A stretch of 64,000 nucleotides of DNA, taken from the NCBI RefSeq assembly GCF_000468755.1, contig NZ_AWEZ01000006.1, forward strand, positions 1 through 64,000. Direction: 5' to 3'. A model generated the notes under the pieces. The model searched no databases. It was not told the origin of the DNA and worked only from the letters and a program-made list of their open reading frames with translations. This DNA comes from Olsenella profusa F0195 (lineage in GTDB: Bacteria; Actinomycetota; Coriobacteriia; Coriobacteriales; Atopobiaceae). How positions within the stretch are numbered: the first letter of the stretch is position 1; each line of letters begins with the position of its first letter. This document shows positions 1 through 64,000 of this stretch, piece after piece. The translations under genes and the position numbers were made by a program.

Positions 1-300
1 TCGCGGGTCAGCACGCCGTCGATGCCGCGCCCGTCGTAGATCATCTCGCCGGGCTCGGCGTCGCGGAGGCGGATCGGGGTGGAGGAGGTGGTAGGCCTCC
101 TCGTCGGAGCTGTCTGCGCCGCCTGCCCATGCGATGTGCCGCTCATCGGCTATCGGACACACCTCGCGGGACGACCCCATCGACACGTGGCGCGTCTTGG
201 CCACCCGTCTCCTCGACATGCCCCGCTCGCGGGGCCGCATCGCCAGCTTCGCCCGTATCCTCCTCGCCATGTCGACCGCCCCTCCCGACTGGACGACATA
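1..300 (-). pseudogene. possible frameshifted gene remnant at left edge
   Basis: On the minus strand one frame reads plausible protein from about 300 to 85 (it contains ADERHIAWAGGADSSDEEAY), then becomes Arg/Pro-rich. A neighbouring frame takes over with a protein-like stretch (PIRLRDAEPGEMIYDGRG) that runs off the window. This looks like a gene with one frameshift near 80-90, or two unrelated chance frames. I do not recognise the family, and no start with a good ribosome binding site is visible. An ATG at 146 opens the second frame and could be a false start. Confidence 0.2.
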
Positions 301-1686
301 GCGCGTCCAGCCCACGGGGCGACACGGATGCGGCGGAACGGCCAGGCGCGGAGGTGATGAGGAAAGCGCGAAAGAGGCGTTACGGGAAGCGCGCAATACT
401 CAACCCGGGCGCCACCTGCGCCGTCAGCGGCGCCTCTGCCATGCCCCCATTGCGGCCAGCGCCTTTTCCCAGAAACTAACTCGTCGCGATCTCGGATTCT
501 AAGGTGATGGCCGCTTCGCTTGCCAGCGGGACTTGCCTGCTTGGGCACTTGCGCCAACACTGATTAATAGCAATGCGATTGTCGTGGTCGCTTTGATGGC
601 CGACTGTCAATCGCAAAGGACAGGCCTGCGGCAGTGCATCGACCCACACGCCAACCGTCGTCTTGGAGGCTGACCTGGAAATGGCCTGTCTCGCGCTGTC
701 GGCGGCGCCCCGAAAGTCGGCCATGGCCTCATGGGAGCATGGACGTTACTGGACCCAGGCAGTCCGATTGCACCGCCCCGTCAGCGTTATGTCCGGCTTG
801 CCTCCGGGACGCCGAACCTCCGGAGGGAGCTGCCGTGGGTAACGGCGCCGGGCTCGCCTCCCACCTGCAGGGGCTTGGCTTCAACGCTGCCGAGGCTCTC
901 CAGCTCACACGAGACAAGCGTCGCAGGGGGACAGGCAGGAGCGATGCCGCCGACGCCGAGCTCGCGGCACGACGTGCCGCCGCCGGATGTGGAACGTCGA
1001 CACCCGAGCCCAGGGATGGCTGGGCCGAGGCCGCTCATGCGTGCCGGGGAGACCTCAGCCGCCACTTCGATGAAGGCCACGAACGCGGTAAGGCCCCTGT
1101 TCAGCACGGATCCCGAGGCGATAAGGTCGAAACACTCCCGTATGCCGACCCCGTCGATGATGGTGACGCTCTCGCGTAAGGGGAAGAACTGCGGCGGCAT
1201 CGTCTGCGATTCGCCCATGGCCTGCCTGCGGGCGCCGGCCAAGACGCGGAGAGAGCAGACGGCCCGGATCCGCGAGCCTGAGGAGCGCGTAGCCTCCCCG
1301 GTCAGGGAGAGCGCCCCCGCCCTGCTCGATATCGGCGGCTGCGGGGCCCTGGCCGCCACGGAGCCCGCCGTCGCGGCCGGTGACAATCCGACCCGCATGA
1401 CATTGGCCACCGCACACATGACATGTTTCAAGGTATTGCCAGGTATCAAGCACATGCATGTCCCACTTGCCAGAAGGCGACAAACCTCCGCTTGAACCGT
1501 GGGGCGCATGGCATTGCGTGCAGCGTGATACTACGGGGAAGGGATTTCTTCTATGTGGGGAGAACACCGCCACAGTGCCGGGGCGCTCCTTTGTGAGGGC
1601 CCAGAGAGCGAGTCTCGCGAGACGTCCTACCTCGCGTTCGGGGGAGCCGTTAGCCCATCTTGGCGCAGCTTAGGCTCCTGAGGTGG
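301..1686. other. 1.4 kb without a supportable gene
   Basis: All six frames are open only in short pieces or overlap with shadow-like Arg/Pro/Ser-rich composition. The one stretch that reads like real protein is on the minus strand around 1060-1210 (it includes FFPLRESVTIIDGVGIRECF), but it has no convincing start or family. I see no RNA gene. The region is probably decayed accessory DNA beside the IS element. Confidence 0.4.
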
Positions 1687-1690
1687 CTAG

Positions 1691-1717
1691 CTGTTTAGTG
1701 CCAAGACGTTGTTTACG
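1691..1717 (+). repeat. left terminal inverted repeat of the IS481 element
   Basis: It starts CTGTTTAGTGCCAAG and pairs with 2732-2758, with 4 mismatches in 27. The CTAG just outside (1687-1690) is the left copy of the presumed target duplication. Confidence 0.8.
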
Positions 1718-1790
1718 TCCGAGTGGTGACAAATAGGGAGGACTCCCGCATGCTGTGAGTCGTCTACGCTTACGGCAGAGGGGTCCCCCC

Positions 1791-2762
1791 ATGTCACAGC
1801 ATCCTAACGCAAGGCTCACCCCCAAGGGGCGGGAGACGCTCGTCTCCCGCATAGGATCCGGCGTCGGCGTGGCCGAGGCCGCCCGCCAGATGGGGGCCGG
1901 CCGGCAGACCGCGAGCAAGTGGCTGGCGCGCAGCCGCCGCGGCGAGGGGGTCTCCGACAGGAGCAGCAGGCCGCGCAGGCTCGCGCGGCTCACCCCGCCC
2001 GACGCCGAGGAGCGCGTCGCCGTGGCGAGGTCGTCGATGCTGCTCGCCCCGCTCGCCCTCGCCGCCGTCACGGGCGTTCCCGCCCGCACCTGCGCGAGGA
2101 TCGTTGCCCGTCGGGGCATGCCCCGCCTGTCCGACGTCGACCGCGTCACCGGCGAGGTGCGCCGCCGCGGCCCCGTCACGCGCGTGCGCTACGAGCGGGA
2201 GCGCCCCGGCGAGCTCCTCCACGTCGACGTGAAGAAGGTCGCGCGCATCCCCGACGGCGGCGGGCACCGGGCGCTCGGGCGCGGCTGCGGGTCGTCGCGG
2301 GGCGCGGGGCGCTCCTGCCTGCATGTGGCGGTCGACGACTTCAGCCGCGTCGCCTACGCCGAGCTGCTGCCCGACGGGCGCAAGGGCACGTGCACGGCGC
2401 TCGTGTCGCGCTGCCTCGGATTCTTCGAGGGGATGGGCGTAGGCGTCGAGCGCGTCATGACCGACAACGGGCCGGGCTATCGCAGCGGCAAGCCCGACGA
2501 CCTGCTCGGCCCCAGGGGCGTGCGGCACCTGTGCACGAGGCCGTCCGGCCCGTGGCAGAACGGCAAGGTCGAGAGGATGAACCGCACGATCGCGCAGGAG
2601 TGGCGGTACGGCCGCGCCTGGGACAGCGAGGCCGGGAGGGCAGACGCCCTCCCGGCCTTCATCGAGCACTACAATTGGGAGCGTCCGCACAGCGCGTGCG
2701 GGGGCCTCCCGCCGATGTCCCGCATCGTCGGCGTAAACAACCTGTTGGCACACAACAGCTAG
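1791..2762 (+). CDS. IS481-family transposase
   Basis: This 323-residue DDE transposase mobilises the surrounding element. The N terminus (about 1-70) is a helix-turn-helix region (GVAEAARQMGAGRQTASKWL) followed by an Arg-rich linker. The rve integrase core supplies the acidic residues in LLHVDVKK, the VDDFSR segment, MTDNGPGYRS and the Glu of QNGKVERMNR. Length is normal for the family. I chose the ATG at 1791; a GTG at 1755 in the same frame would add 12 residues encoded by the terminal region. The gene has no stop of its own: the TAG is the last three bases of the CTAG just outside the right inverted repeat. Confidence 0.9.
   Translation: MSQHPNARLTPKGRETLVSRIGSGVGVAEAARQMGAGRQTASKWLARSRRGEGVSDRSSRPRRLARLTPPDAEERVAVARSSMLLAPLALAAVTGVPARTCARIVARRGMPRLSDVDRVTGEVRRRGPVTRVRYERERPGELLHVDVKKVARIPDGGGHRALGRGCGSSRGAGRSCLHVAVDDFSRVAYAELLPDGRKGTCTALVSRCLGFFEGMGVGVERVMTDNGPGYRSGKPDDLLGPRGVRHLCTRPSGPWQNGKVERMNRTIAQEWRYGRAWDSEAGRADALPAFIEHYNWERPHSACGGLPPMSRIVGVNNLLAHNS
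2732..2758 (-). repeat. right terminal inverted repeat of the IS481 element
   Basis: Read inward on the minus strand it starts CTGTTGTGTGCCAAC. It lies inside the 3' end of the transposase gene, so the last codons are also the transposon end. The adjacent CTAG (2759-2762) is the right target copy. Confidence 0.8.
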
Positions 2763-2970
2763 CGCCTGGAGAAGCGGCCCTCTCGACTCAGGGCTCCGAG
2801 GCTTGTCGCCGCCGTTGCGTTCGTCGTTGCCTTGCTGGCCGAGGGCGCCCTCGTGTGGTGCGTGATCGTGCGGTACAACGGCTCGATTCTCGGCTGAGGC
2901 GCTGCACGTTACCTTCACCGATACGGGGAGCGAAGACAGGGGTCCTGCCATGGCATGGCCTTGTCAGCAC
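2763..2970 (+). pseudogene. possible remnant of a membrane protein next to the IS
   Basis: From 2763 to about 2896 the plus strand reads roughly 44 residues with a hydrophobic segment (LVAAVAFVVALLAEGALVW) and then a stop. No start codon is visible, and the frame is closed at the IS junction by the TAG of the CTAG target. It may be the tail of a gene lost before or during IS insertion, or chance. The rest of the gap up to the ABC transporter holds nothing I can name. Confidence 0.25.
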
Positions 2971-3645
2971 TCATGCAATCACACCATCGACAAGCGTGAC
3001 CACCCGGTCACACTTGGATGCCACACGCTCGTCATGGGTTGCGATGACGGCCCCCGCACCGTTGCGACAGGAGCTTCTCAGCAGTCCCATGACGACATCG
3101 ATCAGCTGGCCATCGAGGGCGGCCGTGGGCTCATCGGCGAGAATCAACCTTGGGTTGTTGACGAAGGCGCGAGCGATGGCGACACGCTGCTGCTGCCCGC
3201 CGGACAGTCTCGATGCGCGGCGGAAGGAGGTGGCCTCGTCAAGACCCACCTTCCCCAATGACTGACGGGCTAGGTCGTGCCTTCGTTGCCGTGGTTGGCG
3301 TGGCAGGGCATACTCCAGGGGAATCTCCACGTTGGCGATTCCGCTGATGTCGTCAACCACAACGTACTTCTGGTGGATGGTTCCCAAGAGGGAGTTGCGC
3401 AAGCGTGCGCGGTCCCGCTCGTCATCGGGGACGGCCCTGCCCACGAGGCGGACGGTACCCGTCGTGGGGCGCAGCATGAGTCCCGCAATGGACAGGGCCG
3501 TGGACTTCCCTGACCCTGACGGGCCTACGAGCGCCACCATCTCTGACTCATGGACCTCTAAGGTGATTCCGCGCAGCGCCTCCACTGGCTCTGGGTTGCT
3601 TCGGAAGGTCTTGGTGACGTCCTCGAGCCTTAGAAGGCAGTTCAT
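2971..3645 (-). CDS. ABC transporter ATP-binding protein (MacB/LolD type)
   Basis: This 224-residue cytoplasmic ATPase powers the two FtsX-like permeases encoded just upstream. It has a Walker A (VGPSGSGKST), Q-loop region, the signature LSGGQQQR, Walker B (LILADEPTAALD) and an H-loop (IATHDER). The start at 3645 has an AAAGGAGTGATC ribosome binding site; an open frame continues upstream inside the permease gene but is a shadow. It is the last gene of a minus-strand run that begins with two secreted proteins. In lactococcin-972-type loci such ABC systems accompany the bacteriocin and are thought to give export or self-protection, so I infer immunity or export here. Confidence 0.88.
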   Translation of the reverse strand: MNCLLRLEDVTKTFRSNPEPVEALRGITLEVHESEMVALVGPSGSGKSTALSIAGLMLRPTTGTVRLVGRAVPDDERDRARLRNSLLGTIHQKYVVVDDISGIANVEIPLEYALPRQPRQRRHDLARQSLGKVGLDEATSFRRASRLSGGQQQRVAIARAFVNNPRLILADEPTAALDGQLIDVVMGLLRSSCRNGAGAVIATHDERVASKCDRVVTLVDGVIA

Positions 3646-3650
3646 CCCGA

Positions 3651-4715
3651 TCACTCCTTTCCCGGGGACACCCTGCGCAAGAAGGTGAGGAGGAGCACCG
3701 CATAGGTTGGCAGCAGGCTGACCAGTGCGGCGAGGGCTCCCGCGCTCGCCGGCCCACCAACAAGCATCAGGACAAGGCACATCGGCACAGGGAGCGCCAG
3801 CACGATCATCGCGAGAAACGACGCCAGGCGGACGGTGAGTGCCAGTCTCGTGGCTCCGCACATGCGTCTGATGGTGAACCCCCTTCTCTCCCGCTCTAGG
3901 ATCTCCCGTGTGGTGGCCCCAAACGAGAGAAGCTCGAGGAGGAGAAATGCCGCCATCGAGATGACATACAGGCTCGCGCGCACCATCAACGAGGCAAACC
4001 TCTGAGGCTGTTCGATGGCAATGCGCTGTGGCACGAGGTAGAGTCCGCCCTTTGCCGCCTCCGCGATGTACTCTGCGATGAAGTCGTCTGACGCATCGAG
4101 AAACACTGCACGCAGCACGAGCTCCTCTTTGGCGTATACGTCAAGTTCCGAGAACTCCTCGGGCGTCACCTGCAGAACCTGATGGTCATCGAGCTCGATG
4201 CCGGCTGCGGACGGATCGAACCACACCGCGCCGCGGCGCAGCTTGCCCACGATGGGGATCTGCTTGCTCCCCAACCTCACCGATGAGGTCGGCGTGACGT
4301 CGGCCCCAACAAAGGCACCAGGGGCAGTGGGAGTCAGGCCGAGGTCCGGAAAGAGGCCGCCTACTCTCCCCCCGGCAACCAGGATGGTCGGTGCGACGAA
4401 GTCCTCGGGACTGTCCAGCCCCAGGTTATAGAGTACCGAGGAGTACGCCTCGCCCTTCTCTATCTTCTCGGACAGCATGCCGAGGAGGCGTGGGCTCGTC
4501 ATGCTCACCGATTCTATGGGGTAGAAGGGGGCGAAGGCGACGGCCCTCTCCCTCCTGATGGCCTCCCCGCCCCGGAGCACTTCCACCTGGGTGATGACAT
4601 CCCCCAAGACAAGGGACATCGCGAGGCAGACGAGTGAGAATATCAGGGTTGTTCCTACCAGCTCGCGCCAGCGGCGCAATGCCAGGGATGCCCCGCCTAT
4701 GACTTCGCCAATCAT
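3651..4715 (-). CDS. FtsX-like ABC permease, second subunit
   Basis: This 354-residue membrane protein has one N-terminal membrane segment (TTLIFSLVCLAMSLVLGDVI), an extracytoplasmic domain of about 200 residues, and three membrane segments near the C terminus (residues about 260-350). That is the MacB/FtsX layout. It starts at 4715 inside an ATGA overlap with the stop of the preceding permease gene, so the two are probably translationally coupled and form a heterodimer. The ATPase gene follows 5 bp after its stop. The substrate is unknown; the neighbouring lactococcin-972-like gene suggests bacteriocin export or self-immunity. Confidence 0.75.
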   Translation of the reverse strand: MIGEVIGGASLALRRWRELVGTTLIFSLVCLAMSLVLGDVITQVEVLRGGEAIRRERAVAFAPFYPIESVSMTSPRLLGMLSEKIEKGEAYSSVLYNLGLDSPEDFVAPTILVAGGRVGGLFPDLGLTPTAPGAFVGADVTPTSSVRLGSKQIPIVGKLRRGAVWFDPSAAGIELDDHQVLQVTPEEFSELDVYAKEELVLRAVFLDASDDFIAEYIAEAAKGGLYLVPQRIAIEQPQRFASLMVRASLYVISMAAFLLLELLSFGATTREILERERRGFTIRRMCGATRLALTVRLASFLAMIVLALPVPMCLVLMLVGGPASAGALAALVSLLPTYAVLLLTFLRRVSPGKE

Positions 4716-5701
4716 GTGCGGTCCCCGAGCGCGTTTGCTATCGACGAGCGCAAGGCCAGCCAGTTGAGGAACAACAGGGCCGCGGCCGAGAGGCCTGTCG
4801 TGAGGCAAAGCCATCCAACGGACCCCTCGGGAGGTGGTGACTGGCTCACCAGTTGCGTGAGCATGCCTGACGCCACCGCCCCCAGCAAGATGCCGACAAG
4901 GACGTGTGCGACGCAGCCCGCAAACTCCCTTCTGACCATGGCATGCGCGGAACCGCCCACCATATGGACAAGCCTGAAGTCATCGCTCCGATTGCCCAGA
5001 GAAGTCCTCCAGTAGACACCGACGGTCAACAGGCCAAAGGCAAGAAGCAGAGAGGCAATCACAAACATCGGGCTGCTTATCAGCTCGAGCCATACTGGAC
5101 TTGCACGTAAGGAGGCAATCTCCAGGCCAGAGGAGCGCAGGAAGGGGCGCAGCTCCTCGATGAGCCCCTCGGGCATGGACGAGAACGCATACGTGCCGGG
5201 GTCGAGGTGGTCTGCTGCCGCCGGCACGCAAACGGCCTGGAGGATTCCATTGCCACACGAGGAGTCAACGGTCCCGACGACGCGGGAGCCGTTTGGGAGG
5301 AGCGTGAGCGACGAGCCATCCTCCCACCTGTCCTCCGAGTAGCTGCCCTCGAACAGGATGGCCTTCGGCCTGTCTTCCGGCACCAGCATTCCTCGATATT
5401 GTGACAGCCAGGGGACGATGCCGCTGGGGTCCAGCACCTCCAAGACGGGGTGACCGTCACCGTTGCCATCGATGATGACGGCCACCCCATAGCGCGAGAG
5501 TATGTCCGCAAACTGCCCCGCAACGTTGTCGGACGCCGAATCCTCGTCCACTCCAGAGCTCCTCACACCCATCATGACAGGGTTGTCGCCAATTCCATGA
5601 GCCCTTGCGCTCCTGTCCTGGAGTGTCCATATGACGGACCAGGCCACGAACGAGGCAAGGACGCTCACAAGGAGGCTGGGAATCAGCGTGTTGCGGTGCA
5701 T
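4712..5701 (-). CDS. FtsX-like ABC permease, first subunit
   Basis: This 329-residue protein begins with a signal-anchor helix (LIPSLLVSVLASFVAWSVIW), continues with a large outside domain, and ends with three hydrophobic segments from about residue 210. It matches the next gene in layout but little in sequence. The start at 5701 has a GAGGAAG ribosome binding site 9 bp after the stop of the secreted-peptide gene. Many lactococcin-972 loci carry a single larger multi-helix immunity-associated protein; here the role may be split between two half-size permeases. That comparison is inference. Confidence 0.72.
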   Translation of the reverse strand: MHRNTLIPSLLVSVLASFVAWSVIWTLQDRSARAHGIGDNPVMMGVRSSGVDEDSASDNVAGQFADILSRYGVAVIIDGNGDGHPVLEVLDPSGIVPWLSQYRGMLVPEDRPKAILFEGSYSEDRWEDGSSLTLLPNGSRVVGTVDSSCGNGILQAVCVPAAADHLDPGTYAFSSMPEGLIEELRPFLRSSGLEIASLRASPVWLELISSPMFVIASLLLAFGLLTVGVYWRTSLGNRSDDFRLVHMVGGSAHAMVRREFAGCVAHVLVGILLGAVASGMLTQLVSQSPPPEGSVGWLCLTTGLSAAALLFLNWLALRSSIANALGDRT

Positions 5702-5710
5702 GGCTTCCTC

Positions 5711-6070
5711 TTACCAATAATAGAAGCCATAGTGATACTTCGTAGTGTATTGATCTCCCCAAAGGGGCGAATCCCAGACGCTGTCCGTACGGCTACGAAC
5801 TTGCGAGTCATAACGTGAGGATGCCTGAGACGTGTGCATCCTTCCCGTATCGAGAGAAGGTCCAGCTTTCCTGGTGAAACGATGGTAGCCTTGCTTTGCA
5901 TGTCGTCCACCGTCATTATATGAGGCCTGTATCTGAACATACCCGTTCCAGCGGGCTCCAGCAAGGTCTTCCCAGCATTTAGCATAGTTTTGGCCTCCTG
6001 CAAGGGCGGGCGCTGATACCATGACGATAGAGAGAGCCAATCCCGCAAGAATGGCGATAATTTTCCTCAT
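5711..6070 (-). CDS. secreted lactococcin-972-like peptide
   Basis: This 119-residue protein has a clear signal peptide (positively charged MRKII, hydrophobic core, cleavage probably after ALA at about 24). The mature part is rich in Tyr, Gly, His and Arg and ends YHYGFYYW. The aromatic C terminus, small size and following ABC genes resemble lactococcin 972, a non-lantibiotic bacteriocin that interferes with septum formation. Similarity in the middle is weak by eye, so the family call is tentative. A single Cys (CWEDL) sits near the mature N terminus. A GGAGGAGCG site precedes the start. Confidence 0.55.
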   Translation of the reverse strand: MRKIIAILAGLALSIVMVSAPALAGGQNYAKCWEDLAGARWNGYVQIQASYNDGGRHAKQGYHRFTRKAGPSLDTGRMHTSQASSRYDSQVRSRTDSVWDSPLWGDQYTTKYHYGFYYW

Positions 6071-6200
6071 CGCTCCTCCTTAACATAGAACATTCGCTGA
6101 TCGTGTCATCTGCCCTTGTCTTGCTCCTTACATGAAGCCCTGAAGACGTTTGATCATGCTAAGCCGGAGCCATACGCCCATTGTACCCTCCCTTCTTGAA

Positions 6201-6692
6201 TTACCAGCTATACATGGCAATATTCGAACAGAGGACTGTGGCACCATCTTGTGATTTTGAAAAGTAGTACGAATAGTATCCCGGACCAACATTTGTCCAG
6301 ACGGTCTCGCTATAGCCATTTCTGCGCACCGAAGAAGAGCCCACAAACGAATTATTCCGGTAGAGACTAATTGTAAATGTTCCATTTATAGGACAACTTG
6401 CGGTTAGCTTGATGCCGATGTTGTGACCATCAAAGTACCTTGCGCTGAGCCTATAGCTAATTGCAAAAGAAATTGATGTCCCGTCCCAAGATTGTGTAAC
6501 GAAGGAAGGAGGACTATCCGCAGAACTCAAATGGATGGCGGTTTCGATCGCGCTTTCGTTTTTCATAGCAGAGTCAGCTGTCGATTCCATTGCGCCTACC
6601 CTTTGTGAAGTGAGAAGCTCAAGTGCGAGGACGGGCATAAGTAGTAGGACGAACAGCAGTGGTTTGTTGTGGCTTAGCCTACGAGTTGCCAT
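6201..6692 (-). CDS. secreted protein of unknown function
   Basis: This 163-residue protein starts with a Lys/Arg-containing N terminus and a hydrophobic segment (LLFVLLLMPVLALELL), a signal peptide or signal anchor. The exported part is Ser/Thr/Tyr-rich, apparently beta-rich, with two Cys (in ASCPING and VLCSN) that could form a disulfide. Its aromatic tail (IAMYSW) resembles the end of the neighbouring lactococcin-972-like peptide. It lies between the LuxR-type regulator and that peptide on the same strand, so it may be a second bacteriocin, a partner peptide or a signal. Its GC is lower than the surroundings. I do not recognise the family. Confidence 0.6.
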   Translation of the reverse strand: MATRRLSHNKPLLFVLLLMPVLALELLTSQRVGAMESTADSAMKNESAIETAIHLSSADSPPSFVTQSWDGTSISFAISYRLSARYFDGHNIGIKLTASCPINGTFTISLYRNNSFVGSSSVRRNGYSETVWTNVGPGYYSYYFSKSQDGATVLCSNIAMYSW

Positions 6693-6786
6693 ATGCTTGC
6701 CCTCTTCGATGTGAGGAGTGCTTTCGTAGAGGACAATAACAAGGTGAGGTCTTGAAGTCTGTCATCCCAAGGGATGCAATCTGCGT

Positions 6787-8742
6787 CTAGCCTGTCAAGC
6801 CGGCATCATGTTGAAGCAGCTTCCTCAGTTCCCGGACGTTGTGCACGCCAAGCATCTGATAAGTGCGCAACCTATAGGATTTGACCGTTGCCGTCGTCGT
6901 CTGACAGGTGGAGCAGATTTCTCGCGTGCTCTGACCTAGGGCGATGCCCAAAGCAACGTTTGCCTGGAGTTCTCCGAGCCCGCGCCCCTCCAGGTATTTC
7001 AGGGCTCTTTCGATTTGTCCGTGCGGTGGATGTCTGGGGACACGGGCGGCAAAGACTAGTTCAATGGTGCAGACCAGGCTGATGACGATGGAAGCCAGGC
7101 AACCGCATAGGGGGATGTCCGATGGAGGCATGTTGCCTATCTGTACGGAGAAAATGAAACCGAGCCCAACTAGCAGTACCCCATCGACGCCTCTGACAAG
7201 AAACGCGTCCATGCCCGCGCACAAGACTTTGGCAGCATGTGTGGTGAGGGGCGAATCCCTCGCCGGCCGCACGATCTCCATCCCAAGGGCAGTGAGACAC
7301 AGACATAGGCAAGGTACCGTCCAGAACAGATACTCTGGCGACTGGATCCATGACAGATAGACGGTGATTGGAAGCGAAAGTGCACAGAGGGGGAGGACCG
7401 CAGAGGCAAACGGCAGACTAGCATCATGTGGCGGGTTCGCATTTCTTGGGGGTCTGGTGCCGAGGGTGCATCCTGAGGCAAGTCTCACGACGGATATCAC
7501 GACCAAGACGAGTCCTGCCATCCATGCTAGATAACGAGGCATGTCGATGACCGTCGTTCCCCAGATTTCAAGATCGACGGGGGGCCTTAGAAGAATGACC
7601 GACAGGAGAGCGAGAACCCATATGATCCTTCGAAGAGTGCTGGTAGGGAAGTCCTCCCTCGACGCCTCATCGGTTTTCTCGGCTGGAGACGGGTGTCTTT
7701 CCCCCTGTGCGCCCGCGAGCGATTGGAATTCCCGTTTCCCATCCACGCCAAGCTTTTCATAGCCACGCTTACGGAATGTCGCGACGGTTGATGTAGCGAT
7801 ACCCAGGCGTCCGGCAATCATCCGCGCGGGTTCGTCTGTCAGCGTGTGTGCGAGAACCTCGAACTCCCGATTCGTCAGGGCACCATCGTTATCGATGGTG
7901 CGAAGGGTTGCCCTGGCCTTGTCGAAATCATCCGTAGTTGCGCTGCCCATCTCCAGCTCCCCTTTCCGTCTGGCGCGGAATGCAAGATAGGGCAGAGCAG
8001 CCAGAACGAGCAAGGAGAGCGGGAGAAGCCATTCAGCAGAGGGTATATAGCTGCAAAAACAGTAGTAGACATCACCTAGGACAAATGACTTGAGCGCAAG
8101 AAACGTCAGTTGGCCACAGAGGAGAAGCATGGCCTGAGGGGGGGAGGGCCGCCAGTCTGACGCTGCCCACTGCGAGGTAAGAGCCGCAACCATGCCAAAT
8201 GTGCCGCACAGGATAAGCGACTCTAGAGCTGAGAAGACACCCATCACTTTCGAAAGCAGGACAGATGCCGCTGGCCACCCAATGCCTATGCAGAACAGCA
8301 GTGGTCTGGACGAGCTTGGCGCTCCGCTGTCCTTCGCAGGGGAGGAAAGTGCCCACCCAACAGTAGCGAGGATGAAGCACGAGAACTCAACGAGTGAGAG
8401 CGAAGAATTCGCCTTGATGGCAAAGGTCGATTCCAACGGCCCTCTTCCGCGAACGATTGCAATCGTCTCCGCTGCTGCGAGGACGAACATGACGTAGAAG
8501 CCCAAAAGAACAACGATACGTCTTGCCCTCTTTAGTCGTGCGGTTCCTTTGGCTGTTGAATGGGCCTCGCATCTGTCCCATAGCACAACACATGCAGCCA
8601 CGATGCAAAGGGCGAAGACATTGCACTGGCCAGGAATAGCGGGAGCTGAAATGTTTTGTGCGATATAGGGCATGCCGGCCAGTCCCGCAAGCCAGAGGTG
8701 CCACTTCCGCTGCGATAGCGCGTGTCTGTCTCTCTGTAACAT
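6787..8742 (-). CDS. membrane regulator with two LuxR-type DNA-binding domains
   Basis: This 651-residue protein has the order: about eight hydrophobic segments (1-265), a LuxR-type helix-turn-helix at about 285-340 (LTNREFEVLAHTL, then IATSTVATFRKRGYEKLGV), a linker, about six more hydrophobic segments (about 370-560), and a second LuxR-type domain at about 590-645 (GLGELQANVALGIALGQST, then TATVKSYRLRTYQMLGV). It reads as two membrane-anchored LuxR units fused head to tail. Single units of this kind are common in Coriobacteriia; the double form is unusual. I chose the ATG at 8742, which has TTGGAG before it; an ATG at 8769 is in frame but weakly preceded. It probably controls the secreted-peptide/ABC genes downstream on the same strand. 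Confidence 0.8.
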   Translation of the reverse strand: MLQRDRHALSQRKWHLWLAGLAGMPYIAQNISAPAIPGQCNVFALCIVAACVVLWDRCEAHSTAKGTARLKRARRIVVLLGFYVMFVLAAAETIAIVRGRGPLESTFAIKANSSLSLVEFSCFILATVGWALSSPAKDSGAPSSSRPLLFCIGIGWPAASVLLSKVMGVFSALESLILCGTFGMVAALTSQWAASDWRPSPPQAMLLLCGQLTFLALKSFVLGDVYYCFCSYIPSAEWLLPLSLLVLAALPYLAFRARRKGELEMGSATTDDFDKARATLRTIDNDGALTNREFEVLAHTLTDEPARMIAGRLGIATSTVATFRKRGYEKLGVDGKREFQSLAGAQGERHPSPAEKTDEASREDFPTSTLRRIIWVLALLSVILLRPPVDLEIWGTTVIDMPRYLAWMAGLVLVVISVVRLASGCTLGTRPPRNANPPHDASLPFASAVLPLCALSLPITVYLSWIQSPEYLFWTVPCLCLCLTALGMEIVRPARDSPLTTHAAKVLCAGMDAFLVRGVDGVLLVGLGFIFSVQIGNMPPSDIPLCGCLASIVISLVCTIELVFAARVPRHPPHGQIERALKYLEGRGLGELQANVALGIALGQSTREICSTCQTTTATVKSYRLRTYQMLGVHNVRELRKLLQHDAGLTG

Positions 8743-8863
8743 TGTGGCTCCAACCCCCCCGTGCTCCATTCTCGATTTTCACCGTCGACGCCGATTTTGG
8801 TTGACGGGATGCTCATGAACCGACGGGAAAGAGAGGGGCCCTGCAAACCGCCAGACTTGTCCA

Positions 8864-9604
8864 TTAGCGCGACCTTTCTCTTCTGCGCACCTTGAGTGCT
8901 CGCAGCGCCCTCCGGGCCCACCCCTCGTCGTGGACCTCGCGGATCGGGATGCCGCGCCTGTCGAGGCCCCTGCGCAGGCGGGCCCTCTCCTCTTCCGTCA
9001 TCCGCGCGAGCGGGACGGGCACCGCGGGGGTGATGCGGGCGCGTAGCCACGTTCGGTCAGTTGTTGCGAACAACCCTGATCGCCCACCCAGGAGTAGTAG
9101 CGCGCGTGTTTCTCCTCAGATGGAACCCGTGACCTCGACAAGCTCGTGACGACCGTCGACTGGCGTGAATTTCCGGTATGAGACAAGGGCCCAGGAGATG
9201 ATTGATTTTCGGGGCCTCTTGCCGATTGGTGGCCCATACTTGACGAGAGAGACGTCGACGTTGTCATCGCTGACCGACACATCAAGTATGGGATTACTCC
9301 CGTGCCACTCCCCGTCGAGGAGGTGGAGCCAAAGCCTCTGAAGGCGTACGGCACCAAGCCAGGTGCAAAAGCTTGCCAGCAGCTCAAACAACAGAATAAT
9401 CTCTGCGGGTATGAGCAGAATCACCCAAAAGGAGACGAGCGGGTCCTCTGCGACCAGCACGGGCTCTGCGAGCTTGAGGGTCACCCATGGCACGGAGAGC
9501 AGCGCGGACACCCCCATGGGGAGCTTGGAGATGGTGAACCTGGCGTAGAACCGCCGGAAGCCCTCGTCGAGGGCGAAGCCGGCCGTGATGGGCTCGCCGC
9601 GCAT
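8864..9604 (-). pseudogene. membrane immunity-like gene, broken by one TGA
   Basis: The frame starts at ATG 9604, immediately after the stop of its paralogue, and runs to a stop at 8864. It is interrupted only by a TGA at 9118-9116. The TGA aligns exactly with a Trp codon of the paralogue: TEAVWGKDMALILMGG against TGSI-stop-GETRALLLLGG. After the TGA the frame stays open for 83 codons and still matches the paralogue, including the shared segment GIPIREVHDEGWARRALRAL. So this is a tandem duplicate inactivated by a single TGG-to-TGA change, apparently recently. A truncated 162-residue product with the membrane helices could still be made. Confidence 0.82.
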
Positions 9605-10366
9605 CTAGGTCCCCCTCCCCAGCTTCGAGCTGAGTGCCCGCAGCGCCCTGCGCGCCCATCCCTCGTCGTGGACCTCGCGGATCGGGATGCCACGCTTCTC
9701 GAGCGTGCGCCGCAGGCGCTTCCTGTCCGCCTCCTCCATCTGCGCAAGTCCAATGGGTACCGCGGGGGTCACGCGGATCCTTCGGGCATAGCCACCACGA
9801 CCCCAGGTAATGGGGCACATTGACCAGCCACCCATAAGAATGAGAGCCATGTCCTTTCCCCAGACGGCTTCCGTCATCTCTTCCAATGGGTACGTGTTTG
9901 CCAAGGGGGGATAATCTTGAAAATAGTATTTCATTGCCTTGATACGCTTTTTATCTATCACACGAGACGTTTGCAAATTTGTAGCATCTCGAAAATGGTC
10001 TACCACAACCGTTGCATGATTGCTCTCTATGGTCACTTTCACAAATGGGTCACCCAAATAGAGCTCGTCTCCTGACAAACGCATCCATATTTGCTGGCGC
10101 GATCTTAGGCTCAGCCAGGGGAGAAGCACCATTAGCAACTCGAAAGCAAAATATAACGTGAATAAAATTGAAAGGGGGAAAAGGCATGAGAACGATATCG
10201 CTTCCTCAGACAGATGAAAGAGTTCATAGACGATCAAAAGAACCCCGCATGAAAGGCATGTCCCCAGAACGATCATGACCTTCTTTGAGATACTAAATCT
10301 CGTATAGAATTGTTGGAAGCTGCTATCGAAAGCAAATTGGGATCTAATGAGGGTATGCATGTGCAT
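9605..10366 (-). CDS. two-helix membrane protein, candidate LXG-toxin immunity protein
   Basis: This 253-residue protein has two hydrophobic segments in the first third (KVMIVLGTCLSCGVLLIVY and a longer one through LLMVLLPWL) and a soluble domain ending in a charged helix (REVHDEGWARRALRAL). No enzyme motif is visible. It overlaps the 3' end of the LXG toxin gene by 23 bp and is followed by its own broken duplicate. Membrane proteins directly downstream of membrane-active LXG toxins usually protect the producer, so immunity is inferred from position and topology. The start is uncertain: ATG 10366 has AAAGGG nearby, and ATG 10387 is an alternative. The 5' half is AT-richer than its neighbours. 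Confidence 0.6.
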   Translation of the reverse strand: MHMHTLIRSQFAFDSSFQQFYTRFSISKKVMIVLGTCLSCGVLLIVYELFHLSEEAISFSCLFPLSILFTLYFAFELLMVLLPWLSLRSRQQIWMRLSGDELYLGDPFVKVTIESNHATVVVDHFRDATNLQTSRVIDKKRIKAMKYYFQDYPPLANTYPLEEMTEAVWGKDMALILMGGWSMCPITWGRGGYARRIRVTPAVPIGLAQMEEADRKRLRRTLEKRGIPIREVHDEGWARRALRALSSKLGRGT

Positions 10367-11828
10367 GCCGCCCTTTTGGCTGATCATATTTACCCGTCAC
10401 CCAATCCCTCACAGGACTGCTTGTTACTTTATGTACAGCGTTGCTCCCTCCGAGCGACATTGCAGTACCATAAATGAGGCCAGCACTGGCACCGATAAGG
10501 GTTCCTATCCCCGGTGCGAGACAAGTTCCAGCAATTCCAAGTCCAATTGCAAGACCGACACTCGTCCCATCGACCCCAACCCTCTCGAGGCCCTCTGTTG
10601 TGGCCTCTATCCTACGCGAGCGCTCATCCAGCCAGAAGTCATCCTCATACTCGTCTGTAGCGGCGAGAAAGGTGTCACCCGCGACAAAGACAGCCGCTAT
10701 CGCATGTCCTGCAGTACCAAATGCTGCTCCAAGTTTCTCAGAGCATAGCTCAGGTGCCTTATCCGCAAGGTATTCCAATACCCCCTGCTCCCCTCCTACA
10801 TATGTGCCTGCTGCGGTGAACGCGTTAGACGCATCGCTTCCCTCGTCGTTCTCATCGTATCCCGCAGCCGACAACAGAGCGTTCCAGCTCACCCCCGTGC
10901 CATCCAGAATCTCTCCCAACTCATCGCTGCACTGGGGCGTAAGGTAACCGTCCTCGTCCCTCGAGCTGGTCACGAGTCCAGACTGCGCGAGCGCGGCAAG
11001 GGCGGCCTTCCGCGCGTCCGGTTCCATCGCCATGATCTCCTCGAGCGCGGCCTCGAGCATCTTCTTTGCGTCCCGGTACTGCTGGGAGTCCTCAGGGAAG
11101 GAGCGCATGATGCACATGTCGCGCTGCACCGACTGGGTGTTGACGGTGCCATCCGCGTTCATGGGTTCGCTCGGCTGGGTGTTCTCGGCGACATGATTAA
11201 GCTCGTCCGTCCACCCATCATCCCAGTCGTGCCAGGAGCTTGTGGTGGGGTCAAAGGTGCTTCCCGTCAGCGCGGAGACCCCGTGGGCGATGGCGTCCCT
11301 GTAGCCAGAGAGCTCGTCCCCCTCGTAGACGTGGTTGGTCTCCTCGCAGTACGAGTAGATCTTCGAGAGCATGGCACCGGCCTTGTCCAGCTTCTCCAGG
11401 TTTGTGCCCATGCGCTCGCTGGCATCCTGGAGCTTGGCGGCATTATCGGCGGATGCGTTATTCGGGTCGTATGCGTCGTTGAAGTCTTCCTCTGCGGCGT
11501 CATAGAGCGCTTGGGCCTCACTCTGCATCTGCAGCCACTCCTCCTCGTTGGCTGCCTCGAGGCTGCCGAACCGAGAGTTGAGCGCATTGAATACCGTGCT
11601 GTCCCCCATGCTGATGAGCCCGTAGGCATAGATGATTGCAGAAAACAGCTTGTCGTAGGCGCCTACGCGCTCCTTGGCCGCTCCCCAGCCCGAGCCCTGG
11701 AGCGATGCGTCCTTGACAAAGTTGCGCGCGGCTTCCTGCAGGCGCTCGCACTCTTCGCTGAGGGACTTCATGCTGCTTGTCTTGTCGTTGATCTGCTTCT
11801 GAACGGCTGCTGGTCGTATCTGAATCAT
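10344..11828 (-). CDS. LXG-family type VII secretion toxin with glycine-rich C terminus
   Basis: This is a 494-residue protein. The N-terminal ~200 residues are helical and carry an LXG-type motif near residue 42 (LQGSGWGAAKE), the export domain of type VII secretion effectors. The middle is acidic. The C-terminal region has no catalytic motif but contains a glycine-zipper-like hydrophobic stretch at about 423-460 (GLAIGLGIAGTCLAPGIG and beyond), as in membrane-permeabilising LXG toxins. Start 11828 is preceded by GGGGAGG. Upstream is a small helical protein, downstream the presumed immunity gene. No type VII secretion machinery is in this window, so export genes must lie elsewhere. An ionophore-type antibacterial toxin is my inference. 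Confidence 0.72.
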   Translation of the reverse strand: MIQIRPAAVQKQINDKTSSMKSLSEECERLQEAARNFVKDASLQGSGWGAAKERVGAYDKLFSAIIYAYGLISMGDSTVFNALNSRFGSLEAANEEEWLQMQSEAQALYDAAEEDFNDAYDPNNASADNAAKLQDASERMGTNLEKLDKAGAMLSKIYSYCEETNHVYEGDELSGYRDAIAHGVSALTGSTFDPTTSSWHDWDDGWTDELNHVAENTQPSEPMNADGTVNTQSVQRDMCIMRSFPEDSQQYRDAKKMLEAALEEIMAMEPDARKAALAALAQSGLVTSSRDEDGYLTPQCSDELGEILDGTGVSWNALLSAAGYDENDEGSDASNAFTAAGTYVGGEQGVLEYLADKAPELCSEKLGAAFGTAGHAIAAVFVAGDTFLAATDEYEDDFWLDERSRRIEATTEGLERVGVDGTSVGLAIGLGIAGTCLAPGIGTLIGASAGLIYGTAMSLGGSNAVHKVTSSPVRDWVTGKYDQPKGRHAHAYPH

Positions 11829-11863
11829 ACAGGCCTCCCCTGCATCCCCAACCATGCGATTGG

Positions 11864-12118
11864 CTAGTACGAGCCCGCCTGGCTCTCGTCCCACGAGTCG
11901 AAGGTGGCGGCAGCCGAGCGAATCGCCTCGGCATCCGCGTTCGCCGCCTCGACGAGCGACCTCATGGCATCTATGAGGTCCCAGGCGGTGGCGTACACAC
12001 CGCTCTCGGCCAGGGTGTTGTCATCATCGACCCCGGCGAGGTCACTGATCTCAAGCTGCGACTCGAGCGCACTTGCATATGACTCGGCAGTGTCGGAGTT
12101 GGACGTGGTCGTGCACAT
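11864..12118 (-). CDS. small helical protein, LXG-toxin partner (WXG100/Lap-like)
   Basis: This 84-residue acidic, Ala/Ser/Asp-rich protein is almost entirely predicted helical and ends with an FDSWDESQ stretch. Size, position 35 bp before the LXG gene and helical-hairpin character fit the small partners that bind the LXG domain for targeting to type VII secretion. The start at 12118 has GAGG at good spacing; two upstream in-frame ATGs (12130, 12148) would add 4 or 10 residues. No true WXG turn is visible near the middle, so the exact family is open. Confidence 0.6.
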   Translation of the reverse strand: MCTTTSNSDTAESYASALESQLEISDLAGVDDDNTLAESGVYATAWDLIDAMRSLVEAANADAEAIRSAAATFDSWDESQAGSY

Positions 12119-12184
12119 GGGGCACCTCATGCATTCTCTGACGGGCACACACGGAGAGAGCGGTACAGAAGCATTCCCAGCGAT

Positions 12185-12424
12185 GCGGCTCCCATCGCGT
12201 GATGCGGTGGGTGGGCCTGCTCCCTATCTTACAACTGAAGTACACAGATGCTTATGTCTTTTTGCGAACGGACGCACCTGGTCCGTGTGGGTGCCAATCG
12301 CTGCGTGTGGGTGTCGATCGATCTATGTGGGTGCGATTCTCCCGGATGCAGCCCACAAAACAGCAGGTCGCAGGAAGCTCGCCCGGGAGAAAGACACCCA
12401 CACGCGGCAAAAGACACCCACACG
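12185..12424 (+). repeat. 240-bp dispersed repeat, copy 1 (GTGTGGGTG boxes)
   Basis: It is an imperfect direct copy of 18193-18434. The shared layout is: block GTGATGCGGTGGGTGGGCC, a variable bit, a block running from ACACAGATGCTTATG through TTTTTGCGAACGGA, three tandem 20-bp units each holding a forward GTGTGGGTG-type box, a spacer, then inverted boxes (CACCCACAC). In this copy two further inverted boxes follow to about 12453. Neither strand keeps a common reading frame, so it is non-coding. Forward and inverted boxes can pair, giving a large hairpin in DNA or RNA. Confidence 0.85.
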
Positions 12425-12716
12425 CAGCGAATCGCACCCACATGCATCCACACGATAGAGGAGGGCGCGGGACGAGTCGCACGAGGCCCATCCCCAGCTA
12501 CCGCAGGCGGATCCTCTCCACGTGCTGCCAGCAGGCCCTGTGCGCAACCGCCTCCCCTGAGCCGATGGCACCTTTGCTGCCTGGCCTTGCCGGGTCTTGT
12601 ACGGTCAGGCTCATACCGGGGGTTGGGTGCTCGTTTGAGGAGCGGTTTGCCGGACGGACGGGTCCTCGGAAGCCGTCTTCCGCTTCCTTTGGCAGTTTGC
12701 TGGATGGCTCCCCAAG

Positions 12717-12747
12717 GTCCTCCCTCCTAGAATGCAGGAGGGAGGAC
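12717..12747 (+). promoter_or_regulatory. perfect 12-bp hairpin enclosing the licR-like ribosome binding site
   Basis: GTCCTCCCTCCT (12717-12728) is the exact inverse complement of AGGAGGGAGGAC (12736-12747), with a 7-nt loop. The right arm is the Shine-Dalgarno sequence of the regulator starting at 12753. In mRNA the arm pairing would hide the ribosome binding site. It could also be a DNA operator; the perfect pairing at the binding site favours translational control. Confidence 0.7.
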
Positions 12748-12752
12748 ATTCC

Positions 12753-14747
12753 ATGGGAGATGGCGCGTGGAAAACGATGGCGTACCTTCTCGGCCACGAT
12801 GGGGCGACGGCGCATGCCCTCGCGCAGGCCTTGGGTGTGAGCACGCGCACCGTTCGATCGTATGTGCGGCGTGCCAACGAGCTCTTCTCTCCCGTGGCGC
12901 GCATATCCTCCCCACACCATCAGGGGTACCGCGTGCAGGTGTATGACCAGGCTGCCTTTTTCGACCTCATCTCCCAGTATCAGTCCCGGCAGGAGGGGGC
13001 ATGCCCCAGCTCGCCGCGCGATCGCCAGCGTCTGATCGCCCTGCGTCTCGTGGCTGGTGACGACTGGGTCGCCATCGCGGAACTTGCGCAGGCGACGTGC
13101 GTCTCCGTGAGGACCCTATCGGCCGACCTGCATGTCGTGGAGTCCATCCTGCGCTCTTGCCGTCTCGCCCTGGACCGCTCGCATGGGACCGTCCGCGCCG
13201 TGGGTGGTGAGTTCGACCGGCGCCTCTGCCTGGCCGCCCTGGCGGAAAAGGGGACCCCTGAGGGCATGCTGGACGATGATCCGCTGCGCAGGGTCTGCCG
13301 GGCCATGGAGACCCCTGTGCCACCCGCCCCCTCTGACGGCACTCCACCATCCTTTACCACGGATGCCTTGGCCAAGCTCGTCTCCACGGAGCTTGCCCGC
13401 GAGGGTATCGTGGCGAGTGCCCTCTCCCTGCGCGCCCTGGCCGTCCATGTGGGCATCGCGGTCCTGCGGGTGCGCGCGGGCCATGCCATCCCGCCCATGC
13501 TGAGCTTCCCTGAGCGAAGCTCTGCCATGAAGGAGTACGCCTGTGCAGGTCATATAGCTGCGGCGGTAGGGGAGCGCTATGGCGTGAGGCTCGGTGAGGA
13601 CGAGGTAGCCTACCTGACCATACACCTCGCATCCAAGGAGACCGTTTGCGAGCATGCCACCCAGGATGAGCCAGCCGGCGCGCTCGTCGTCTCCGACGAG
13701 GTCTGGCGGATGGTGGCCCGCATGCTCGAGGTGGTGTGGCACAACTATGCGATCGACCTGCGCCAGGACATCGAGCTGAGGATGAACCTTGCCCGCCATG
13801 TGGCGCCGCTCATCGTGCGCCTGCGACACCACATGTCTGCCACGAATCCCCTGATCATCGACATCAAGGACCGCTTCCCGCTTGCCTACCTGATGGCCTT
13901 GGATGCCTCCTCGGTGCTGGGGGAGCAGGTGTCCCATGCCCTCACGGATGAGGAGGTGGGCTATCTCGCCCTCGCGTTCGCCCTGGCCCTCGAGCGACGA
14001 AAGGCTGGTCGGCCCCGAAAGAACGTCCTGCTTGTCTCGGCCTCCGGTGCGACGGGCGCGAGCCTCCTGGAGCAGCAATGCCGCTCGGCCTTCTCCCCCT
14101 ACCTGGGCGAGGTCACGAGCTGTGACCTGATGCAGCTCGGCGATATCGATCTGTCGGACGTCGACTACGTCTTCACGACGGTGCCCCTTGGCCGTAGGCT
14201 TCCCGTCCCCGTATGCCACGTAGGGGTGTCGCTCACGCAGGACGTCGTCGCGCGGGTGCGCGCCGACCTGGAGTCCGCAGGTGGAGGCAGGGATGCGCCA
14301 GACATCTGTGCACCATCGATACTGGACGGAGGGCTCTTCCTCCCTCACCTGGGGGTGCACGACAAACGTGGGGCACTCGATGCGCTCTGTGCCCACCTGC
14401 GGCATCACGAGGGACTGGATGAGCGTTTCGATTCCCTCGTCGAGAGGCGTGAGGAGGTCGCGCGCACCACCTTTGGCAGCGGCGTCGCCTTCCCCCATCC
14501 CATCACGCCCATAGGTAGCCGCACGGTTGTCTGCGTCGGGCTGCCCGATGAGCCGATCGACTGGAGTGGGGAGGAGGTGCGCGCCATCTTTCTGGTCTCT
14601 CCGGCTTCGACGCCGCCGGGCCCGGGGGACGATGGCGCCCGCAGGGCCCTCGTCCGTCTCATCTCGGACCGCCAGGCGATGAACGAGCTGCTGCGTCATC
14701 GGGACTACGGGACCTTGGTGCGGCTGTTCGCAGAGCATATCGAGTAA
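12753..14747 (+). CDS. LicR/MtlR-type PTS-responsive transcriptional activator
   Basis: This 664-residue multidomain regulator has an N-terminal winged helix (LAQALGVSTRTVRSYVRR), a second HTH-like segment (CVSVRTLSADLHVVE), two PRD domains in the middle with conserved His, an EIIB-like domain (about 420-510; its usual Cys position is not obvious) and a C-terminal EIIA-like domain with His582 in GVAFPHPIT. Such proteins activate adjacent PTS operons and sense sugar by phosphorylation through the PTS. The next genes are EIIA, EIIB and EIIC of a lactose/cellobiose-type PTS, its likely targets. I chose the ATG at 12753 over 12732 because the strong GGAGGGAGG lies between them. Confidence 0.88.
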   Translation: MGDGAWKTMAYLLGHDGATAHALAQALGVSTRTVRSYVRRANELFSPVARISSPHHQGYRVQVYDQAAFFDLISQYQSRQEGACPSSPRDRQRLIALRLVAGDDWVAIAELAQATCVSVRTLSADLHVVESILRSCRLALDRSHGTVRAVGGEFDRRLCLAALAEKGTPEGMLDDDPLRRVCRAMETPVPPAPSDGTPPSFTTDALAKLVSTELAREGIVASALSLRALAVHVGIAVLRVRAGHAIPPMLSFPERSSAMKEYACAGHIAAAVGERYGVRLGEDEVAYLTIHLASKETVCEHATQDEPAGALVVSDEVWRMVARMLEVVWHNYAIDLRQDIELRMNLARHVAPLIVRLRHHMSATNPLIIDIKDRFPLAYLMALDASSVLGEQVSHALTDEEVGYLALAFALALERRKAGRPRKNVLLVSASGATGASLLEQQCRSAFSPYLGEVTSCDLMQLGDIDLSDVDYVFTTVPLGRRLPVPVCHVGVSLTQDVVARVRADLESAGGGRDAPDICAPSILDGGLFLPHLGVHDKRGALDALCAHLRHHEGLDERFDSLVERREEVARTTFGSGVAFPHPITPIGSRTVVCVGLPDEPIDWSGEEVRAIFLVSPASTPPGPGDDGARRALVRLISDRQAMNELLRHRDYGTLVRLFAEHIE

Positions 14748-14802
14748 GGACGACGGCGAGGGCCGAACGAGGGGTCTCGCGCACGAGGAGAGGAGAGTGG
14801 CC

Positions 14803-15144
14803 ATGCAGGATGACGAGTCGGTGGCAATGGGGCTGATCGTGCATGGGGGCAATGCGCGCAGCGATGCGCTCCAGGCGATCTCCAAGGCACGGGCGGGGGA
14901 CTTCGAGGCGGCCGACGCCTTGCTTGCCCATGGCGCACGGGAGCTTGCCGTGGCCCACGACATCCAGACCGACCAGCTCTCCGCCGAGGCGCGCGAGCCC
15001 GGAGCGACAGAGATGACACTCCTGATGGCCCATGCGCAGGACCACCTCATGAATGCCATGACGGTCCATGACCTGGCGACCCAGATGGTGGAGCTGTGCC
15101 GCCAGCTGGTCGGCGGACAGACGCAAGGAAAGGGGAGACGATGA
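14803..15144 (+). CDS. PTS lactose/cellobiose-family EIIA
   Basis: This 113-residue, all-helical phosphocarrier passes phosphate from HPr to the EIIB encoded next. His77 in LLMAHAQDHLM matches the phosphorylated His of the Lac-family EIIA, and the length is typical. The start is ATG 14803 behind GAGGAGAGGAGAG; GTG 14797 is a less well spaced alternative. Its stop overlaps the EIIB start by ATGA, indicating translational coupling. Located in the cytoplasm. Confidence 0.88.
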   Translation: MQDDESVAMGLIVHGGNARSDALQAISKARAGDFEAADALLAHGARELAVAHDIQTDQLSAEAREPGATEMTLLMAHAQDHLMNAMTVHDLATQMVELCRQLVGGQTQGKGRR

Positions 15145-15470
15145 GGAAGGTCTATCTGTTCTGTAGCGCGGGCATGTCCACGAGCATGCTGGCCCAGAGG
15201 ATGCAGGCGGTTGCCGACGAGCACGAGATCCCCGTCAGGGTCGACGCGTTCTCGGTCAAGCAGGTGGATGACATCTGTGCAAGCGATCACCCCGACGTCA
15301 TGCTGATAGGGCCTCAGGCGCGGTTCATGTACGACTCCATCCACGAGCGTCACCCCGACATCCCCTGTGCCGTGATCGATCAGGACGACTACGGGAGCCT
15401 CAATGGGGATCGTGTCCTTAGGCAAGCGATCTACCTGCTCAAGCATGAAAAGCAAGAAGGAAGGGCATAG
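15141..15470 (+). CDS. PTS lactose/cellobiose-family EIIB
   Basis: This 109-residue domain protein has the phosphocysteine loop near its N terminus (Cys8 in LFCSAGMSTSML), the hallmark of cellobiose-type EIIB. It takes phosphate from EIIA and gives it to the sugar during transport by EIIC. The gene overlaps EIIA by 4 bp, and the EIIC gene follows 12 bp after its stop. Confidence 0.9.
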   Translation: MRKVYLFCSAGMSTSMLAQRMQAVADEHEIPVRVDAFSVKQVDDICASDHPDVMLIGPQARFMYDSIHERHPDIPCAVIDQDDYGSLNGDRVLRQAIYLLKHEKQEGRA

Positions 15471-15482
15471 GAGGGAGTTCAC

Positions 15483-16955
15483 ATGAGTTCGCACACGCGC
15501 ACGACTTCCGCTGACGGGACGGGAGGCCTCTTGGGGCGAATGGAAAGCTGGCTCATGCCCCTTGCGGAGTCTGTCGGCAAGAACAGGTACCTGCTGACCC
15601 TCAGGGACTCGTTCTCGATGATCATGCCGCTTCTGATCATCGGCTCCATGTTCACCCTGGTGGCGAGCTTCCCCATCACGGCTTGGACGGACTTCCTGGC
15701 CGCAACGACTGTCGGAGACTACACGCTCAAGACGCTCATCGCCATCCCTGCGAATGCGACCGTCTCGTTGATGTCCATCTTCATCACCTATAACATCGGC
15801 CTCAACTTCGCGGGCTATCTCGGCCTCAAGGACCGCCCGTCCGCTGGCATCGTCTCCCTGGCGAGCTGGCTCATCCTGATGCCGCAGATCACCAGCTTCA
15901 CTCCCGAGGGCGGGGACGAGACCTTCGAGGTGGCGAGCCTCAATCTCGAATGGCTGGGCGCCAAGGGCGTCTTCATCGGCATCATAGCGGGCTTCCTCTC
16001 GGTCGCGCTGTACGCCTGGTGCGTCCGGAAGGACTGGACCATCAAGATGCCTGCGGGCGTGCCACCCGTCGTGGCACGCTCGTTCTCCGCGCTGATACCC
16101 ATGGCCGTCACCTTTGCCGTCGTGTGGGTCGTGCGCGTGGTGTTCGTCCTCACACCCTGGGGGGACGCGTTCACCTTCGTCTATGCGATCCTGCAGCTGC
16201 CCCTGCAGCACGTGGGAGGCACCGTCTGGTCGCAGGCGCTCGTGTACCTGTTCGCCCACTTCCTGTGGTTCTTCGGCATCCATGGGACCAACATCACCGA
16301 TGCCGTCTACAACCCCGTGCTGATCCCGCTCTCGCTCGAGAACGCGTCGGCCCTCCAGGCCGGGATGGCGCTTCCCAACGTGATCAACCAGCAGTTCGAG
16401 CAGCTCTTCGCCACCTATGGCGGTGCTGGCTCGACGCTGTCTCTGCTGATCGCCGCCCTCATCATATGCCGCTCCAAGCGCATCCACTCCCTCGCGAAGA
16501 TGTCGCTCCTGCCGGGCATCTTCGAGATCAACGAACCAGTCATCTTCGGCCTGCCCATCGTCATGAATCCCGTCATGGCCATTCCGTTCCTGCTGGTGCC
16601 GATGGTCAACATCTTCGCGACCTACGCCGTGATGGCCGCGGGCCTCGTCCCCATCTGCAACGGGACGCTGCTGCCCTGGACGGTGCCGCCCATCGTCTCG
16701 GGCTTCCTCTGCAGCGGGTGGCAGGGGGCCCTCTGGCAGGCGCTGATGGTGGCCGTGGGGGTGCTCATCTACCTGCCCTTCATCGGTGCGCTGGACAGGA
16801 TGTACCTGAAGGAGGAGGCCGAGGCCGCCAAGGTGGCGTCCCCGCCTGCGCAGGGTGTGGGTGGCTCGCCGGTGGAGGCACACGCCTCGCGCGAGGCCTC
16901 TGACATCGATATCGACTCGATCGACCTCGATGCCGCCGACCTCAAGGACCTGTAG
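15483..16955 (+). CDS. PTS lactose/cellobiose-family EIIC permease
   Basis: This 490-residue membrane permease has about ten hydrophobic segments and the family features FGIHGTNITDAVYNP and IFEINEPVIFGLPIV. It carries out uptake of an oligosaccharide with phosphorylation by the partner EIIB. It ends with a roughly 50-residue acidic tail (repeated Asp/Ile: DIDIDSIDLDAADLKDL) not usual for the family. The DUF871/MupG-type enzyme gene follows, so the likely substrate is a disaccharide cleaved inside by that enzyme. Confidence 0.9.
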   Translation: MSSHTRTTSADGTGGLLGRMESWLMPLAESVGKNRYLLTLRDSFSMIMPLLIIGSMFTLVASFPITAWTDFLAATTVGDYTLKTLIAIPANATVSLMSIFITYNIGLNFAGYLGLKDRPSAGIVSLASWLILMPQITSFTPEGGDETFEVASLNLEWLGAKGVFIGIIAGFLSVALYAWCVRKDWTIKMPAGVPPVVARSFSALIPMAVTFAVVWVVRVVFVLTPWGDAFTFVYAILQLPLQHVGGTVWSQALVYLFAHFLWFFGIHGTNITDAVYNPVLIPLSLENASALQAGMALPNVINQQFEQLFATYGGAGSTLSLLIAALIICRSKRIHSLAKMSLLPGIFEINEPVIFGLPIVMNPVMAIPFLLVPMVNIFATYAVMAAGLVPICNGTLLPWTVPPIVSGFLCSGWQGALWQALMVAVGVLIYLPFIGALDRMYLKEEAEAAKVASPPAQGVGGSPVEAHASREASDIDIDSIDLDAADLKDL

Positions 16956-17031
16956 GCAACCCGTTGGCGGGCACGAGCGAGGATGAGAGGCCCCGCCCGC
17001 ACCCGCCTCATGCAGAGGAGGGAGAGGGCTC

Positions 17032-18129
17032 ATGCACCACTTGGGCATCTCCGTGTATCCCGACAAGTCGATCCCGGAGCGGGACGAGTCCTACCTTGCC
17101 GTGGCGGAGCGGCAGGGCTTCGACCGGCTCTTCACGAACCTCCTGGGGGTCGCCGAGTCCCCCCAGGAGACGGTTGAGACCTTCACGGCGTTCATGCGCC
17201 AGGCCCATGGGCATGGCTTTCGGGTGGCCGTCGACACCAATCCCAGCGTGCTCGCTCAGCTCGGTGCGACGCCCGATGACCTGTCCGTCTTCCATGAGAT
17301 GGGCATTGACACGCTGCGGCTCGACTGGTCGCTGGGCCCCGAGGGGGACATAGCGGCCACGCGCAACCCCTACGGCATCTCCATCCAGTTCAACGCGAGC
17401 TCCATGCTCGCCCTGGACAACCTGATCGCACGTGGCGCGGATCCGCTCAACATGGACGTGTGCCACAACTTCTTCCCAGAGCGCTACACGGGCCTCTCGG
17501 AGGAGCGCTTCGGAGAGCTCTCGCGACGTTGGAGGAACATGGGCCTGCGTATCTCGGCATTCGTCTCGAGTGGGGAGCCTGACGCCTTCGGCCCCTGGGA
17601 GGTGTCCTGTGGGCTGCCGACCCTGGAGGATGACCGCGAGCGTCCCATAGACCTGCAGCTTCGGCATCTGCTGGCGACTGGCTTGGTGGACGATGTGCTC
17701 GTAGGCAACTGCTACGCATCGGAAGGCGAGCTCGCTGCGATGGCAGGGGTCGACCGCACCCAGGTGACCCTGCGGGTGGACGTCGCGCCCGACGCGACTG
17801 CCGACGAGAGGGAGGTCATCTGGGGGTATAGGCACGAGACCCGCACGGACGCATCGGCCTACTTGCTTCGCTCCTCACGCCAGCGGGAGCGCTACCGCGA
17901 CCATCCCCTGCCTGCGCGTGCGGTGTCGGACGGCCTGTTCCACCGGGGGGATGTGCTCGTGGTGAACGACAACCTTGCGCACTACCGCGGGGAGCTTGAG
18001 GTGGCTCTGCGCGACATGCCCGACGACGGCACGCGCAACCTCGTGGGATGGGTGCCCCCGAGCGAGCGCTTCCTGCTCGACTACATACGTCCCGGCCATC
18101 CCTTCGCCTTTCTGCGGCTCCGGAGCTAG
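17032..18129 (+). CDS. DUF871 family protein, MupG-like 6-phospho-glycosidase
   Basis: This 365-residue protein has an N-terminal TIM-barrel (LGISVYPDKS, then GFDRLFTNLLG, and NFFPERYTGLS in the middle) and a C-terminal cyclophilin-like domain, the DUF871 architecture. The characterised member MupG hydrolyses MurNAc-6-phosphate-GlcNAc in staphylococcal cell-wall recycling. Here it sits directly after a Lac-family PTS, so it probably splits the phosphorylated disaccharide that PTS brings in. Whether that is a muropeptide sugar or another 6-phospho-disaccharide cannot be told from sequence. No murQ-type etherase is nearby. Confidence 0.78.
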   Translation: MHHLGISVYPDKSIPERDESYLAVAERQGFDRLFTNLLGVAESPQETVETFTAFMRQAHGHGFRVAVDTNPSVLAQLGATPDDLSVFHEMGIDTLRLDWSLGPEGDIAATRNPYGISIQFNASSMLALDNLIARGADPLNMDVCHNFFPERYTGLSEERFGELSRRWRNMGLRISAFVSSGEPDAFGPWEVSCGLPTLEDDRERPIDLQLRHLLATGLVDDVLVGNCYASEGELAAMAGVDRTQVTLRVDVAPDATADEREVIWGYRHETRTDASAYLLRSSRQRERYRDHPLPARAVSDGLFHRGDVLVVNDNLAHYRGELEVALRDMPDDGTRNLVGWVPPSERFLLDYIRPGHPFAFLRLRS

Positions 18130-18192
18130 ACGGGCGACGGCGGCTAGACGGGCGACGGAGGCCCTGGACTCGGTGTGGCTCGGGGCCACTGT

Positions 18193-18434
18193 GCCGCTCC
18201 CATTACGTGATGCGGTGGGTGGGCCTTCTCTTTTATCCTACCGCTAAGATACACAGATGCTTATGTCTTTTTGCGAACGGATGCGACCTGGTCCGTGTGG
18301 GTGCGATTCGCTGCGTGTGGGTGTCAATCGATCCGTGTGGGTGCGATTCTCCCGTAGACGGCCCACAAAACGGCAGGTCGCCGGAGGCTCATCCGGGAGA
18401 AAAGCACCCACACGCGGCAAAAGACACCCACACG
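18193..18434 (+). repeat. 240-bp dispersed repeat, copy 2 (GTGTGGGTG boxes)
   Basis: This is the second copy of the 12185-12424 element, in the same orientation, beginning 63 bp after the mupG-like stop. It has three 20-bp units ending near 18350 (consensus NNNCGTGTGGGTGCGATTCG), a spacer with GGCCCACAAAACGGCAGGTCG, and two inverted CACCCACAC boxes. Together the two copies bracket exactly the PTS/mupG operon. It could act as a transcript 3' structure, a protein-binding array or a recombination site. Confidence 0.85.
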
Positions 18435-18487
18435 GGTGGGAAGGGCGTCCACAGGGGAGAAGAGGGGCAGTGCGTGGCAATCACCCG

Positions 18488-18525
18488 AGCCAAAAGAGAG
18501 GGGCGCCGCACCAGCGACGCCCCTC
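18488..18525 (-). terminator. intrinsic terminator of gpmA
   Basis: On the minus strand GAGGGGCG and CGCCCCTC form a perfect 8-bp stem, followed by a short T-containing run (CTCTTTTGG). It lies 24 bp past the gpmA stop. Confidence 0.6.
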
Positions 18526-18548
18526 CGGCTCGGCCTCTGTATGGTTGT

Positions 18549-19316
18549 CTACTTTTTGGCCTTGCCCTGGTTGGCGACGGCCTCGATCTTCTTGGCGATG
18601 GTCTCAGGATCGCCGATGTAGTGCTTGTCGACGACGTTCCAGCCCTTGTCGAAGGTGTAGGACAGGGGGACGCCGGTGGGGATGTTGACCTTCAGGATCT
18701 CGTCGGGCGTGAGGTGCTCGAACTGCATGTAGAGGGCGCGCAGGCTGTTGCCGTGTGCGGCGATGAGTACCCGCTTGCCCGCCTCGAGCTGGGGCTTGAT
18801 CTCCTGCTCGAAGTACGGCCAGGCGCGCTTGATGGTGTCGTCGAGGCACTCGCAGTAGGGGAGGTCCTCCTGCGGCACATCGCGGAACATGGCCTGGACG
18901 TGCGGATCGCGCTCGTCGCCGGGCGTGAGCGCGGGCGGGCGGACGTCGAAGGAGCGGCGCCAGATGAGCACCTGGTCCTCACCATGCTCGGCGGCGGCAT
19001 CGGCCTTGTTGAGGCCCTGGAGGGCACCATAGTGACGCTCGTTGAGGCGCCAGGTCTTGTGGACGGGGAGCCATGCGCGGTCGAGCTCGTCGAGCACGAT
19101 GTTCAGCGTGTGAATGGCGCGCTTGAGCAGGGAGGTGTAGCACACGTCGAAGTCAAAGCCAGCCTCGCGCAGCGCCTTGCCGCCAGCTGTGGCTTCCTTG
19201 CGGCCCGTGTCGGTGAGGTCGACGTCGGTCCAACCGGTGAAGAGGTTCTTGAGGTTCCACTCGCTCTCGCCATGGCGCACGATCACCAGGTGCATACGTC
19301 CGTCATTCTCAGCCAT
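18549..19316 (-). CDS. gpmA: 2,3-bisphosphoglycerate-dependent phosphoglycerate mutase
   Basis: This 255-residue cytosolic glycolytic enzyme interconverts 3- and 2-phosphoglycerate. It shows the phospho-His loop LVIVRHGESEWN (His15), TGWTDVDLTDTG, the second active-site segment RHYGALQGLNK and the C-terminal catalytic His in IAAHGNSLRAL. The length fits the cofactor-dependent family. It is preceded by an AAAGGAG ribosome binding site, stands alone and has a terminator behind it. Confidence 0.96.
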   Translation of the reverse strand: MAENDGRMHLVIVRHGESEWNLKNLFTGWTDVDLTDTGRKEATAGGKALREAGFDFDVCYTSLLKRAIHTLNIVLDELDRAWLPVHKTWRLNERHYGALQGLNKADAAAEHGEDQVLIWRRSFDVRPPALTPGDERDPHVQAMFRDVPQEDLPYCECLDDTIKRAWPYFEQEIKPQLEAGKRVLIAAHGNSLRALYMQFEHLTPDEILKVNIPTGVPLSYTFDKGWNVVDKHYIGDPETIAKKIEAVANQGKAKK

Positions 19317-19483
19317 TGTGGCTCCTTTCGTCGAGGACTGACTCCTTGGGTCCTGCGCTGTGCAAGGACACCATTGCCATCTCTATTACAGCACCTTTTT
19401 CGTCGCCTGTGGGTGAGATACTGTAAACCAGTACCCCAGTACCGGGAGCGCCGGCCATGGGGGCTTGGGAGGAGGAACGCACC

Positions 19484-19870
19484 ATGGGGGAGTCCCACCA
19501 ACGTCTGACCCATCGCGACTATGCCCGCCTTGCCCGGCTTGACGGGCGCGCGCTGGCTGCCCAGTGCTCCGTGGAGACCTTCCACGCCTCCGGCCCCGGC
19601 GGTCAGGGCGTCAATACGGCAGACTCCGCCGTGCGCATGCGGCACGTGCCTACGGGCATCGTGGTGGTGAGCCGCGAGCAGCGCTCCCAGCTGCAGAACC
19701 GCCAGTCGTGCCTGCGCAAGATCCACGCGGAGCTCAAGCGCCGCGCGCGGCCGCCTACGGTGCGCCGCACGACCAAGCCCACACGCGCGTCGGTACGCCG
19801 CCGCCTGGAGGGGAAGCATGCGCGTGCGAGTGTCAAGCGTCTGCGAAGAAGGCCGGGCATGGACGAATGA
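19484..19870 (+). CDS. release-factor-like protein with GGQ motif
   Basis: This 128-residue basic protein is a stand-alone peptidyl-tRNA hydrolysis domain: GGQ at residues 39-41 ([18 protein letters not shown]) and an Arg/Lys-rich C-terminal tail ([18 protein letters not shown]). It lacks the codon-recognition domains of RF1/RF2. Related small proteins (ArfB/YaeJ and PrfH types) rescue stalled ribosomes by entering the empty mRNA channel with a basic tail, so ribosome rescue is the likely role. The ATG at 19484 follows GGAGGAGGAAC. It is divergent from gpmA. Confidence 0.82.
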
Positions 19871-20149
19871 GCGCATCGTCTACTGGGATCTACCTTCTGC
19901 GCCATGTTATCATCCTCAAGGGCTTCCTTGGGGGCTTGGTTCGAGTTCGCAGGGGGCATGGACGCCTGCGGGCTCCTTCGTGCCGGGCTTCCGACAGAGG
20001 GACACCTTCGACGTCCGCCGAGCTGCTGTCTAGGGGTGATGTGGGGTGAGCACGTTGTGTCGTTTTGCACAGGGTCGGGCGGCCCTACCCCAATGGGTCC
20101 CTGCCCAGTGGGCTATCCTTACGCGCGCACGGGTTTAGTGGGGGGATTC

Positions 20150-21787
20150 ATGGCGCAGCTACGAGATACGGGGTTAGCGGAAGAAGAGGCCTTGTCGGCA
20201 GACCCAGCAACGCATGCGAACGAGCTGCTCGCACGAGTCAGGGCCACGGCAGAGGCCACCCCGAATGCGACGGCCTATCGTGCCGCGTGTCGCCCAGAGG
20301 TGACGTATGGCCAGCTGTGGGCAGACGCCTGCAAGGTTGCCCGTGCACTCCGGGAGCGTACGGGTGGCCGTGCGCCCGTGATCGTGTACTGCGACAAGTC
20401 CGCCCTCGCGGTGGCCAGCTTCCTGGGCTGCCTGCTCTCGGGCCATGCCTTCGTGCCCGTCGACTGCGAGCTGCCCACGATGCGCGTGCACGACATCGCC
20501 TCGCAGATCGAGCGGCCCACGCTCCTCGCATGCGTCGATGTTCCCTCCAAACTCTCCGCCGAGCTCTCTGGGAGCACCTTGATCGATGCCCGTGCGGCGG
20601 CCCATGCCCCCTGGGAGGCTCCCGTCCCGCCCGAGGGCAGGTGGGTGCGTGGCGAGGATACCAACTACATCATCTTTACCTCTGGCTCGACGGGCCGCCC
20701 CAAGGGCATCGAGGTCTCTGCTGCCAATGTCCAGCACTTCATGCACTGGCTGCGCACGTTTCCGGTGGTGCGCGATGGCCACCGTGTCTTTCTGGACCAG
20801 GCGCACTACTCCTTTGACCTCTCGGAGTACGAGCTGGTCGGGGCCCTTTCCACGGGTGGCTGCCTGCATGCCGTCTCCGACCACATGTCCGGCGACTACC
20901 GTGCCCTCTTTGCGGACCTTGCCGCCTCGGACGTGGAGGTGTGGGTGTCCACGCCCTCGTTCGCGGACTTCTGTCTGGTGGACAGGACCTTTGACGAACA
21001 CCTTCTGCCCAAGCTCAGGCTCTTCCTCTTCTGTGGGGAGGAGCTCCGCCATGCGACGGCGGCCAAGCTGCGCCAGCGCTTTCCGCACGCCATTGTTGCC
21101 AACACCTACGGCCCCACGGAATCCACCGTGGCCGTCACCTATGCGGAGATCGATGATGTGGCGCTCATGGGTGCGGAATCCCTTCCCGTGGGTCATGCGC
21201 GCGAAGGCACGGAGCTGCGCATCCTCGACCAGGCGACCGGCGCGCCGCTTGCGCCCGGCGCGACCGGCGAGATCGTGATCATTGGCGACACCGTGGCCAA
21301 GGGCTACTATGGCAACCCCGAAAAGACGGCGGAGGCGTTCTTCGATGCCAGGTGCGGGGACGGCACGCCCGTACGCGGCTACCACACGGGTGATGTGGGA
21401 CACCTGGATGAGAATGGCACGCTCTTCTGCGAGGGGCGCATGGACTCGCTCGTGAAGCTCAATGGCTTCCGCATCGAGCTGGGGGAGATTGAGGGGTGCC
21501 TCGAGCAGATGGAGGGTGTGAGCCAGGCCGTGGTCGTTCCCACGCGCCGTTCGGGACGCGTGTATGGTCTGCGCGCCTACGTGGTGCTGGACCAGGGACA
21601 TCCGTGCCCGAGGGGGAAGGAGGCTGCCCCCACAGCCATCACCGACTTCGCGCGCGCCGTCAAGCGGTACCTGGGCCAGCACCTGCCAGGTTATATGGTT
21701 CCCCGTACCGTTCGTGTGCTCGACCAGCTGCCGCTCACTGCCAACGGCAAGGTGGATCGCGCGGCCCTTGCGGCACGCAAGGGGTAG
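20150..21787 (+). CDS. dltA: D-alanine--D-alanyl carrier protein ligase
   Basis: This 545-residue adenylating enzyme activates D-alanine and loads it on DltC for teichoic-acid D-alanylation. Motifs: P-loop FTSGSTGRPKG (about 175-185), YGPTESTVAVTY, YHTGDVGHLDENG, GRMDSLVKLNGFRIELGEIE and the C-terminal catalytic Lys in LPLTANGKVDR. Start ATG 20150 follows GTGGGGGG; a long upstream open frame is not conserved-looking. It is the first gene of dltABCD-dltX, and the dltB start lies 2 bp after its stop. Confidence 0.93.
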   Translation: MAQLRDTGLAEEEALSADPATHANELLARVRATAEATPNATAYRAACRPEVTYGQLWADACKVARALRERTGGRAPVIVYCDKSALAVASFLGCLLSGHAFVPVDCELPTMRVHDIASQIERPTLLACVDVPSKLSAELSGSTLIDARAAAHAPWEAPVPPEGRWVRGEDTNYIIFTSGSTGRPKGIEVSAANVQHFMHWLRTFPVVRDGHRVFLDQAHYSFDLSEYELVGALSTGGCLHAVSDHMSGDYRALFADLAASDVEVWVSTPSFADFCLVDRTFDEHLLPKLRLFLFCGEELRHATAAKLRQRFPHAIVANTYGPTESTVAVTYAEIDDVALMGAESLPVGHAREGTELRILDQATGAPLAPGATGEIVIIGDTVAKGYYGNPEKTAEAFFDARCGDGTPVRGYHTGDVGHLDENGTLFCEGRMDSLVKLNGFRIELGEIEGCLEQMEGVSQAVVVPTRRSGRVYGLRAYVVLDQGHPCPRGKEAAPTAITDFARAVKRYLGQHLPGYMVPRTVRVLDQLPLTANGKVDRAALAARKG

Positions 21788-21789
21788 CC

Positions 21790-22977
21790 ATGGTTCTCTT
21801 TGGTGTACCTAGCTTCTTCGCCATCCTGGTCGTCGTCGTGCTCGTCGCGGCGGTGTTGGGCCTCACGGGGCGTCCGCTCGCCCCTTGGGGCATGGCTTCC
21901 TCCCTTGTGCTGCTCGTCCTGCTGCTGTGGGGCCATCCCGACCAGGCAGTGGCGTTGGCCGTCTTTCTCGTGCTCTCTCTTGGCATGACGCGCTGGCTCA
22001 TGGCGCGTCCGCAGTCGCAGCCGCGCTTCTATGCGTCCGTGGCACTCGCCTGCGCCCCGCTCGTGACCTACAAGCTCACGGTGTCCCTTACGCCCGCCGG
22101 ACTCATGGGCTTCGTGGGCATCAGCTATGCCACGTTCAAGTCGATCCAGATTCTCATGGAGACGCACGACGGCCTTGTCACGTCGGATGGCCTCTCCCTT
22201 GCCGACCAGCTCTACTTCCTGCTCAACTTCTTCGAGCTTGATTCCGGCCCCATCGACCGCAGCCGTCGCTTCGTGGCCGATGCCCACCGACGCATCCCAC
22301 GCGACGAGTATGCGGGCATGCTGGCTCGCGGCATCCTGCTCGTCCTGGGTGGCATCGCCTACAAGATGGTGATCGCCGCCTATGTGCACCGCGGCTATGC
22401 ACTCGTGCCCTGGGGGACGGGCCCTGTATGGCAGGAGCTCTGGCAGCAGGTCGTCATCTGCTACCAGTACGGCCTCTACCTCTTCTTCGACTTTGCAGGC
22501 TACACCATGATGGCCATGGGTGTGGGCTACTGCCTGGGCATACGCGTGCCACGCAACTTCCGTGCGCCCTTCCTCGCGAGCGACCCCATGGACTTCTGGA
22601 ACCGCTGGCACATCACGCTCTCCACCTGGCTGCGCGACTTCGTGTTCATGCGTATCACGCGCGTGCTCATGAGGCATCGTGTGTTCAAGGGCACGAAGGG
22701 GCGCCTGCGTACGGCGCAGGTGGGACTCATCGTCAACATGCTGCTCATGGGGTTCTGGCATGGCGTCACGATCGACTACATCGGCTACGGCCTCTACCAT
22801 GGCGTGCTCATGGCCGTCACCGAGGCCTATCATAGGAGTGCGTTCTTCAAGGCGCATCGGGACGCCGTCTGGCTTACCATGCTGTCATGGTTCGTGACCA
22901 TGCAGCTGGTGTTCATGGGCTTTGCGCTGTTCTCGGGACAGGTTTCGTTTCTGGTGGGAGGGGCACTCAATGGTTGA
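21790..22977 (+). CDS. dltB: DltB, MBOAT-family D-alanyl transfer membrane protein
   Basis: This 395-residue protein has about eleven hydrophobic segments and the MBOAT signature, with the catalytic His324 in MGFWHGVTIDYI and the preceding FWNRWHITLSTWLRDFVF region. It moves the D-alanyl group from DltC across the membrane. The gene starts 2 bp after dltA and overlaps dltC by 8 bp, a tightly coupled operon. Confidence 0.93.
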   Translation: MVLFGVPSFFAILVVVVLVAAVLGLTGRPLAPWGMASSLVLLVLLLWGHPDQAVALAVFLVLSLGMTRWLMARPQSQPRFYASVALACAPLVTYKLTVSLTPAGLMGFVGISYATFKSIQILMETHDGLVTSDGLSLADQLYFLLNFFELDSGPIDRSRRFVADAHRRIPRDEYAGMLARGILLVLGGIAYKMVIAAYVHRGYALVPWGTGPVWQELWQQVVICYQYGLYLFFDFAGYTMMAMGVGYCLGIRVPRNFRAPFLASDPMDFWNRWHITLSTWLRDFVFMRITRVLMRHRVFKGTKGRLRTAQVGLIVNMLLMGFWHGVTIDYIGYGLYHGVLMAVTEAYHRSAFFKAHRDAVWLTMLSWFVTMQLVFMGFALFSGQVSFLVGGALNG

Positions 22978-23227
22978 GAGGATTTCCGCAGGTGAGCTTG
23001 AGGCTCGTATGCTCGACCTCATGGAGGAGGTCTGCGAAGACGCTGCCGTGCGCGACCATCGTGACGACGACCTCTTTGAGAGTGGCATGCTCGACTCCAT
23101 GGCTGCCGTGGAGCTGCTTGTGGGCATCGAGGACGAGTTTGGCGTCTCCATCGCTCCCACGGAGCTCCCACGCGAGGAGATGAACACAGTCAACAAGATC
23201 ATCGCCCAGGTAGCAAGCAGGTTGTAG
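22970..23227 (+). CDS. dltC: D-alanyl carrier protein
   Basis: This 85-residue acyl-carrier-like protein carries the phosphopantetheine attachment Ser43 in SGMLDSMAAVELL. DltA charges it with D-alanine, which is then passed to DltB. It starts inside the end of dltB (8-bp overlap), and dltD starts next to its stop. Confidence 0.93.
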   Translation: MVERISAGELEARMLDLMEEVCEDAAVRDHRDDDLFESGMLDSMAAVELLVGIEDEFGVSIAPTELPREEMNTVNKIIAQVASRL

Positions 23228-23228
23228 C

Positions 23229-24503
23229 ATGCGAGGGCGTCTGCGCATGCGGCTGGGCGACATGGGCCCTGGCAAGCACCTGCTTGTGGGCGTGTGCGGA
23301 GGACTTGTCGTTGCCGCCGTGGCGCTTGTCGTGATGATCGCGGCGCTGCCCGCCATGGGTCCCGCTCCGAGCTGGCGCTTCTATGACTATGTCTATGCCA
23401 GTGGCAAGTCCGAGAGCAGCTCGTTCGTCACGAGCAACATGGCCCCCGGCAGCCACCTCGTCTTCGGCTCCTCGGAGCTCTACATCTCCAAGGACACCGT
23501 GCCCACCTGCCCGCAGGCGGTGTTCGGGGAGGGTTGTGCAGACATGGGCATGACCTATGTGGGCGAGGCGTTCGACCAGAGCCTGTGGCAGGCCATCGCC
23601 GCCGGTGCCTATGCCAACAAGGTGCAGGACAAGAAGGTCATGATCATCGTCTCTCCCCAGTGGTTCTTCCGTGGGTCGGGACAGGAGGGCAAGTTCCCCT
23701 CTAAGTTCAGCTATTCGCTCTACCAGGAGTTCTGTGACAATCCCACCATCTCTGACGGAACGAAGGACTACGTGCGGCAGCGCGTGCTCGAGCTGGGCGT
23801 GGATGCAGGACAGGTGGCTGCCGCCAACAGGGACACGCCCGCCGATGCGCTCAATGGCCTCCTCTACTATCAGGCCGACCAGCTCTCCTTGCGCGGCAAG
23901 CTCGCGAACGTCATCGGCCTGGGCACAGGCAAGAATGCTGACCAACTGGCGGGAAGGGACAACGGCGAGCCTGACTGGCCGACGCTCCTTGCCAAGGGAA
24001 GGTCAGAGGGTGCGCAGATGTCCACGACCAATGCGTATGGCATCAATGACTCGTTCTGGCGTCGCAACGCCAACTATGATGCCGAATGGCACCAGACGTT
24101 TGACGAGGCGAGCGGCGAATACGACGATCTTGCCTGCTTCCTGCAGGTGTGCCATGAGAGCGGGCTCGATCCGCTCGTGTGCATCGTGCCGCTGCACGGA
24201 ACGTGGTATGACCATGCGGGTGTGGGCAAGGATGTGCGCCAGTACTACTACCAGCGTATACGCGAGGTCTGCAACGATGCGGGCGTCTCGTACGCGGACT
24301 TCTCCAGCTGCGAGTATGAGCCGTACTTCCTCTGTGACACCGTGCATCCCGGTTGGGTGGGCTGGGTACGCATCGAGGAGGCCTTCTATGACTTCATGAA
24401 GGGCCGGGACGACGCCTTCCTGGGCGGCGGTGACCGGGGCGTGCCGGCGGGGCTCTCCTCGCCCGACGCGACGCAGCCCGCAGGCGAGGGGGCGTCCTCG
24501 TGA
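23229..24503 (+). CDS. dltD: DltD, D-alanyl transfer protein
   Basis: This 424-residue protein has an N-terminal membrane anchor (LLVGVCGGLVVAAVALVVMI) and an extracellular SGNH-hydrolase-like domain: Ser in FGSSELYIS (81/82), Asp370 and His373 in DTVHPGWVGW. It completes D-alanine transfer to teichoic acid outside the membrane. A tail of about 30 Gly/Ser/Pro-rich residues after the enzyme domain is unusual. Its TGA overlaps the GTG start of the dltX-like gene. Confidence 0.92.
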   Translation: MRGRLRMRLGDMGPGKHLLVGVCGGLVVAAVALVVMIAALPAMGPAPSWRFYDYVYASGKSESSSFVTSNMAPGSHLVFGSSELYISKDTVPTCPQAVFGEGCADMGMTYVGEAFDQSLWQAIAAGAYANKVQDKKVMIIVSPQWFFRGSGQEGKFPSKFSYSLYQEFCDNPTISDGTKDYVRQRVLELGVDAGQVAAANRDTPADALNGLLYYQADQLSLRGKLANVIGLGTGKNADQLAGRDNGEPDWPTLLAKGRSEGAQMSTTNAYGINDSFWRRNANYDAEWHQTFDEASGEYDDLACFLQVCHESGLDPLVCIVPLHGTWYDHAGVGKDVRQYYYQRIREVCNDAGVSYADFSSCEYEPYFLCDTVHPGWVGWVRIEEAFYDFMKGRDDAFLGGGDRGVPAGLSSPDATQPAGEGASS

Positions 24504-24712
24504 GCGGGATCGCCGCGCCGCTGCGGCTCCTCCGAAAGCGGCATCCCCTGTCCGGTGGCAGGGAGCTGGCGCTGGCGTGGTCGGAACGCCACCCCCTGCA
24601 GCTGGCTGTGGCCGCTGGCGTGCTCACTGTGGCCCTCGTGCTGATGATCGCATGGTTCCTGCTGTTCTCGGGGCTCAACGGCCCGGTGCAGTTCGTCTAC
24701 GCGGCGTTCTGA
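24500..24712 (+). CDS. dltX: DltX-like small membrane protein
   Basis: This 70-residue protein has one membrane helix (LAVAAGVLTVALVLMIAWFLLF) and ends NGPVQFVYAAF. The C-terminal F-x-Y-x-x-F pattern is the conserved tail of DltX, which acts in D-alanyl transfer together with DltB and DltD. It starts with GTG in a 4-bp overlap with dltD. In Firmicutes dltX usually stands first (dltXABCD); here it is last and has a longer basic N terminus. Confidence 0.72.
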   Translation: MSGIAAPLRLLRKRHPLSGGRELALAWSERHPLQLAVAAGVLTVALVLMIAWFLLFSGLNGPVQFVYAAF

Positions 24713-24864
24713 CGGGGCACGGGATGCGGGTGCGGCCGTCTTGCCCCCCGTGCCTGGTGCCTCCCCCATTTCCTCCCTCGCCATGCCCGCGGAGTTGGCC
24801 CATAATGAGGGGAGGGGAAATGACGCGGTGCCTGTTGGCCCGTGCAAGTGAGAGGACATGCGCC

Positions 24865-26487
24865 ATGCCTGGCACCATGCGGGGGGTCTACACCAACCTT
24901 ACGAAAATCCGTCGCGATGTGTTTCGCGAGGTATCGAAGGTCTGCTACCAGGCGGGCGAGGACTCGTCCATGACCAATGCCGACATCGACGATGCCTTCG
25001 ACGAGCTGCCCTTCAAGATCCTTCCTGGCGACGTCGCCACCTACCGCGAGAGCGTCTTCCTGGAGCGTGCCATCATCGGCGAGCGCATTCGCCTGGCCAT
25101 GGGCCTGCCGCTGCAGGGCGTGGATCGGCCGCAGCGCATCTCGGACGGCTTCAACAACGCGCAGATCGACAACATGTCGTACTACGAGCCACCGCTCATC
25201 AACATCATCAAGTTCGCCTGCAATGCCTGCCAGGACAACGTGTACGAGGTCACCAACATGTGCCAGGGCTGTCTCGCGCACCCCTGCCGCGAGGTGTGTC
25301 CCAAGCAGGCCATCTCGTTTGTGGACAAACGGGCCCACATAGACCAGGACGCCTGCGTCCACTGTGGCATGTGCGAGCGCACCTGCCCGTATGAGGCCAT
25401 CCACCATCACGTGCGGCCCTGTGCCGCGGCCTGTGGCATGGGCGCCATCGGCTCCGACGAGCATGGCCGTGCCGACATCGACTACGAGAAGTGCGTGAGC
25501 TGTGGTATGTGCCTCGTGAACTGCCCGTTTGGCGCCATTGCCGACAAGAGCCAGATTGCGCAGGTCATCTGGTCCATCCAGCATGGCGAGGAGGTCATCG
25601 CCGCCGTGGCGCCGTCGTTCGTGGGGCAGTTTGGCGGCAAGGGCAACGTGGGCAAGTTGCGCGAGGCCTTCAAGCAGCTGGGCTTCTCCGGCGTGGAGGA
25701 GGTGGCCCTCGGCGCGGATCTCTGCACCGTGCAGGAGGCCGAGGACTTCCTGGATGAGGTGCCCGACAAGCTTCCCTTCATGGGAACGAGCTGCTGCCCG
25801 GCCTGGTCCGTCATGGCCAAGCGGGAGTTCCCCGAGTACGCGGACACCGTCTCCATGGCCCTCACGCCCATGACCCTCACGGCGCGTATGATTCGCACGC
25901 AGCACCCCCATGCCAAGATCGTGTTCGTGGGACCCTGCTCGGCCAAGAAGCTCGAGGCCATGCGCAAGAGCGTGCGCTCCGAGGTGGACTTCGTGCTCAC
26001 CTTCGAGGAGATGGCCGGCATGATGGATGCGCGGGAGATCGACTACCTCGCCCTCGAGGATGACAACAAGAGTGACTTTGACGTCGCGAGTCGTGATGGC
26101 CGCGACTTCGCCGTCGCTGGTGGCGTCGCCAACGCCGTGGTCAATGCCATTCACCGTCGCTACCCCGAGCGTGAGGTCAACATCGTCGGCGCGGAGGGGC
26201 TCGAGGACTGTCGCAAGATGATGAGGGCTGCGGTCAAGGGCAAGTATCCAGGCTATCTGATGGAGGGCATGGCGTGTCCTGGCGGCTGTGTGGCTGGTGC
26301 CGGCACGCTCGTGTCGGTTGTCAAGTCAACGGGCGCGGTGCACCGCTATGCCAAGCGCTCGCCACGCCAGAACTCGACGGAGAACTCCTATCGCATGCTC
26401 ATTCCCATGCTGGAGCAGGGCTTTACCAAGGACGACGAGGACACCGAGGTGTCCGAGAGCCGCGAGGCCCAGGTGCCCAAGGCATAG
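24865..26487 (+). CDS. monomeric [FeFe]-hydrogenase with ferredoxin-like clusters
   Basis: This 540-residue protein has an N-terminal region of about 110 residues, a Cys-rich iron-sulfur section (NACQDNVYEVTNMCQGC, HPCREVCP, CVHCGMCERTCP, CVSCGMCLVNCP) and the H-cluster domain. The H-cluster motifs are TSCCPAW (Cys310/311), GPCSAKKLEA (Cys358) and EGMACPGGCVAGAG (Cys471/475). TSCCPAW in place of TSCCPGW suggests a non-group-A (group-B-like) enzyme. It would evolve or sense H2 with ferredoxin. HydEFG maturases are not in the window. Start ATG 24865 follows GAGAGG. Confidence 0.9.
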   Translation: MPGTMRGVYTNLTKIRRDVFREVSKVCYQAGEDSSMTNADIDDAFDELPFKILPGDVATYRESVFLERAIIGERIRLAMGLPLQGVDRPQRISDGFNNAQIDNMSYYEPPLINIIKFACNACQDNVYEVTNMCQGCLAHPCREVCPKQAISFVDKRAHIDQDACVHCGMCERTCPYEAIHHHVRPCAAACGMGAIGSDEHGRADIDYEKCVSCGMCLVNCPFGAIADKSQIAQVIWSIQHGEEVIAAVAPSFVGQFGGKGNVGKLREAFKQLGFSGVEEVALGADLCTVQEAEDFLDEVPDKLPFMGTSCCPAWSVMAKREFPEYADTVSMALTPMTLTARMIRTQHPHAKIVFVGPCSAKKLEAMRKSVRSEVDFVLTFEEMAGMMDAREIDYLALEDDNKSDFDVASRDGRDFAVAGGVANAVVNAIHRRYPEREVNIVGAEGLEDCRKMMRAAVKGKYPGYLMEGMACPGGCVAGAGTLVSVVKSTGAVHRYAKRSPRQNSTENSYRMLIPMLEQGFTKDDEDTEVSESREAQVPKA

Positions 26488-26514
26488 GGGACGCCCGTCG
26501 TGTGACATACGAAC

Positions 26515-26540
26515 GGCGGGACGTCCGGGGGCGTCCCGCC
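26515..26540. terminator. hairpin between convergent genes
   Basis: GGCGGGACG and CGTCCCGCC form a perfect 9-bp stem with an 8-nt loop. It lies between the stops of the hydrogenase gene (+) and the next gene (-). There is no T run, so termination strength is uncertain. Confidence 0.5.
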
Positions 26541-26565
26541 TGCTCCACTACGTTGCGATTGGGCC

Positions 26566-26874
26566 CTATGACTCCTTGGCGCCCTTGATTGATTCGTAGA
26601 ACCTTGCGTGGGAGAACACGTCCTTGATGGTCTGGCCATTCACGAAGGGCAACGCAAGGAACTCGTCTACGGTGTTGACGAGGTCGCTGCAGTCCACGAA
26701 GTGGTTCTTGGAGTTGCGCAGGCTGGTGTCCTGTGCGCGCCATGCCTCGTAGTTGGCATCCGTGAGGTAGTAGACATCGCTGTCCACCTGCATGTACACG
26801 GAGTGATGGGCGTGCAGGTAGTCGGCCAGATCATCGTAATCGATGTCGAGTGCCTCAGCGGCTTTCTTTCCCAT
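26566..26874 (-). CDS. small acidic protein of unknown function
   Basis: This 102-residue protein starts MGKKAAEALDIDYDDLADYL and is rich in Asp, Ala, Tyr and Phe. It has no signal peptide, no membrane segment and one Cys. It reads as a compact cytosolic protein with normal codon use and a GAAAGGACACGCT ribosome binding site. It is convergent with the hydrogenase gene and stands alone. I do not recognise a family. Confidence 0.7.
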   Translation of the reverse strand: MGKKAAEALDIDYDDLADYLHAHHSVYMQVDSDVYYLTDANYEAWRAQDTSLRNSKNHFVDCSDLVNTVDEFLALPFVNGQTIKDVFSHARFYESIKGAKES

Positions 26875-27132
26875 AGCGTGTCCTTTCTCCCAAGGGACTA
26901 CCTGGATAGATGTGAGGGGAGGAGCCTTTGTGGAGCGAACCCTCGCCTTGAGAGGATTCTACTCCTCCATCCTGCGCGTCCCAGGGCAGGGGAGCAATGG
27001 TCTGGCAAGCGTACCGGAGCTTCGGGCGGACGTCTTACGGTTGACAGCGGTGGAGCATGGGGTAAGGGCAACGTGCGAACCACAGGGGCCCTGCCCCACC
27101 GCCTGCTTGTATGCCAGCCCCCTGCCGTGCCG

Positions 27133-27786
27133 CTACATGAGGATGGCCTCGGCCAGCTCCTCCGTGGTGTCGGCAATGAGGGTGGCCCCGTGAGCAACCA
27201 GGAAGTCGCGGTCGCGGAAGCCCCACGAGACGGCGGCACACGCACATCCCACGTTGGCGGCCGTCTCGAGGTCGACCTCGGAGTCGCCCACATAGATCAC
27301 GTCATTCACGCCTACGGAGAGCTTCCTCGTCACGGCCAGTACCGTATCCGGTGCCGGCTTGCGTCGGATGCCCGCGCGCTCGCCCACCACCACGTCGAAC
27401 ATGCGGGGAAAGTACCGCTCCACCAGATCCTGTACGGCAAAGTCACCCTTGTTGGAGACCACGCCGCGGCGCACGCCCTCGCCCGCGAGGATCTCGATGA
27501 GCTTCACGACCTGGGGGTAGGGGGCCGTGTGGTCGGCGCTGTGGACGGCATAGTGCTCCTTGAACTCGGCGAGCAACCGTGCCTCCACCTCAGATGAGGT
27601 TCCCGCAGGCACGCTCAGGTGCATGAGGGTGCGCATGCCGTTGCCCAAGAACGCCCGCACGTCGTCCCTGCTGCGTTCGGGCATATCGTGCGCACGCAGC
27701 GTGTGGTTGACGGAGCCCCAGAGGTCCTCGAGGGTATCGAGTAGGGTACCGTCCAGATCGAAGATGGCTGCCTGGTAGGTCATCAT
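27133..27786 (-). CDS. HAD-superfamily phosphatase (phosphoglycolate-phosphatase-like)
   Basis: This 217-residue protein has motif I AIFDLDGTLLDTLEDL, motif II in VVSNKGD, a Lys in RRKPAPDTV and the acidic motif IV VIYVGDSEVDLETA. The cap-domain layout and VGDSEVDLETAANVG fit the Gph/PGP subfamily, which removes phosphate from phosphoglycolate or similar small molecules; the substrate is not certain. Its ATG overlaps the stop of the LOG-family gene by 4 bp, so the two form an operon. Confidence 0.85.
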   Translation of the reverse strand: MMTYQAAIFDLDGTLLDTLEDLWGSVNHTLRAHDMPERSRDDVRAFLGNGMRTLMHLSVPAGTSSEVEARLLAEFKEHYAVHSADHTAPYPQVVKLIEILAGEGVRRGVVSNKGDFAVQDLVERYFPRMFDVVVGERAGIRRKPAPDTVLAVTRKLSVGVNDVIYVGDSEVDLETAANVGCACAAVSWGFRDRDFLVAHGATLIADTTEELAEAILM

Positions 27787-28571
27787 GCCTCCTCTGTGCT
27801 GACGCGGGAGATCTGGCTCATGGCAACGCGTGCCGCCTCATCCGGGTCGTCCGTCACGTGAACGAGCTCGATGTCCGCCTGTGAGATGGTCCCGCGCACG
27901 GCCATGGTGCCGTGCATCCACCCCAGGAGACCCCGCCAGTAGTCCCTGCCGAACAGCACGATGGGCATGGGTGCCGTCCTGTGCGTCTGCACGAGTGTGA
28001 GCAGCTCGAACGTCTCGTCCATGGTGCCAAAGCCACCGGGGAACACCACGGCGCCCTGCGAGTACTTGACGAACATGGTCTTGCGCACGAAGAAGTAGCG
28101 AAAGTTCATGCCCAGGTTGACCCAGCGGTTGACGGCCTCCTCGCAGGGCAGCTCGATGGCGAGTCCCACCGAGGTGCCGCCGCGTTCGGCGGCACCTCGG
28201 TTGGCCGCCTCCATGATGCCGGGACCGCCGCCTGTGATGACGGCGATGTCGTTGTCTGCAATGAGATTGGCGCAGCGGCGCGCGGCCCGATAGGTTGGGT
28301 CATCCGCCTGGGTCCGCGCCGATCCATAGATGGAGACGGCAGGTCCCAGCTGGGCCAGCGCATCGAATCCGTCCACAAACTCCGACTGTATGCGCAGCAC
28401 GCGCCATGGATCCTCATGGAGCCACCCCATGTCGTCCCCAGAGCGCAGGATGTTCTGGTGCCCGGCGCCCTCTGGAATCATCTTTCCGCGCATGACCACG
28501 GAGCCGCTGTGGAACGTTGGGCCTAGCGGCTGCTCGCTTGTGTTGCTGGCTTGCTCGTCCTCGTCACTCAT
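27783..28571 (-). CDS. LOG-family protein (TIGR00730/lysine-decarboxylase-like)
   Basis: This 262-residue Rossmann-fold protein has the LOG signatures GGGPGIMEAANRGA and PGGFGTMDE. Family members are cytokinin-type nucleoside 5'-monophosphate phosphoribohydrolases that release a base from a nucleotide; many bacterial members were mis-annotated as lysine decarboxylases. An N-terminal extension of about 45 acidic/polar residues precedes the domain. Start ATG 28571 follows GGGAGGACGAG; a longer upstream frame runs through the promoter region and is unlikely. Translationally coupled to the HAD phosphatase. Confidence 0.85.
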   Translation of the reverse strand: MSDEDEQASNTSEQPLGPTFHSGSVVMRGKMIPEGAGHQNILRSGDDMGWLHEDPWRVLRIQSEFVDGFDALAQLGPAVSIYGSARTQADDPTYRAARRCANLIADNDIAVITGGGPGIMEAANRGAAERGGTSVGLAIELPCEEAVNRWVNLGMNFRYFFVRKTMFVKYSQGAVVFPGGFGTMDETFELLTLVQTHRTAPMPIVLFGRDYWRGLLGWMHGTMAVRGTISQADIELVHVTDDPDEAARVAMSQISRVSTEEA

Positions 28572-28620
28572 TTCTCGTCCTCCCGTGTGCCGGTGCGGCT
28601 CATAGTCTAGAGCCCCTCCC

Positions 28621-28707
28621 AAAGTGCACACACAACGCATTGTTACACCATCGTGCATACATGCCAACAGGGCAAACGTGACGCGTGGCACATTGCGTGT
28701 GCACTTT
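28621..28707. promoter_or_regulatory. inverted repeat in the LOG-hcp divergent promoter region
   Basis: AAAGTGCACAC (28621-28631) is the exact inverse of GTGTGCACTTT (28697-28707), with 65 bp between. The element sits in the 262-bp region between the divergent LOG and hcp genes. Smaller dyads (CCACATATGGG near 28730, and CCCAT/ATGGG around 28740-28765) lie nearer hcp. These are plausible regulator sites; hcp is usually controlled by nitric-oxide-responsive regulators, but I cannot assign one. Confidence 0.35.
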
Positions 28708-28833
28708 GTGCGGCGACCCCACATATGGGCTTCCCATTATGTTGCAAATGCGACGTATGGGAGGCCCACGCGCTGGCATGATGGGCAGACCATACGGCGC
28801 AAGGGGATGTCGCGCCAGGAGAGGAGCATGATC

Positions 28834-30426
28834 ATGGACCAGAAGATGTTCTGCTACCAGTGTGAGCAGACCGCGCGGGGCGTTGCCTGCACGGGGAACG
28901 CCGGCGTCTGCGGCAAGCCCTTTGACGTGGCACTCGACCAGGACGAGCTGACGGGCGCCCTCGTTGGCCTGGCGCGCACCTGCCTTGCCGCAGGCACGCG
29001 GAGTTCCCACGCGGACGAGCTCGTGATACGCGGGCTCTTCACCTGCATCACCAACGTCAACTTCTCGCGCGAGGCCGTGCGCGCCCTCACCGACGAGCTC
29101 CGTGCCGAGAAGGAACGCCTCGCCGCCCGGGCGGGCATCGACCCCGTCGAGGACCTGCTCCTTGGCCAGGTGTGGGCCGATGATGAGAACACGCGCTCAC
29201 TCAAGTCGCTCGTCCTCTTTGGCCTGCGGGGCGCGGCGGCCTACGCCTACCACGCCCGCATGCTGGGCAGCGTGAGCGACGAGGCGCAGCAGACCTTCGT
29301 GCGGGCCCTTGCGGCGCTCGCCACCGAGAGCGACGGTGCCGCCCTGCTCGACCTCGCCCTCGAGGTGGGCAAGCTCTCCCACGACGTGATGGGCCTGCTC
29401 GATGCCGCCAACACCGGGGCCTATGGCAACCCCGAGCCCACGGAGGTCTCGCTCAAGGTCGAGAGGGGTCCCTTCGTCGTCATCTCCGGCCACGACCTGC
29501 GCGACCTCAAGCTCCTGCTCGAGCAGACCGAGGGCACGGGCGTGAGCGTCTACACCCATGGCGAGATGCTCCCTGCCAACGCCTACCCCGGGCTCAAGAG
29601 GTACCCTCAGCTCAAGGGCAACTTCGGCACCGCCTGGCAGAACCAGCAGAGGGAGTTTGCCAACGTTCCGGCGGCGTTCCTCTTCACCACCAACTGCCTC
29701 ATGCCGCCCCGTCCCTCCTACGCGGACCGCGTCTTCACCACCGAGGTCGTCTCGTACCCCGAGCTGGTGCACGTCCCCCAGGCAGCCGACGGCACCAAGG
29801 ACTTCACGCCGGTCATCGAGAAGGCCAGGGAGCTGGGTGGCTACGACCACGACGTACAGCTGACGGGCATCAATGGTGGCACCACCGTCACCACCGGCTT
29901 TGCGCATGGCACGGTGCTTTCCATCGCCGACAAGGTCATCGATGCCGTGAGGGCAGGCAAGATCAGGCACTTCTTCCTCGTGGGGGGCTGTGACGGCGCC
30001 AAGCCCGGTCGTACCTACTACACCGAGCTCGTGAAGCGGATTCCCGATGACTGCGTCGTGCTCACGCTCGCCTGTGGCAAGTACCGCTTCAACGACCTCG
30101 ACCTGGGCGATATCGATGGCATCCCCCGCCTGCTCGACGTGGGTCAATGCAACGATGCCTATAGCGCCGTGGAGATCGCCCTCGCCCTGGCCAAGGCCTT
30201 TGACTGCGGCGTCAACGAGCTGCCGCTCTCGATCGTGCTCTCATGGTACGAGCAGAAGGCCGTGGCCGACCTGCTGGCCCTGCTGTACCTGGGCATCACG
30301 GACATCAAGCTGGGTCCCACGCTGCCTGCGTTCGTGAGTCCGGGCGTGCTTGGCACCCTGGTGGAGAAGTTCGACCTGGCTCCCATTGCCACGCCGGAGG
30401 AGGACCTCGCCCAGATGCTCGCGTAG
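28834..30426 (+). CDS. hcp: hydroxylamine reductase / hybrid cluster protein
   Basis: This 530-residue protein has the N-terminal cubane-cluster cysteines 7, 10, 19 and 26 (spacing C-x2-C-x8-C-x6-C, like the class of strict anaerobes). The hybrid-cluster ligands lie further on: HDLRDLKLLLEQT, TNCLMPP, LVGGCDGAKPGRTYY, TLACGKYRFN and GQCNDAYSAVE. Family roles are NO reduction or S-nitrosylase activity under nitrosative stress, or hydroxylamine reduction. The start is ATG 34 bases into the run of candidate starts (28834) because AGGAGAGGAG is best spaced to it. No hcr reductase gene is adjacent. Confidence 0.93.
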   Translation: MDQKMFCYQCEQTARGVACTGNAGVCGKPFDVALDQDELTGALVGLARTCLAAGTRSSHADELVIRGLFTCITNVNFSREAVRALTDELRAEKERLAARAGIDPVEDLLLGQVWADDENTRSLKSLVLFGLRGAAAYAYHARMLGSVSDEAQQTFVRALAALATESDGAALLDLALEVGKLSHDVMGLLDAANTGAYGNPEPTEVSLKVERGPFVVISGHDLRDLKLLLEQTEGTGVSVYTHGEMLPANAYPGLKRYPQLKGNFGTAWQNQQREFANVPAAFLFTTNCLMPPRPSYADRVFTTEVVSYPELVHVPQAADGTKDFTPVIEKARELGGYDHDVQLTGINGGTTVTTGFAHGTVLSIADKVIDAVRAGKIRHFFLVGGCDGAKPGRTYYTELVKRIPDDCVVLTLACGKYRFNDLDLGDIDGIPRLLDVGQCNDAYSAVEIALALAKAFDCGVNELPLSIVLSWYEQKAVADLLALLYLGITDIKLGPTLPAFVSPGVLGTLVEKFDLAPIATPEEDLAQMLA

Positions 30427-30462
30427 CAATCGGGTCGAGTAGGCAGACAGGGACAGGCGCCC

Positions 30463-30503
30463 GGGAGGCGGCCCATTGCGCTCGCGAGGATGGGGCGCCT
30501 CCC
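30463..30503. terminator. possible bidirectional terminator after hcp
   Basis: GGGAGGCG and CGCCTCCC form an 8-bp stem around a 25-nt loop between the convergent stops of hcp (30426) and the next gene (30556). No T run. Confidence 0.35.
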
Positions 30504-30555
30504 TCAAATGCGCGCACGCTGCCGTGTCACGAGGCGCGGGGCAGGTGGAGGAGCA

Positions 30556-31374
30556 TCACCGGCGGCAGGCGCCCTCCGGCACCCAGGCGGCGTCCGTTGC
30601 CACGATGACGTTGTTGTCCTCACAGGTGGGGCTATCGGGACTGCAGGGAATCACCCATACGTGGGCAAAGGCGGTCTCCAGGTTGTGCATGACCTCGTGC
30701 AGCGTGCGCGCGTGTGCACCCTCAAGGGCCCCGATGACATTGGCAAGATAGGCGCCAGATGGGTCGAGGAGCCTGTGTATGAGCGCCGCGGCATCCGGCG
30801 TCGCGAGCGTACGCAGTGGCTCCTCTGCCGCGAACACGTCGTTGAGGATGAGGTCCCAGCGTGCGGCTGGATTGTCGGGCGCGCCCAGCTCGAGCACGTC
30901 ATGCGCATCAGCCACCAGCGTGCGCAGCCGTCCTTGCGCATCGCGACCACCGCACGCCTCGTCGAGCCGGTCGAGCAGGAAGTACCGGTGGGCCACCTCC
31001 ACGATGGCGGGATCTGCCTCTACGACATCCACCTGCACATCGGGCAGCAGCATGAGCAGGTGCTTGGGATAGGCATAGCCGCCACCCCCCAGCATGAGGA
31101 CGCGCCGGGGGCACAGGTGCCCAAGCGCCACGTCATAGAGCTGGTGGTAGGGGAAGGCGAGGTCTGCCCACCCCTCGTCCAGGTACGTCGCGCTCTGCCA
31201 GCTGCCATCGACCTCCAGGATGCGCACGGGCCGACCCGCCTGGGTGGTGTCCACCACACGAACCCTGCCAAAGAGGGTCCTAGGCAGGCGCAGGATGGTG
31301 CGCTGCGGCCTCAGCGATCGTCGGAGCGTCGCGAGGTAGCCCTCCACTGCCGTTCTCATGCCAAAGACGTTCAC
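30556..31374 (-). CDS. spermidine-synthase-like methyltransferase-fold protein
   Basis: This 272-residue protein has a polyamine-synthase fold core: the SAM-type loop VLMLGGGGYAYPKHLL, the acidic strand end VDVVEADPAIVEVA, VADAHDVL and WDLILNDVFAAEEP. In true spermidine synthases the catalytic motif is D-x-x-D-P; here it reads NDVFAAEE, so aminopropyl transfer is doubtful. The fold is used by many uncharacterised spermidine-synthase-like proteins. I chose GTG 31374, 7 bp after GGAGG; the open frame to 31500 overlaps the divergent gene and is less likely. Confidence 0.7.
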   Translation of the reverse strand: MNVFGMRTAVEGYLATLRRSLRPQRTILRLPRTLFGRVRVVDTTQAGRPVRILEVDGSWQSATYLDEGWADLAFPYHQLYDVALGHLCPRRVLMLGGGGYAYPKHLLMLLPDVQVDVVEADPAIVEVAHRYFLLDRLDEACGGRDAQGRLRTLVADAHDVLELGAPDNPAARWDLILNDVFAAEEPLRTLATPDAAALIHRLLDPSGAYLANVIGALEGAHARTLHEVMHNLETAFAHVWVIPCSPDSPTCEDNNVIVATDAAWVPEGACRR

Positions 31375-31459
31375 GCTCCAGCCTCCCTCCGACAAACCGA
31401 TGACGGGACTCCCGTACAATGGGATACCACCGGGAAGGCGTATGAGGGGAGTCGTACCC

Positions 31460-31765
31460 ATGGCTGGCGGTCTGCATTGCTGCGACTGTGTGTTTGCCAC
31501 ACTGTCAAAAAATGAGGAATCGGGCGCATACCAGTGCGCGTGCGGTAAGGGCTACACCCTTGCCAACCCCCATGTACACACCGACCCCGAGCGCTTCTTT
31601 GACGAGGATCCCCGCAAGCTCGTTCCCATGGTCGACCCCTTTGGAAAGGAGTTCCTGCGCACCGAGAACGTCTGCAAGTCGTTCCGGCCTCGTGCGGCGG
31701 CCATACACGGCCCCAAGGGCCGACGGGCCAACTGGAACTTCTGGGGCAGGCACAAGCGCATGTAG
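31460..31765 (+). CDS. small Cys-rich protein of unknown function
   Basis: This 101-residue basic protein begins MAGGLHCCDCVFATL, with Cys-Cys-x-Cys followed by YQCACGKGYTL about 20 residues on, a likely zinc or metal site. The C terminus is Arg/Lys/Trp-rich (RANWNFWGRHKRM). GAGGGGA precedes the ATG at 31460. It is divergent from the spermidine-synthase-like gene and ends 12 bp from the convergent mscL stop. A nucleic-acid-binding zinc-ribbon role is conceivable; I do not recognise a named family. Confidence 0.65.
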   Translation: MAGGLHCCDCVFATLSKNEESGAYQCACGKGYTLANPHVHTDPERFFDEDPRKLVPMVDPFGKEFLRTENVCKSFRPRAAAIHGPKGRRANWNFWGRHKRM

Positions 31766-31777
31766 CGCGCGGGGCCG

Positions 31778-32221
31778 TTAGCGTGCCGTGGCACCACCGG
31801 GGATCTCGCCTGCGCAGTGCGGGCAGCGGGTGGCGCCGACCTTGACCTCCTCCAGGCAGTGGGGGCAGAGGGGAGCTGCGGCCTCCTCTTCCTCCTGCCG
31901 CTTGTGCGTGAGCCTGGCGGTGGCCTTCTGCAGCCTGTTGATGGCCTTGACCATCATGAACACGATGAGAGCCACGATCAGGAAGTTGATGATCGCGGAG
32001 ATGAAGTTGGAGAAGCCGATGGTGTTGTTGCCCACGGTGATGTCCATGCCCGTGGCATCGGTGCCACCACCGGAGAGGATGGCGATGAGCGGTTGGATGA
32101 TGTCGCTGGTGAGTGAGGTGACGATGGCCGTGAACGCGCCGCCGATGATGACACCGACGGCCATGTCCATGACGTTGCCCCGCATGATGAACTCTTTGAA
32201 CTCGCTCATGAACCTCTTCAT
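31778..32221 (-). CDS. mscL: large-conductance mechanosensitive channel with C-terminal zinc ribbon
   Basis: This 147-residue protein has the MscL core: an amphipathic N terminus (MSEFKEFIMRGNVMDMAVG), TM1 (VIIGGAFTAIVTSL), a periplasmic-type loop and TM2 (FLIVALIVFMMVKAINRL), followed by a charged helix. It opens on membrane tension to release solutes in osmotic downshock. An extra C-terminal module carries two CPHC pairs (Cys119/122 and 133/136), a rubredoxin-like zinc ribbon that E. coli MscL lacks. Start ATG 32221 follows an AGGGGGG site. Confidence 0.93.
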   Translation of the reverse strand: MKRFMSEFKEFIMRGNVMDMAVGVIIGGAFTAIVTSLTSDIIQPLIAILSGGGTDATGMDITVGNNTIGFSNFISAIINFLIVALIVFMMVKAINRLQKATARLTHKRQEEEEAAAPLCPHCLEEVKVGATRCPHCAGEIPGGATAR

Positions 32222-32299
32222 CTGTTCCCCCCTGGTCGTGGTGCAATCGTTTGGCATGATCCTGAGCCGCAACTAGAGGGCATGGTAACAAAAGTCTTG

Positions 32300-32764
32300 C
32301 TAGCGGTGGCGTGGGGTCGTGAGCTCGTCAGTGTCCAGGCAGATGGTCACGGGCCCGTCGTTGACGAGCGAGACTTCCATGTGCGCCCCAAAGGTGCCGC
32401 GACCCACCTGCGCCACATCCGCCTCGGCAAGGCTGCAGAAGCGCTCGTAGAGCCTGCTGGCCACCGCGGGTTCGGCGGCACCGGCAAAGCTGGGCCGCCG
32501 ACCGCGTCGGCAGTCCGCATAGAGCGTGAACTGGCTCACCACCAGCACCTCGCCCGACACGTCGAGGAGCGAGCGGTTCATCCGTCCCGTCTCGTCGGCA
32601 AATACCCGCAGGTGGGAGACCTTGTCCCAGAGGAGCCGCGCCGTCCTGTCGCTGTCATGGGGCGCCACGCCCAGCAGGATGAGGTAGCCGCTGCCGCAGC
32701 GGCCCACCTCCGTGCCATCCACAGAGACGGATGCGCGCCGCACGCGCTGGAGAATCGCTCGCAC
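32300..32764 (-). CDS. dtd: D-aminoacyl-tRNA deacylase
   Basis: This 154-residue protein hydrolyses D-amino acids (and Gly mischarged on tRNA-Ala) from tRNA. Family motifs: the N-terminal MRAILQRV-type strand, VSQFTLYADC and the C-terminal NDGPVTICLD (catalytic Thr, cross-subunit Gly-Pro). The best start is GTG 32764, within 8 bp of the preceding carboxypeptidase stop, suggesting one transcript. The long upstream frame is shadow. Confidence 0.92.
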   Translation of the reverse strand: MRAILQRVRRASVSVDGTEVGRCGSGYLILLGVAPHDSDRTARLLWDKVSHLRVFADETGRMNRSLLDVSGEVLVVSQFTLYADCRRGRRPSFAGAAEPAVASRLYERFCSLAEADVAQVGRGTFGAHMEVSLVNDGPVTICLDTDELTTPRHR

Positions 32765-32771
32765 GATGATC

Positions 32772-34415
32772 CTACAGCCCGTAGAGGGCCGAGAACTTCT
32801 CGGTGAGATAGGCGGTGTAGTAGCGCGCCGAGAAGGGCTCGCCACAGGCTGCCTCGATGAGCTCGCCCGCGTCCCTGGAGCGCCCGAAGCGCCATATGTG
32901 CTGCCTGAGCCAGGCGTGGATGGGGGAGAGATCGCCGCTCGCGAGCACGCCATCCCAGTCCATGCCCTCCGCGATCATCCGATGGCGCAGCTGTGCGCCG
33001 ATGGCACCACCCAGGGCATACGTGGGGAAGTAGCCAAAGAGGCCATCGGCCCAGTGCGTGTCCTGCAGGGCGCCCTGGGCGTCGCTCGGCACCTTGACGC
33101 CCAGGTACTCCCGGTACTTGGCGCTCCACAGCGCGGGGACGTCCCTGGCCGCACACTCGCCCGCAAAGAGCATCTGCTCGATCTCATAGCGGACGAGGAT
33201 GTGCAGGGGATAGGTGAGCTCGTCCGCCTCGGTGCGGACGGGCGTGCCCTCGGCTCGGTTGACGGCCAGGTAGAACTGGTTGGGCGTCACACGGCCCAAC
33301 TGCCCCTTGAAGTGGCTGGCCATCACGGCGAGCAGCGGCCCGGCAAAGGCGCGCGAGCGGCCCACGTAGTTCTCGAAGAAGCGGGACTGTCCCTCGTGCA
33401 TGCCCGATGACGTGCCACCCTTGAGGGACGTGTAGTTGTAGGCGGACTCCACGCCCGTCTCGTAGAGGGCATGGCCCCCCTCGTGCAGCATGGTGAACAC
33501 GTTGGAGCACACGTCATCCTCGCGCACGTGACAGGCGATGAAGCCGTAGTTGGTGGTGAGGGCGTCGCTGTAGGGGTGTTCGGTGGTGGCCAGGAGCATC
33601 TTGTTGCCGTCGAGCCCCTCGAGCCTCATGAGGTCGTAGGCGAGTTCCATCTGGCGGCGCTCGTCGAACTTGCCTTCGACGACGGTGCGCGGCGGCTGCC
33701 AGCCCTTCTGCCGGATGGCGGAGAGCAGGGGCACCACTGCCTGCTTGACCTCGGCAAAGAAGGCGTCGTAGAAGCCACGGTCGGTGCCATGCTCGAAGTC
33801 GTCCAGCCATACGTCGTACGGGGCGGAATCGGGTCTGCGAAGCCTGGCGATGGTGGTGGCCTGCGCCACCAGGCGGTCGAGGTAGGGCTCGAAGGACGCC
33901 CAGTCGTCATCCGCCTTGGCCTTGCGCCACACGGCGTCCGCCTCGTTGGTGAGGCGTGCGAAGCCACCCTGTACGTCGGCGGGGACGCCCACGAGGCGCG
34001 CCCGGTCGCGCTGGATGATGCGTGCCTGTGCCTCCTGCGTCTCGGTGAGGATGTGCCCCATCTTGGAGAGGCGCTCCAGGAGCTCGCCAGTCTCCTTGGA
34101 GCAGAGCAGGGCCTGGTCCTCCTCCTCGAGGATGGACAGCGCCTCGCCGCGGTCCGCCGTGGCGTCCGCGGGATCGAGCGAGGGGCCATAGCACGAGATG
34201 CCCGTGCTCGCATAGCGATGCGCGTAGCGGTGGCGCTCGAGGTTGTCGAGGGCGTCTATGTCCGCCTTGGGGTTGCCGATGGCGGCCGGGCTCGTCTTGG
34301 GCGGCATGCCGTCCGAGGGCGCCGCATGCGCGGCCTGATGGGTGTTGGGTGCGGTGACGCTCTCGTCTGCCATGGGGTTCCCCGTTTCTCTTGCGTTTGA
34401 CGGTGTTGTGGACAT
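32772..34415 (-). CDS. M32-family metallocarboxypeptidase
   Basis: This 547-residue zinc carboxypeptidase removes C-terminal residues from peptides in the cytosol. The active-site motif HEGGH is present in FTMLHEGGHALYE (His311, Glu312, His315), with the downstream Glu in GMHEGQSRFFENYVGRS and the family segment YPLHILVRYEIEQMLF. The N-terminal ~35 residues are Ala/Pro/Thr-rich, and the start is uncertain: ATG 34415 or ATG 34373, neither with a strong ribosome binding site. dtd follows after 7 bp. Divergent from the ROK kinase. Confidence 0.9.
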   Translation of the reverse strand: MSTTPSNARETGNPMADESVTAPNTHQAAHAAPSDGMPPKTSPAAIGNPKADIDALDNLERHRYAHRYASTGISCYGPSLDPADATADRGEALSILEEEDQALLCSKETGELLERLSKMGHILTETQEAQARIIQRDRARLVGVPADVQGGFARLTNEADAVWRKAKADDDWASFEPYLDRLVAQATTIARLRRPDSAPYDVWLDDFEHGTDRGFYDAFFAEVKQAVVPLLSAIRQKGWQPPRTVVEGKFDERRQMELAYDLMRLEGLDGNKMLLATTEHPYSDALTTNYGFIACHVREDDVCSNVFTMLHEGGHALYETGVESAYNYTSLKGGTSSGMHEGQSRFFENYVGRSRAFAGPLLAVMASHFKGQLGRVTPNQFYLAVNRAEGTPVRTEADELTYPLHILVRYEIEQMLFAGECAARDVPALWSAKYREYLGVKVPSDAQGALQDTHWADGLFGYFPTYALGGAIGAQLRHRMIAEGMDWDGVLASGDLSPIHAWLRQHIWRFGRSRDAGELIEAACGEPFSARYYTAYLTEKFSALYGL

Positions 34416-34557
34416 ACGCCCCTAGTCTAGTCCGCACGCCAACCAAATGGAGCGGCTATCGACCTGTGAGGCCCATTTGCGTTCCCGAGCGCGATACTGA
34501 AAGGGTCTGTGAGCATGAGTGCCCGATGGTATCGGGCGGGGAGAACGGAGGCCAATC

Positions 34558-35520
34558 ATGGCGGAGGAAACCAGGTGCGTGCTAGGCATCGATGTGGGCG
34601 GCACATCCATCAAGGCGGGGCTGCTCTCCCTTGATGGCGAGGTCATTGGCAGGACCAGGATCCCCACGGGCGAGCTGACGAGCACGGCGGCATTTGGGGA
34701 GGTCACGGAGGGACTGGACCAGCTCGTCGTGTCGGCGGGACACACGGGGTCCGATGTGGTCGCCATGGGGCTTGACGTGCCTGGCCCCGTGGACGATACG
34801 GGCAAGGTGGGCTTCTTCCCCAACGTCGCGCTTGATTCCGAGGGCATGCGCAACGCCCTGCAGGAGGCCTTTCCCGGCTCGCAGCTCGCCTTTGTGAACG
34901 ACGCCAACGCCGCCGCCCTCGGCGAGCTCTGGAAGGGCACGGCCAAGGGCATCAGCAGCTTTGTGATGATCACGCTCGGCACGGGCGTGGGTGGCGGCGT
35001 GGTCATCGGCGGCAGGCTCGTGAGTGGTGCGTTCGGTGCCGGCGGCGAGATAGGCCACATCACCGTCCAGCCCGAGGGCGAGCAGCGCACCTGCGGCTGC
35101 GGCCGCCATGGGTGCCTGGAGCAGTATGCCTCCGCCAAGGGGCTGGTATGGCTCTACCGCCGCGAGTGCAAGCGATCTGATGCCGTGCCCGCTCACATCG
35201 TGCACGAGACCGACACCATCTCCGTCTTCCGTGCCCTGCAGGAGGGTGACGAGTGCGCAGACATCGCGGTGGACGTCATGTGTGACCGTCTGGGCTTTGC
35301 TCTGGCACAGATATCCGCGACCATCGATCCGGCCGCCTATCTCGTCGGCGGTGGCGTGGCGGGGGCATTCGACCTCTTTTCCACGCGCCTGGCGGCGGCG
35401 TATCGCTCGCACTGCCTGTCCACCTCGGCGGACGCGCGCATCCTGCCATGCAGCCTGGGCAACGATGCCGGCATGTATGGCGCCGCCTATGCAGGGCTGA
35501 CGCAAGCGGGGCTGCTGTAG
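34558..35520 (+). CDS. ROK-family glucokinase
   Basis: This 320-residue sugar kinase has the ATP-binding N-terminal motif LGIDVGGTSIKAG, the phosphate loop ITLGTGVGGGVVIGG, substrate Asp in FVNDANAAALGE and the ROK zinc motif CGCGRHGCLEQYAS (about 179-192). It probably phosphorylates glucose released by intracellular glycosidases. Start ATG 34558 follows ACGGAGG. No DNA-binding domain is present, so it is a kinase and not a ROK repressor. Confidence 0.9.
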   Translation: MAEETRCVLGIDVGGTSIKAGLLSLDGEVIGRTRIPTGELTSTAAFGEVTEGLDQLVVSAGHTGSDVVAMGLDVPGPVDDTGKVGFFPNVALDSEGMRNALQEAFPGSQLAFVNDANAAALGELWKGTAKGISSFVMITLGTGVGGGVVIGGRLVSGAFGAGGEIGHITVQPEGEQRTCGCGRHGCLEQYASAKGLVWLYRRECKRSDAVPAHIVHETDTISVFRALQEGDECADIAVDVMCDRLGFALAQISATIDPAAYLVGGGVAGAFDLFSTRLAAAYRSHCLSTSADARILPCSLGNDAGMYGAAYAGLTQAGLL

Positions 35521-35627
35521 GTCCATGCCCCGCATTTGGTGGTATTCTTGACTCACGTTACTGATGCGGCGTCCAGGGATGCAGCAGGCAGTCCCGAGCC
35601 ACCGAACGGATCATGGAGGAGAAGTCG

Positions 35628-36080
35628 ATGAGTGATTTTGTCAAGGCAAGCAACGTCTTTCTGGATAACCCCGCCACCACCGTTGATGAGGCACTCGATT
35701 TCATCTCGGGCAAGGCTGTGGAGTTGGGCCTTGCCAACGACAAGCAGGCCGTTCTCGAGGCCTTCAAGGCCCGTGAGGGCGAGGGTACCACGGGCATGAT
35801 GGGGAGCTTCGCCATTCCGCATGCCAAGAGTGCCGCCATCACCGATGCCGCCGTCATCGTGGTTAAGTTTGCGGGTGACGTCGCATGGGAGTCCATGGAC
35901 AAGAAGCCCATCCGCGTTGCCATCGCCCTGCTCATCCCCGATGCGGAGGCTGGCACCACGCACCTGCAGATACTCTCCAAGGTCGCCATCATGCTGATGG
36001 ACGAGGAGTTCCGCTCCCAGACCCTGGAGGATGGCGACCCCGCCTCCATCGCCCGGCGCATCAACGCTCGTCTCGACTAG
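35628..36080 (+). CDS. PTS fructose/mannitol-family EIIA protein
   Basis: This 150-residue EIIA type-2 domain has the phosphorylated His65 in GSFAIPHAKS. Enzymes of this family pass phosphate from HPr to fructose- or mannitol-type EIIB. No EIIB or EIIC lies next to it, so it serves a distant transporter or a regulatory role. It follows the kinase gene after 107 bp and ends before a strong terminator. AGGAGAAG precedes ATG 35628; ATG 35613 overlaps that site and is unlikely. Confidence 0.88.
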   Translation: MSDFVKASNVFLDNPATTVDEALDFISGKAVELGLANDKQAVLEAFKAREGEGTTGMMGSFAIPHAKSAAITDAAVIVVKFAGDVAWESMDKKPIRVAIALLIPDAEAGTTHLQILSKVAIMLMDEEFRSQTLEDGDPASIARRINARLD

Positions 36081-36129
36081 CGCCTTCCCAGGCCCTCCGG
36101 GGAGTCCCCGTGCGGACAGCTCCTTAGGC

Positions 36130-36213
36130 TGTGCGAGGTTTTTTAGCGATCCTTGTCTCGCGTGCGGATTCCAGTCCGCACGCGAGACGTTTTTATCGAG
36201 AAAACCTCGCACA
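36130..36213 (+). terminator. long nested hairpin with intrinsic terminator
   Basis: The inner stem is perfect over 14 bp (GTCTCGCGTGCGGA at 36155-36168 with 36175-36188, 6-nt loop) and is followed by GTTTTTATC, a canonical terminator for the EIIA gene. An outer perfect 13-bp stem (36130-36142 TGTGCGAGGTTTT with 36201-36213) encloses it, and CGAT/ATCG pairs between them, so the whole 84 bp can fold as one extended hairpin or act on both strands. Confidence 0.8.
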
Positions 36214-36574
36214 ACCACAACCGGGATGGAGGCGATCCGGGGGAGGGAAGGGCGAGGGGAGTGGGACATGCCGAGCGGCATGAGCTGACCGTGCCGCCCG
36301 CAGCCTGTCCCTCCAGGTGGCCCTGGAGGGACAGGCGAGCCTGCCAAAGCGGACGATCTGTCGCGGACAGCCCTCGCTTTTGGCTAGGCGACGACATCGC
36401 CGGTAAGACCGGGCATGTCCCCATGCCATGAGCCGGTGGCGAAGCGTGTGGGGAAGCCTGCCAGGAGCGCATCCTGCCGACCCGTGGGGTGGGCGTGAAG
36501 CCTGCGCCAAGGACATCGGCACTTGTGGACGACTTCCCGCGTTCCCGTGTCGGCGTGTAATCTGACGGGACAAG
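36214..36574. other. 360 bp non-coding, rich in hairpins
   Basis: No supportable gene. Two clean hairpins are present: 36267-36282 (CATGCC/GGCATG, 4-nt loop) and 36304-36335 (CCTGTCCCTCCAGG with its exact inverse, 14-bp stem, 4-nt loop). The rest, up to the ferritin stop, contains GGGCATG/CATGCCC-like half-matches. It could be the 3' region of the ferritin transcript, a small structured RNA or decayed repeats. Confidence 0.55.
36304..36335. repeat. perfect 14-bp inverted repeat
   Basis: CCTGTCCCTCCAGG, loop TGGC, CCTGGAGGGACAGG. There is no T run on either side, so it is not a typical intrinsic terminator. It lies in the intergenic stretch between the convergent EIIA and ferritin genes. Confidence 0.75.
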
Positions 36575-37093
36575 CTACATCGCCAGGGCGGTCTGGGCGG
36601 TGTAGGTACGCGTCTGGTATTCGCGGTCTAGGTTGTAGAGTCCCATGGGGTCGGAGCCGAAGAGGTTCATGTTGGTGACCATCTCGGTGGCGTTGGCCTC
36701 CTCCTCGCCCTGCTCCTCGACGAACCAATCGAGCATCTTCATGGTGCGCAGATCGCTGACCTTCTGGGCTACGGCGTAGCACTCGCTGATGCTCTTGGTG
36801 ATGTACTGCTCGTGCTCGAGGGCGGCCGTGAGGGGCGCGAGGTCGTCCGCAAAGGTGAGGTCGGGCTGGGCGATGGCCTCCATCTTGGGGAGGACGTCGT
36901 TGTCCAGCAGGTAACGGCGCAGGATCTTTGCATGGTCGACCTCCTCCTTCGACTGGATCACGTACCAGTTGGCGAAGCCCTTGAGGCCACGGTCGTCGTA
37001 GTAGTCGGCAAAGGTCATGTAGAGGTAGGCGGAGTAGAGCTCCTTGTTGATCTGTGCGTTGAGAATCTGAGAGACGCTGTTGTCGAGTGCCAT
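36575..37093 (-). CDS. ftn: ferritin
   Basis: This 172-residue four-helix iron-storage protein carries ferroxidase-centre residues in NKELYSAYLYMTFADYYDD (Glu), SKEEVDHAKILRR (Glu and His) and the later EEQGEEEANA segment. Length and motifs fit bacterial non-haem ferritin (FtnA type): it oxidises and stores Fe in a 24-mer shell in the cytosol. AAAGGAAG precedes the start. It stands alone, downstream (on the minus strand) of the YtrA-type operon. Confidence 0.93.
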   Translation of the reverse strand: MALDNSVSQILNAQINKELYSAYLYMTFADYYDDRGLKGFANWYVIQSKEEVDHAKILRRYLLDNDVLPKMEAIAQPDLTFADDLAPLTAALEHEQYITKSISECYAVAQKVSDLRTMKMLDWFVEEQGEEEANATEMVTNMNLFGSDPMGLYNLDREYQTRTYTAQTALAM

Positions 37094-37248
37094 GATGGCT
37101 TCCTTTCGCTTGTCGGCGATACCGGTGGGCTATGTCGTGCCGCTACCCTCATCTATACCCGTCCATGGTGTGCTATGCACGGAGGAGTGGCATAGTGCTC
37201 GCGTAAAAAGTCCGCACGAGTCTCGAGAGCCCGTCGCCATGATACCAG

Positions 37249-37926
37249 CTACAGCTCGCGCGCCTCGTAGAGGCGTACCGAGAGGAGCGCACTTGCGGCG
37301 TAGAGCACAAGGGAGCCTGCGAGGAGCAGGACGGGCGCGGTGGTGCTCAGGGAGCTGCTGAGGGAGCTGCTGAACTCGCCGAGGATGGTGTCACCAAAGG
37401 CGCTCAGAAGCAGAGGCGGGAGCATGACGAGGAGCAGGGCGATGACCCTGGCGCCGCGGTTGAGGCCGAGCCATATGACAAGGGGCATGAGAAGCGAGGC
37501 GCCTGCGAACAGCGCCGCCATGCCATAGAGCGTCATCATGATAAGGCCTGATGACGGGGGCATCTCGGAGGGGAACAGGCCAAGCGGCTGGGAGGTGGCG
37601 ATGACACCATATGCGATGAGGGAAAACAGCGCGAAGGCCGCAACGGCGCTGACGAGCACGCTCAGGTAGCGACCGAGCACCACCTGTCTGCGCGTGAGCG
37701 GCAGCGCGAGGCGGTACTGACCCCAGCCGTTGTTCTCCTCCATGCTGAAGACACCAAGGAGATACGTGTAGGAGGAGACCATGCCGCACATGATGCACAG
37801 CAGGAGGAACACAGTGACGTCTTTGAGGATATAGGCGTTGAACGCTCCGAGGACAACCAGAACGAGGCACATGAGCACGGCGTTCTTGCGCATGGTCACG
37901 AGGTCGATCAGGAGCATGGTCTTCAT
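37249..37926 (-). CDS. ABC-2-type transporter permease
   Basis: This 225-residue protein has six hydrophobic segments and no soluble domain (examples: VLMCLVLVVLGAFNAYIL, LLLAGSLVLYAASALLSV). The loop FSMEENNGWGQYRLALPLTRRQVVLGRYLS is the interface pattern of ABC-2 permeases of bacteriocin/antibiotic-resistance type, which contact the ATPase. It overlaps the ATPase gene by 4 bp (ATGA) and is the third gene of a GntR-ATPase-permease operon. The substrate is unknown; such YtrABC-like systems often answer to cell-wall antibiotics. Confidence 0.82.
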   Translation of the reverse strand: MKTMLLIDLVTMRKNAVLMCLVLVVLGAFNAYILKDVTVFLLLCIMCGMVSSYTYLLGVFSMEENNGWGQYRLALPLTRRQVVLGRYLSVLVSAVAAFALFSLIAYGVIATSQPLGLFPSEMPPSSGLIMMTLYGMAALFAGASLLMPLVIWLGLNRGARVIALLLVMLPPLLLSAFGDTILGEFSSSLSSSLSTTAPVLLLAGSLVLYAASALLSVRLYEAREL

Positions 37927-38795
37927 GCGAGGTCCCCCTTCAGCGTGATGGTCATGTACGACTCGATGTCGGCGGCATCGACGGCGATGTTCGGGTGCTC
38001 GCGGGCGAACGCGCGGCGGTCCGGCACGAGCAGGTCGCAGGAGTACTCGTGGCGCAGGTAGCGCATGCCGGGCCCGAGGAGGTGCTCGGCCTCTTCGGAG
38101 CGCAGGTGCGCGATGCCCGCCTCGTCGCAGATCGCATCGCGCGTGAGGGCAAAGGTGATGCGGCCCTCGTCCAGGCAGACGATGCGGTCGGCGATGTGCT
38201 CGAGGTCGGTGGTGATGTGCGTGGCGAGCAGGATGCCACGTCCCTCGCGCTCGGCCATGAAGCCGCGCAGGACGTCGAGCACGTCCTCGCGGGCGAGGGG
38301 GTCGAGCCCGGCCGTGGCCTCGTCAAGGACGAGCAGGTCGGGGCGGTGCGCGAGCGCGAAGGCGAGCTGCAGGCGCATGCCCATGCCGCGCGAGAGGTCG
38401 CGCACGACCTTCTTGCCGTCGAGGGCGACGTCGTGCACGAGGCCATCGAAGAGCTGGTAGTCCCACATGTCCCCATATGACAGGGAGCCCAGGGTCGCCA
38501 CATCCCGCACCCTGAGGGTCTGCGGGAACGCGATCGTGTCGAAGACCGTGCCGACATGCCGCTTGACGGCGGCGAGCCGGGGGTTCGTGACGCTCGCCCT
38601 CTCGCCGAGCAGCTCTGCGGCGCCGCCGTCGTAGGGGATGAGGCCGAGGAGGCTCTTGATGAGGGTCGTCTTGCCGGCCCCGTTGCGCCCGACGAGGCCC
38701 ACGACCTCGCTCGGCGCGACGTCGAGCGAGACGCCGTCGAGCGTGAAGCCCTCGTAGCGTTTGGTGAGGTCCTTGATGCGGATGAGGTCTTCCAT
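37923..38795 (-). CDS. ABC transporter ATP-binding protein (YtrB-like)
   Basis: This 290-residue ATPase has Walker A VGRNGAGKTTLIK, signature DLSRGMGMRLQLAFAL (LSRGM in place of LSGGQ), Walker B LLVLDEATAGLDPLAREDV and the switch His in LLATHITTDLEHI. The variant signature and order of genes fit YtrB/BcrA-like exporters. A C-terminal domain of about 80 residues follows the ATPase core. It lies 11 bp after the regulator gene and overlaps the permease. Confidence 0.87.
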   Translation of the reverse strand: MEDLIRIKDLTKRYEGFTLDGVSLDVAPSEVVGLVGRNGAGKTTLIKSLLGLIPYDGGAAELLGERASVTNPRLAAVKRHVGTVFDTIAFPQTLRVRDVATLGSLSYGDMWDYQLFDGLVHDVALDGKKVVRDLSRGMGMRLQLAFALAHRPDLLVLDEATAGLDPLAREDVLDVLRGFMAEREGRGILLATHITTDLEHIADRIVCLDEGRITFALTRDAICDEAGIAHLRSEEAEHLLGPGMRYLRHEYSCDLLVPDRRAFAREHPNIAVDAADIESYMTITLKGDLA

Positions 38796-38806
38796 GGCGT
38801 CTCCCC

Positions 38807-39181
38807 TCAGTCGGACTCGGCGAGCGTGTCGAGCATCTCGTGCAGCTCGGCCGTGGCGATGCCGACGGCCTTGGCCTTGTCCAGCGCCTTGCCGAGCAGC
38901 TCCTCCACCTGCCGCATGCGCTCCTCGCGCAGCAGCTCCACGTTGCCACCGGTGACGAAGCTGCCCTTGCCCTGCACGGTGTCGATGAAGCCCTGGGCCT
39001 CGAGCTCCGCATAGGCGCGCTTGGTGGTGATGGCCGAGATGCGCAGGTCGTTGGCGAGCGAGCGGATGGAGGGGAGCGCCTCGCCCTGGTCGAGCTCGCC
39101 TGTGAGGATGGCGTCCCTCATCTGCGAGACGATCTGCTCGTAGATGGGCTTGTCGCTCGAGTTGGAGATGATGACGTCCAC
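38807..39181 (-). CDS. GntR-family repressor, YtrA subfamily
   Basis: This 124-residue protein has an N-terminal winged helix (KPIYEQIVSQMRDAILTG, then LPSIRSLANDLRISAITTKRAYAELEAQGF and the wing VQGKGSFVTGG) and only about 50 residues of C-terminal helices, which marks the YtrA group. It starts with GTG at 39181 behind GGGGGAGGG. It likely represses its own operon by binding the palindrome at 39211-39237, releasing it on an envelope-stress ligand. Confidence 0.88.
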   Translation of the reverse strand: MDVIISNSSDKPIYEQIVSQMRDAILTGELDQGEALPSIRSLANDLRISAITTKRAYAELEAQGFIDTVQGKGSFVTGGNVELLREERMRQVEELLGKALDKAKAVGIATAELHEMLDTLAESD

Positions 39182-39210
39182 GCGAGCCCTCCCCCGCTGC
39201 TCTGTTGCCT

Positions 39211-39237
39211 TACTGTATATGTACAGTATATACAGTA
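39211..39237 (-). promoter_or_regulatory. operator of the YtrA-type operon
   Basis: TACTGTATAT (39211-39220) and ATATACAGTA (39228-39237) are perfect 10-bp inverse arms around a 7-bp centre GTACAGT, 30 bp before the regulator start. It is AT-rich in otherwise GC-rich DNA and probably overlaps the -10 region. This is the expected position for an autoregulatory GntR site. Confidence 0.75.
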
Positions 39238-39501
39238 GATACGGATGTCAAGGGATTTGGGGATTTTACCCACCGGCTGACGTATGTCATATCGCACTGC
39301 GAAGGTGCGATTTTGGAAGGCACGATGATACGGATGCCAAGGAAGGCAGGGGAATTTTGGGGCACACATCCTCTAAGTTCCGAGTAGCGCGCAAAAGGTG
39401 ATGAGCCATTCGCGCATATTCCGTTGCACTAGGGTGCTCAATAGCAGTGCTCGTGGTTCTTCGCGTCTGCTTGGGTGACGTAAGGGTGGGCAGGAGTCAG
39501 C

Positions 39502-40257
39502 TCAGTGCCTCGATGAGACGGGTGCAGTGCCATGGGGCATCATGGTTCGGGTACACGTCTCATGTATGGTGAAGAAGTCGGGCTTCTGTCGGATCTCGGA
39601 GTACTCGAACATGATGCCCTGAGAGTCGAAGAAGTGCCCGCGTATGACCCCAACTGCCTGGGGGCCATCGATGCCAAAGATCATCTGGTCATCATCGTTG
39701 GGCGCCTCTATGGTGATGGTGCGTTTGCCCGTGGTGATTGCCACGCCCTGTGACTCGAGGTACGCATAGAGCGAGCCTTCCACGTCACGAGGCGTGAGGG
39801 CGGGTGCCTCGGTAGCCAGCAGATGGGAGGTCTCGATCGAGACGGGGATGCCATCTGCCGACTTCACACGGTTGATGACGAAGATAGGCGTTCCTGGACT
39901 GAAGCCGGTTGCCTGAGAGAGTCGCTCGTCAACAGTGATGCGCTCGAAGGAGCGCACGTATACAGTGCTCTCGAAACCCTGATGCCTTGCACGCTCCGCA
40001 AATGACTCAAGGTTATCTGGCGCGCCCCTGTCGTCAGTCTGCGGTCGCCAGATGATGCGAACGCCTTTGCCCTGTATGGGTTGCACATAGCCGTTGAGTG
40101 CAAGCTCCGAGAGTGCGCGGCGTACCGTGGAGCGCGAGCATCCGTAGCGGGCGCACAGCTCACTCTCGGACAAGAGCATCGACTGATAGCTATAGAGTCC
40201 ACGCTCGATGCCGCTCTGGATGTCCCTGTATATGTTCTGAAACAGTGCCCTTGCCAA
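39502..40257 (-). CDS. GntR-family regulator with UTRA domain
   Basis: This 251-residue protein has an N-terminal winged helix (LLSESELCARYGCSRSTVRRALSELALNGYVQPIQGKG) and a C-terminal UTRA ligand domain (TPIFVINRVKSADGIPVSIE and VGVIRGHFFDSQGIMFEYSE). UTRA regulators of PTS operons bind a sugar phosphate and lose their operator. It is divergent from the alpha-glucoside EIICB gene, with several palindromic sites in between. The start appears to be TTG (40257) behind GGGAG; no better ATG exists without cutting the DNA-binding domain. Confidence 0.88.
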   Translation of the reverse strand: MARALFQNIYRDIQSGIERGLYSYQSMLLSESELCARYGCSRSTVRRALSELALNGYVQPIQGKGVRIIWRPQTDDRGAPDNLESFAERARHQGFESTVYVRSFERITVDERLSQATGFSPGTPIFVINRVKSADGIPVSIETSHLLATEAPALTPRDVEGSLYAYLESQGVAITTGKRTITIEAPNDDDQMIFGIDGPQAVGVIRGHFFDSQGIMFEYSEIRQKPDFFTIHETCTRTMMPHGTAPVSSRH

Positions 40258-40333
40258 TGCCCATCATCTCCCACCAGGGCGCATGTCATGTCGTTATGCC
40301 GCTCAGCCCACATATATGTCCGTTGGTACAAAT

Positions 40334-40400
40334 CTGTTCGAACAAGCTATTCCTGTCCGAACAAGTTGATTAAAAATACTATATAAGTTGTCCGGACAAG
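40334..40400. promoter_or_regulatory. three palindromic operator sites, UTRA regulator
   Basis: Three copies of a CTGTYCGRACAAG-type site lie in the divergent promoter: 40334-40346 (CTGTTCGAACAAG), 40353-40365 (CTGTCCGAACAAG) and 40388-40400 (TTGTCCGGACAAG, core TTGTCCGGACAA fully palindromic). A weaker fourth, CTGTTCGGACGAT, is at 40435-40447. The AT-rich TTAAAAATACTATATAA between sites 2 and 3 probably contains promoter elements. Confidence 0.75.
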
Positions 40401-40498
40401 TGTGATGTTCCCTTAGGCGCCGAGGAGATGGAGTCTGTTCGGACGATGACGAGGAGTCGTCTCAGGGCGAGCGACTTCACCGGCTCACGGAGAGGATC

Positions 40499-43512
<3,014 letters not shown>

Positions 43513-43615
43513 GTCGGTGCGCCATCTCAGTCTCGATGCTGGCCACGTCCTCATGCAAGCCGTGTGGGGCGTGGCCTGCGAATCGGGCGTACGACATGAC
43601 GTGGGGGAGGGCACG

Positions 43616-44251
43616 ATGGGCAAGGGGCATAGGAAGTCACAGAGGTCACGGTCTGCGGTGATGGGCACGCGAGCGGATCCGCATCGTGTCGAGCGCGCGT
43701 GCCGAGCGGCACGTGCGCATATGCGGGCAGATGCTCCTTGGCTCATCGCACCTCTTGACGCATCGTGCCTTTCAAAGCGCGAACAGCTTACGAGACGGAC
43801 GTTCACTGTGGTCGAGGTCGTTCTCTGCCTCGATGTCCTCGCCATCATCGTCAGCCTGTCATTCGCCACAGGTGGTCTGACGTCAGATAGCCTGAGGGAT
43901 CTCTTCAATGGGAGTCCGTCGGCAGCCATCGACCTTGTTGCCGGGTGCGCCCAACTGTTTGTGGCATACCTCCTGCGAATTGCCTACAGGCACTACCGCG
44001 TGGGTGACGCAGGCTATGCCCTCGGAAACCTCATCGCCCTTGCCTGCGCGGAGCTCCTGCTGCAGAGCATGGTTGGGTTTATTGCCCTAGTCGTACTCCT
44101 GTGGCGTACATATCACCGCTGCTCGTCGGCACTGATCCCCTGGGCTCGCCATCGTCGCCTTGGCGGCGTGCTTGTTGACGTCTCGGGAGCCCTCGTCGTC
44201 CTCGTGCTGGCGGCGATCCTGTTCTATGCCCATATGCGGCTTGCCGCGTAG
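43616..44251 (+). CDS. membrane protein of unknown function
   Basis: This 211-residue protein has a basic N-terminal third (GKGHRKSQRSRS, many Arg) and four hydrophobic segments: VVEVVLCLDVLAIIVSLSFA, IDLVAGCAQLFVAYLLRIA, LIALACAELLLQSMVGFIAL and VLVDVSGALVVLVLAAILFY. No family motif. The ATG at 43616 has GGGGGAGG. It follows the GH4 gene by about 100 bp and may be cotranscribed with the alpha-glucoside operon, but no functional link is visible. Confidence 0.65.
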   Translation: MGKGHRKSQRSRSAVMGTRADPHRVERACRAARAHMRADAPWLIAPLDASCLSKREQLTRRTFTVVEVVLCLDVLAIIVSLSFATGGLTSDSLRDLFNGSPSAAIDLVAGCAQLFVAYLLRIAYRHYRVGDAGYALGNLIALACAELLLQSMVGFIALVVLLWRTYHRCSSALIPWARHRRLGGVLVDVSGALVVLVLAAILFYAHMRLAA

Positions 44252-44403
44252 TCGGTGTACCTGCGTCGCGTCGTCATGCGCCCTGGACGATATGCGGGGG
44301 TGACCGGGGCCTTGCTCCATGAAGCAGAGGCCATCTATGTGACAGCGTGGGTTAGGCTTCGGTTGTCGTAACCGACATACCATATTCATGGGGGATCCCA
44401 GCC

Positions 44404-44790
44404 ATGGCATATCGCACCAGCATCGGGCCCGACGTTCGCGCGCGATCGGTTGCAGCCGCGGCGTTCGTTCCCGGGACCGGGGAGGTCGTCCAGAAATCGT
44501 TTCCGTACGACCAGTGGGCGGTGGCGGAGTGGGCCAGGTTCATCCCAGCCCGCAAAATGTGTCTGCGGGTCCGGCTTGACCAGGTTCGGTCTGCAGCGGA
44601 AGCTCGGAGAGGCGGGCGTGGAGTGTTGCGTGGGTGCCGTCTTGAGGATGCCGCTCCCCTCGGGCGACCGCGTGAAGTTCGACAAGCGCGACGTCATGTT
44701 CCTGTCCCGCATGTTTGTGATGGGGAACGTCATCAAGGTGGCTATGCCCACGTTCGCGAGGACTGTCGGCACGACTGAACCGCCTCCCAT
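44404..44790 (+). pseudogene. IS110-family transposase fragment, frameshifted
   Basis: The first ~40 codons from ATG 44404 read as an IS110-type N terminus (SIGPDVRARSVAAAAFVPGT, then the acidic/aromatic follow-on). Near 44540 the homologous reading moves to another frame (LQRKLGEAGVECCVGAV, then DKRDVMFLSRMFVMGN, the DEDD-domain segment) and stops matching at about 44770. The C-terminal half is missing. It is a decayed insertion-sequence remnant. Confidence 0.7.
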
Positions 44791-44793
44791 CTC

Positions 44794-45069
44794 TTGGGCA
44801 TTGAGATAGACATTCGAAAGATGGAAGGATTTGTTGTGCCGATCGACCCGCAATGCAAACGCGATCGATTGCTCAGGGCACGCGCTGCCGAGATGTTCGC
44901 CAGACGACTCAGCTACAGATTCGTTACCAAGGAGCCTGACGCCCCCGCGGAGGCCGTGAGAAACTGGCAGCCTAGTGACCACTACGCAGTCGCGCACCCC
45001 AAGGTGCCGACCAGACCGACCACCTTACCCCGCTCGATGTCGACTCAGGTTCCGCACCTGTACGACTGA
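44794..45069 (+). other. open frame of doubtful coding value
   Basis: A 91-residue frame (for example ARAAEMFARRLSYRFVTKEP) follows the IS110 remnant without a ribosome binding site or a standard start at its beginning. The composition is protein-like in the middle. It may be a fragment of a gene disrupted with the IS. No family recognised. Confidence 0.2.
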
Positions 45070-45592
45070 CCCCTGCCCTGGAACCATGGTCGCCTCCGAG
45101 CCTGTCCTATGGTCTTATCCCGCACCCACAGAGTAGTCCAGGTGCCACTATCGTTTCGCGCGGCCGAGGACGAACGCGGTCGCAACGGGGACGAACGCAA
45201 GATGCCGCGATTGAATCAAGTGCCCTGACGGACACCGTATGTTCGGTGAGGTGTGGCATCCCGGCATGCACGCACGGCACGTCACGGCGGTGGCTCGAAG
45301 TTTGCCGTCCAGGGTTTAAAACCGACCGTTTGCGAACGAGCCTCATGATCTCCGGAGTCGCTGCCTTCGACTGTCGGCGTCAGGATGACAGCAGTCGGAT
45401 GGGCAGTGGGCTTCCGACAGTCTGTCTACCAGCAGGTTCTATCATCCTTTTGACAATCTGAAGAGAGTAATTATTTTTACTAATAAATCAATATTACTTA
45501 GAGATAAAACGCAAAAAAACAACAAATATATCAGCTTTACCATTCAGAGTATGCCCCAGTGAAAGGGGTTGGCGGTCGGCCGATGACCGAGT
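45070..45592. other. 520 bp non-coding with an AT-rich island
   Basis: I see no gene. The first 350 bp are ordinary GC with short frames only. From about 45440 to 45545 the DNA becomes strongly AT-rich (runs such as TTATTTTTACTAATAAATC and CAAAAAAACAACAAATA). A TTGACA hexamer at 45450-45455 is followed after about 15-17 bp by AT-rich -10-like sequence, a plausible promoter for the downstream catabolic cluster. An AT island this sharp may also be an H-NS/Lsr2-like or LysR target. Confidence 0.45.
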
Positions 45593-45635
45593 GGAATCCC
45601 GAATCCATACGGGGCCCGGACCCAATCGGGATTCC
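45593..45635 (+). promoter_or_regulatory. inverted repeat in the leader of the catabolic cluster
   Basis: GGAATCCCGA (45593-45602) and TCGGGATTCC (45626-45635) are exact inverse copies, 23 bp apart, 38 bp before the first gene. Inside lies GGGGCCC. It may be an operator for the LysR regulator encoded at the end of the cluster or a leader RNA hairpin. Confidence 0.5.
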
Positions 45636-45673
45636 GGACAGTGCCAGGAAACATCCGAGAGGAGCTGGTTTTT

Positions 45674-46027
45674 ATGAGTTGGAAGATCACGCGCAGGAAC
45701 GAGGCCACGTTCTACGAGCCGCCAGCTCACTTTGACGTGCGCTGCACCCGTCTGAACAACGCAGACGAGGTCAATGATGGCAGGGTTGTCTTTGGTCTCT
45801 CACACTTCCTGCCTGGCGGTGGCTGTGAGTATGGTTCCAACCCCTGCGAGAGCATCTACTACATCGTCGAGGGCGAGATGGACATCACGACCGACGACGG
45901 CAAGACGACGACCCTTCACAAGGGTGACTCGTACCACTGTGGCCCCAACACCGAGAAGGGCATCAAGAACAACGGTCCTGTCACTTGCCAGATGCTGACC
46001 ATCATCGTTCCTCCCACAGCCAAGTGA
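45674..46027 (+). CDS. cupin-domain protein
   Basis: This 117-residue protein is a single conserved beta-barrel: motif 1 around LPGGGCEYGSNPCESIYYIVEG (Gly-rich with metal-ligand Glu/Cys, where classical cupins have two His) and motif 2 KGDSYHCGPNTEKGIKN. The altered first motif makes the metal site unclear. The start ATG 45674 follows GAGAGGAGC. It is the first gene of a plus-strand cluster with an SDR, an ADC-like enzyme, an aldehyde dehydrogenase, an MFS transporter and a crotonase. It may be a small isomerase/decarboxylase or a ligand binder for the pathway. Confidence 0.8.
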   Translation: MSWKITRRNEATFYEPPAHFDVRCTRLNNADEVNDGRVVFGLSHFLPGGGCEYGSNPCESIYYIVEGEMDITTDDGKTTTLHKGDSYHCGPNTEKGIKNNGPVTCQMLTIIVPPTAK

Positions 46028-46105
46028 GGCCATTCTAGAAAGTTTGGAAGAGTGCCGGCACATGCCTGATACGTGTTGGCCGTCATTCATGAAAGGGGTA
46101 TTGCA

Positions 46106-46888
46106 ATGACCGACCTATTTGATCTGACGGGCAAGAAGGCCGTTGTCGTCGGTGGCGCTGGTGGCATCGGACAGGCTATCGCCGAGGGGCTTGGCGAGGC
46201 GGGTGCTCAGGTTATGATTGCAAGTCGCAAGGAGGACTCCCTCAAGCGCGCCCAGTCCGAGATCAAGGCCAACTCCGGTGTCGATGTCGTGTACCACGTT
46301 GCCGACGTTACCGACGAGGATGCGGTCGAGGGGCTGCTCAAGGCTGCGGTCGACGAGATGGGGACGGTGGACATCCTCGTCAACTCTCAGGGCTACAACA
46401 AGAAGTTCCCCGGCACCGAATTCCCCGTCGACGAGTGGAACAAGCTCATGGACGTCAACGTCAAGTCCCTGATGCTCACCTGCAAGCACTTCGGGAAGTA
46501 CTGGAAGGATAACGACAGGCAGGGCAAGATCATCAACGTCGGATCCGTGCGCGGCATCCGCGCCGTGGGCAACGGCGGCATGGGAAACGTCGGCTACTGC
46601 TCGACCAAGGGTGCCGTCGAGATGCTCACCAAGGCATACGCTTCCGACCTTGGTCCTAAGATTCAGGTCAACTGCATTGGCCCCACCATCACCTACACCC
46701 CAATGATGGTCGGCCTGCTGCCGGATGACGAGACCGCTCGCAATGCCATCGCCAAGGCCATGCCCGCCCAGCGCATCGGCTATCCCGACGACTGTAAGGG
46801 CGTGTCGATCTTTCTGGCCTCAAAGGCCTCGGACTTCATCACCGGCTCGTCAATCTATCCCGACGGCGGTCTGAACGCCGTGGGTTAG
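46106..46888 (+). CDS. short-chain dehydrogenase/reductase
   Basis: This 260-residue NAD(P)-dependent oxidoreductase has the cofactor loop VVVGGAGGIGQAIAE, the NAG-like position read as ILVNSQGYN, catalytic Ser in VGSVRGIRA and Tyr164-x3-Lys168 in GYCSTKGAVEML, plus a C-terminal IYPDGGLNAVG. The classical SDR length fits. It resembles polyol/keto-acid reductases such as gluconate 5-dehydrogenase; phloroglucinol reductase also belongs to this superfamily. The substrate is unknown; the cluster suggests a cyclic ketone or polyketone. GAAAGGGG precedes the ATG. Confidence 0.88.
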   Translation: MTDLFDLTGKKAVVVGGAGGIGQAIAEGLGEAGAQVMIASRKEDSLKRAQSEIKANSGVDVVYHVADVTDEDAVEGLLKAAVDEMGTVDILVNSQGYNKKFPGTEFPVDEWNKLMDVNVKSLMLTCKHFGKYWKDNDRQGKIINVGSVRGIRAVGNGGMGNVGYCSTKGAVEMLTKAYASDLGPKIQVNCIGPTITYTPMMVGLLPDDETARNAIAKAMPAQRIGYPDDCKGVSIFLASKASDFITGSSIYPDGGLNAVG

Positions 46889-46964
46889 GCCCACTCGCGT
46901 GCGGCGGGGCATCCTGCCCCCACAGCTCTCTGGGTGGACATCACGTACATGAGAGAAGAGACAT

Positions 46965-47834
46965 ATGAGCCTCACGTTTGAGAAGAACAAGATATACGAG
47001 ATGCCGGTCTTCTTCGGACCCTCGCCCGATCCGAAGAACCCCCGCCCGGACGGCACGATCCTCAACAAGCCGGCTGACGTCGAGGCGGCCACGGTCATGT
47101 TCGAGACCGATGTCGGCATGCTCGAGGCACTGCTTCCGGATGGCTTCTCGCTGGCGGAACCCGTCCTTTCGGTGGCTCAGTGCGAATTCAAGCACATCGG
47201 CAACTTCGCAGGAAACTCCTATACGCTCATCAACATCTCGGTACCTACGAAATTCGATGGCGAGCGCGACCATCTGCGCGGGGATCTCGTGCTTGCCATG
47301 TACGAGAATCACGCCGAGCCAATCATCGGCGGTCGCGAGCTTCTCGGCTACAGCAAAATCTACGCAGACATACCCTGCCTTGCCGAGCATGACGGCATCG
47401 TGAGGGGCCAGGCCTCCGACTGGGGCTTCAAGTTCCTCGACCTCAGGCTCGACCTGAACAGGCAGCCCGAGGACGGCGAGTACATGAGTCGGATCACGGG
47501 CGAATCAGAGGCGAAGTTCAACTACAAGTACATCCAGGCGTGCCCCGAGAAGGGGCAGAAGCCGTGGGAGGCTGCGGTGGACGCGAGCTATCCCGTCGCC
47601 AACCCGACGATCGGCTGGGAGGCGCCCGAGGGCTACCCCTACACGCTCGCGGAGCCAAGGAGGCAGCCCTGCGCTGGTACGGTCGAGTTTCATGCCCCTA
47701 CAGGCGAGGACATGCCCATGTCCTGGTGGATTCCCGCCTACCTTGCCAAGCTCCCTATCAAGCGCTACATCGGTGCCTCGCATACTTTCTATACCGACCC
47801 TGCCGACTACACGCGGATCTACCGACTGCGCTAG
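46965..47834 (+). CDS. acetoacetate-decarboxylase-family protein
   Basis: This 289-residue protein has the ADC-like fold: an N-terminal proline-rich segment, VMFETDVGMLEALLPDGFSL, and the active-site region GGRELLGYSKIYADIP, with Lys131 at the position expected for the Schiff-base Lys of acetoacetate decarboxylase. Family members decarboxylate beta-keto acids or catalyse aldol/dehydration steps through a Lys imine. In this cluster it could decarboxylate or cleave a ring-opened beta-keto acid. The start ATG 46965 follows GAGAGAAGAG. Confidence 0.8.
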   Translation: MSLTFEKNKIYEMPVFFGPSPDPKNPRPDGTILNKPADVEAATVMFETDVGMLEALLPDGFSLAEPVLSVAQCEFKHIGNFAGNSYTLINISVPTKFDGERDHLRGDLVLAMYENHAEPIIGGRELLGYSKIYADIPCLAEHDGIVRGQASDWGFKFLDLRLDLNRQPEDGEYMSRITGESEAKFNYKYIQACPEKGQKPWEAAVDASYPVANPTIGWEAPEGYPYTLAEPRRQPCAGTVEFHAPTGEDMPMSWWIPAYLAKLPIKRYIGASHTFYTDPADYTRIYRLR

Positions 47835-47907
47835 TCGCGTCCCTACGGGCCGGCGCCCCCAACCGCACCCGTTGCGGTTCCCCTATTGATGAAAGGAACC
47901 TTATAAC

Positions 47908-49425
47908 ATGTCTGTCGAGCGCAAGGGCTACTGTGTCAACGGCGAGTGGAGGGCGTCCGTGACGGATACCTACACCCCGGTCACTGACTCCAGCACGGGC
48001 GAGGTCATCGCGGAGGTGCCTCGCTGCACCGCCGAGGAGGTCGGGGAGGCCATCGCCTCCGCGCAGGCGGCCTTCCCGGCCTGGTCGGCGCTCTCCCTCT
48101 CCAGGCGTGTCCAGATGATGTTCAGGTGGCGCGACGTCCTCGTCGACCATCTCGACGAGCTCACCCTCCTGTGCGCAAAGGAGCACGGCAAGAACCTCAA
48201 CGAGAGCCGAGGCGACATCCTGAAGGCCATCGAGCCCACCGAACTAGCCTGCTCGCTACCCTATGCCATACAGGGCTCGAATGCCGTTCAGGTGACGACG
48301 GGCTTCGATTGCTCCACGTTCCGTCAGCCGCTCGGTGTCGTGGCCGGCATCGTGCCCTTTAACTTCCCGGCCATGATTCCCTGGGGCTGGATGGTGCCCC
48401 TGGCCATCGCCTGCGGCAACACCGTCGTCCTCAAGGCCGCCACGCCCACTCCGCTCACCTCGATGAGGATCCTGGAGCTGTTCTACGAGGAGGCCCACTT
48501 CCCCAAGGGTGTCGTCAACCTCGTCACCTGCACACACAACGAAGCCGACATCCTGCTCACGGACGAGCGGATCAAGGCCGTGACCTTCGTGGGTACCACC
48601 GGCGTTGGCAAGCAGGTCACTGCGACGGCGGCTGCGCACGGCAAGCGCGTCCAGGCGCAGTGCGAGGCCAAGAACCACGCCCTTGTGCTGGCGGACTGCG
48701 ACCTCGAGGCCACGACCAACGCGGTCATCAACTCCGCCTTCGGCTGCGCGGGCGAGCGTTGCATGGCGCTCCCAGTGTGCTGCGTCGAGGAGTCCATCGC
48801 TGACGAATTCGTGGCGATGCTCAAGCAAAAGGCGGAGGCCATGGCCATCGGACGCGCCTACGACCCCGAGACCAAGCTTGGTCCGCTCGTCTCCGCCGAG
48901 CACAAGGCTCGCGTCGAGGGCTGGATCGCCAAGGGCGTCGAGGAGGGTGCCCAGCTCGTCCTCGATGGGCGAGACCGCGTCATCGAGGGTTCCGAGGGCG
49001 GGTTCTACCTCGGCCCCACCATTTTCGACCACGTCGAGCCTGGCATGACCGTCGGCGAGAGGGAGATCTTCGGACCGGTCGTGTGCATCAAACGCGTGCA
49101 TGGTTACGAAGAGGGCATCAAGGTCATGAACGCCAACCCCTTCGCCAATGGCTCTTCCATCTTCACACAGGACGGCTATTGGGCACGGCGCTTCAAGCTG
49201 GAGACCGATGGCGGCATGGTGGGCGTCAACGTCGGCATCCCCGTCCCCACAGCCTATTACCCCTTCAGCGGGAACAAGCAGTCCTTCTTTGGCGACCAGC
49301 ATGTCCTCGGCCTCGACGGCTACCGCTTCTACACGCGCGCCAAGACCGTCACCGAGCACTGGTTCGACGAGGGAAGCTCCGCGAGGAAGCTCGACAGCTG
49401 GGAGGGCACCGTCGAGCGCGAGTAA
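47908..49425 (+). CDS. aldehyde dehydrogenase, methylmalonate-semialdehyde-dehydrogenase type
   Basis: This 505-residue enzyme has the MmsA/IolA-type pattern: PFNFPAMIPWGWMVPLAIACGNTVVLK, the cofactor loop VGTTGVGKQV, CEAKNHALVLADCD and the nucleophile Cys285 in CAGERCMALPV. In this subfamily the usual ALDH Glu is replaced and the enzyme is CoA-acylating, turning (methyl)malonate semialdehyde into propionyl- or acetyl-CoA. It is the likely exit to central metabolism for the cluster. GAAAGGAACC precedes the start. Confidence 0.88.
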   Translation: MSVERKGYCVNGEWRASVTDTYTPVTDSSTGEVIAEVPRCTAEEVGEAIASAQAAFPAWSALSLSRRVQMMFRWRDVLVDHLDELTLLCAKEHGKNLNESRGDILKAIEPTELACSLPYAIQGSNAVQVTTGFDCSTFRQPLGVVAGIVPFNFPAMIPWGWMVPLAIACGNTVVLKAATPTPLTSMRILELFYEEAHFPKGVVNLVTCTHNEADILLTDERIKAVTFVGTTGVGKQVTATAAAHGKRVQAQCEAKNHALVLADCDLEATTNAVINSAFGCAGERCMALPVCCVEESIADEFVAMLKQKAEAMAIGRAYDPETKLGPLVSAEHKARVEGWIAKGVEEGAQLVLDGRDRVIEGSEGGFYLGPTIFDHVEPGMTVGEREIFGPVVCIKRVHGYEEGIKVMNANPFANGSSIFTQDGYWARRFKLETDGGMVGVNVGIPVPTAYYPFSGNKQSFFGDQHVLGLDGYRFYTRAKTVTEHWFDEGSSARKLDSWEGTVERE

Positions 49426-49505
49426 TGCCCCCGATGCAGGGGCCGCGACACTTGTTGCCACGGCCCCTGCGGCCCCCTTCTAACGTGACAGGAGGAGCTG
49501 CCACA

Positions 49506-50729
49506 ATGTCAACCCAAGGAAGCGGACACAAATGGCTGGGGTTCGCCATCCTGATGCTTGCCGGCATCACGATCAACATCTCCCAGCTCAAAGTCGTCCC
49601 CATCAACAATAACATCGTTACCGCGCTCGGCGTCGATCTTACGAGCGTTGCATGGCTCACAAGCGTCTTTACCATCGCCGGCATCTTCCTCGCGATTCCC
49701 GGCTCCGGGATCATGGCACGTATCGGCCTCAAGCGCATGCTGGTTGCCCTTCTGGCGTGCCTGCTGGTCGGCAATCTTCTCGGCATCTTCGGCTTTGCCG
49801 TCTCGTCCTACGCCGTCGTCCTCATCTCCCGCATCGTCGAGGGCATCTCGTGTGCCCTGGTCATACCCTGCGGCTTGAGCCTGCTGGCCTTCTGGTTCGG
49901 CGGCACGTCGAGTATGGGTCTGGCGACGGGCATGTTCACCATCGCCAATCCCGTCGCCAACTTCGTCGTCATGAACGTGAGCCTGCCTCTCACGATGGCC
50001 GCAGGCAGCGTGACGGGGTGCTGGTGGTTCGTCGCCATCCTGGCGCTCGTTAGCCTGGTCGGCTCCGTGGCTCTGATCGATGACGGCACCTCCGCAGGCG
50101 AGGGGTCAGATGCGTCCGAGAGGGTCTCCCTCGCCGACGCCACCATCAACAACAGGCCGCTCGTGGTCATCTGCATCGCCATGTTCTTCCTCTCGTTCTG
50201 CCTGATGGGCGTCGTGACCGACTATCCCACGATCTTCACGGTCGCTCATGGCCTCGATCAGGCTATGGCGAACTTCTACACGAGTCTCAACGGCCTCGTA
50301 GGCATCCCGGCCGCCATCGTCCTAGGTTGGGTCATAGGTAGGACGGGCAAGCCCTTCATGGTGGCCTTCATCGGCGCCGTCGGTACGCTCCTGGTCGACC
50401 TCGGCCTCCTGTGGCTGAGCCCGGCGACCTATCTTGTCAACGTAGTTGCCGCGTCCATCTTCACGGGCGGCTTCGCGGTGACGGCGTTCTTTGAGATTAC
50501 GCCCCAGCTGGCGATGCGCAAGGAGTACGTCCCCTTGGCGTCCGGTGCGCTCAACACCTTCTACTACCTCGGCATCTTCCTCTCTACTCCTTGTCTTACA
50601 GCCCTATCCGCGCAGGGCAGCGACTGGACAGTCCCGGCGTTGCTCATGGCCTGTTCGGCCGTAGTTCTCTGCGTGCTGGTCATGGTCGCGAGGCGGCTGG
50701 CCGAGGCTGAGGGTGTCGAGGTCCACTAG
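49506..50729 (+). CDS. MFS transporter
   Basis: This 407-residue protein has twelve hydrophobic segments in two halves separated by a polar loop (DDGTSAGEGSDASERVSLAD). The loop-2/3 motif is present as GSGIMARIGLKRMLV. It is similar in layout to CynX/NarK-like anion or organic acid transporters. Its position inside the catabolic cluster makes it the presumed importer of the substrate. Strong GGAGGAG site before the ATG. Confidence 0.85.
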   Translation: MSTQGSGHKWLGFAILMLAGITINISQLKVVPINNNIVTALGVDLTSVAWLTSVFTIAGIFLAIPGSGIMARIGLKRMLVALLACLLVGNLLGIFGFAVSSYAVVLISRIVEGISCALVIPCGLSLLAFWFGGTSSMGLATGMFTIANPVANFVVMNVSLPLTMAAGSVTGCWWFVAILALVSLVGSVALIDDGTSAGEGSDASERVSLADATINNRPLVVICIAMFFLSFCLMGVVTDYPTIFTVAHGLDQAMANFYTSLNGLVGIPAAIVLGWVIGRTGKPFMVAFIGAVGTLLVDLGLLWLSPATYLVNVVAASIFTGGFAVTAFFEITPQLAMRKEYVPLASGALNTFYYLGIFLSTPCLTALSAQGSDWTVPALLMACSAVVLCVLVMVARRLAEAEGVEVH

Positions 50730-50838
50730 CGTTCGCTACCGGTTCCTACGTCCCATCCCATTGGTGTCAGAGCGCCTCGCGCGCCTGGAAACATAGGACC
50801 GTGCCGTCAGGCACAGACAAACAGAAAGAAGGCAGGTC

Positions 50839-51852
50839 ATGGGTAAGCCACTAGCAGACTATGTCAAGCTCCCACAGCTTGAGGAGTACAAAGAGTGGTT
50901 CAAGGACTTCGCGGACCTCTATCGGGAAGATGGCATCCTCCAGGTCACGTGGAAGACCAACGACGGACCGATGTACCATTCCGGCATGAGCCATCGCGCC
51001 TGCAGCCAGCTTACGCGCGTGCTCTCCCTCGACTGGAAGAACGAAATCATCATCTTCACCCACATCGGCGACAATTGGATGACCGAGAGCGACCCCAACG
51101 GCTGGGACACGTATGCCGAGCTGCCCACCCAGCGCTTCCAGCATCAGTACTTCGATGATACCAATCTCATCAAGAACATGGTGTTCGACCTCGACGTGCC
51201 TACCATCGGTGCGATTCCCGGCCCTGGCTTCCACTGGGACTCCGCAATGCTCTGCGACATCACCATCGCTTCGGATGACACGTGGATGGAGGTTCCCCAC
51301 GCCCACGGTGGGCTTGTTCCTGGCGACGGCATGGGACTCATGGCCCAGCACTTCTTCGGCACCAAGCGTGGCAACTACTACGCCATGACCGCTCGTCAGT
51401 GGACTGCCCAGCAGATGCTGGACTGGGGCATGGTGTCCGAAGTCGTCAAGAAAGGCACGGTCATGGACCGCGCGTGGGAAATCGCACGCATGCTCAAGAC
51501 CATGCCCTACGAGAATCGCACCATCATGTCCAACCTCGCGAAGCGCCCCCTCAAGAAGCTCTTCGTCGAGGACCTCAAGCTGCATACGGTGTCTGAACAA
51601 TATGCCTCCCTGCTGCGTATCGCTGCAGGTGACCTGGGCGACACTAACGCCGGTCAGCAGGACGAGAAGTACATCAGCCAGACCAACGACTGGCGCTACT
51701 GCCATGACTGGATGCAGCAGCCTCCCACTCGTGAGAGCTGGGACGGGTTCCGCACCAAGCCGTTCGAGTGGGCAAAGGGGGTCGAGGAGGGCAAGGAGAC
51801 CAACCCCTTCACACCGAAGCCGACCGAGCCATACAGGCCCAAGAAGGCATAG
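50839..51852 (+). CDS. crotonase-superfamily enzyme, 6-oxocamphor-hydrolase-like
   Basis: This 337-residue protein has an enoyl-CoA-hydratase fold core (about 30-240), but the CoA-handling oxyanion pattern is altered (DVPTIGAIPGPGFHWDSAM). The segment EVPHAHGGLVPGDGMGLMAQHFFG has His154 and Asp163 with the same spacing as the catalytic His/Asp of 6-oxocamphor hydrolase as I recall it, an enzyme that splits cyclic beta-diketones by water (retro-Claisen) without CoA. A C-terminal extension of about 70 residues (Trp/Pro/Lys-rich) is extra. I infer C-C hydrolysis of a cyclic 1,3-diketone; a CoA-dependent hydratase/isomerase role is the alternative. Confidence 0.75.
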   Translation: MGKPLADYVKLPQLEEYKEWFKDFADLYREDGILQVTWKTNDGPMYHSGMSHRACSQLTRVLSLDWKNEIIIFTHIGDNWMTESDPNGWDTYAELPTQRFQHQYFDDTNLIKNMVFDLDVPTIGAIPGPGFHWDSAMLCDITIASDDTWMEVPHAHGGLVPGDGMGLMAQHFFGTKRGNYYAMTARQWTAQQMLDWGMVSEVVKKGTVMDRAWEIARMLKTMPYENRTIMSNLAKRPLKKLFVEDLKLHTVSEQYASLLRIAAGDLGDTNAGQQDEKYISQTNDWRYCHDWMQQPPTRESWDGFRTKPFEWAKGVEEGKETNPFTPKPTEPYRPKKA

Positions 51853-51949
51853 GATGATACAGCTCGCCTGATCTCTGGGAGAGGGCTTCGCATCCCCCTC
51901 TCCTCGCGCTGCTCTCGGGGCCAAGTCCATCACGGCTATTGAGGGACAT

Positions 51950-52873
51950 ATGGAAATCAGACAATTGCGCTACTTCGTGGCGGTCGCGGAGATGCAAAGC
52001 TTCACCAAGGCGGCCAAGATGCTCTTCGTCTCCCAGTCCGCGCTCTCTCAGCAGCTGGGCAAGCTCGAGGACGATATCGGCCTGCGCCTGGTGGACAGGA
52101 CGACGCGTGCCGTGAGCCTGACGGATGCCGGGAGGGAGGTCCTGCCTTCCGTCCGTCACATCCTGCGCGAGGTGGACCATCTCGCCTCCATCGATGAGTC
52201 CTCCAGCGACCTCCTGCTGGGCGAGCCACACGAGATTCGGGTTGGCTTCGACCTTCGCGGCATGTACAACCGCGATCTGCGCCATACGGTCACCGACTCC
52301 CTCTTCGAGCTGCGCGTGCTGGCACCAGATCTGCACGTGAGCTTTGCGACGTTGAACTACGAGAACCTCGTCAGCGAGTTGGAGGACGGGCGTGTGGATT
52401 TGGGCTTCTTCCTTCATCAGGACAAGCGGCTGCATGGTGGTGATGCGCTTGAAGTACGGAACCTCGGCCAGGACGAGATGGTCATCGCAATCCGCTCGAC
52501 GGGGGACGTCGGGGAAGGTCCCAACGCGGCCAGGGATGTCTTGAGAGAGCACGGCGTCTGTCTGCTCGACCGCGAGAGCATGGGTTCCTACCAGTCGATG
52601 AAAATCTTCCAGGAGCTCGGCGTCGAGCCGAGGTTCTATTTCGCCTCGAATCGCGAGAGTATGCTAATGCTGCTTGATAGCGGAGAATATGCGAGCGTGC
52701 TGCCTCGCGGGGTCATACTGGGACACGACCGTAGCAACGTTCACGCCATCAGGCTCGGTATGGCCGACGCGCTATTGTACTGGCTTGCCGCCTGGCGCAA
52801 AGATGATGACAGTCACATCATTGACATCATCCTTGATGCCATCTCGTGCCGAGAGGGCCTGTTCCTCGCGTAG
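51950..52873 (+). CDS. LysR-family transcriptional regulator
   Basis: This 307-residue protein has an N-terminal winged helix (MEIRQLRYFVAVAEMQSFTKAA, then LFVSQSALSQQLGKLEDDIG) and a periplasmic-binding-like effector domain (from about 90). It is the last gene of the catabolic cluster, on the same strand and 97 bp after the crotonase gene, so it probably controls the cluster in response to its substrate. This is unlike the usual divergent LysR arrangement. Confidence 0.9.
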   Translation: MEIRQLRYFVAVAEMQSFTKAAKMLFVSQSALSQQLGKLEDDIGLRLVDRTTRAVSLTDAGREVLPSVRHILREVDHLASIDESSSDLLLGEPHEIRVGFDLRGMYNRDLRHTVTDSLFELRVLAPDLHVSFATLNYENLVSELEDGRVDLGFFLHQDKRLHGGDALEVRNLGQDEMVIAIRSTGDVGEGPNAARDVLREHGVCLLDRESMGSYQSMKIFQELGVEPRFYFASNRESMLMLLDSGEYASVLPRGVILGHDRSNVHAIRLGMADALLYWLAAWRKDDDSHIIDIILDAISCREGLFLA

Positions 52874-52886
52874 CCCCACCGCGCCC

Positions 52887-54065
52887 CTAGTGATGGAACA
52901 GCCTCATGCCGGTGAAGGCCATGGCCATGCCGTACCTGTCGGCCGTCTCGATGACGTTGTCGTCGCGGATGGAGCCGCCTGGCTCCACGATGTAGGAGAC
53001 GCCGCTCTTGTGGGCGCGCTCCACGTTGTCACCGAAGGGGAAGAACGCGTCTGACCCCAGCGTCACACCGGTCTGCGTGGCGATCCAGGCGGCCTTCTCC
53101 TCGCAGGTGAGCACCTCGGGGCGTACGGCGAACCACTTCTGCCATTCGCCCTCGGCCAGCACGTCGTCATGCTCGTCAGAGAGGTAGACGTCGATGGCGT
53201 TGTCGCGGTTGGCGCGGTGGATGCCCTCCACAAACTCGAGGCCCAGCACCTTGGGATGCTGGCGCAGCCACCAGGTGTCGGCCTTGCTGCCGGCGAGGCG
53301 GGTGCAGTGCACGCGGCTCTGCTGGCCGGCGCCCACGCCGATGGCCTGGCCGTCCTTCACATAGCAGACGGAGTTGGACTGCGTGTACTTGAGCGTGATG
53401 AGCGAGACGATCATATCGACCTGCGCGGCCTCGGGAATCTCCTTGTTTGTGGTCACGATGTTGGTGAGCAGCGCGCGATCTATCTTGAAGTCATTGTGCC
53501 CCTGCTCGAAGGTGATGCCAAAGACATCCTTCTGCTCGATGGGTGCGCATTGGTAGGTGGGGTCGATCTGCACCACGTTGTATCTGCCGCCCTTCTTGGA
53601 GCGCAGGATCTCGAGCGCCTCGTCGGTGTAGGCGGGGGCGATGACGCCATCGGAGACCTCGTGCTTGAGGTATTGGGCCGTTCTTGCGTCGCAGGTGTCG
53701 GAGAGGGCCGCCCAGTCGCCGTAGGAGCTCATGCGGTCGGCGCCGCGAGCGCGGATGTAGGCGCAGGCGATGGGGGAGAGCTCGCCCTCGTCGTCCACGA
53801 AGTAGATCTTCCTGTCCGTCTCGGAGAGGGGGAGTCCCACGGCGGCGCCGGCGGGCGAGACATGCTTGAAGCTTGCCGCGGCAGGCATGCCCGTGGCCTC
53901 CTTGAGCTCGCGCACGAGCTGCCACGAGTTGAGGGCGTCGAGGAAGTTGATGTAGCCTGGCTTGCCGGAGAGCACGGTGACGGGGAGGTTCGAGCCGTCC
54001 CTCATAAAGATGCGGGAGGGCTTCTGGTTGGGGTTGCAGCCGTACTTGAGTTCCAGCTCGTTCAT
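52887..54065 (-). CDS. purH: stand-alone AICAR transformylase (short PurH-like)
   Basis: This 392-residue protein corresponds to the AICAR formyltransferase part of PurH, lacking the N-terminal IMP-cyclohydrolase domain. Recognisable segments are KYGCNPNQKPSR, ASFKHVSPAGAAVG (Lys-His of the active site), ARGADRMSSYGDWAALSD, KYTQSNSVCYVKDGQ, IGVGAGQQSRVHCTRLAG and SDAFFPFGDN. It formylates AICAR to FAICAR with formyl-tetrahydrofolate. The missing ring closure is supplied by the PurO-type gene just upstream. GAAAGGATCC precedes ATG 54065. Confidence 0.9.
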   Translation of the reverse strand: MNELELKYGCNPNQKPSRIFMRDGSNLPVTVLSGKPGYINFLDALNSWQLVRELKEATGMPAAASFKHVSPAGAAVGLPLSETDRKIYFVDDEGELSPIACAYIRARGADRMSSYGDWAALSDTCDARTAQYLKHEVSDGVIAPAYTDEALEILRSKKGGRYNVVQIDPTYQCAPIEQKDVFGITFEQGHNDFKIDRALLTNIVTTNKEIPEAAQVDMIVSLITLKYTQSNSVCYVKDGQAIGVGAGQQSRVHCTRLAGSKADTWWLRQHPKVLGLEFVEGIHRANRDNAIDVYLSDEHDDVLAEGEWQKWFAVRPEVLTCEEKAAWIATQTGVTLGSDAFFPFGDNVERAHKSGVSYIVEPGGSIRDDNVIETADRYGMAMAFTGMRLFHH

Positions 54066-54080
54066 GGGGGATCCTTTCGG

Positions 54081-54163
54081 GGGGTGCGTCACATCCTCAG
54101 TGCTCAGACATCCTCGCGCACAATGCGCGCCGCGGAACTGCGCCTGAGGATGTGACGCACCCC
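54081..54163 (-). promoter_or_regulatory. perfect 20-bp inverted repeat before the AICAR transformylase
   Basis: GGGGTGCGTCACATCCTCAG (54081-54100) is exactly inverted at 54144-54163, with 43 bp between them that also contain a small GCGC dyad. It lies between the PurO-type stop (54202) and the transformylase ribosome binding site. On the minus strand the distal arm ends 9 bp before the GAAAGGATC site, so a transcript hairpin could control translation or attenuate readthrough. No T run follows. Confidence 0.8.
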
Positions 54164-54201
54164 CGCATGAGGTAAAGATGAGAAAGAACCTATGCCATCG
54201 C

Positions 54202-54879
54202 CTAGTCCCCCAGGTTCTTGTTGAAGAGGGTGACGTGGCCGCCCACATTGACATATAGGGAGACCTTGTTGTCCGCATCGAGCGCGCTCCAGACGTCATG
54301 GGGGTCCTCGGGCAGAGTGACCTCGATGGGCTCGCCTGCAAAGCTGGGCAAGGGGCTGCCATCCCCCTGATAGGTGCTGATGAGATAGCCCGTTCCCGCA
54401 TCTGCGTCCTCGTAGGCAAAGAACTCGCGCAGACAGCGGTTGGAGGCGCCGTCGCTCACGTCGTTGCCTGCCTGGCGCTTGAGGATGGAGAGTGCGAACG
54501 AGCCCTCCCTGTGCAGGACGGCGGAGATGCGCGGGGTGAAGTTGGGGCTGTCAGGCTCGTACGTGCGGGCCATGCAGCCAGCATGGAAGCTGCCCTTCTC
54601 CACGATGGTGTCGGTCTGGTCGCCATTGGTGACCACGAGGCTGTCCCCCATGGTGCGCACGGGATGGTAGATGACGAGTGTGGGATCCTCGAGCCTGTTG
54701 GGGTCATGCGCCTCGGTCTTGATGCCGTCCTCGGTGAGGGTGAAGACGCGGTTGCGACTGTTTATGCTGCGACCCATGATCCAGTAGCATGCGACGCGCT
54801 CACCTGTCGCACTCGTACCCACCACGATGCCGCGCCCGGGATAGGGATTGCCCCTCAGAAGCTCACATAGGTCGTGCAT
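54202..54879 (-). CDS. purO: PurO-type IMP cyclohydrolase
   Basis: This 225-residue protein starts with NPYPGRGIVVGTSATGERV, then CYWIMGRSINSRNRVF, the signature region of archaeal-type IMP cyclohydrolase (PF07826-like), an NTN-hydrolase fold. It closes FAICAR to IMP, the last step of purine synthesis. In most bacteria that step is a domain of PurH; here the adjacent PurH-like protein lacks it, which supports the assignment. ATG 54879 is preceded by AGGAAGGAC; the upstream frame is shadow. Confidence 0.88.
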   Translation of the reverse strand: MHDLCELLRGNPYPGRGIVVGTSATGERVACYWIMGRSINSRNRVFTLTEDGIKTEAHDPNRLEDPTLVIYHPVRTMGDSLVVTNGDQTDTIVEKGSFHAGCMARTYEPDSPNFTPRISAVLHREGSFALSILKRQAGNDVSDGASNRCLREFFAYEDADAGTGYLISTYQGDGSPLPSFAGEPIEVTLPEDPHDVWSALDADNKVSLYVNVGGHVTLFNKNLGD

Positions 54880-55174
54880 GATCGTCCTTCCTGGTGGTCG
54901 TATGCCCAAGGAAACAGGTAGGCCCCTCCCTTGCGGAGAGACGTGCCCAGACGGTCGGCGCTCCGTTGCGTGCCACCCCACCGTGGTGCCCCACGAAGCC
55001 CCATCAGTCACGGCACGCAACCTGATATGACTGTATCACGTGATGGCGGCCTTGCCACCCTGCGGGTGCCGTGGGAAACGAGATGCACATCAGAGTTCTC
55101 CCGCGTCTCGACGCATGCGGCACAGGAGAGCGGGGACGAGGGAGATGTCAGCGTCTACGGAAGAGGGATGTGCC

Positions 55175-55588
55175 ATGGCAGAGCTCAAGGATGTCTACGA
55201 CTTTCTCAAGCAATCAAGCAGGCAGACACGTATCATCTGGCTACCGTCGCGGGTGACCAGCCGCATGTGTGCCCCTTTGGGACGATTGACCTGTTCGAGG
55301 GCGGGTTCTACCTTCACATGGGCAAGGGAAAGGACGTGTTCCAGCAGATTGTGGCCAATCCCACGGTTGAGATCGAGGCGCGCCAGGGAGCCGATTGGCT
55401 CCGCGTGAGCAGTGGGCTCACGGTGGATGGTCGCGTGGAGGCAAAGAGGCACATGCTGGACGCCTATCCCAACCTGTGCGGCATTGTATGACGAGCACGA
55501 TCCCAACGCGGCAGTGCTCTGCTTCAGGCATGGTACGGCCCCGCTTGCCTCACTGGTGCGCATCCCCGGCTGGTCCGTGGCATGGTAG
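55175..55588 (+). pseudogene. pyridoxamine-5'-phosphate-oxidase-family protein, two frameshifts
   Basis: Reading starts at ATG 55175 (MAELKDVYDFLK), shifts frame near 55212 to QADTYHLATVAGDQPHVCPF and the rest of a flavin-reductase-like barrel, then reaches a TGA at 55489-55491. One base out of frame the homologous end continues (YDEHDPNAAVLCF through WSVAW) to a stop at 55588. Two single-base type lesions thus split a protein of about 135 residues. Small members of this family bind FMN or F420. Sequencing error is possible but would need two events. Confidence 0.7.
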
Positions 55589-55753
55589 CTCGCGTGCGGG
55601 TTTGCGTGTCCATAACCTCTGAGAGCATCTCTCGGCCAATCGTAGGTGAGACATCATAAAGTTTTCCATCTGATGAAACATCGATTCCTGGTGCGCGCGA
55701 ATGCTCGCCTTGTGGCATGGTAGATGCTGATACAAAAAATTGTGCATAAATAG

Positions 55754-55765
55754 TGAATAGCATTC
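55754..55765 (+). promoter_or_regulatory. possible ArgR box before argC
   Basis: GAATAGCATTC is a GAAT/ATTC dyad (3-bp centre against 4 in the usual ARG box) in an AT-rich stretch (55735-55790) 60 bp before argC. A second half-site-like GTGCATAAAT lies just upstream. It is the expected place for arginine repression but not a full consensus. Confidence 0.3.
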
Positions 55766-55822
55766 GATATATAAGAAAATTGTTCCTCAAACATGAGTTT
55801 TCTGCAAGGGGAGATGTCCGGC

Positions 55823-56905
55823 ATGAGTGAGGAAGTCGTCAACATTTGCGTCGTGGGGGCCACGGGCTATGCGGGCGTGGAGGTGGCTCGCCTGGTGCTC
55901 GACCATCCCACGCTGCGGCTGGTCATGGTGACGGATCGCAAGATCGCCGGTACGCCCCTTGCCGAGGCGTATCCGTCCCTGAGGGGCATCACGGATCTTG
56001 CGTTCTCTCTGCCTGAGCCTGATGCCATCGCGAAGACGGCAGACGTCGCCTTCCTGGCTGTGCCCCATACGGCGTCCCTCTCCCTCACGCCTCAGCTTCT
56101 GGCGCGTGGTGTGACGGTCATCGACCTCTCCGCTGACTATCGCCTCAAGGATGCGGCTACCTATGAGGCCTGGTACGGCGTGCCCCACACAAGCCCCTCC
56201 CTGCTGGCGGAGGCGGTCTACGGCCTGCCCGAGCTCAATCGGGACAAGCTCACGGACCTTGCCCGGACACGTGCCGCCGGCAGGCCCGTCCTGGTGGCGG
56301 CTCCCGGTTGCTATCCCACGGCGACTGCGCTGGCGGCCGCCCCGGCACTTGCGGCGGGACTCACGACCACCTCGCTCGTGATCTCCGATTGCATCTCGGG
56401 GGTCTCGGGTGCTGGGCGCGCCCCCTCGGAGCGCACGCACTACTGCCATGCCGCCGAGTCCGTCGAGGCGTATGGCGTAGGCAGGCACCGTCATACGCCC
56501 GAGATCGAGCAGACGCTCACGGGCGTGGCGGGCCGTCCGATGGATGTGGTCTTCACGCCGCACCTGGCGCCGCTCACGAGGGGGCTGCTCTCCACGGTGT
56601 ACCTGGAGGCCGCTTCCGGTGTGACCACTGCGCAGGTTCAGCAGGCCTATGGGGATGCCTATGCCCATGAGGCCCTGGTGACCACCCTGCCTTCCGGCCA
56701 GATGCCACGGACGGGCTCGGTCGCCGGATCCGCCCGCGCCCAGGTGGGCGTGGCACTCGACCAGCGACGACGGGGCATGATCGTTGCGTCCTGTGCCATC
56801 GACAACCTGGGTAAGGGTGCGGCGAGTCAGGCCGTGCAGTGCGCCAACGTCGTACTGGGCCTCCCCGAGACCTGTGGTCTCGACTTTACCGCCCCCGTAC
56901 TCTAG
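55823..56905 (+). CDS. argC: N-acetyl-gamma-glutamyl-phosphate reductase
   Basis: This 360-residue NADPH enzyme makes N-acetylglutamate semialdehyde in arginine synthesis. The Rossmann loop CVVGATGYAGVE, the active-site Cys163 in AAPGCYPTAT, GVSGAGRAPSERTHYCH and the C-terminal DNLGKGAASQAVQ are all present. I chose ATG 55823 (GGGGAGA before it) over 55793. First gene of argCJBD. Confidence 0.94.
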   Translation: MSEEVVNICVVGATGYAGVEVARLVLDHPTLRLVMVTDRKIAGTPLAEAYPSLRGITDLAFSLPEPDAIAKTADVAFLAVPHTASLSLTPQLLARGVTVIDLSADYRLKDAATYEAWYGVPHTSPSLLAEAVYGLPELNRDKLTDLARTRAAGRPVLVAAPGCYPTATALAAAPALAAGLTTTSLVISDCISGVSGAGRAPSERTHYCHAAESVEAYGVGRHRHTPEIEQTLTGVAGRPMDVVFTPHLAPLTRGLLSTVYLEAASGVTTAQVQQAYGDAYAHEALVTTLPSGQMPRTGSVAGSARAQVGVALDQRRRGMIVASCAIDNLGKGAASQAVQCANVVLGLPETCGLDFTAPVL

Positions 56906-56923
56906 CACCCCAAGGAGGTAGCT

Positions 56924-58213
56924 GTGACTTCCTACCAGCCTTTGGATATTCCCGCATATGGCCACGCGGAGTCCGCCTATGGATTCGCGCCCTGCGATGG
57001 TGGCGTGTGTGCCGCCGCGGGCATCAGGGCAGCGGGGTTCTCCGCGGGGTTCCGCCGCAATCCCAACCGCCGCGACCTTGCCCTGGTGGTTGCTGACGAG
57101 ACCTGCGTATGTGCCGGAACCTTCACCAAGAATCGCTTCTGTGCCGCTCCCGTGCAGGTGTCGCGCGAGCGTGCCGCCGCCGGCCGTGCGCGTGCGGTGG
57201 TGCTCAACTCCGGCAACGCCAATGCTGCTACGGGGGATGAGGGGCTCGAGGTGGCCCGTACGTCCGCGCGCCTCGTGGCAGAGGCCGTGGGCTGTTCCGA
57301 GGAGGAGGTGCTCGTTGCCTCCACGGGCGTCATCGGCGTGCCCCTGGGCTTGGACAACTTCAGGACGGGCGTTCCTGCCTGCGTAGCACAGCTCGATCGC
57401 TCCGCCGCGGCGGCCCACCATGCCGCTCGGGCGGTCATGACCACCGACACCCACTCCAAGCAGGCGGCCGTCGTGGGGCAGCTTCCTGGCAGGGATGGAA
57501 CGCCTGGCACAACCATCCATGTGGGAGGTTTCTGCAAGGGCTCCGGCATGATACAGCCCAACATGGCAACCATGCTGGCCGTTCTCTCCACCGATGCCTC
57601 GCTCACGGCAGCGGCCGCGCATGCCGCCCTGCTCTCGTCGGTCAAGCGCACCTTCAACAAGGTGACGGTGGACTCCGACACCTCCACCAACGACACCTGC
57701 GTCCTGCTGGCCACAGGCAGGGCCACCGTCGACCCCATCGACGAGGCGTCTCCCGCCTTCCCGGTGGTCGCCGCTGCCGTGCGGGCGGTGTGCGAGTCGC
57801 TGGCCCGCCAGATTGCGGCTGACGGGGAGGGCTCCACCAAGCTCGTGACCGTGGACGTGCTGGGCGCCGCCACGGACGAGGATGCCGATGTCGTGGCGCG
57901 CTCCATCGCCAATTCGCCCCTCGTGAAGACGGCCGTCTTTGGTCACGATGCCAACTGGGGCAGGGTCGCCATGGCGGCCGGCAAGTGCGGGGTCGCGTTC
58001 GACCAGCGCAGGGTGGACATCGACCTTTTGGGCGTGCCCGTGTGCCGCGGCGGGCTCACGGTACCCATGGACGAGGAGGACATGCTCCGCCGCTTCGAGG
58101 CCCCCGAGGTCTCCATCGCCATCGACCTGGGCATGGGCACGTGCCACACGCGCATCTGGACCTGCGACCTCACGCACGACTACGTGACCATCAATGGGGA
58201 CTATCGCACCTAA
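56924..58213 (+). CDS. argJ: bifunctional ornithine acetyltransferase / N-acetylglutamate synthase
   Basis: This 429-residue proenzyme transfers acetyl from N-acetylornithine to glutamate, recycling the acetyl group. The self-cleavage site is at Ala-Thr216 in QPNMATMLAVLSTDA, giving alpha and beta chains; ATGVIGVPL-type (STGVIGVPLGL) and GHDANWGRVAMAAGKCG segments are present. GTG start with AAGGAGGT. The N-terminal TCVCAGTFTKNRF is typical. Cytosolic; operon with argC and argB. Confidence 0.94.
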   Translation: MTSYQPLDIPAYGHAESAYGFAPCDGGVCAAAGIRAAGFSAGFRRNPNRRDLALVVADETCVCAGTFTKNRFCAAPVQVSRERAAAGRARAVVLNSGNANAATGDEGLEVARTSARLVAEAVGCSEEEVLVASTGVIGVPLGLDNFRTGVPACVAQLDRSAAAAHHAARAVMTTDTHSKQAAVVGQLPGRDGTPGTTIHVGGFCKGSGMIQPNMATMLAVLSTDASLTAAAAHAALLSSVKRTFNKVTVDSDTSTNDTCVLLATGRATVDPIDEASPAFPVVAAAVRAVCESLARQIAADGEGSTKLVTVDVLGAATDEDADVVARSIANSPLVKTAVFGHDANWGRVAMAAGKCGVAFDQRRVDIDLLGVPVCRGGLTVPMDEEDMLRRFEAPEVSIAIDLGMGTCHTRIWTCDLTHDYVTINGDYRT

Positions 58214-58258
58214 TGTCCCGGCGCGGGGATGGTGCAACTCCAACGGGAGGGACAGGCT

Positions 58259-59158
58259 ATGGCGATACGCAGGGGACAGCCCTCACGGGCGTCACAGGAG
58301 CAGGCGGAGGTGCTCATCGAGGCGCTGCCTTGGATCAATGCGTGGTCGGGCAGCACCTTTGTGGTGAAGTACGGTGGCTCGGCCATGGAGAGGCCCGAGC
58401 TGCGGGCCAAGGTCATCGAGGACGTGCTCATGCTCAAGCTCATGGGCGTGCGCGTGGTGCTCGTGCACGGTGGCGGCAAGGCCATCTCTGCACTGAGCGA
58501 CCAACTCGATCTCAGCGTGCAGTTCAAGGACGGGCTGCGCGTGACCGATGACGCCACCATGGACGTGGTGCAGATGGTGCTCGTGGGCAAGGTGAACGCC
58601 CAGCTCGTGGGTGCCATCAACAGCTATGGCAACTACGCCCTGGGCATCACGGGTGCCGATGGCCGCACGCTGATGGCCGCCCAGCAGGACCCCAGCCTGG
58701 GCCGGGTGGGCAAGGTGACCGAGGTCAACGTCGACCTCATCGACAAGATCCTGGAGGATGGCTACATCCCCGTACTGGCGGGCGTGGGCTTTGGCGAGGA
58801 TGGTGGCTCCTACAACGTGAACGCCGACCTCGCAGCGAGTAGGGTCGCCGCTGCCCTCAAGGCCGACAAGCTCTTCTTCCTCACCGACGTCGATGGCCTC
58901 TACGCCGACTTCGACGACAGGGACAGCCTCATCGCAGGCATGAGCGTCGCCGAGGCGCGCAAACTCGTGGATGCGGGTACGCTCACGCATGGCATGATCC
59001 CCAAGATCGAGAGCGCCATCGACGCCATCGATGCGGGGGTGGGGCAGGTCACCATCCTCAATGGGACCGTGCCCCACTCGATGATCATCGAGACCTTCAC
59101 CGATGCCGGCATCGGCACCGAGATCTCCGAACACTACGAGGCACCCGAGGAGGACTAG
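58259..59158 (+). CDS. argB: acetylglutamate kinase
   Basis: This 299-residue amino-acid kinase phosphorylates N-acetylglutamate. Motifs: VVKYGGSAM, VLVHGGGKAIS, YNVNADLAASRVA and LTDVDGLY. An N-terminal helix of about 20 residues before the core suggests the hexameric arginine-inhibited type, consistent with an acetyl-recycling pathway with argJ. ATG 58259 follows GGGAGG. Two bases separate it from argD. Confidence 0.94.
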   Translation: MAIRRGQPSRASQEQAEVLIEALPWINAWSGSTFVVKYGGSAMERPELRAKVIEDVLMLKLMGVRVVLVHGGGKAISALSDQLDLSVQFKDGLRVTDDATMDVVQMVLVGKVNAQLVGAINSYGNYALGITGADGRTLMAAQQDPSLGRVGKVTEVNVDLIDKILEDGYIPVLAGVGFGEDGGSYNVNADLAASRVAAALKADKLFFLTDVDGLYADFDDRDSLIAGMSVAEARKLVDAGTLTHGMIPKIESAIDAIDAGVGQVTILNGTVPHSMIIETFTDAGIGTEISEHYEAPEED

Positions 59159-59160
59159 CC

Positions 59161-60417
59161 ATGTACGAGTTTGACAGGCACGCCGAGTTCATCGGTCAGG
59201 ACGACACCTATCTCATGCATACGTACGGACGCCTGCCCGTGGAGTTCGTCTCGGGCAGGGGTGCCGTGCTCACGGACAGCGAGGGTCGAGAGTACCTGGA
59301 CTTCCTGGGGGGCATCGGCTCGGTGAGCCTGGGTCACTGCCATCCCGCGCTGGTCGCGGCCGTGCAGGAGCAGGCGGGCAGGCTCTGGCAGGTGGGCAAC
59401 TACTACTACGTGGAGAATCGCAACGAGCTCGCGCGTGACCTCTCGGATATCCTGAGTGCCACGACAGATGAGGCGGGGCACATCACGGGATCCACGGGGG
59501 AGACGTGGAAGACCTTCTTCGCCAACTCCGGGGCCGAGGCCAACGAGGGTGCCATCAAGCTGGCACGCAGGTGGGGTGAGCGCACGCTGGGCGGTGCCAC
59601 GGGCATCATCACGGCCAAGAAGAGCTTCCATGGCCGCACGCTGGCCACGCTCTCGGCAACCGGTCAGGAGGCCTTCCATCAGAGCTTCTTGCCCCTGCCT
59701 GCCGGCTTCGAGGCGGTGCCGCTCAACGATCTGGCGGCGCTTGAGGAGGCCGTCGCACACCCCTCCGACCAGTGCGGCCCCGTGTGCGCGGTCATGCTCG
59801 AGTGCGTGCAGGGCGAGGGGGGCGTGTGGCCGGTGACCAAGGAGTACCTGCAGGGCGTCTCCCGGCTGTGCCACGAGAGGGGCCTCGTGCTCGTGGTGGA
59901 CGAGGTGCAGGCGGGCATCTTCCGCTGCGGTGCGCCCTTTGCCTATCAGCTCTTTGACGTCGTGCCCGATATCGTGAGCATGGCCAAGGGCATTGGCGGT
60001 GGCTTCCCCATGGGGGCCTTCGCCGCGCGCGACGAGGTGGCCGCCCTGTTTGGGCCGGGCGACCACGGCTCCACCTTTGGCGGCAACGCCCTGGCGTCCG
60101 TCGTGGGGCGCGCGGTCATCGAGACCCTCGTGGGCGAGCATGTGGGCGGGCATGTGATTGCCACCGGTGCACATCTTACCCAGGCCTTGGCAACCCTGCC
60201 TCACGTGAGCGAGGTGCGTGGCCGCGGCCTCATGCGGGCAGCCCAGTTTGACGCGCCCATCGCCACCGAGCTGGTGGAACAGGGCCTCTCTGCCGGTCTG
60301 GTGCTCAACCACATCGGTGACTCCATCCTGCGCTTCCTGCCGCCACTGGTGGTGACCGACGAGCAGGTGGATGCCATGGCCAGCCGCCTGCGCGGGCTCA
60401 TCGAGGGGTTGGCCTAG
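59161..60417 (+). CDS. argD: acetylornithine aminotransferase
   Basis: This 418-residue PLP enzyme makes N-acetylornithine. Visible features: FLGGIGSVSLGHCHPALV, FFANSGAEANEGAIKLAR, LVVDEVQAGIFRCG, the PLP Lys in SMAKGIGGGFPMGAF and GDHGSTFGGNALASV. It is the last gene of argCJBD here; argF, argG and argH are not in the window. Cytosolic class-III aminotransferase of normal length. Confidence 0.94.
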   Translation: MYEFDRHAEFIGQDDTYLMHTYGRLPVEFVSGRGAVLTDSEGREYLDFLGGIGSVSLGHCHPALVAAVQEQAGRLWQVGNYYYVENRNELARDLSDILSATTDEAGHITGSTGETWKTFFANSGAEANEGAIKLARRWGERTLGGATGIITAKKSFHGRTLATLSATGQEAFHQSFLPLPAGFEAVPLNDLAALEEAVAHPSDQCGPVCAVMLECVQGEGGVWPVTKEYLQGVSRLCHERGLVLVVDEVQAGIFRCGAPFAYQLFDVVPDIVSMAKGIGGGFPMGAFAARDEVAALFGPGDHGSTFGGNALASVVGRAVIETLVGEHVGGHVIATGAHLTQALATLPHVSEVRGRGLMRAAQFDAPIATELVEQGLSAGLVLNHIGDSILRFLPPLVVTDEQVDAMASRLRGLIEGLA

Positions 60418-60671
60418 GTTCATGCGCCCCTTGCCGGGATGGGGCCGCGTGCCTGCATGGCCGCGATCCCCTTTGCATAGATGAACCACCTGTATGAATG
60501 GCGGTACATGGCGAGTGCGTTCAAAGTGTACATTTCTGTCATCTTGCGTGATGTTTGCCCAGGATCGCAATTCTGGAAGTTACGCATGCGTACAGTTTGG
60601 GGGCTACCCGTCAGGTGCGGAGAGCATAGACTCACCCGGAGTATCAGGTGCCAGACATTCGGAGGACCTCC

Positions 60672-61814
60672 ATGCCCCACAAGCGACTCGTCAAGGTCAT
60701 CCTGCTCACCGGTTACCTCGGTGCGGGCAAGACCACGCTGCTCAACCATATCCTCGCCAACGACGAGGGCATCCATGCCGCCGTCATCGTCAACGACATC
60801 GGCGAGGTCAACGTGGACGCCACCCTCATCGCCGATGGGGGCCTGTCCGAGACGGACGACCTCATCCCCATGACCAACGGCTGCATCTGCTGCACGCTGT
60901 CAAGCGACCTCACCGACCAGCTGCAGTCCATCGCCGACTCCGGTACGTTCGACTACATCATCATCGAGGCATCGGGCATCTGCGAGCCCATCCCCATCGC
61001 CTATACCATCAGCGCCTTCTGCGACCAGGAGCGGGCGGGTGGCCAGGCGCCGCTTGCGCTCGACAACATCGTGGCGGTGGTGGACTGCAAGCGCATGTAC
61101 GACGAGTTCAATGGTGGCCATGCGCTCTTGGGCGACGACATCGACGAGGACGACATCGAGAACCTGCTCATCCAGCAGATCGAGTTCTGCTCCACGCTCA
61201 TCCTCAACAAGTGCGACCTCGTGAGCCCCAACCAGATCGCCGAGCTCAAGGCCCTCATCCGCAGCCTGCAGAGGGATGCCGTCATCGTGGAGGCCGAGCG
61301 CGGGGAGATCCCGATGGGCGAGCTGCTCGACACGGGACGCTTCGACTTCGACAGGGCATACAATTCGGCGGCGTGGATGGATGCCATGGAGCATCCCGAG
61401 GAGCATGATGACCCCGAGGTGCTGGAGTACGACATCACCACATTCGTGTACGAGCGCCGCCACCCCTTTGACGTCGACGCCTTCGCCGCCTACGTCAAGA
61501 CCTGGCCCGACAGCGTCATTCGCGCCAAGGGCATGCTGTGGGCCAACCAGGATCCGGACATGTGCTACGTGTTCGAGACGGCTGGGCGCCAGGCAAACAT
61601 GCAGGCGAATGGCCTCTTCGTGGCCTCGGCTCCCGAGGACGAGATGCGGCGGATCGTCGAGGCCAACCCCGAGGTGCTCAAGGACTGGGATCCCGTGCTG
61701 GGCGACCGCATGACCAAGCTATGCTTCATTGGCAGGCACATGGATCGCGCGGCGTTGGAGCGAGGCCTGGACGAGTGCCTGGTGGCGTGGGATCCGGGGC
61801 GTGCCCGCGCCTAG
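60672..61814 (+). CDS. CobW/COG0523-family GTPase
   Basis: This 380-residue protein has the P-loop LTGYLGAGKTTLLNHIL, the metal-binding motif GCICC (Cys71, 73, 74), a switch EASGICEP and the guanine motif NKCD, followed by the CobW C-terminal domain (from about 260). G3E GTPases of this family deliver zinc or cobalt to target proteins. The following gene encodes a peptide-deformylase-like metalloprotein family member, a possible client. GGAGGACCTCC precedes the ATG. No clear Zur box found in the 250-bp upstream gap. Confidence 0.88.
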   Translation: MPHKRLVKVILLTGYLGAGKTTLLNHILANDEGIHAAVIVNDIGEVNVDATLIADGGLSETDDLIPMTNGCICCTLSSDLTDQLQSIADSGTFDYIIIEASGICEPIPIAYTISAFCDQERAGGQAPLALDNIVAVVDCKRMYDEFNGGHALLGDDIDEDDIENLLIQQIEFCSTLILNKCDLVSPNQIAELKALIRSLQRDAVIVEAERGEIPMGELLDTGRFDFDRAYNSAAWMDAMEHPEEHDDPEVLEYDITTFVYERRHPFDVDAFAAYVKTWPDSVIRAKGMLWANQDPDMCYVFETAGRQANMQANGLFVASAPEDEMRRIVEANPEVLKDWDPVLGDRMTKLCFIGRHMDRAALERGLDECLVAWDPGRARA

Positions 61815-61925
61815 CGTGAGGGATCCCTCGGCCGGGGCGTGCCGACTTGGTATACACTGCCTGAAGTCGTGTCGGAGGGCGCGGGAGGGACTCTCGGCGT
61901 CCGCACTCATGAATGGAAGCCGTCT

Positions 61926-62345
61926 GTGATCAGGGAACTCTGCAAGGACGAGAAGGTGCTCTCCATCCGCTGCGAGAGGGCAATGCCGGAGGATGCGCCC
62001 ATTGCGCAGGATCTCATTGACACCATCGAGTCCATCGAGGACGGTGCCTGTCTGGCGGCCAACCAGATTGGTGTCACCAAGCAGGTTGTGGCCTACCTGG
62101 ACGAGGATAAGGGGCCTCACGTGCTCTACAACCCCCGCGTGGTGATGGGCCTGGGCGCCCAGCGCGTGGAGGAGGGCTGCCTCACGCGTGACGGGACCTC
62201 CAAGGTCACGCGCTACGCCAAGGTGAAGGTGACCTTCGATGACCTTGTGGATGGTGCCTTCAAGCGGCGCACCTACGACTTCGAGGGCTGGACGGCGCAG
62301 ATGGTCCAGCATATGGTCGACCACTGCCAGGGCAAGCTGGTGTAG
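61926..62345 (+). CDS. peptide-deformylase-like protein lacking the catalytic Glu
   Basis: This 139-residue protein follows the short peptide-deformylase plan: IRELCKDEKVLSIRCERA at the N terminus, motif 1 GACLAANQIG, motif 2 EEGCLTRDG (metal Cys) and motif 3 at 128-133. Motif 3 reads QHMVDH, with Met130 where active enzymes have the catalytic Glu of HExDH; both metal His (129, 133) and the Cys are kept. It may bind metal but be inactive or changed in reaction. The best start is GTG 61926 behind GGAAG; GTG 61839 would add 29 unmatched residues. Confidence 0.78.
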   Translation: MIRELCKDEKVLSIRCERAMPEDAPIAQDLIDTIESIEDGACLAANQIGVTKQVVAYLDEDKGPHVLYNPRVVMGLGAQRVEEGCLTRDGTSKVTRYAKVKVTFDDLVDGAFKRRTYDFEGWTAQMVQHMVDHCQGKLV

Positions 62346-62444
62346 CGAGGCGCCCGCGGCGCCAACGGCGGGGAGTCCGGCACGAGCGCGCGGACAAGGA
62401 ATAGAATCAGGGCAGCCACTGCTGGCGCGATGAAGGAGGACCCT

Positions 62445-63806
62445 ATGCTTGTCAAGGACTACACCCTGCATGGTGAGGGAGCCAACCGCGACTTTGACCT
62501 GGTGGTGTATGGCTCCAAGGGTCAGCCGGTGATCGCCTTCCCCGAGGCCGATGCCTCATGCGTGTGCTGGGAGAACAACGGCATGGTCGCGGCGCTCGCC
62601 GACCTCATCGAGGCCGGCACCATCCAGCTCTTCTGCGTCGACTCCCTCGATGACGAGAGCTGGCATGCGACGGGGGCGCTCGACGAGTATCGCCGTCAGA
62701 ACCTTGCCGATTGGTTCGACTTCATAGAGCATGAGCTGCTTGCCTTCGTGGGCACGACGTCCACCTCTCGTAGGAGGCCCCTTCTCGTGGGGGCGGGCAT
62801 GGGTGCCATGAACGTTACGGTCGCCCTGCTACGCAAGCCCGCCGCCTACGCGGGGCTGCTTGCCCTTTCCGGGACCTATGACGTCCGCGCCTTGGTGGGC
62901 GACTGGGCGGTGCCTGAGTGGCTTGCCTTCTCGCCGGTGGACCTTGTCGCCAACCTCGATCCCGCATCCGATGTCGTCAAGGCGCTCAAGGACGGCCAGC
63001 TTGCCTTCGTAAGTGGCCAGGAAGGCAGCGAGACGGGGGCGTGGAGCCAGAGCCTCCTTGAGGAGCGCATGGCTGCGCTTGGCATAGACGCCACCTTCGA
63101 GCTGTGGGGCTACGACGTGAGTCACGACTGGTGCTGGTGGCAGGAGATGTGCCGCCAGCTCCTGCCGTGCCTGCTCAAGCGCAATGGCCTCGAGCAGCGC
63201 AGGCTCACGGCGCGGGTCTCCCGCGCCGAGGTCGAGGCCCAGCACGCCGAGGAGGTGCTGGCCGCGCGCGAGGCGGAGCTTGCGGTCGTCGAGGCTTCCC
63301 TCAGCCAGACCAAGGGCGAGGTAAAGGTCACCGCTGCCCGTCAGGAGGCGGAGGAGCACGTGGTGCTCGAGCACGAAAGGGAGCTCAAGCGCCTTGCCGA
63401 CCTCGCCACCGAGGCGTGGGCCGAGCGCGATCGCATCGCCCAGCTCCTCGCCCATGCCAACGATGCGGGCAACGAGGCACAGGCCAAGGCTGATGCTGCC
63501 GCCGAGGCGCTCTCCGAGGCCGAGTGGATTGCCGGCGAGGCCAAGGGGGCCGCCGAACGTGCCGCGGCCGAACATGCTGCCGCGAAGGAACGGGTGAGGG
63601 AGGCTCGCACGGCGGCCCAGGCCGCCAAGAAGGCCAAGGCCGCTGCCGACAAAGCCTTGGTGGACGTGCAGGCGGAGCTCAAGGCCAAGAAGGAGGCACA
63701 CACGGCGGCCAAGCCAAAGGCTCGCAAGGCGTCCGCCAAGGCCACGAAGAAGCCCACGGCGAAGAAGATGGCTGCCAAGCGGTCTGCCGATGCGCCCGCC
63801 ACGTAG
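62445..63806 (+). CDS. esterase-like domain fused to coiled coil and histone-H1-like tail
   Basis: This 453-residue protein has three parts. Residues 1-240 form an alpha/beta-hydrolase of the esterase-D/enterochelin-esterase kind (FCVDSLDDESWHA, RRPLLVGAGMGAMNV, ending VSHDWCWWQEM). The nucleophile elbow reads G116-A-G-M-G, with Gly118 in place of Ser, so hydrolysis is unlikely although the late His is kept. Residues about 255-415 are a long Ala/Glu-rich coiled coil. The last 40 are Lys/Ala/Pro-rich (AKATKKPTAKKMAAKRS), like histone H1 or HU-type DNA-binding tails. ATG 62445 with AAGGAGG. Function unknown. Confidence 0.75.
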   Translation: MLVKDYTLHGEGANRDFDLVVYGSKGQPVIAFPEADASCVCWENNGMVAALADLIEAGTIQLFCVDSLDDESWHATGALDEYRRQNLADWFDFIEHELLAFVGTTSTSRRRPLLVGAGMGAMNVTVALLRKPAAYAGLLALSGTYDVRALVGDWAVPEWLAFSPVDLVANLDPASDVVKALKDGQLAFVSGQEGSETGAWSQSLLEERMAALGIDATFELWGYDVSHDWCWWQEMCRQLLPCLLKRNGLEQRRLTARVSRAEVEAQHAEEVLAAREAELAVVEASLSQTKGEVKVTAARQEAEEHVVLEHERELKRLADLATEAWAERDRIAQLLAHANDAGNEAQAKADAAAEALSEAEWIAGEAKGAAERAAAEHAAAKERVREARTAAQAAKKAKAAADKALVDVQAELKAKKEAHTAAKPKARKASAKATKKPTAKKMAAKRSADAPAT

Positions 63807-63850
63807 GGCCACATCACCGGAAAGGGGCACAGGCCATTCGGATGCCGCGC

Positions 63851-64000
63851 CTATGCCTCCACGTCGTAGCGCACGGCATACTGCGTGAAGATGCGATCGA
63901 AGAAGTAGGTGACGCCAAACGTGGCGTAGATGCGGTGGAGCGGCCCGCCCTCGATGGCGTGCTGTCCCAGTTGAAAGACCTCGTCAAAGGTCCGTCTCGT
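63851..64000 (-). CDS. C-terminal end of a gene cut by the right edge
   Basis: On the minus strand 49 codons read to a TAG at 63853-63851, including GGPLHRIYATFGVTYFFDRI and ending in a short acidic tail. Codon use is normal. The start lies beyond the window. It is convergent with the esterase/coiled-coil gene. Too little is present to name a family. Confidence 0.6.
   Translation of the reverse strand, partial: TRRTFDEVFQLGQHAIEGGPLHRIYATFGVTYFFDRIFTQYAVRYDVEA

Follow-up and report, generated by a model that had tools for sequence, protein, structure and literature searches.

The window, the whole stretch of 64,000 nucleotides of Olsenella profusa F0195 that was analysed, shows on its minus strand a gene encoding a membrane regulator with two LuxR-type helix-turn-helix domains (HTH-A and HTH-B) and, directly downstream on the same strand, the gene of the secreted protein pep2, followed by pep1, two genes encoding permease-like proteins and a gene encoding a MacB-like ATPase (Table 1). 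The regulator ORF is a single open frame with no internal stops. The ATG at 8742 is in-frame codon 10 and shows a Shine-Dalgarno-like GGAG 5 nt upstream, better than that of 8769, which makes the limits given by the initial annotation (6787-8742) plausible. That annotation had also described one polypeptide with about eight transmembrane (TM) segments, a LuxR HTH, about six more TM segments and a second LuxR HTH, an arrangement which the ORF, Pfam and the family-averaged hydropathy bear out. An IS481-family transposase (NF033577, 247.6 bits vs a cut-off of 224) is encoded on the plus strand (1755-2762), close to where the ABC operon ends.

Table 1. Coordinates of the regulator, its domains, the predicted element and the downstream genes in the window.
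Feature	Position	Strand	Remarks
Tandem membrane-LuxR regulator CDS	6787..8769	-	660 aa with ATG 8769 as start, 651 aa with ATG 8742, the more likely start
First membrane block, about 8 TM segments (residues 24-264)	7978..8700	-	Hydropathy and charge alternation, 19 homologues
HTH-A (GerE/LuxR class, L-S/T-x-R-E), cytoplasmic loop between membrane blocks	7726..7881	-	PF00196 42.5 bits; AF2 pLDDT 72-86; residue table
Second membrane block, about 6 TM segments (residues 382-572)	7054..7626	-	Hydropathy and charge alternation, 19 homologues
HTH-B (distinct GerE class, G-L-x-E-L/T-Q-A replacing L-T-x-R-E), C-terminal	6826..6960	-	PF00196 26.2 bits; AF2 pLDDT 66-85; residue table
Upstream operator element TTGACA (predicted)	6793..6798	-	Overlaps the last regulator codons
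Middle operator element TGCATCC (predicted)	6772..6778	-	Fixed 14 bp before the box
Operator box TGACAGAC (predicted)	6757..6764	-	Overlaps the -35 position
-10-like hexamer TATTGT	6733..6738	-	Exactly 18 bp after the box
Secreted protein pep2 (163 aa, signal sequence, C-terminal MYSW)	6201..6692	-	Family not yet described, accompanying regulators of this type; no Pfam family
Second small secreted protein pep1 (119 aa)	5711..6070	-	Signal-like N-terminus; no Pfam family
ABC permease-like half 1	4712..5701	-	FtsX only at E 0.13 (insignificant); G002 homologue directly behind the G002 operator
ABC permease-like half 2	3651..4715	-	FtsX only at E 0.48 (insignificant)
MacB/LolD-like ABC ATPase	2971..3645	-	PF00005 96.8 bits; MacB 5lj9 E 6e-46

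Topology and HTH domains of the regulator

Hydropathy shows 6+6 segments when the regulator sequence is taken alone and 8+6 when it is averaged across 19 homologues, the latter in agreement with the eight and six segments initially proposed. In the same 19 homologues, the bias in charge alternation between inside and outside places the N-terminus, HTH-A (central loop) and HTH-B (C-terminus) all in the cytoplasm. The AlphaFold2 model of the membrane part, obtained from an input of five sequences only, has pLDDT below 50 and is unreliable, and no fold match was found for this part. A fold similar to the MFS, with 12 TM segments in a 6+6 arrangement and the HTH in the central loop, was rejected, given the 8+6 family average and the lack of a fold match. 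Comparison of the two membrane halves with each other gave nothing convincing (best 20 columns, probability 21%), and both halves gave hhalign probabilities below 1% against nine single TM-LuxRs other than DadR; the TM domains of the DadR-type family are mutually diverse.

Both HTHs score above the curated cut-off of Pfam GerE (PF00196, 23.5 bits), and in both regions AlphaFold2 shows a four-helix HTH after a lead-in helix (helices 300-354 and 600-655, pLDDT about 66-86). The closest solved structures to HTH-A are StyR, GerE, EvgA and others of NarL type. Fold-defining residues are kept in both domains, so that neither HTH has lost them in all homologues, the situation which the initial annotation had named as contrary to its proposal. 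Pfam and NCBIfam scans found no receiver domain in the regulator, which sets it apart from two-component response regulators.

Relatives of the regulator and arrangement of the HTH pair

A first search of named genomes with a single-protein query gave no match, and a three-row alignment query recovered four loci. The searches cover 60 relatives, 140 genomes of the family and 396 genomes of the class, with many full-length matches. About 60 tandem ORFs were found over the Coriobacteriales, and the HTH-classifying script counts 61 two-HTH ORFs in the fetched loci, a few of them near-copies. Tandems of the same kind are also present in family f10 and a longer version in family f2. Beyond the Coriobacteriales, a search of 296 genomes of the phylum with one profile, which distant tandems could escape, gave partial matches only, mostly across the HTH-A region. 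The tandem regulator lineage is found in Olsenella-like bacteria and, with this number of ORFs of the same architecture, the fused tandem is not rare in the Coriobacteriales, contrary to what had been supposed. The accompanying statement that single TM-LuxR proteins are typical of Coriobacteriia agrees with PMC9734109; a Pfam scan of this genome, within its sensitivity, detected no such protein.

The 45 first HTHs are split from the 45 second HTHs by one change on the tree; grouping either HTH set together is not rejected, on 66 columns with weak tree detail. Profiles of HTH-A and HTH-B were built separately, and iterated profiles merged both classes. The order A then B is kept in every later-fetched protein with two detected HTHs, and HTH-A and HTH-B appear to be two old classes always arranged in this order. 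A tandem duplication of one TM-HTH unit is not supported, since the halves show no convincing similarity and the HTHs are separate classes. The initial description as two TM-HTH units therefore holds for the two membrane blocks and the two intact HTHs and does not hold for a repeated unit, the halves being dissimilar and the HTHs separated into N- and C-terminal sets by a single change.

The membrane parts are rearranged in several relatives. In L013, L032 and L034 the A/B pair is adjacent and located before or after a single membrane helix, and in L028 a membrane domain is placed only between HTH-A and HTH-B. Since the order is kept while the membrane parts are dissimilar or rearranged, the conserved unit is the pair of HTHs, A before B, combined with membrane domains that vary, and not a TM-HTH repeat. 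In L032 (4718-5962) and L034 (5329-8181) a single membrane helix comes after the adjacent pair and leads to an extracytoplasmic region, which in L034 is PASTA-like by eye. L126 (5051-6997) contains a relative with membrane segments on either side of HTH-A and no detectable HTH-B. A shorter tandem type, with about 4+4 membrane segments and a different downstream gene, is present in L006, L077-L081, L107-L109 and L134; these loci show their own conserved sequence 3' of the stop codon, unlike the TGCATCC/TGACAGAC element described below.

Promoter-like element and downstream genes

The 3' end of the regulator gene shows a conserved promoter-like element, TTKACA-N13-TGCATCC-N7-TGACAGAC-N18-NANNNT, a predicted feature that is new here. 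The box is found in 13 distinct loci, with a TGCATCC-like sequence 14 bp before it and, at about 33 bp, a TTKACA that is less well kept. NANNNT is present at one offset in all 13 anchored loci and in at most three of the 13 at any other offset, counts which include related species, are not independent and thus inflate the conservation. The compound pattern has 13 matches in the 140 family genomes, 12 of them beside a tandem regulator or its remnant, and none in the reversed control. In the window, TGACAGAC alone occurs at chance level, so the claim of an element depends on the compound pattern; general promoter and terminator scans of the operon also gave chance level. The box overlaps the regulator stop codon in seven loci and lies 24-37 bp beyond it in six, which indicates conservation at the DNA level, independent of the coding sequence.

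Regulator-adjacent sites outside the defining set also carry the hexamer: GACACT in G002, GATGAT in G133, TAAGCT in L069 and TAATGT in L005. L069 and L005 have degenerate boxes, and G002 and G133:C10 have regulator remnants. The hexamer is absent at three box look-alikes remote from regulators. In L037 (about 5443-6400, G002) the first part of the regulator continues directly into the conserved element, with its -10 kept, and in L175 (around 5527, G133) the regulator gene is in pieces and the element and its -10 are kept. A divergent subgroup, L033, L060 and L063, shows a different box with a hexamer at +27, seen by inspection and hence weaker evidence, and both of its HTHs are divergent as well. 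Since several tandem regulators have no element or another one, and the 3' flanks of other clades differ, the element covers one clade. Part of the box occupies the -35 position at normal spacing; the -10 is good and no consensus -35 is found at 17 bp, which suggests an activator-dependent promoter.

The pep2 family has 13 members in the 140 genomes, 12 of them directly behind a tandem regulator; the thirteenth is at a contig start, and the regulator of the same genome ends near another contig end. The AlphaFold2 model of pep2 is poor (pLDDT 56), and its beta-sandwich matches are weak and unusable. In G002 the element runs directly into the same permease and ATPase genes, and other tandem loci show comparable runs encoding a secreted protein, permeases, an ATPase and a membrane-anchored protein.

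Possible mode of action and related systems

The regulator probably switches on the adjoining exported-protein and transporter genes via the promoter-like element. The reading which we favour, and hold to be reasonably probable, is that of a membrane-embedded one-component activator whose two unlike HTHs read a composite site and thereby activate the neighbouring operon. Both membrane blocks (8 TM and 6 TM) would anchor the regulator and presumably sense an envelope-level signal, while the cytoplasmic HTH-A and HTH-B would jointly read TTKACA ... TGCATCC ... TGACAGAC at the 3' end of their own gene. The composite site overlaps the -35 region of a promoter without a good -35, and RNA polymerase would be recruited there, turning on the secreted protein or proteins, the two permease-like proteins and the ABC ATPase. 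The sequences show the architecture, the topology bias, the two HTH classes in constant order, the conserved element with its constant distance to the -10, and the association with regulator and secreted protein; binding of the element, activation, the involvement of both HTHs and the sensing of a signal are what we infer from them. A composite DNA element also fits the suggestion, made at first sight of the gene, that the chain offers built-in pairing of half-sites. For the Coriobacteriales lineage as a whole, we propose tentatively, with somewhat less than even confidence, that a single chain combines two old and non-interchangeable HTH classes with membrane domains that they surround or lie between. 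Each class would read a different element of the same asymmetric operator, and the promoter of the secreted-protein/ABC operons would thus be tethered to the membrane.

Rather unlikely, in our view, is that HTH-A alone binds DNA and that HTH-B is a dimerisation or protein-contact module, the regulator then being an ordinary membrane-LuxR with a C-terminal addition. Where typical GerE domains have the pair R-E, HTH-B shows L/T-Q, and the later lysine is frequently missing from it (residue table), so it might not bind DNA; its Pfam score is lower (26 vs 42 bits) and the relative L126 retains HTH-A only. Against this, the recognition-helix core T-V-x-S-Y-R is kept in HTH-B (T 88%, V 93%, R 84%, L 88% and G 84% in 45 domains), almost every relative has retained HTH-B, and the DNA element consists of several parts. 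It is improbable that another regulator or an alternative sigma factor reads the element, which would only accompany the cluster, the tandem protein then having its targets elsewhere or controlling a partner as a sensor. In favour of this, the association is positional only, and the 3' flanks differ in tandem regulators from other clades; against it, a genome has essentially one or two copies of the element, adjoining this regulator, and L033, L060 and L063 diverge in both HTHs and box together. We give an equally low likelihood to the regulator repressing the operon until, for instance, a secreted peptide lifts the repression. The sign of regulation is not readable from sequence and a box at -38 to -31 could occlude RNA polymerase; however, a good -10 without consensus -35 at 17 bp resembles activator-dependent promoters, and the characterised single TM-LuxRs are activators (PMC9734109). 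The joining of two genes by an assembly or annotation error, which the initial annotation had considered, is refuted by the open frame without stops, by the same ORF in a second genome of this species, complete and on a single contig (G078), and by about 60 tandem ORFs elsewhere, and has practically no probability left.

Among described regulators, those of the 10-12-TM LuxR family with a single HTH (DadR, CadR and HcdR) come closest. This family of membrane-bound LuxRs of gut Coriobacteriia was recognised only in 2022, with one HTH each, and DadR, HcdR and CadR activate neighbouring genes (Dong et al. 2022, PMC9734109). No description of a tandem membrane-LuxR was found in the open literature searched, a partial coverage that includes passages of that paper. 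Like the family, the regulator combines a multi-pass membrane domain and a cytoplasmic LuxR/GerE HTH in one chain, belongs to the class Coriobacteriia and adjoins its presumed targets. Unlike the family, which has one N-terminal 10-12-TM domain and one C-terminal HTH, it shows 8 TM, HTH, 6 TM, HTH, and its neighbours are secreted-protein/ABC genes instead of those of catechol and other metabolic enzymes. The HTH fold is shared with NarL/FixJ-type response regulators and GerE, but the regulator is membrane-embedded, lacks a receiver and has two non-identical HTHs per polypeptide. The operon resembles those of lactococcin 972 type in its gene order, with small secreted proteins first and then membrane proteins and an ATPase like MacB, and the ATPase resembles the bacteriocin-export ATPase TIGR03608 (E 1.8e-43), but at 148.4 bits vs a cut-off of 254.85. 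An identity of pep1 or pep2 as Lactococcin 972 was rejected, since, unlike in those operons, neither matches a described bacteriocin family in Pfam at E up to 10. Two unlike HTHs can sit in one membrane chain in fixed order, and the lineage brings with it a predicted operator, promoter and target operon, so that the working of a DNA-binding domain between two membrane blocks becomes directly testable and a predicted regulatory circuit is offered for undescribed secreted proteins of Olsenella-like bacteria.

The window also contains a membrane protein (9605-10387) with repeated copies in the genome (window 8864-9604, minus strand, and L082 10431-12716). In the same-species G078 three copies are open, whereas the window copy adjacent to the regulator is split (9116-9604 and 8864-9073), apparently by a frameshift. 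Upstream of these repeated proteins, the minus-strand region 10344-12148 encodes a small helical protein and, after it, one of 516 aa whose N-terminus is long and helical; by eye they look like an LXG-type secreted protein and its helper, with no convincing family match. On the plus strand, the region 12732-16955 shows a gene encoding a 671-aa BglG/PTS-domain regulator-like protein, followed by apparent PTS components.
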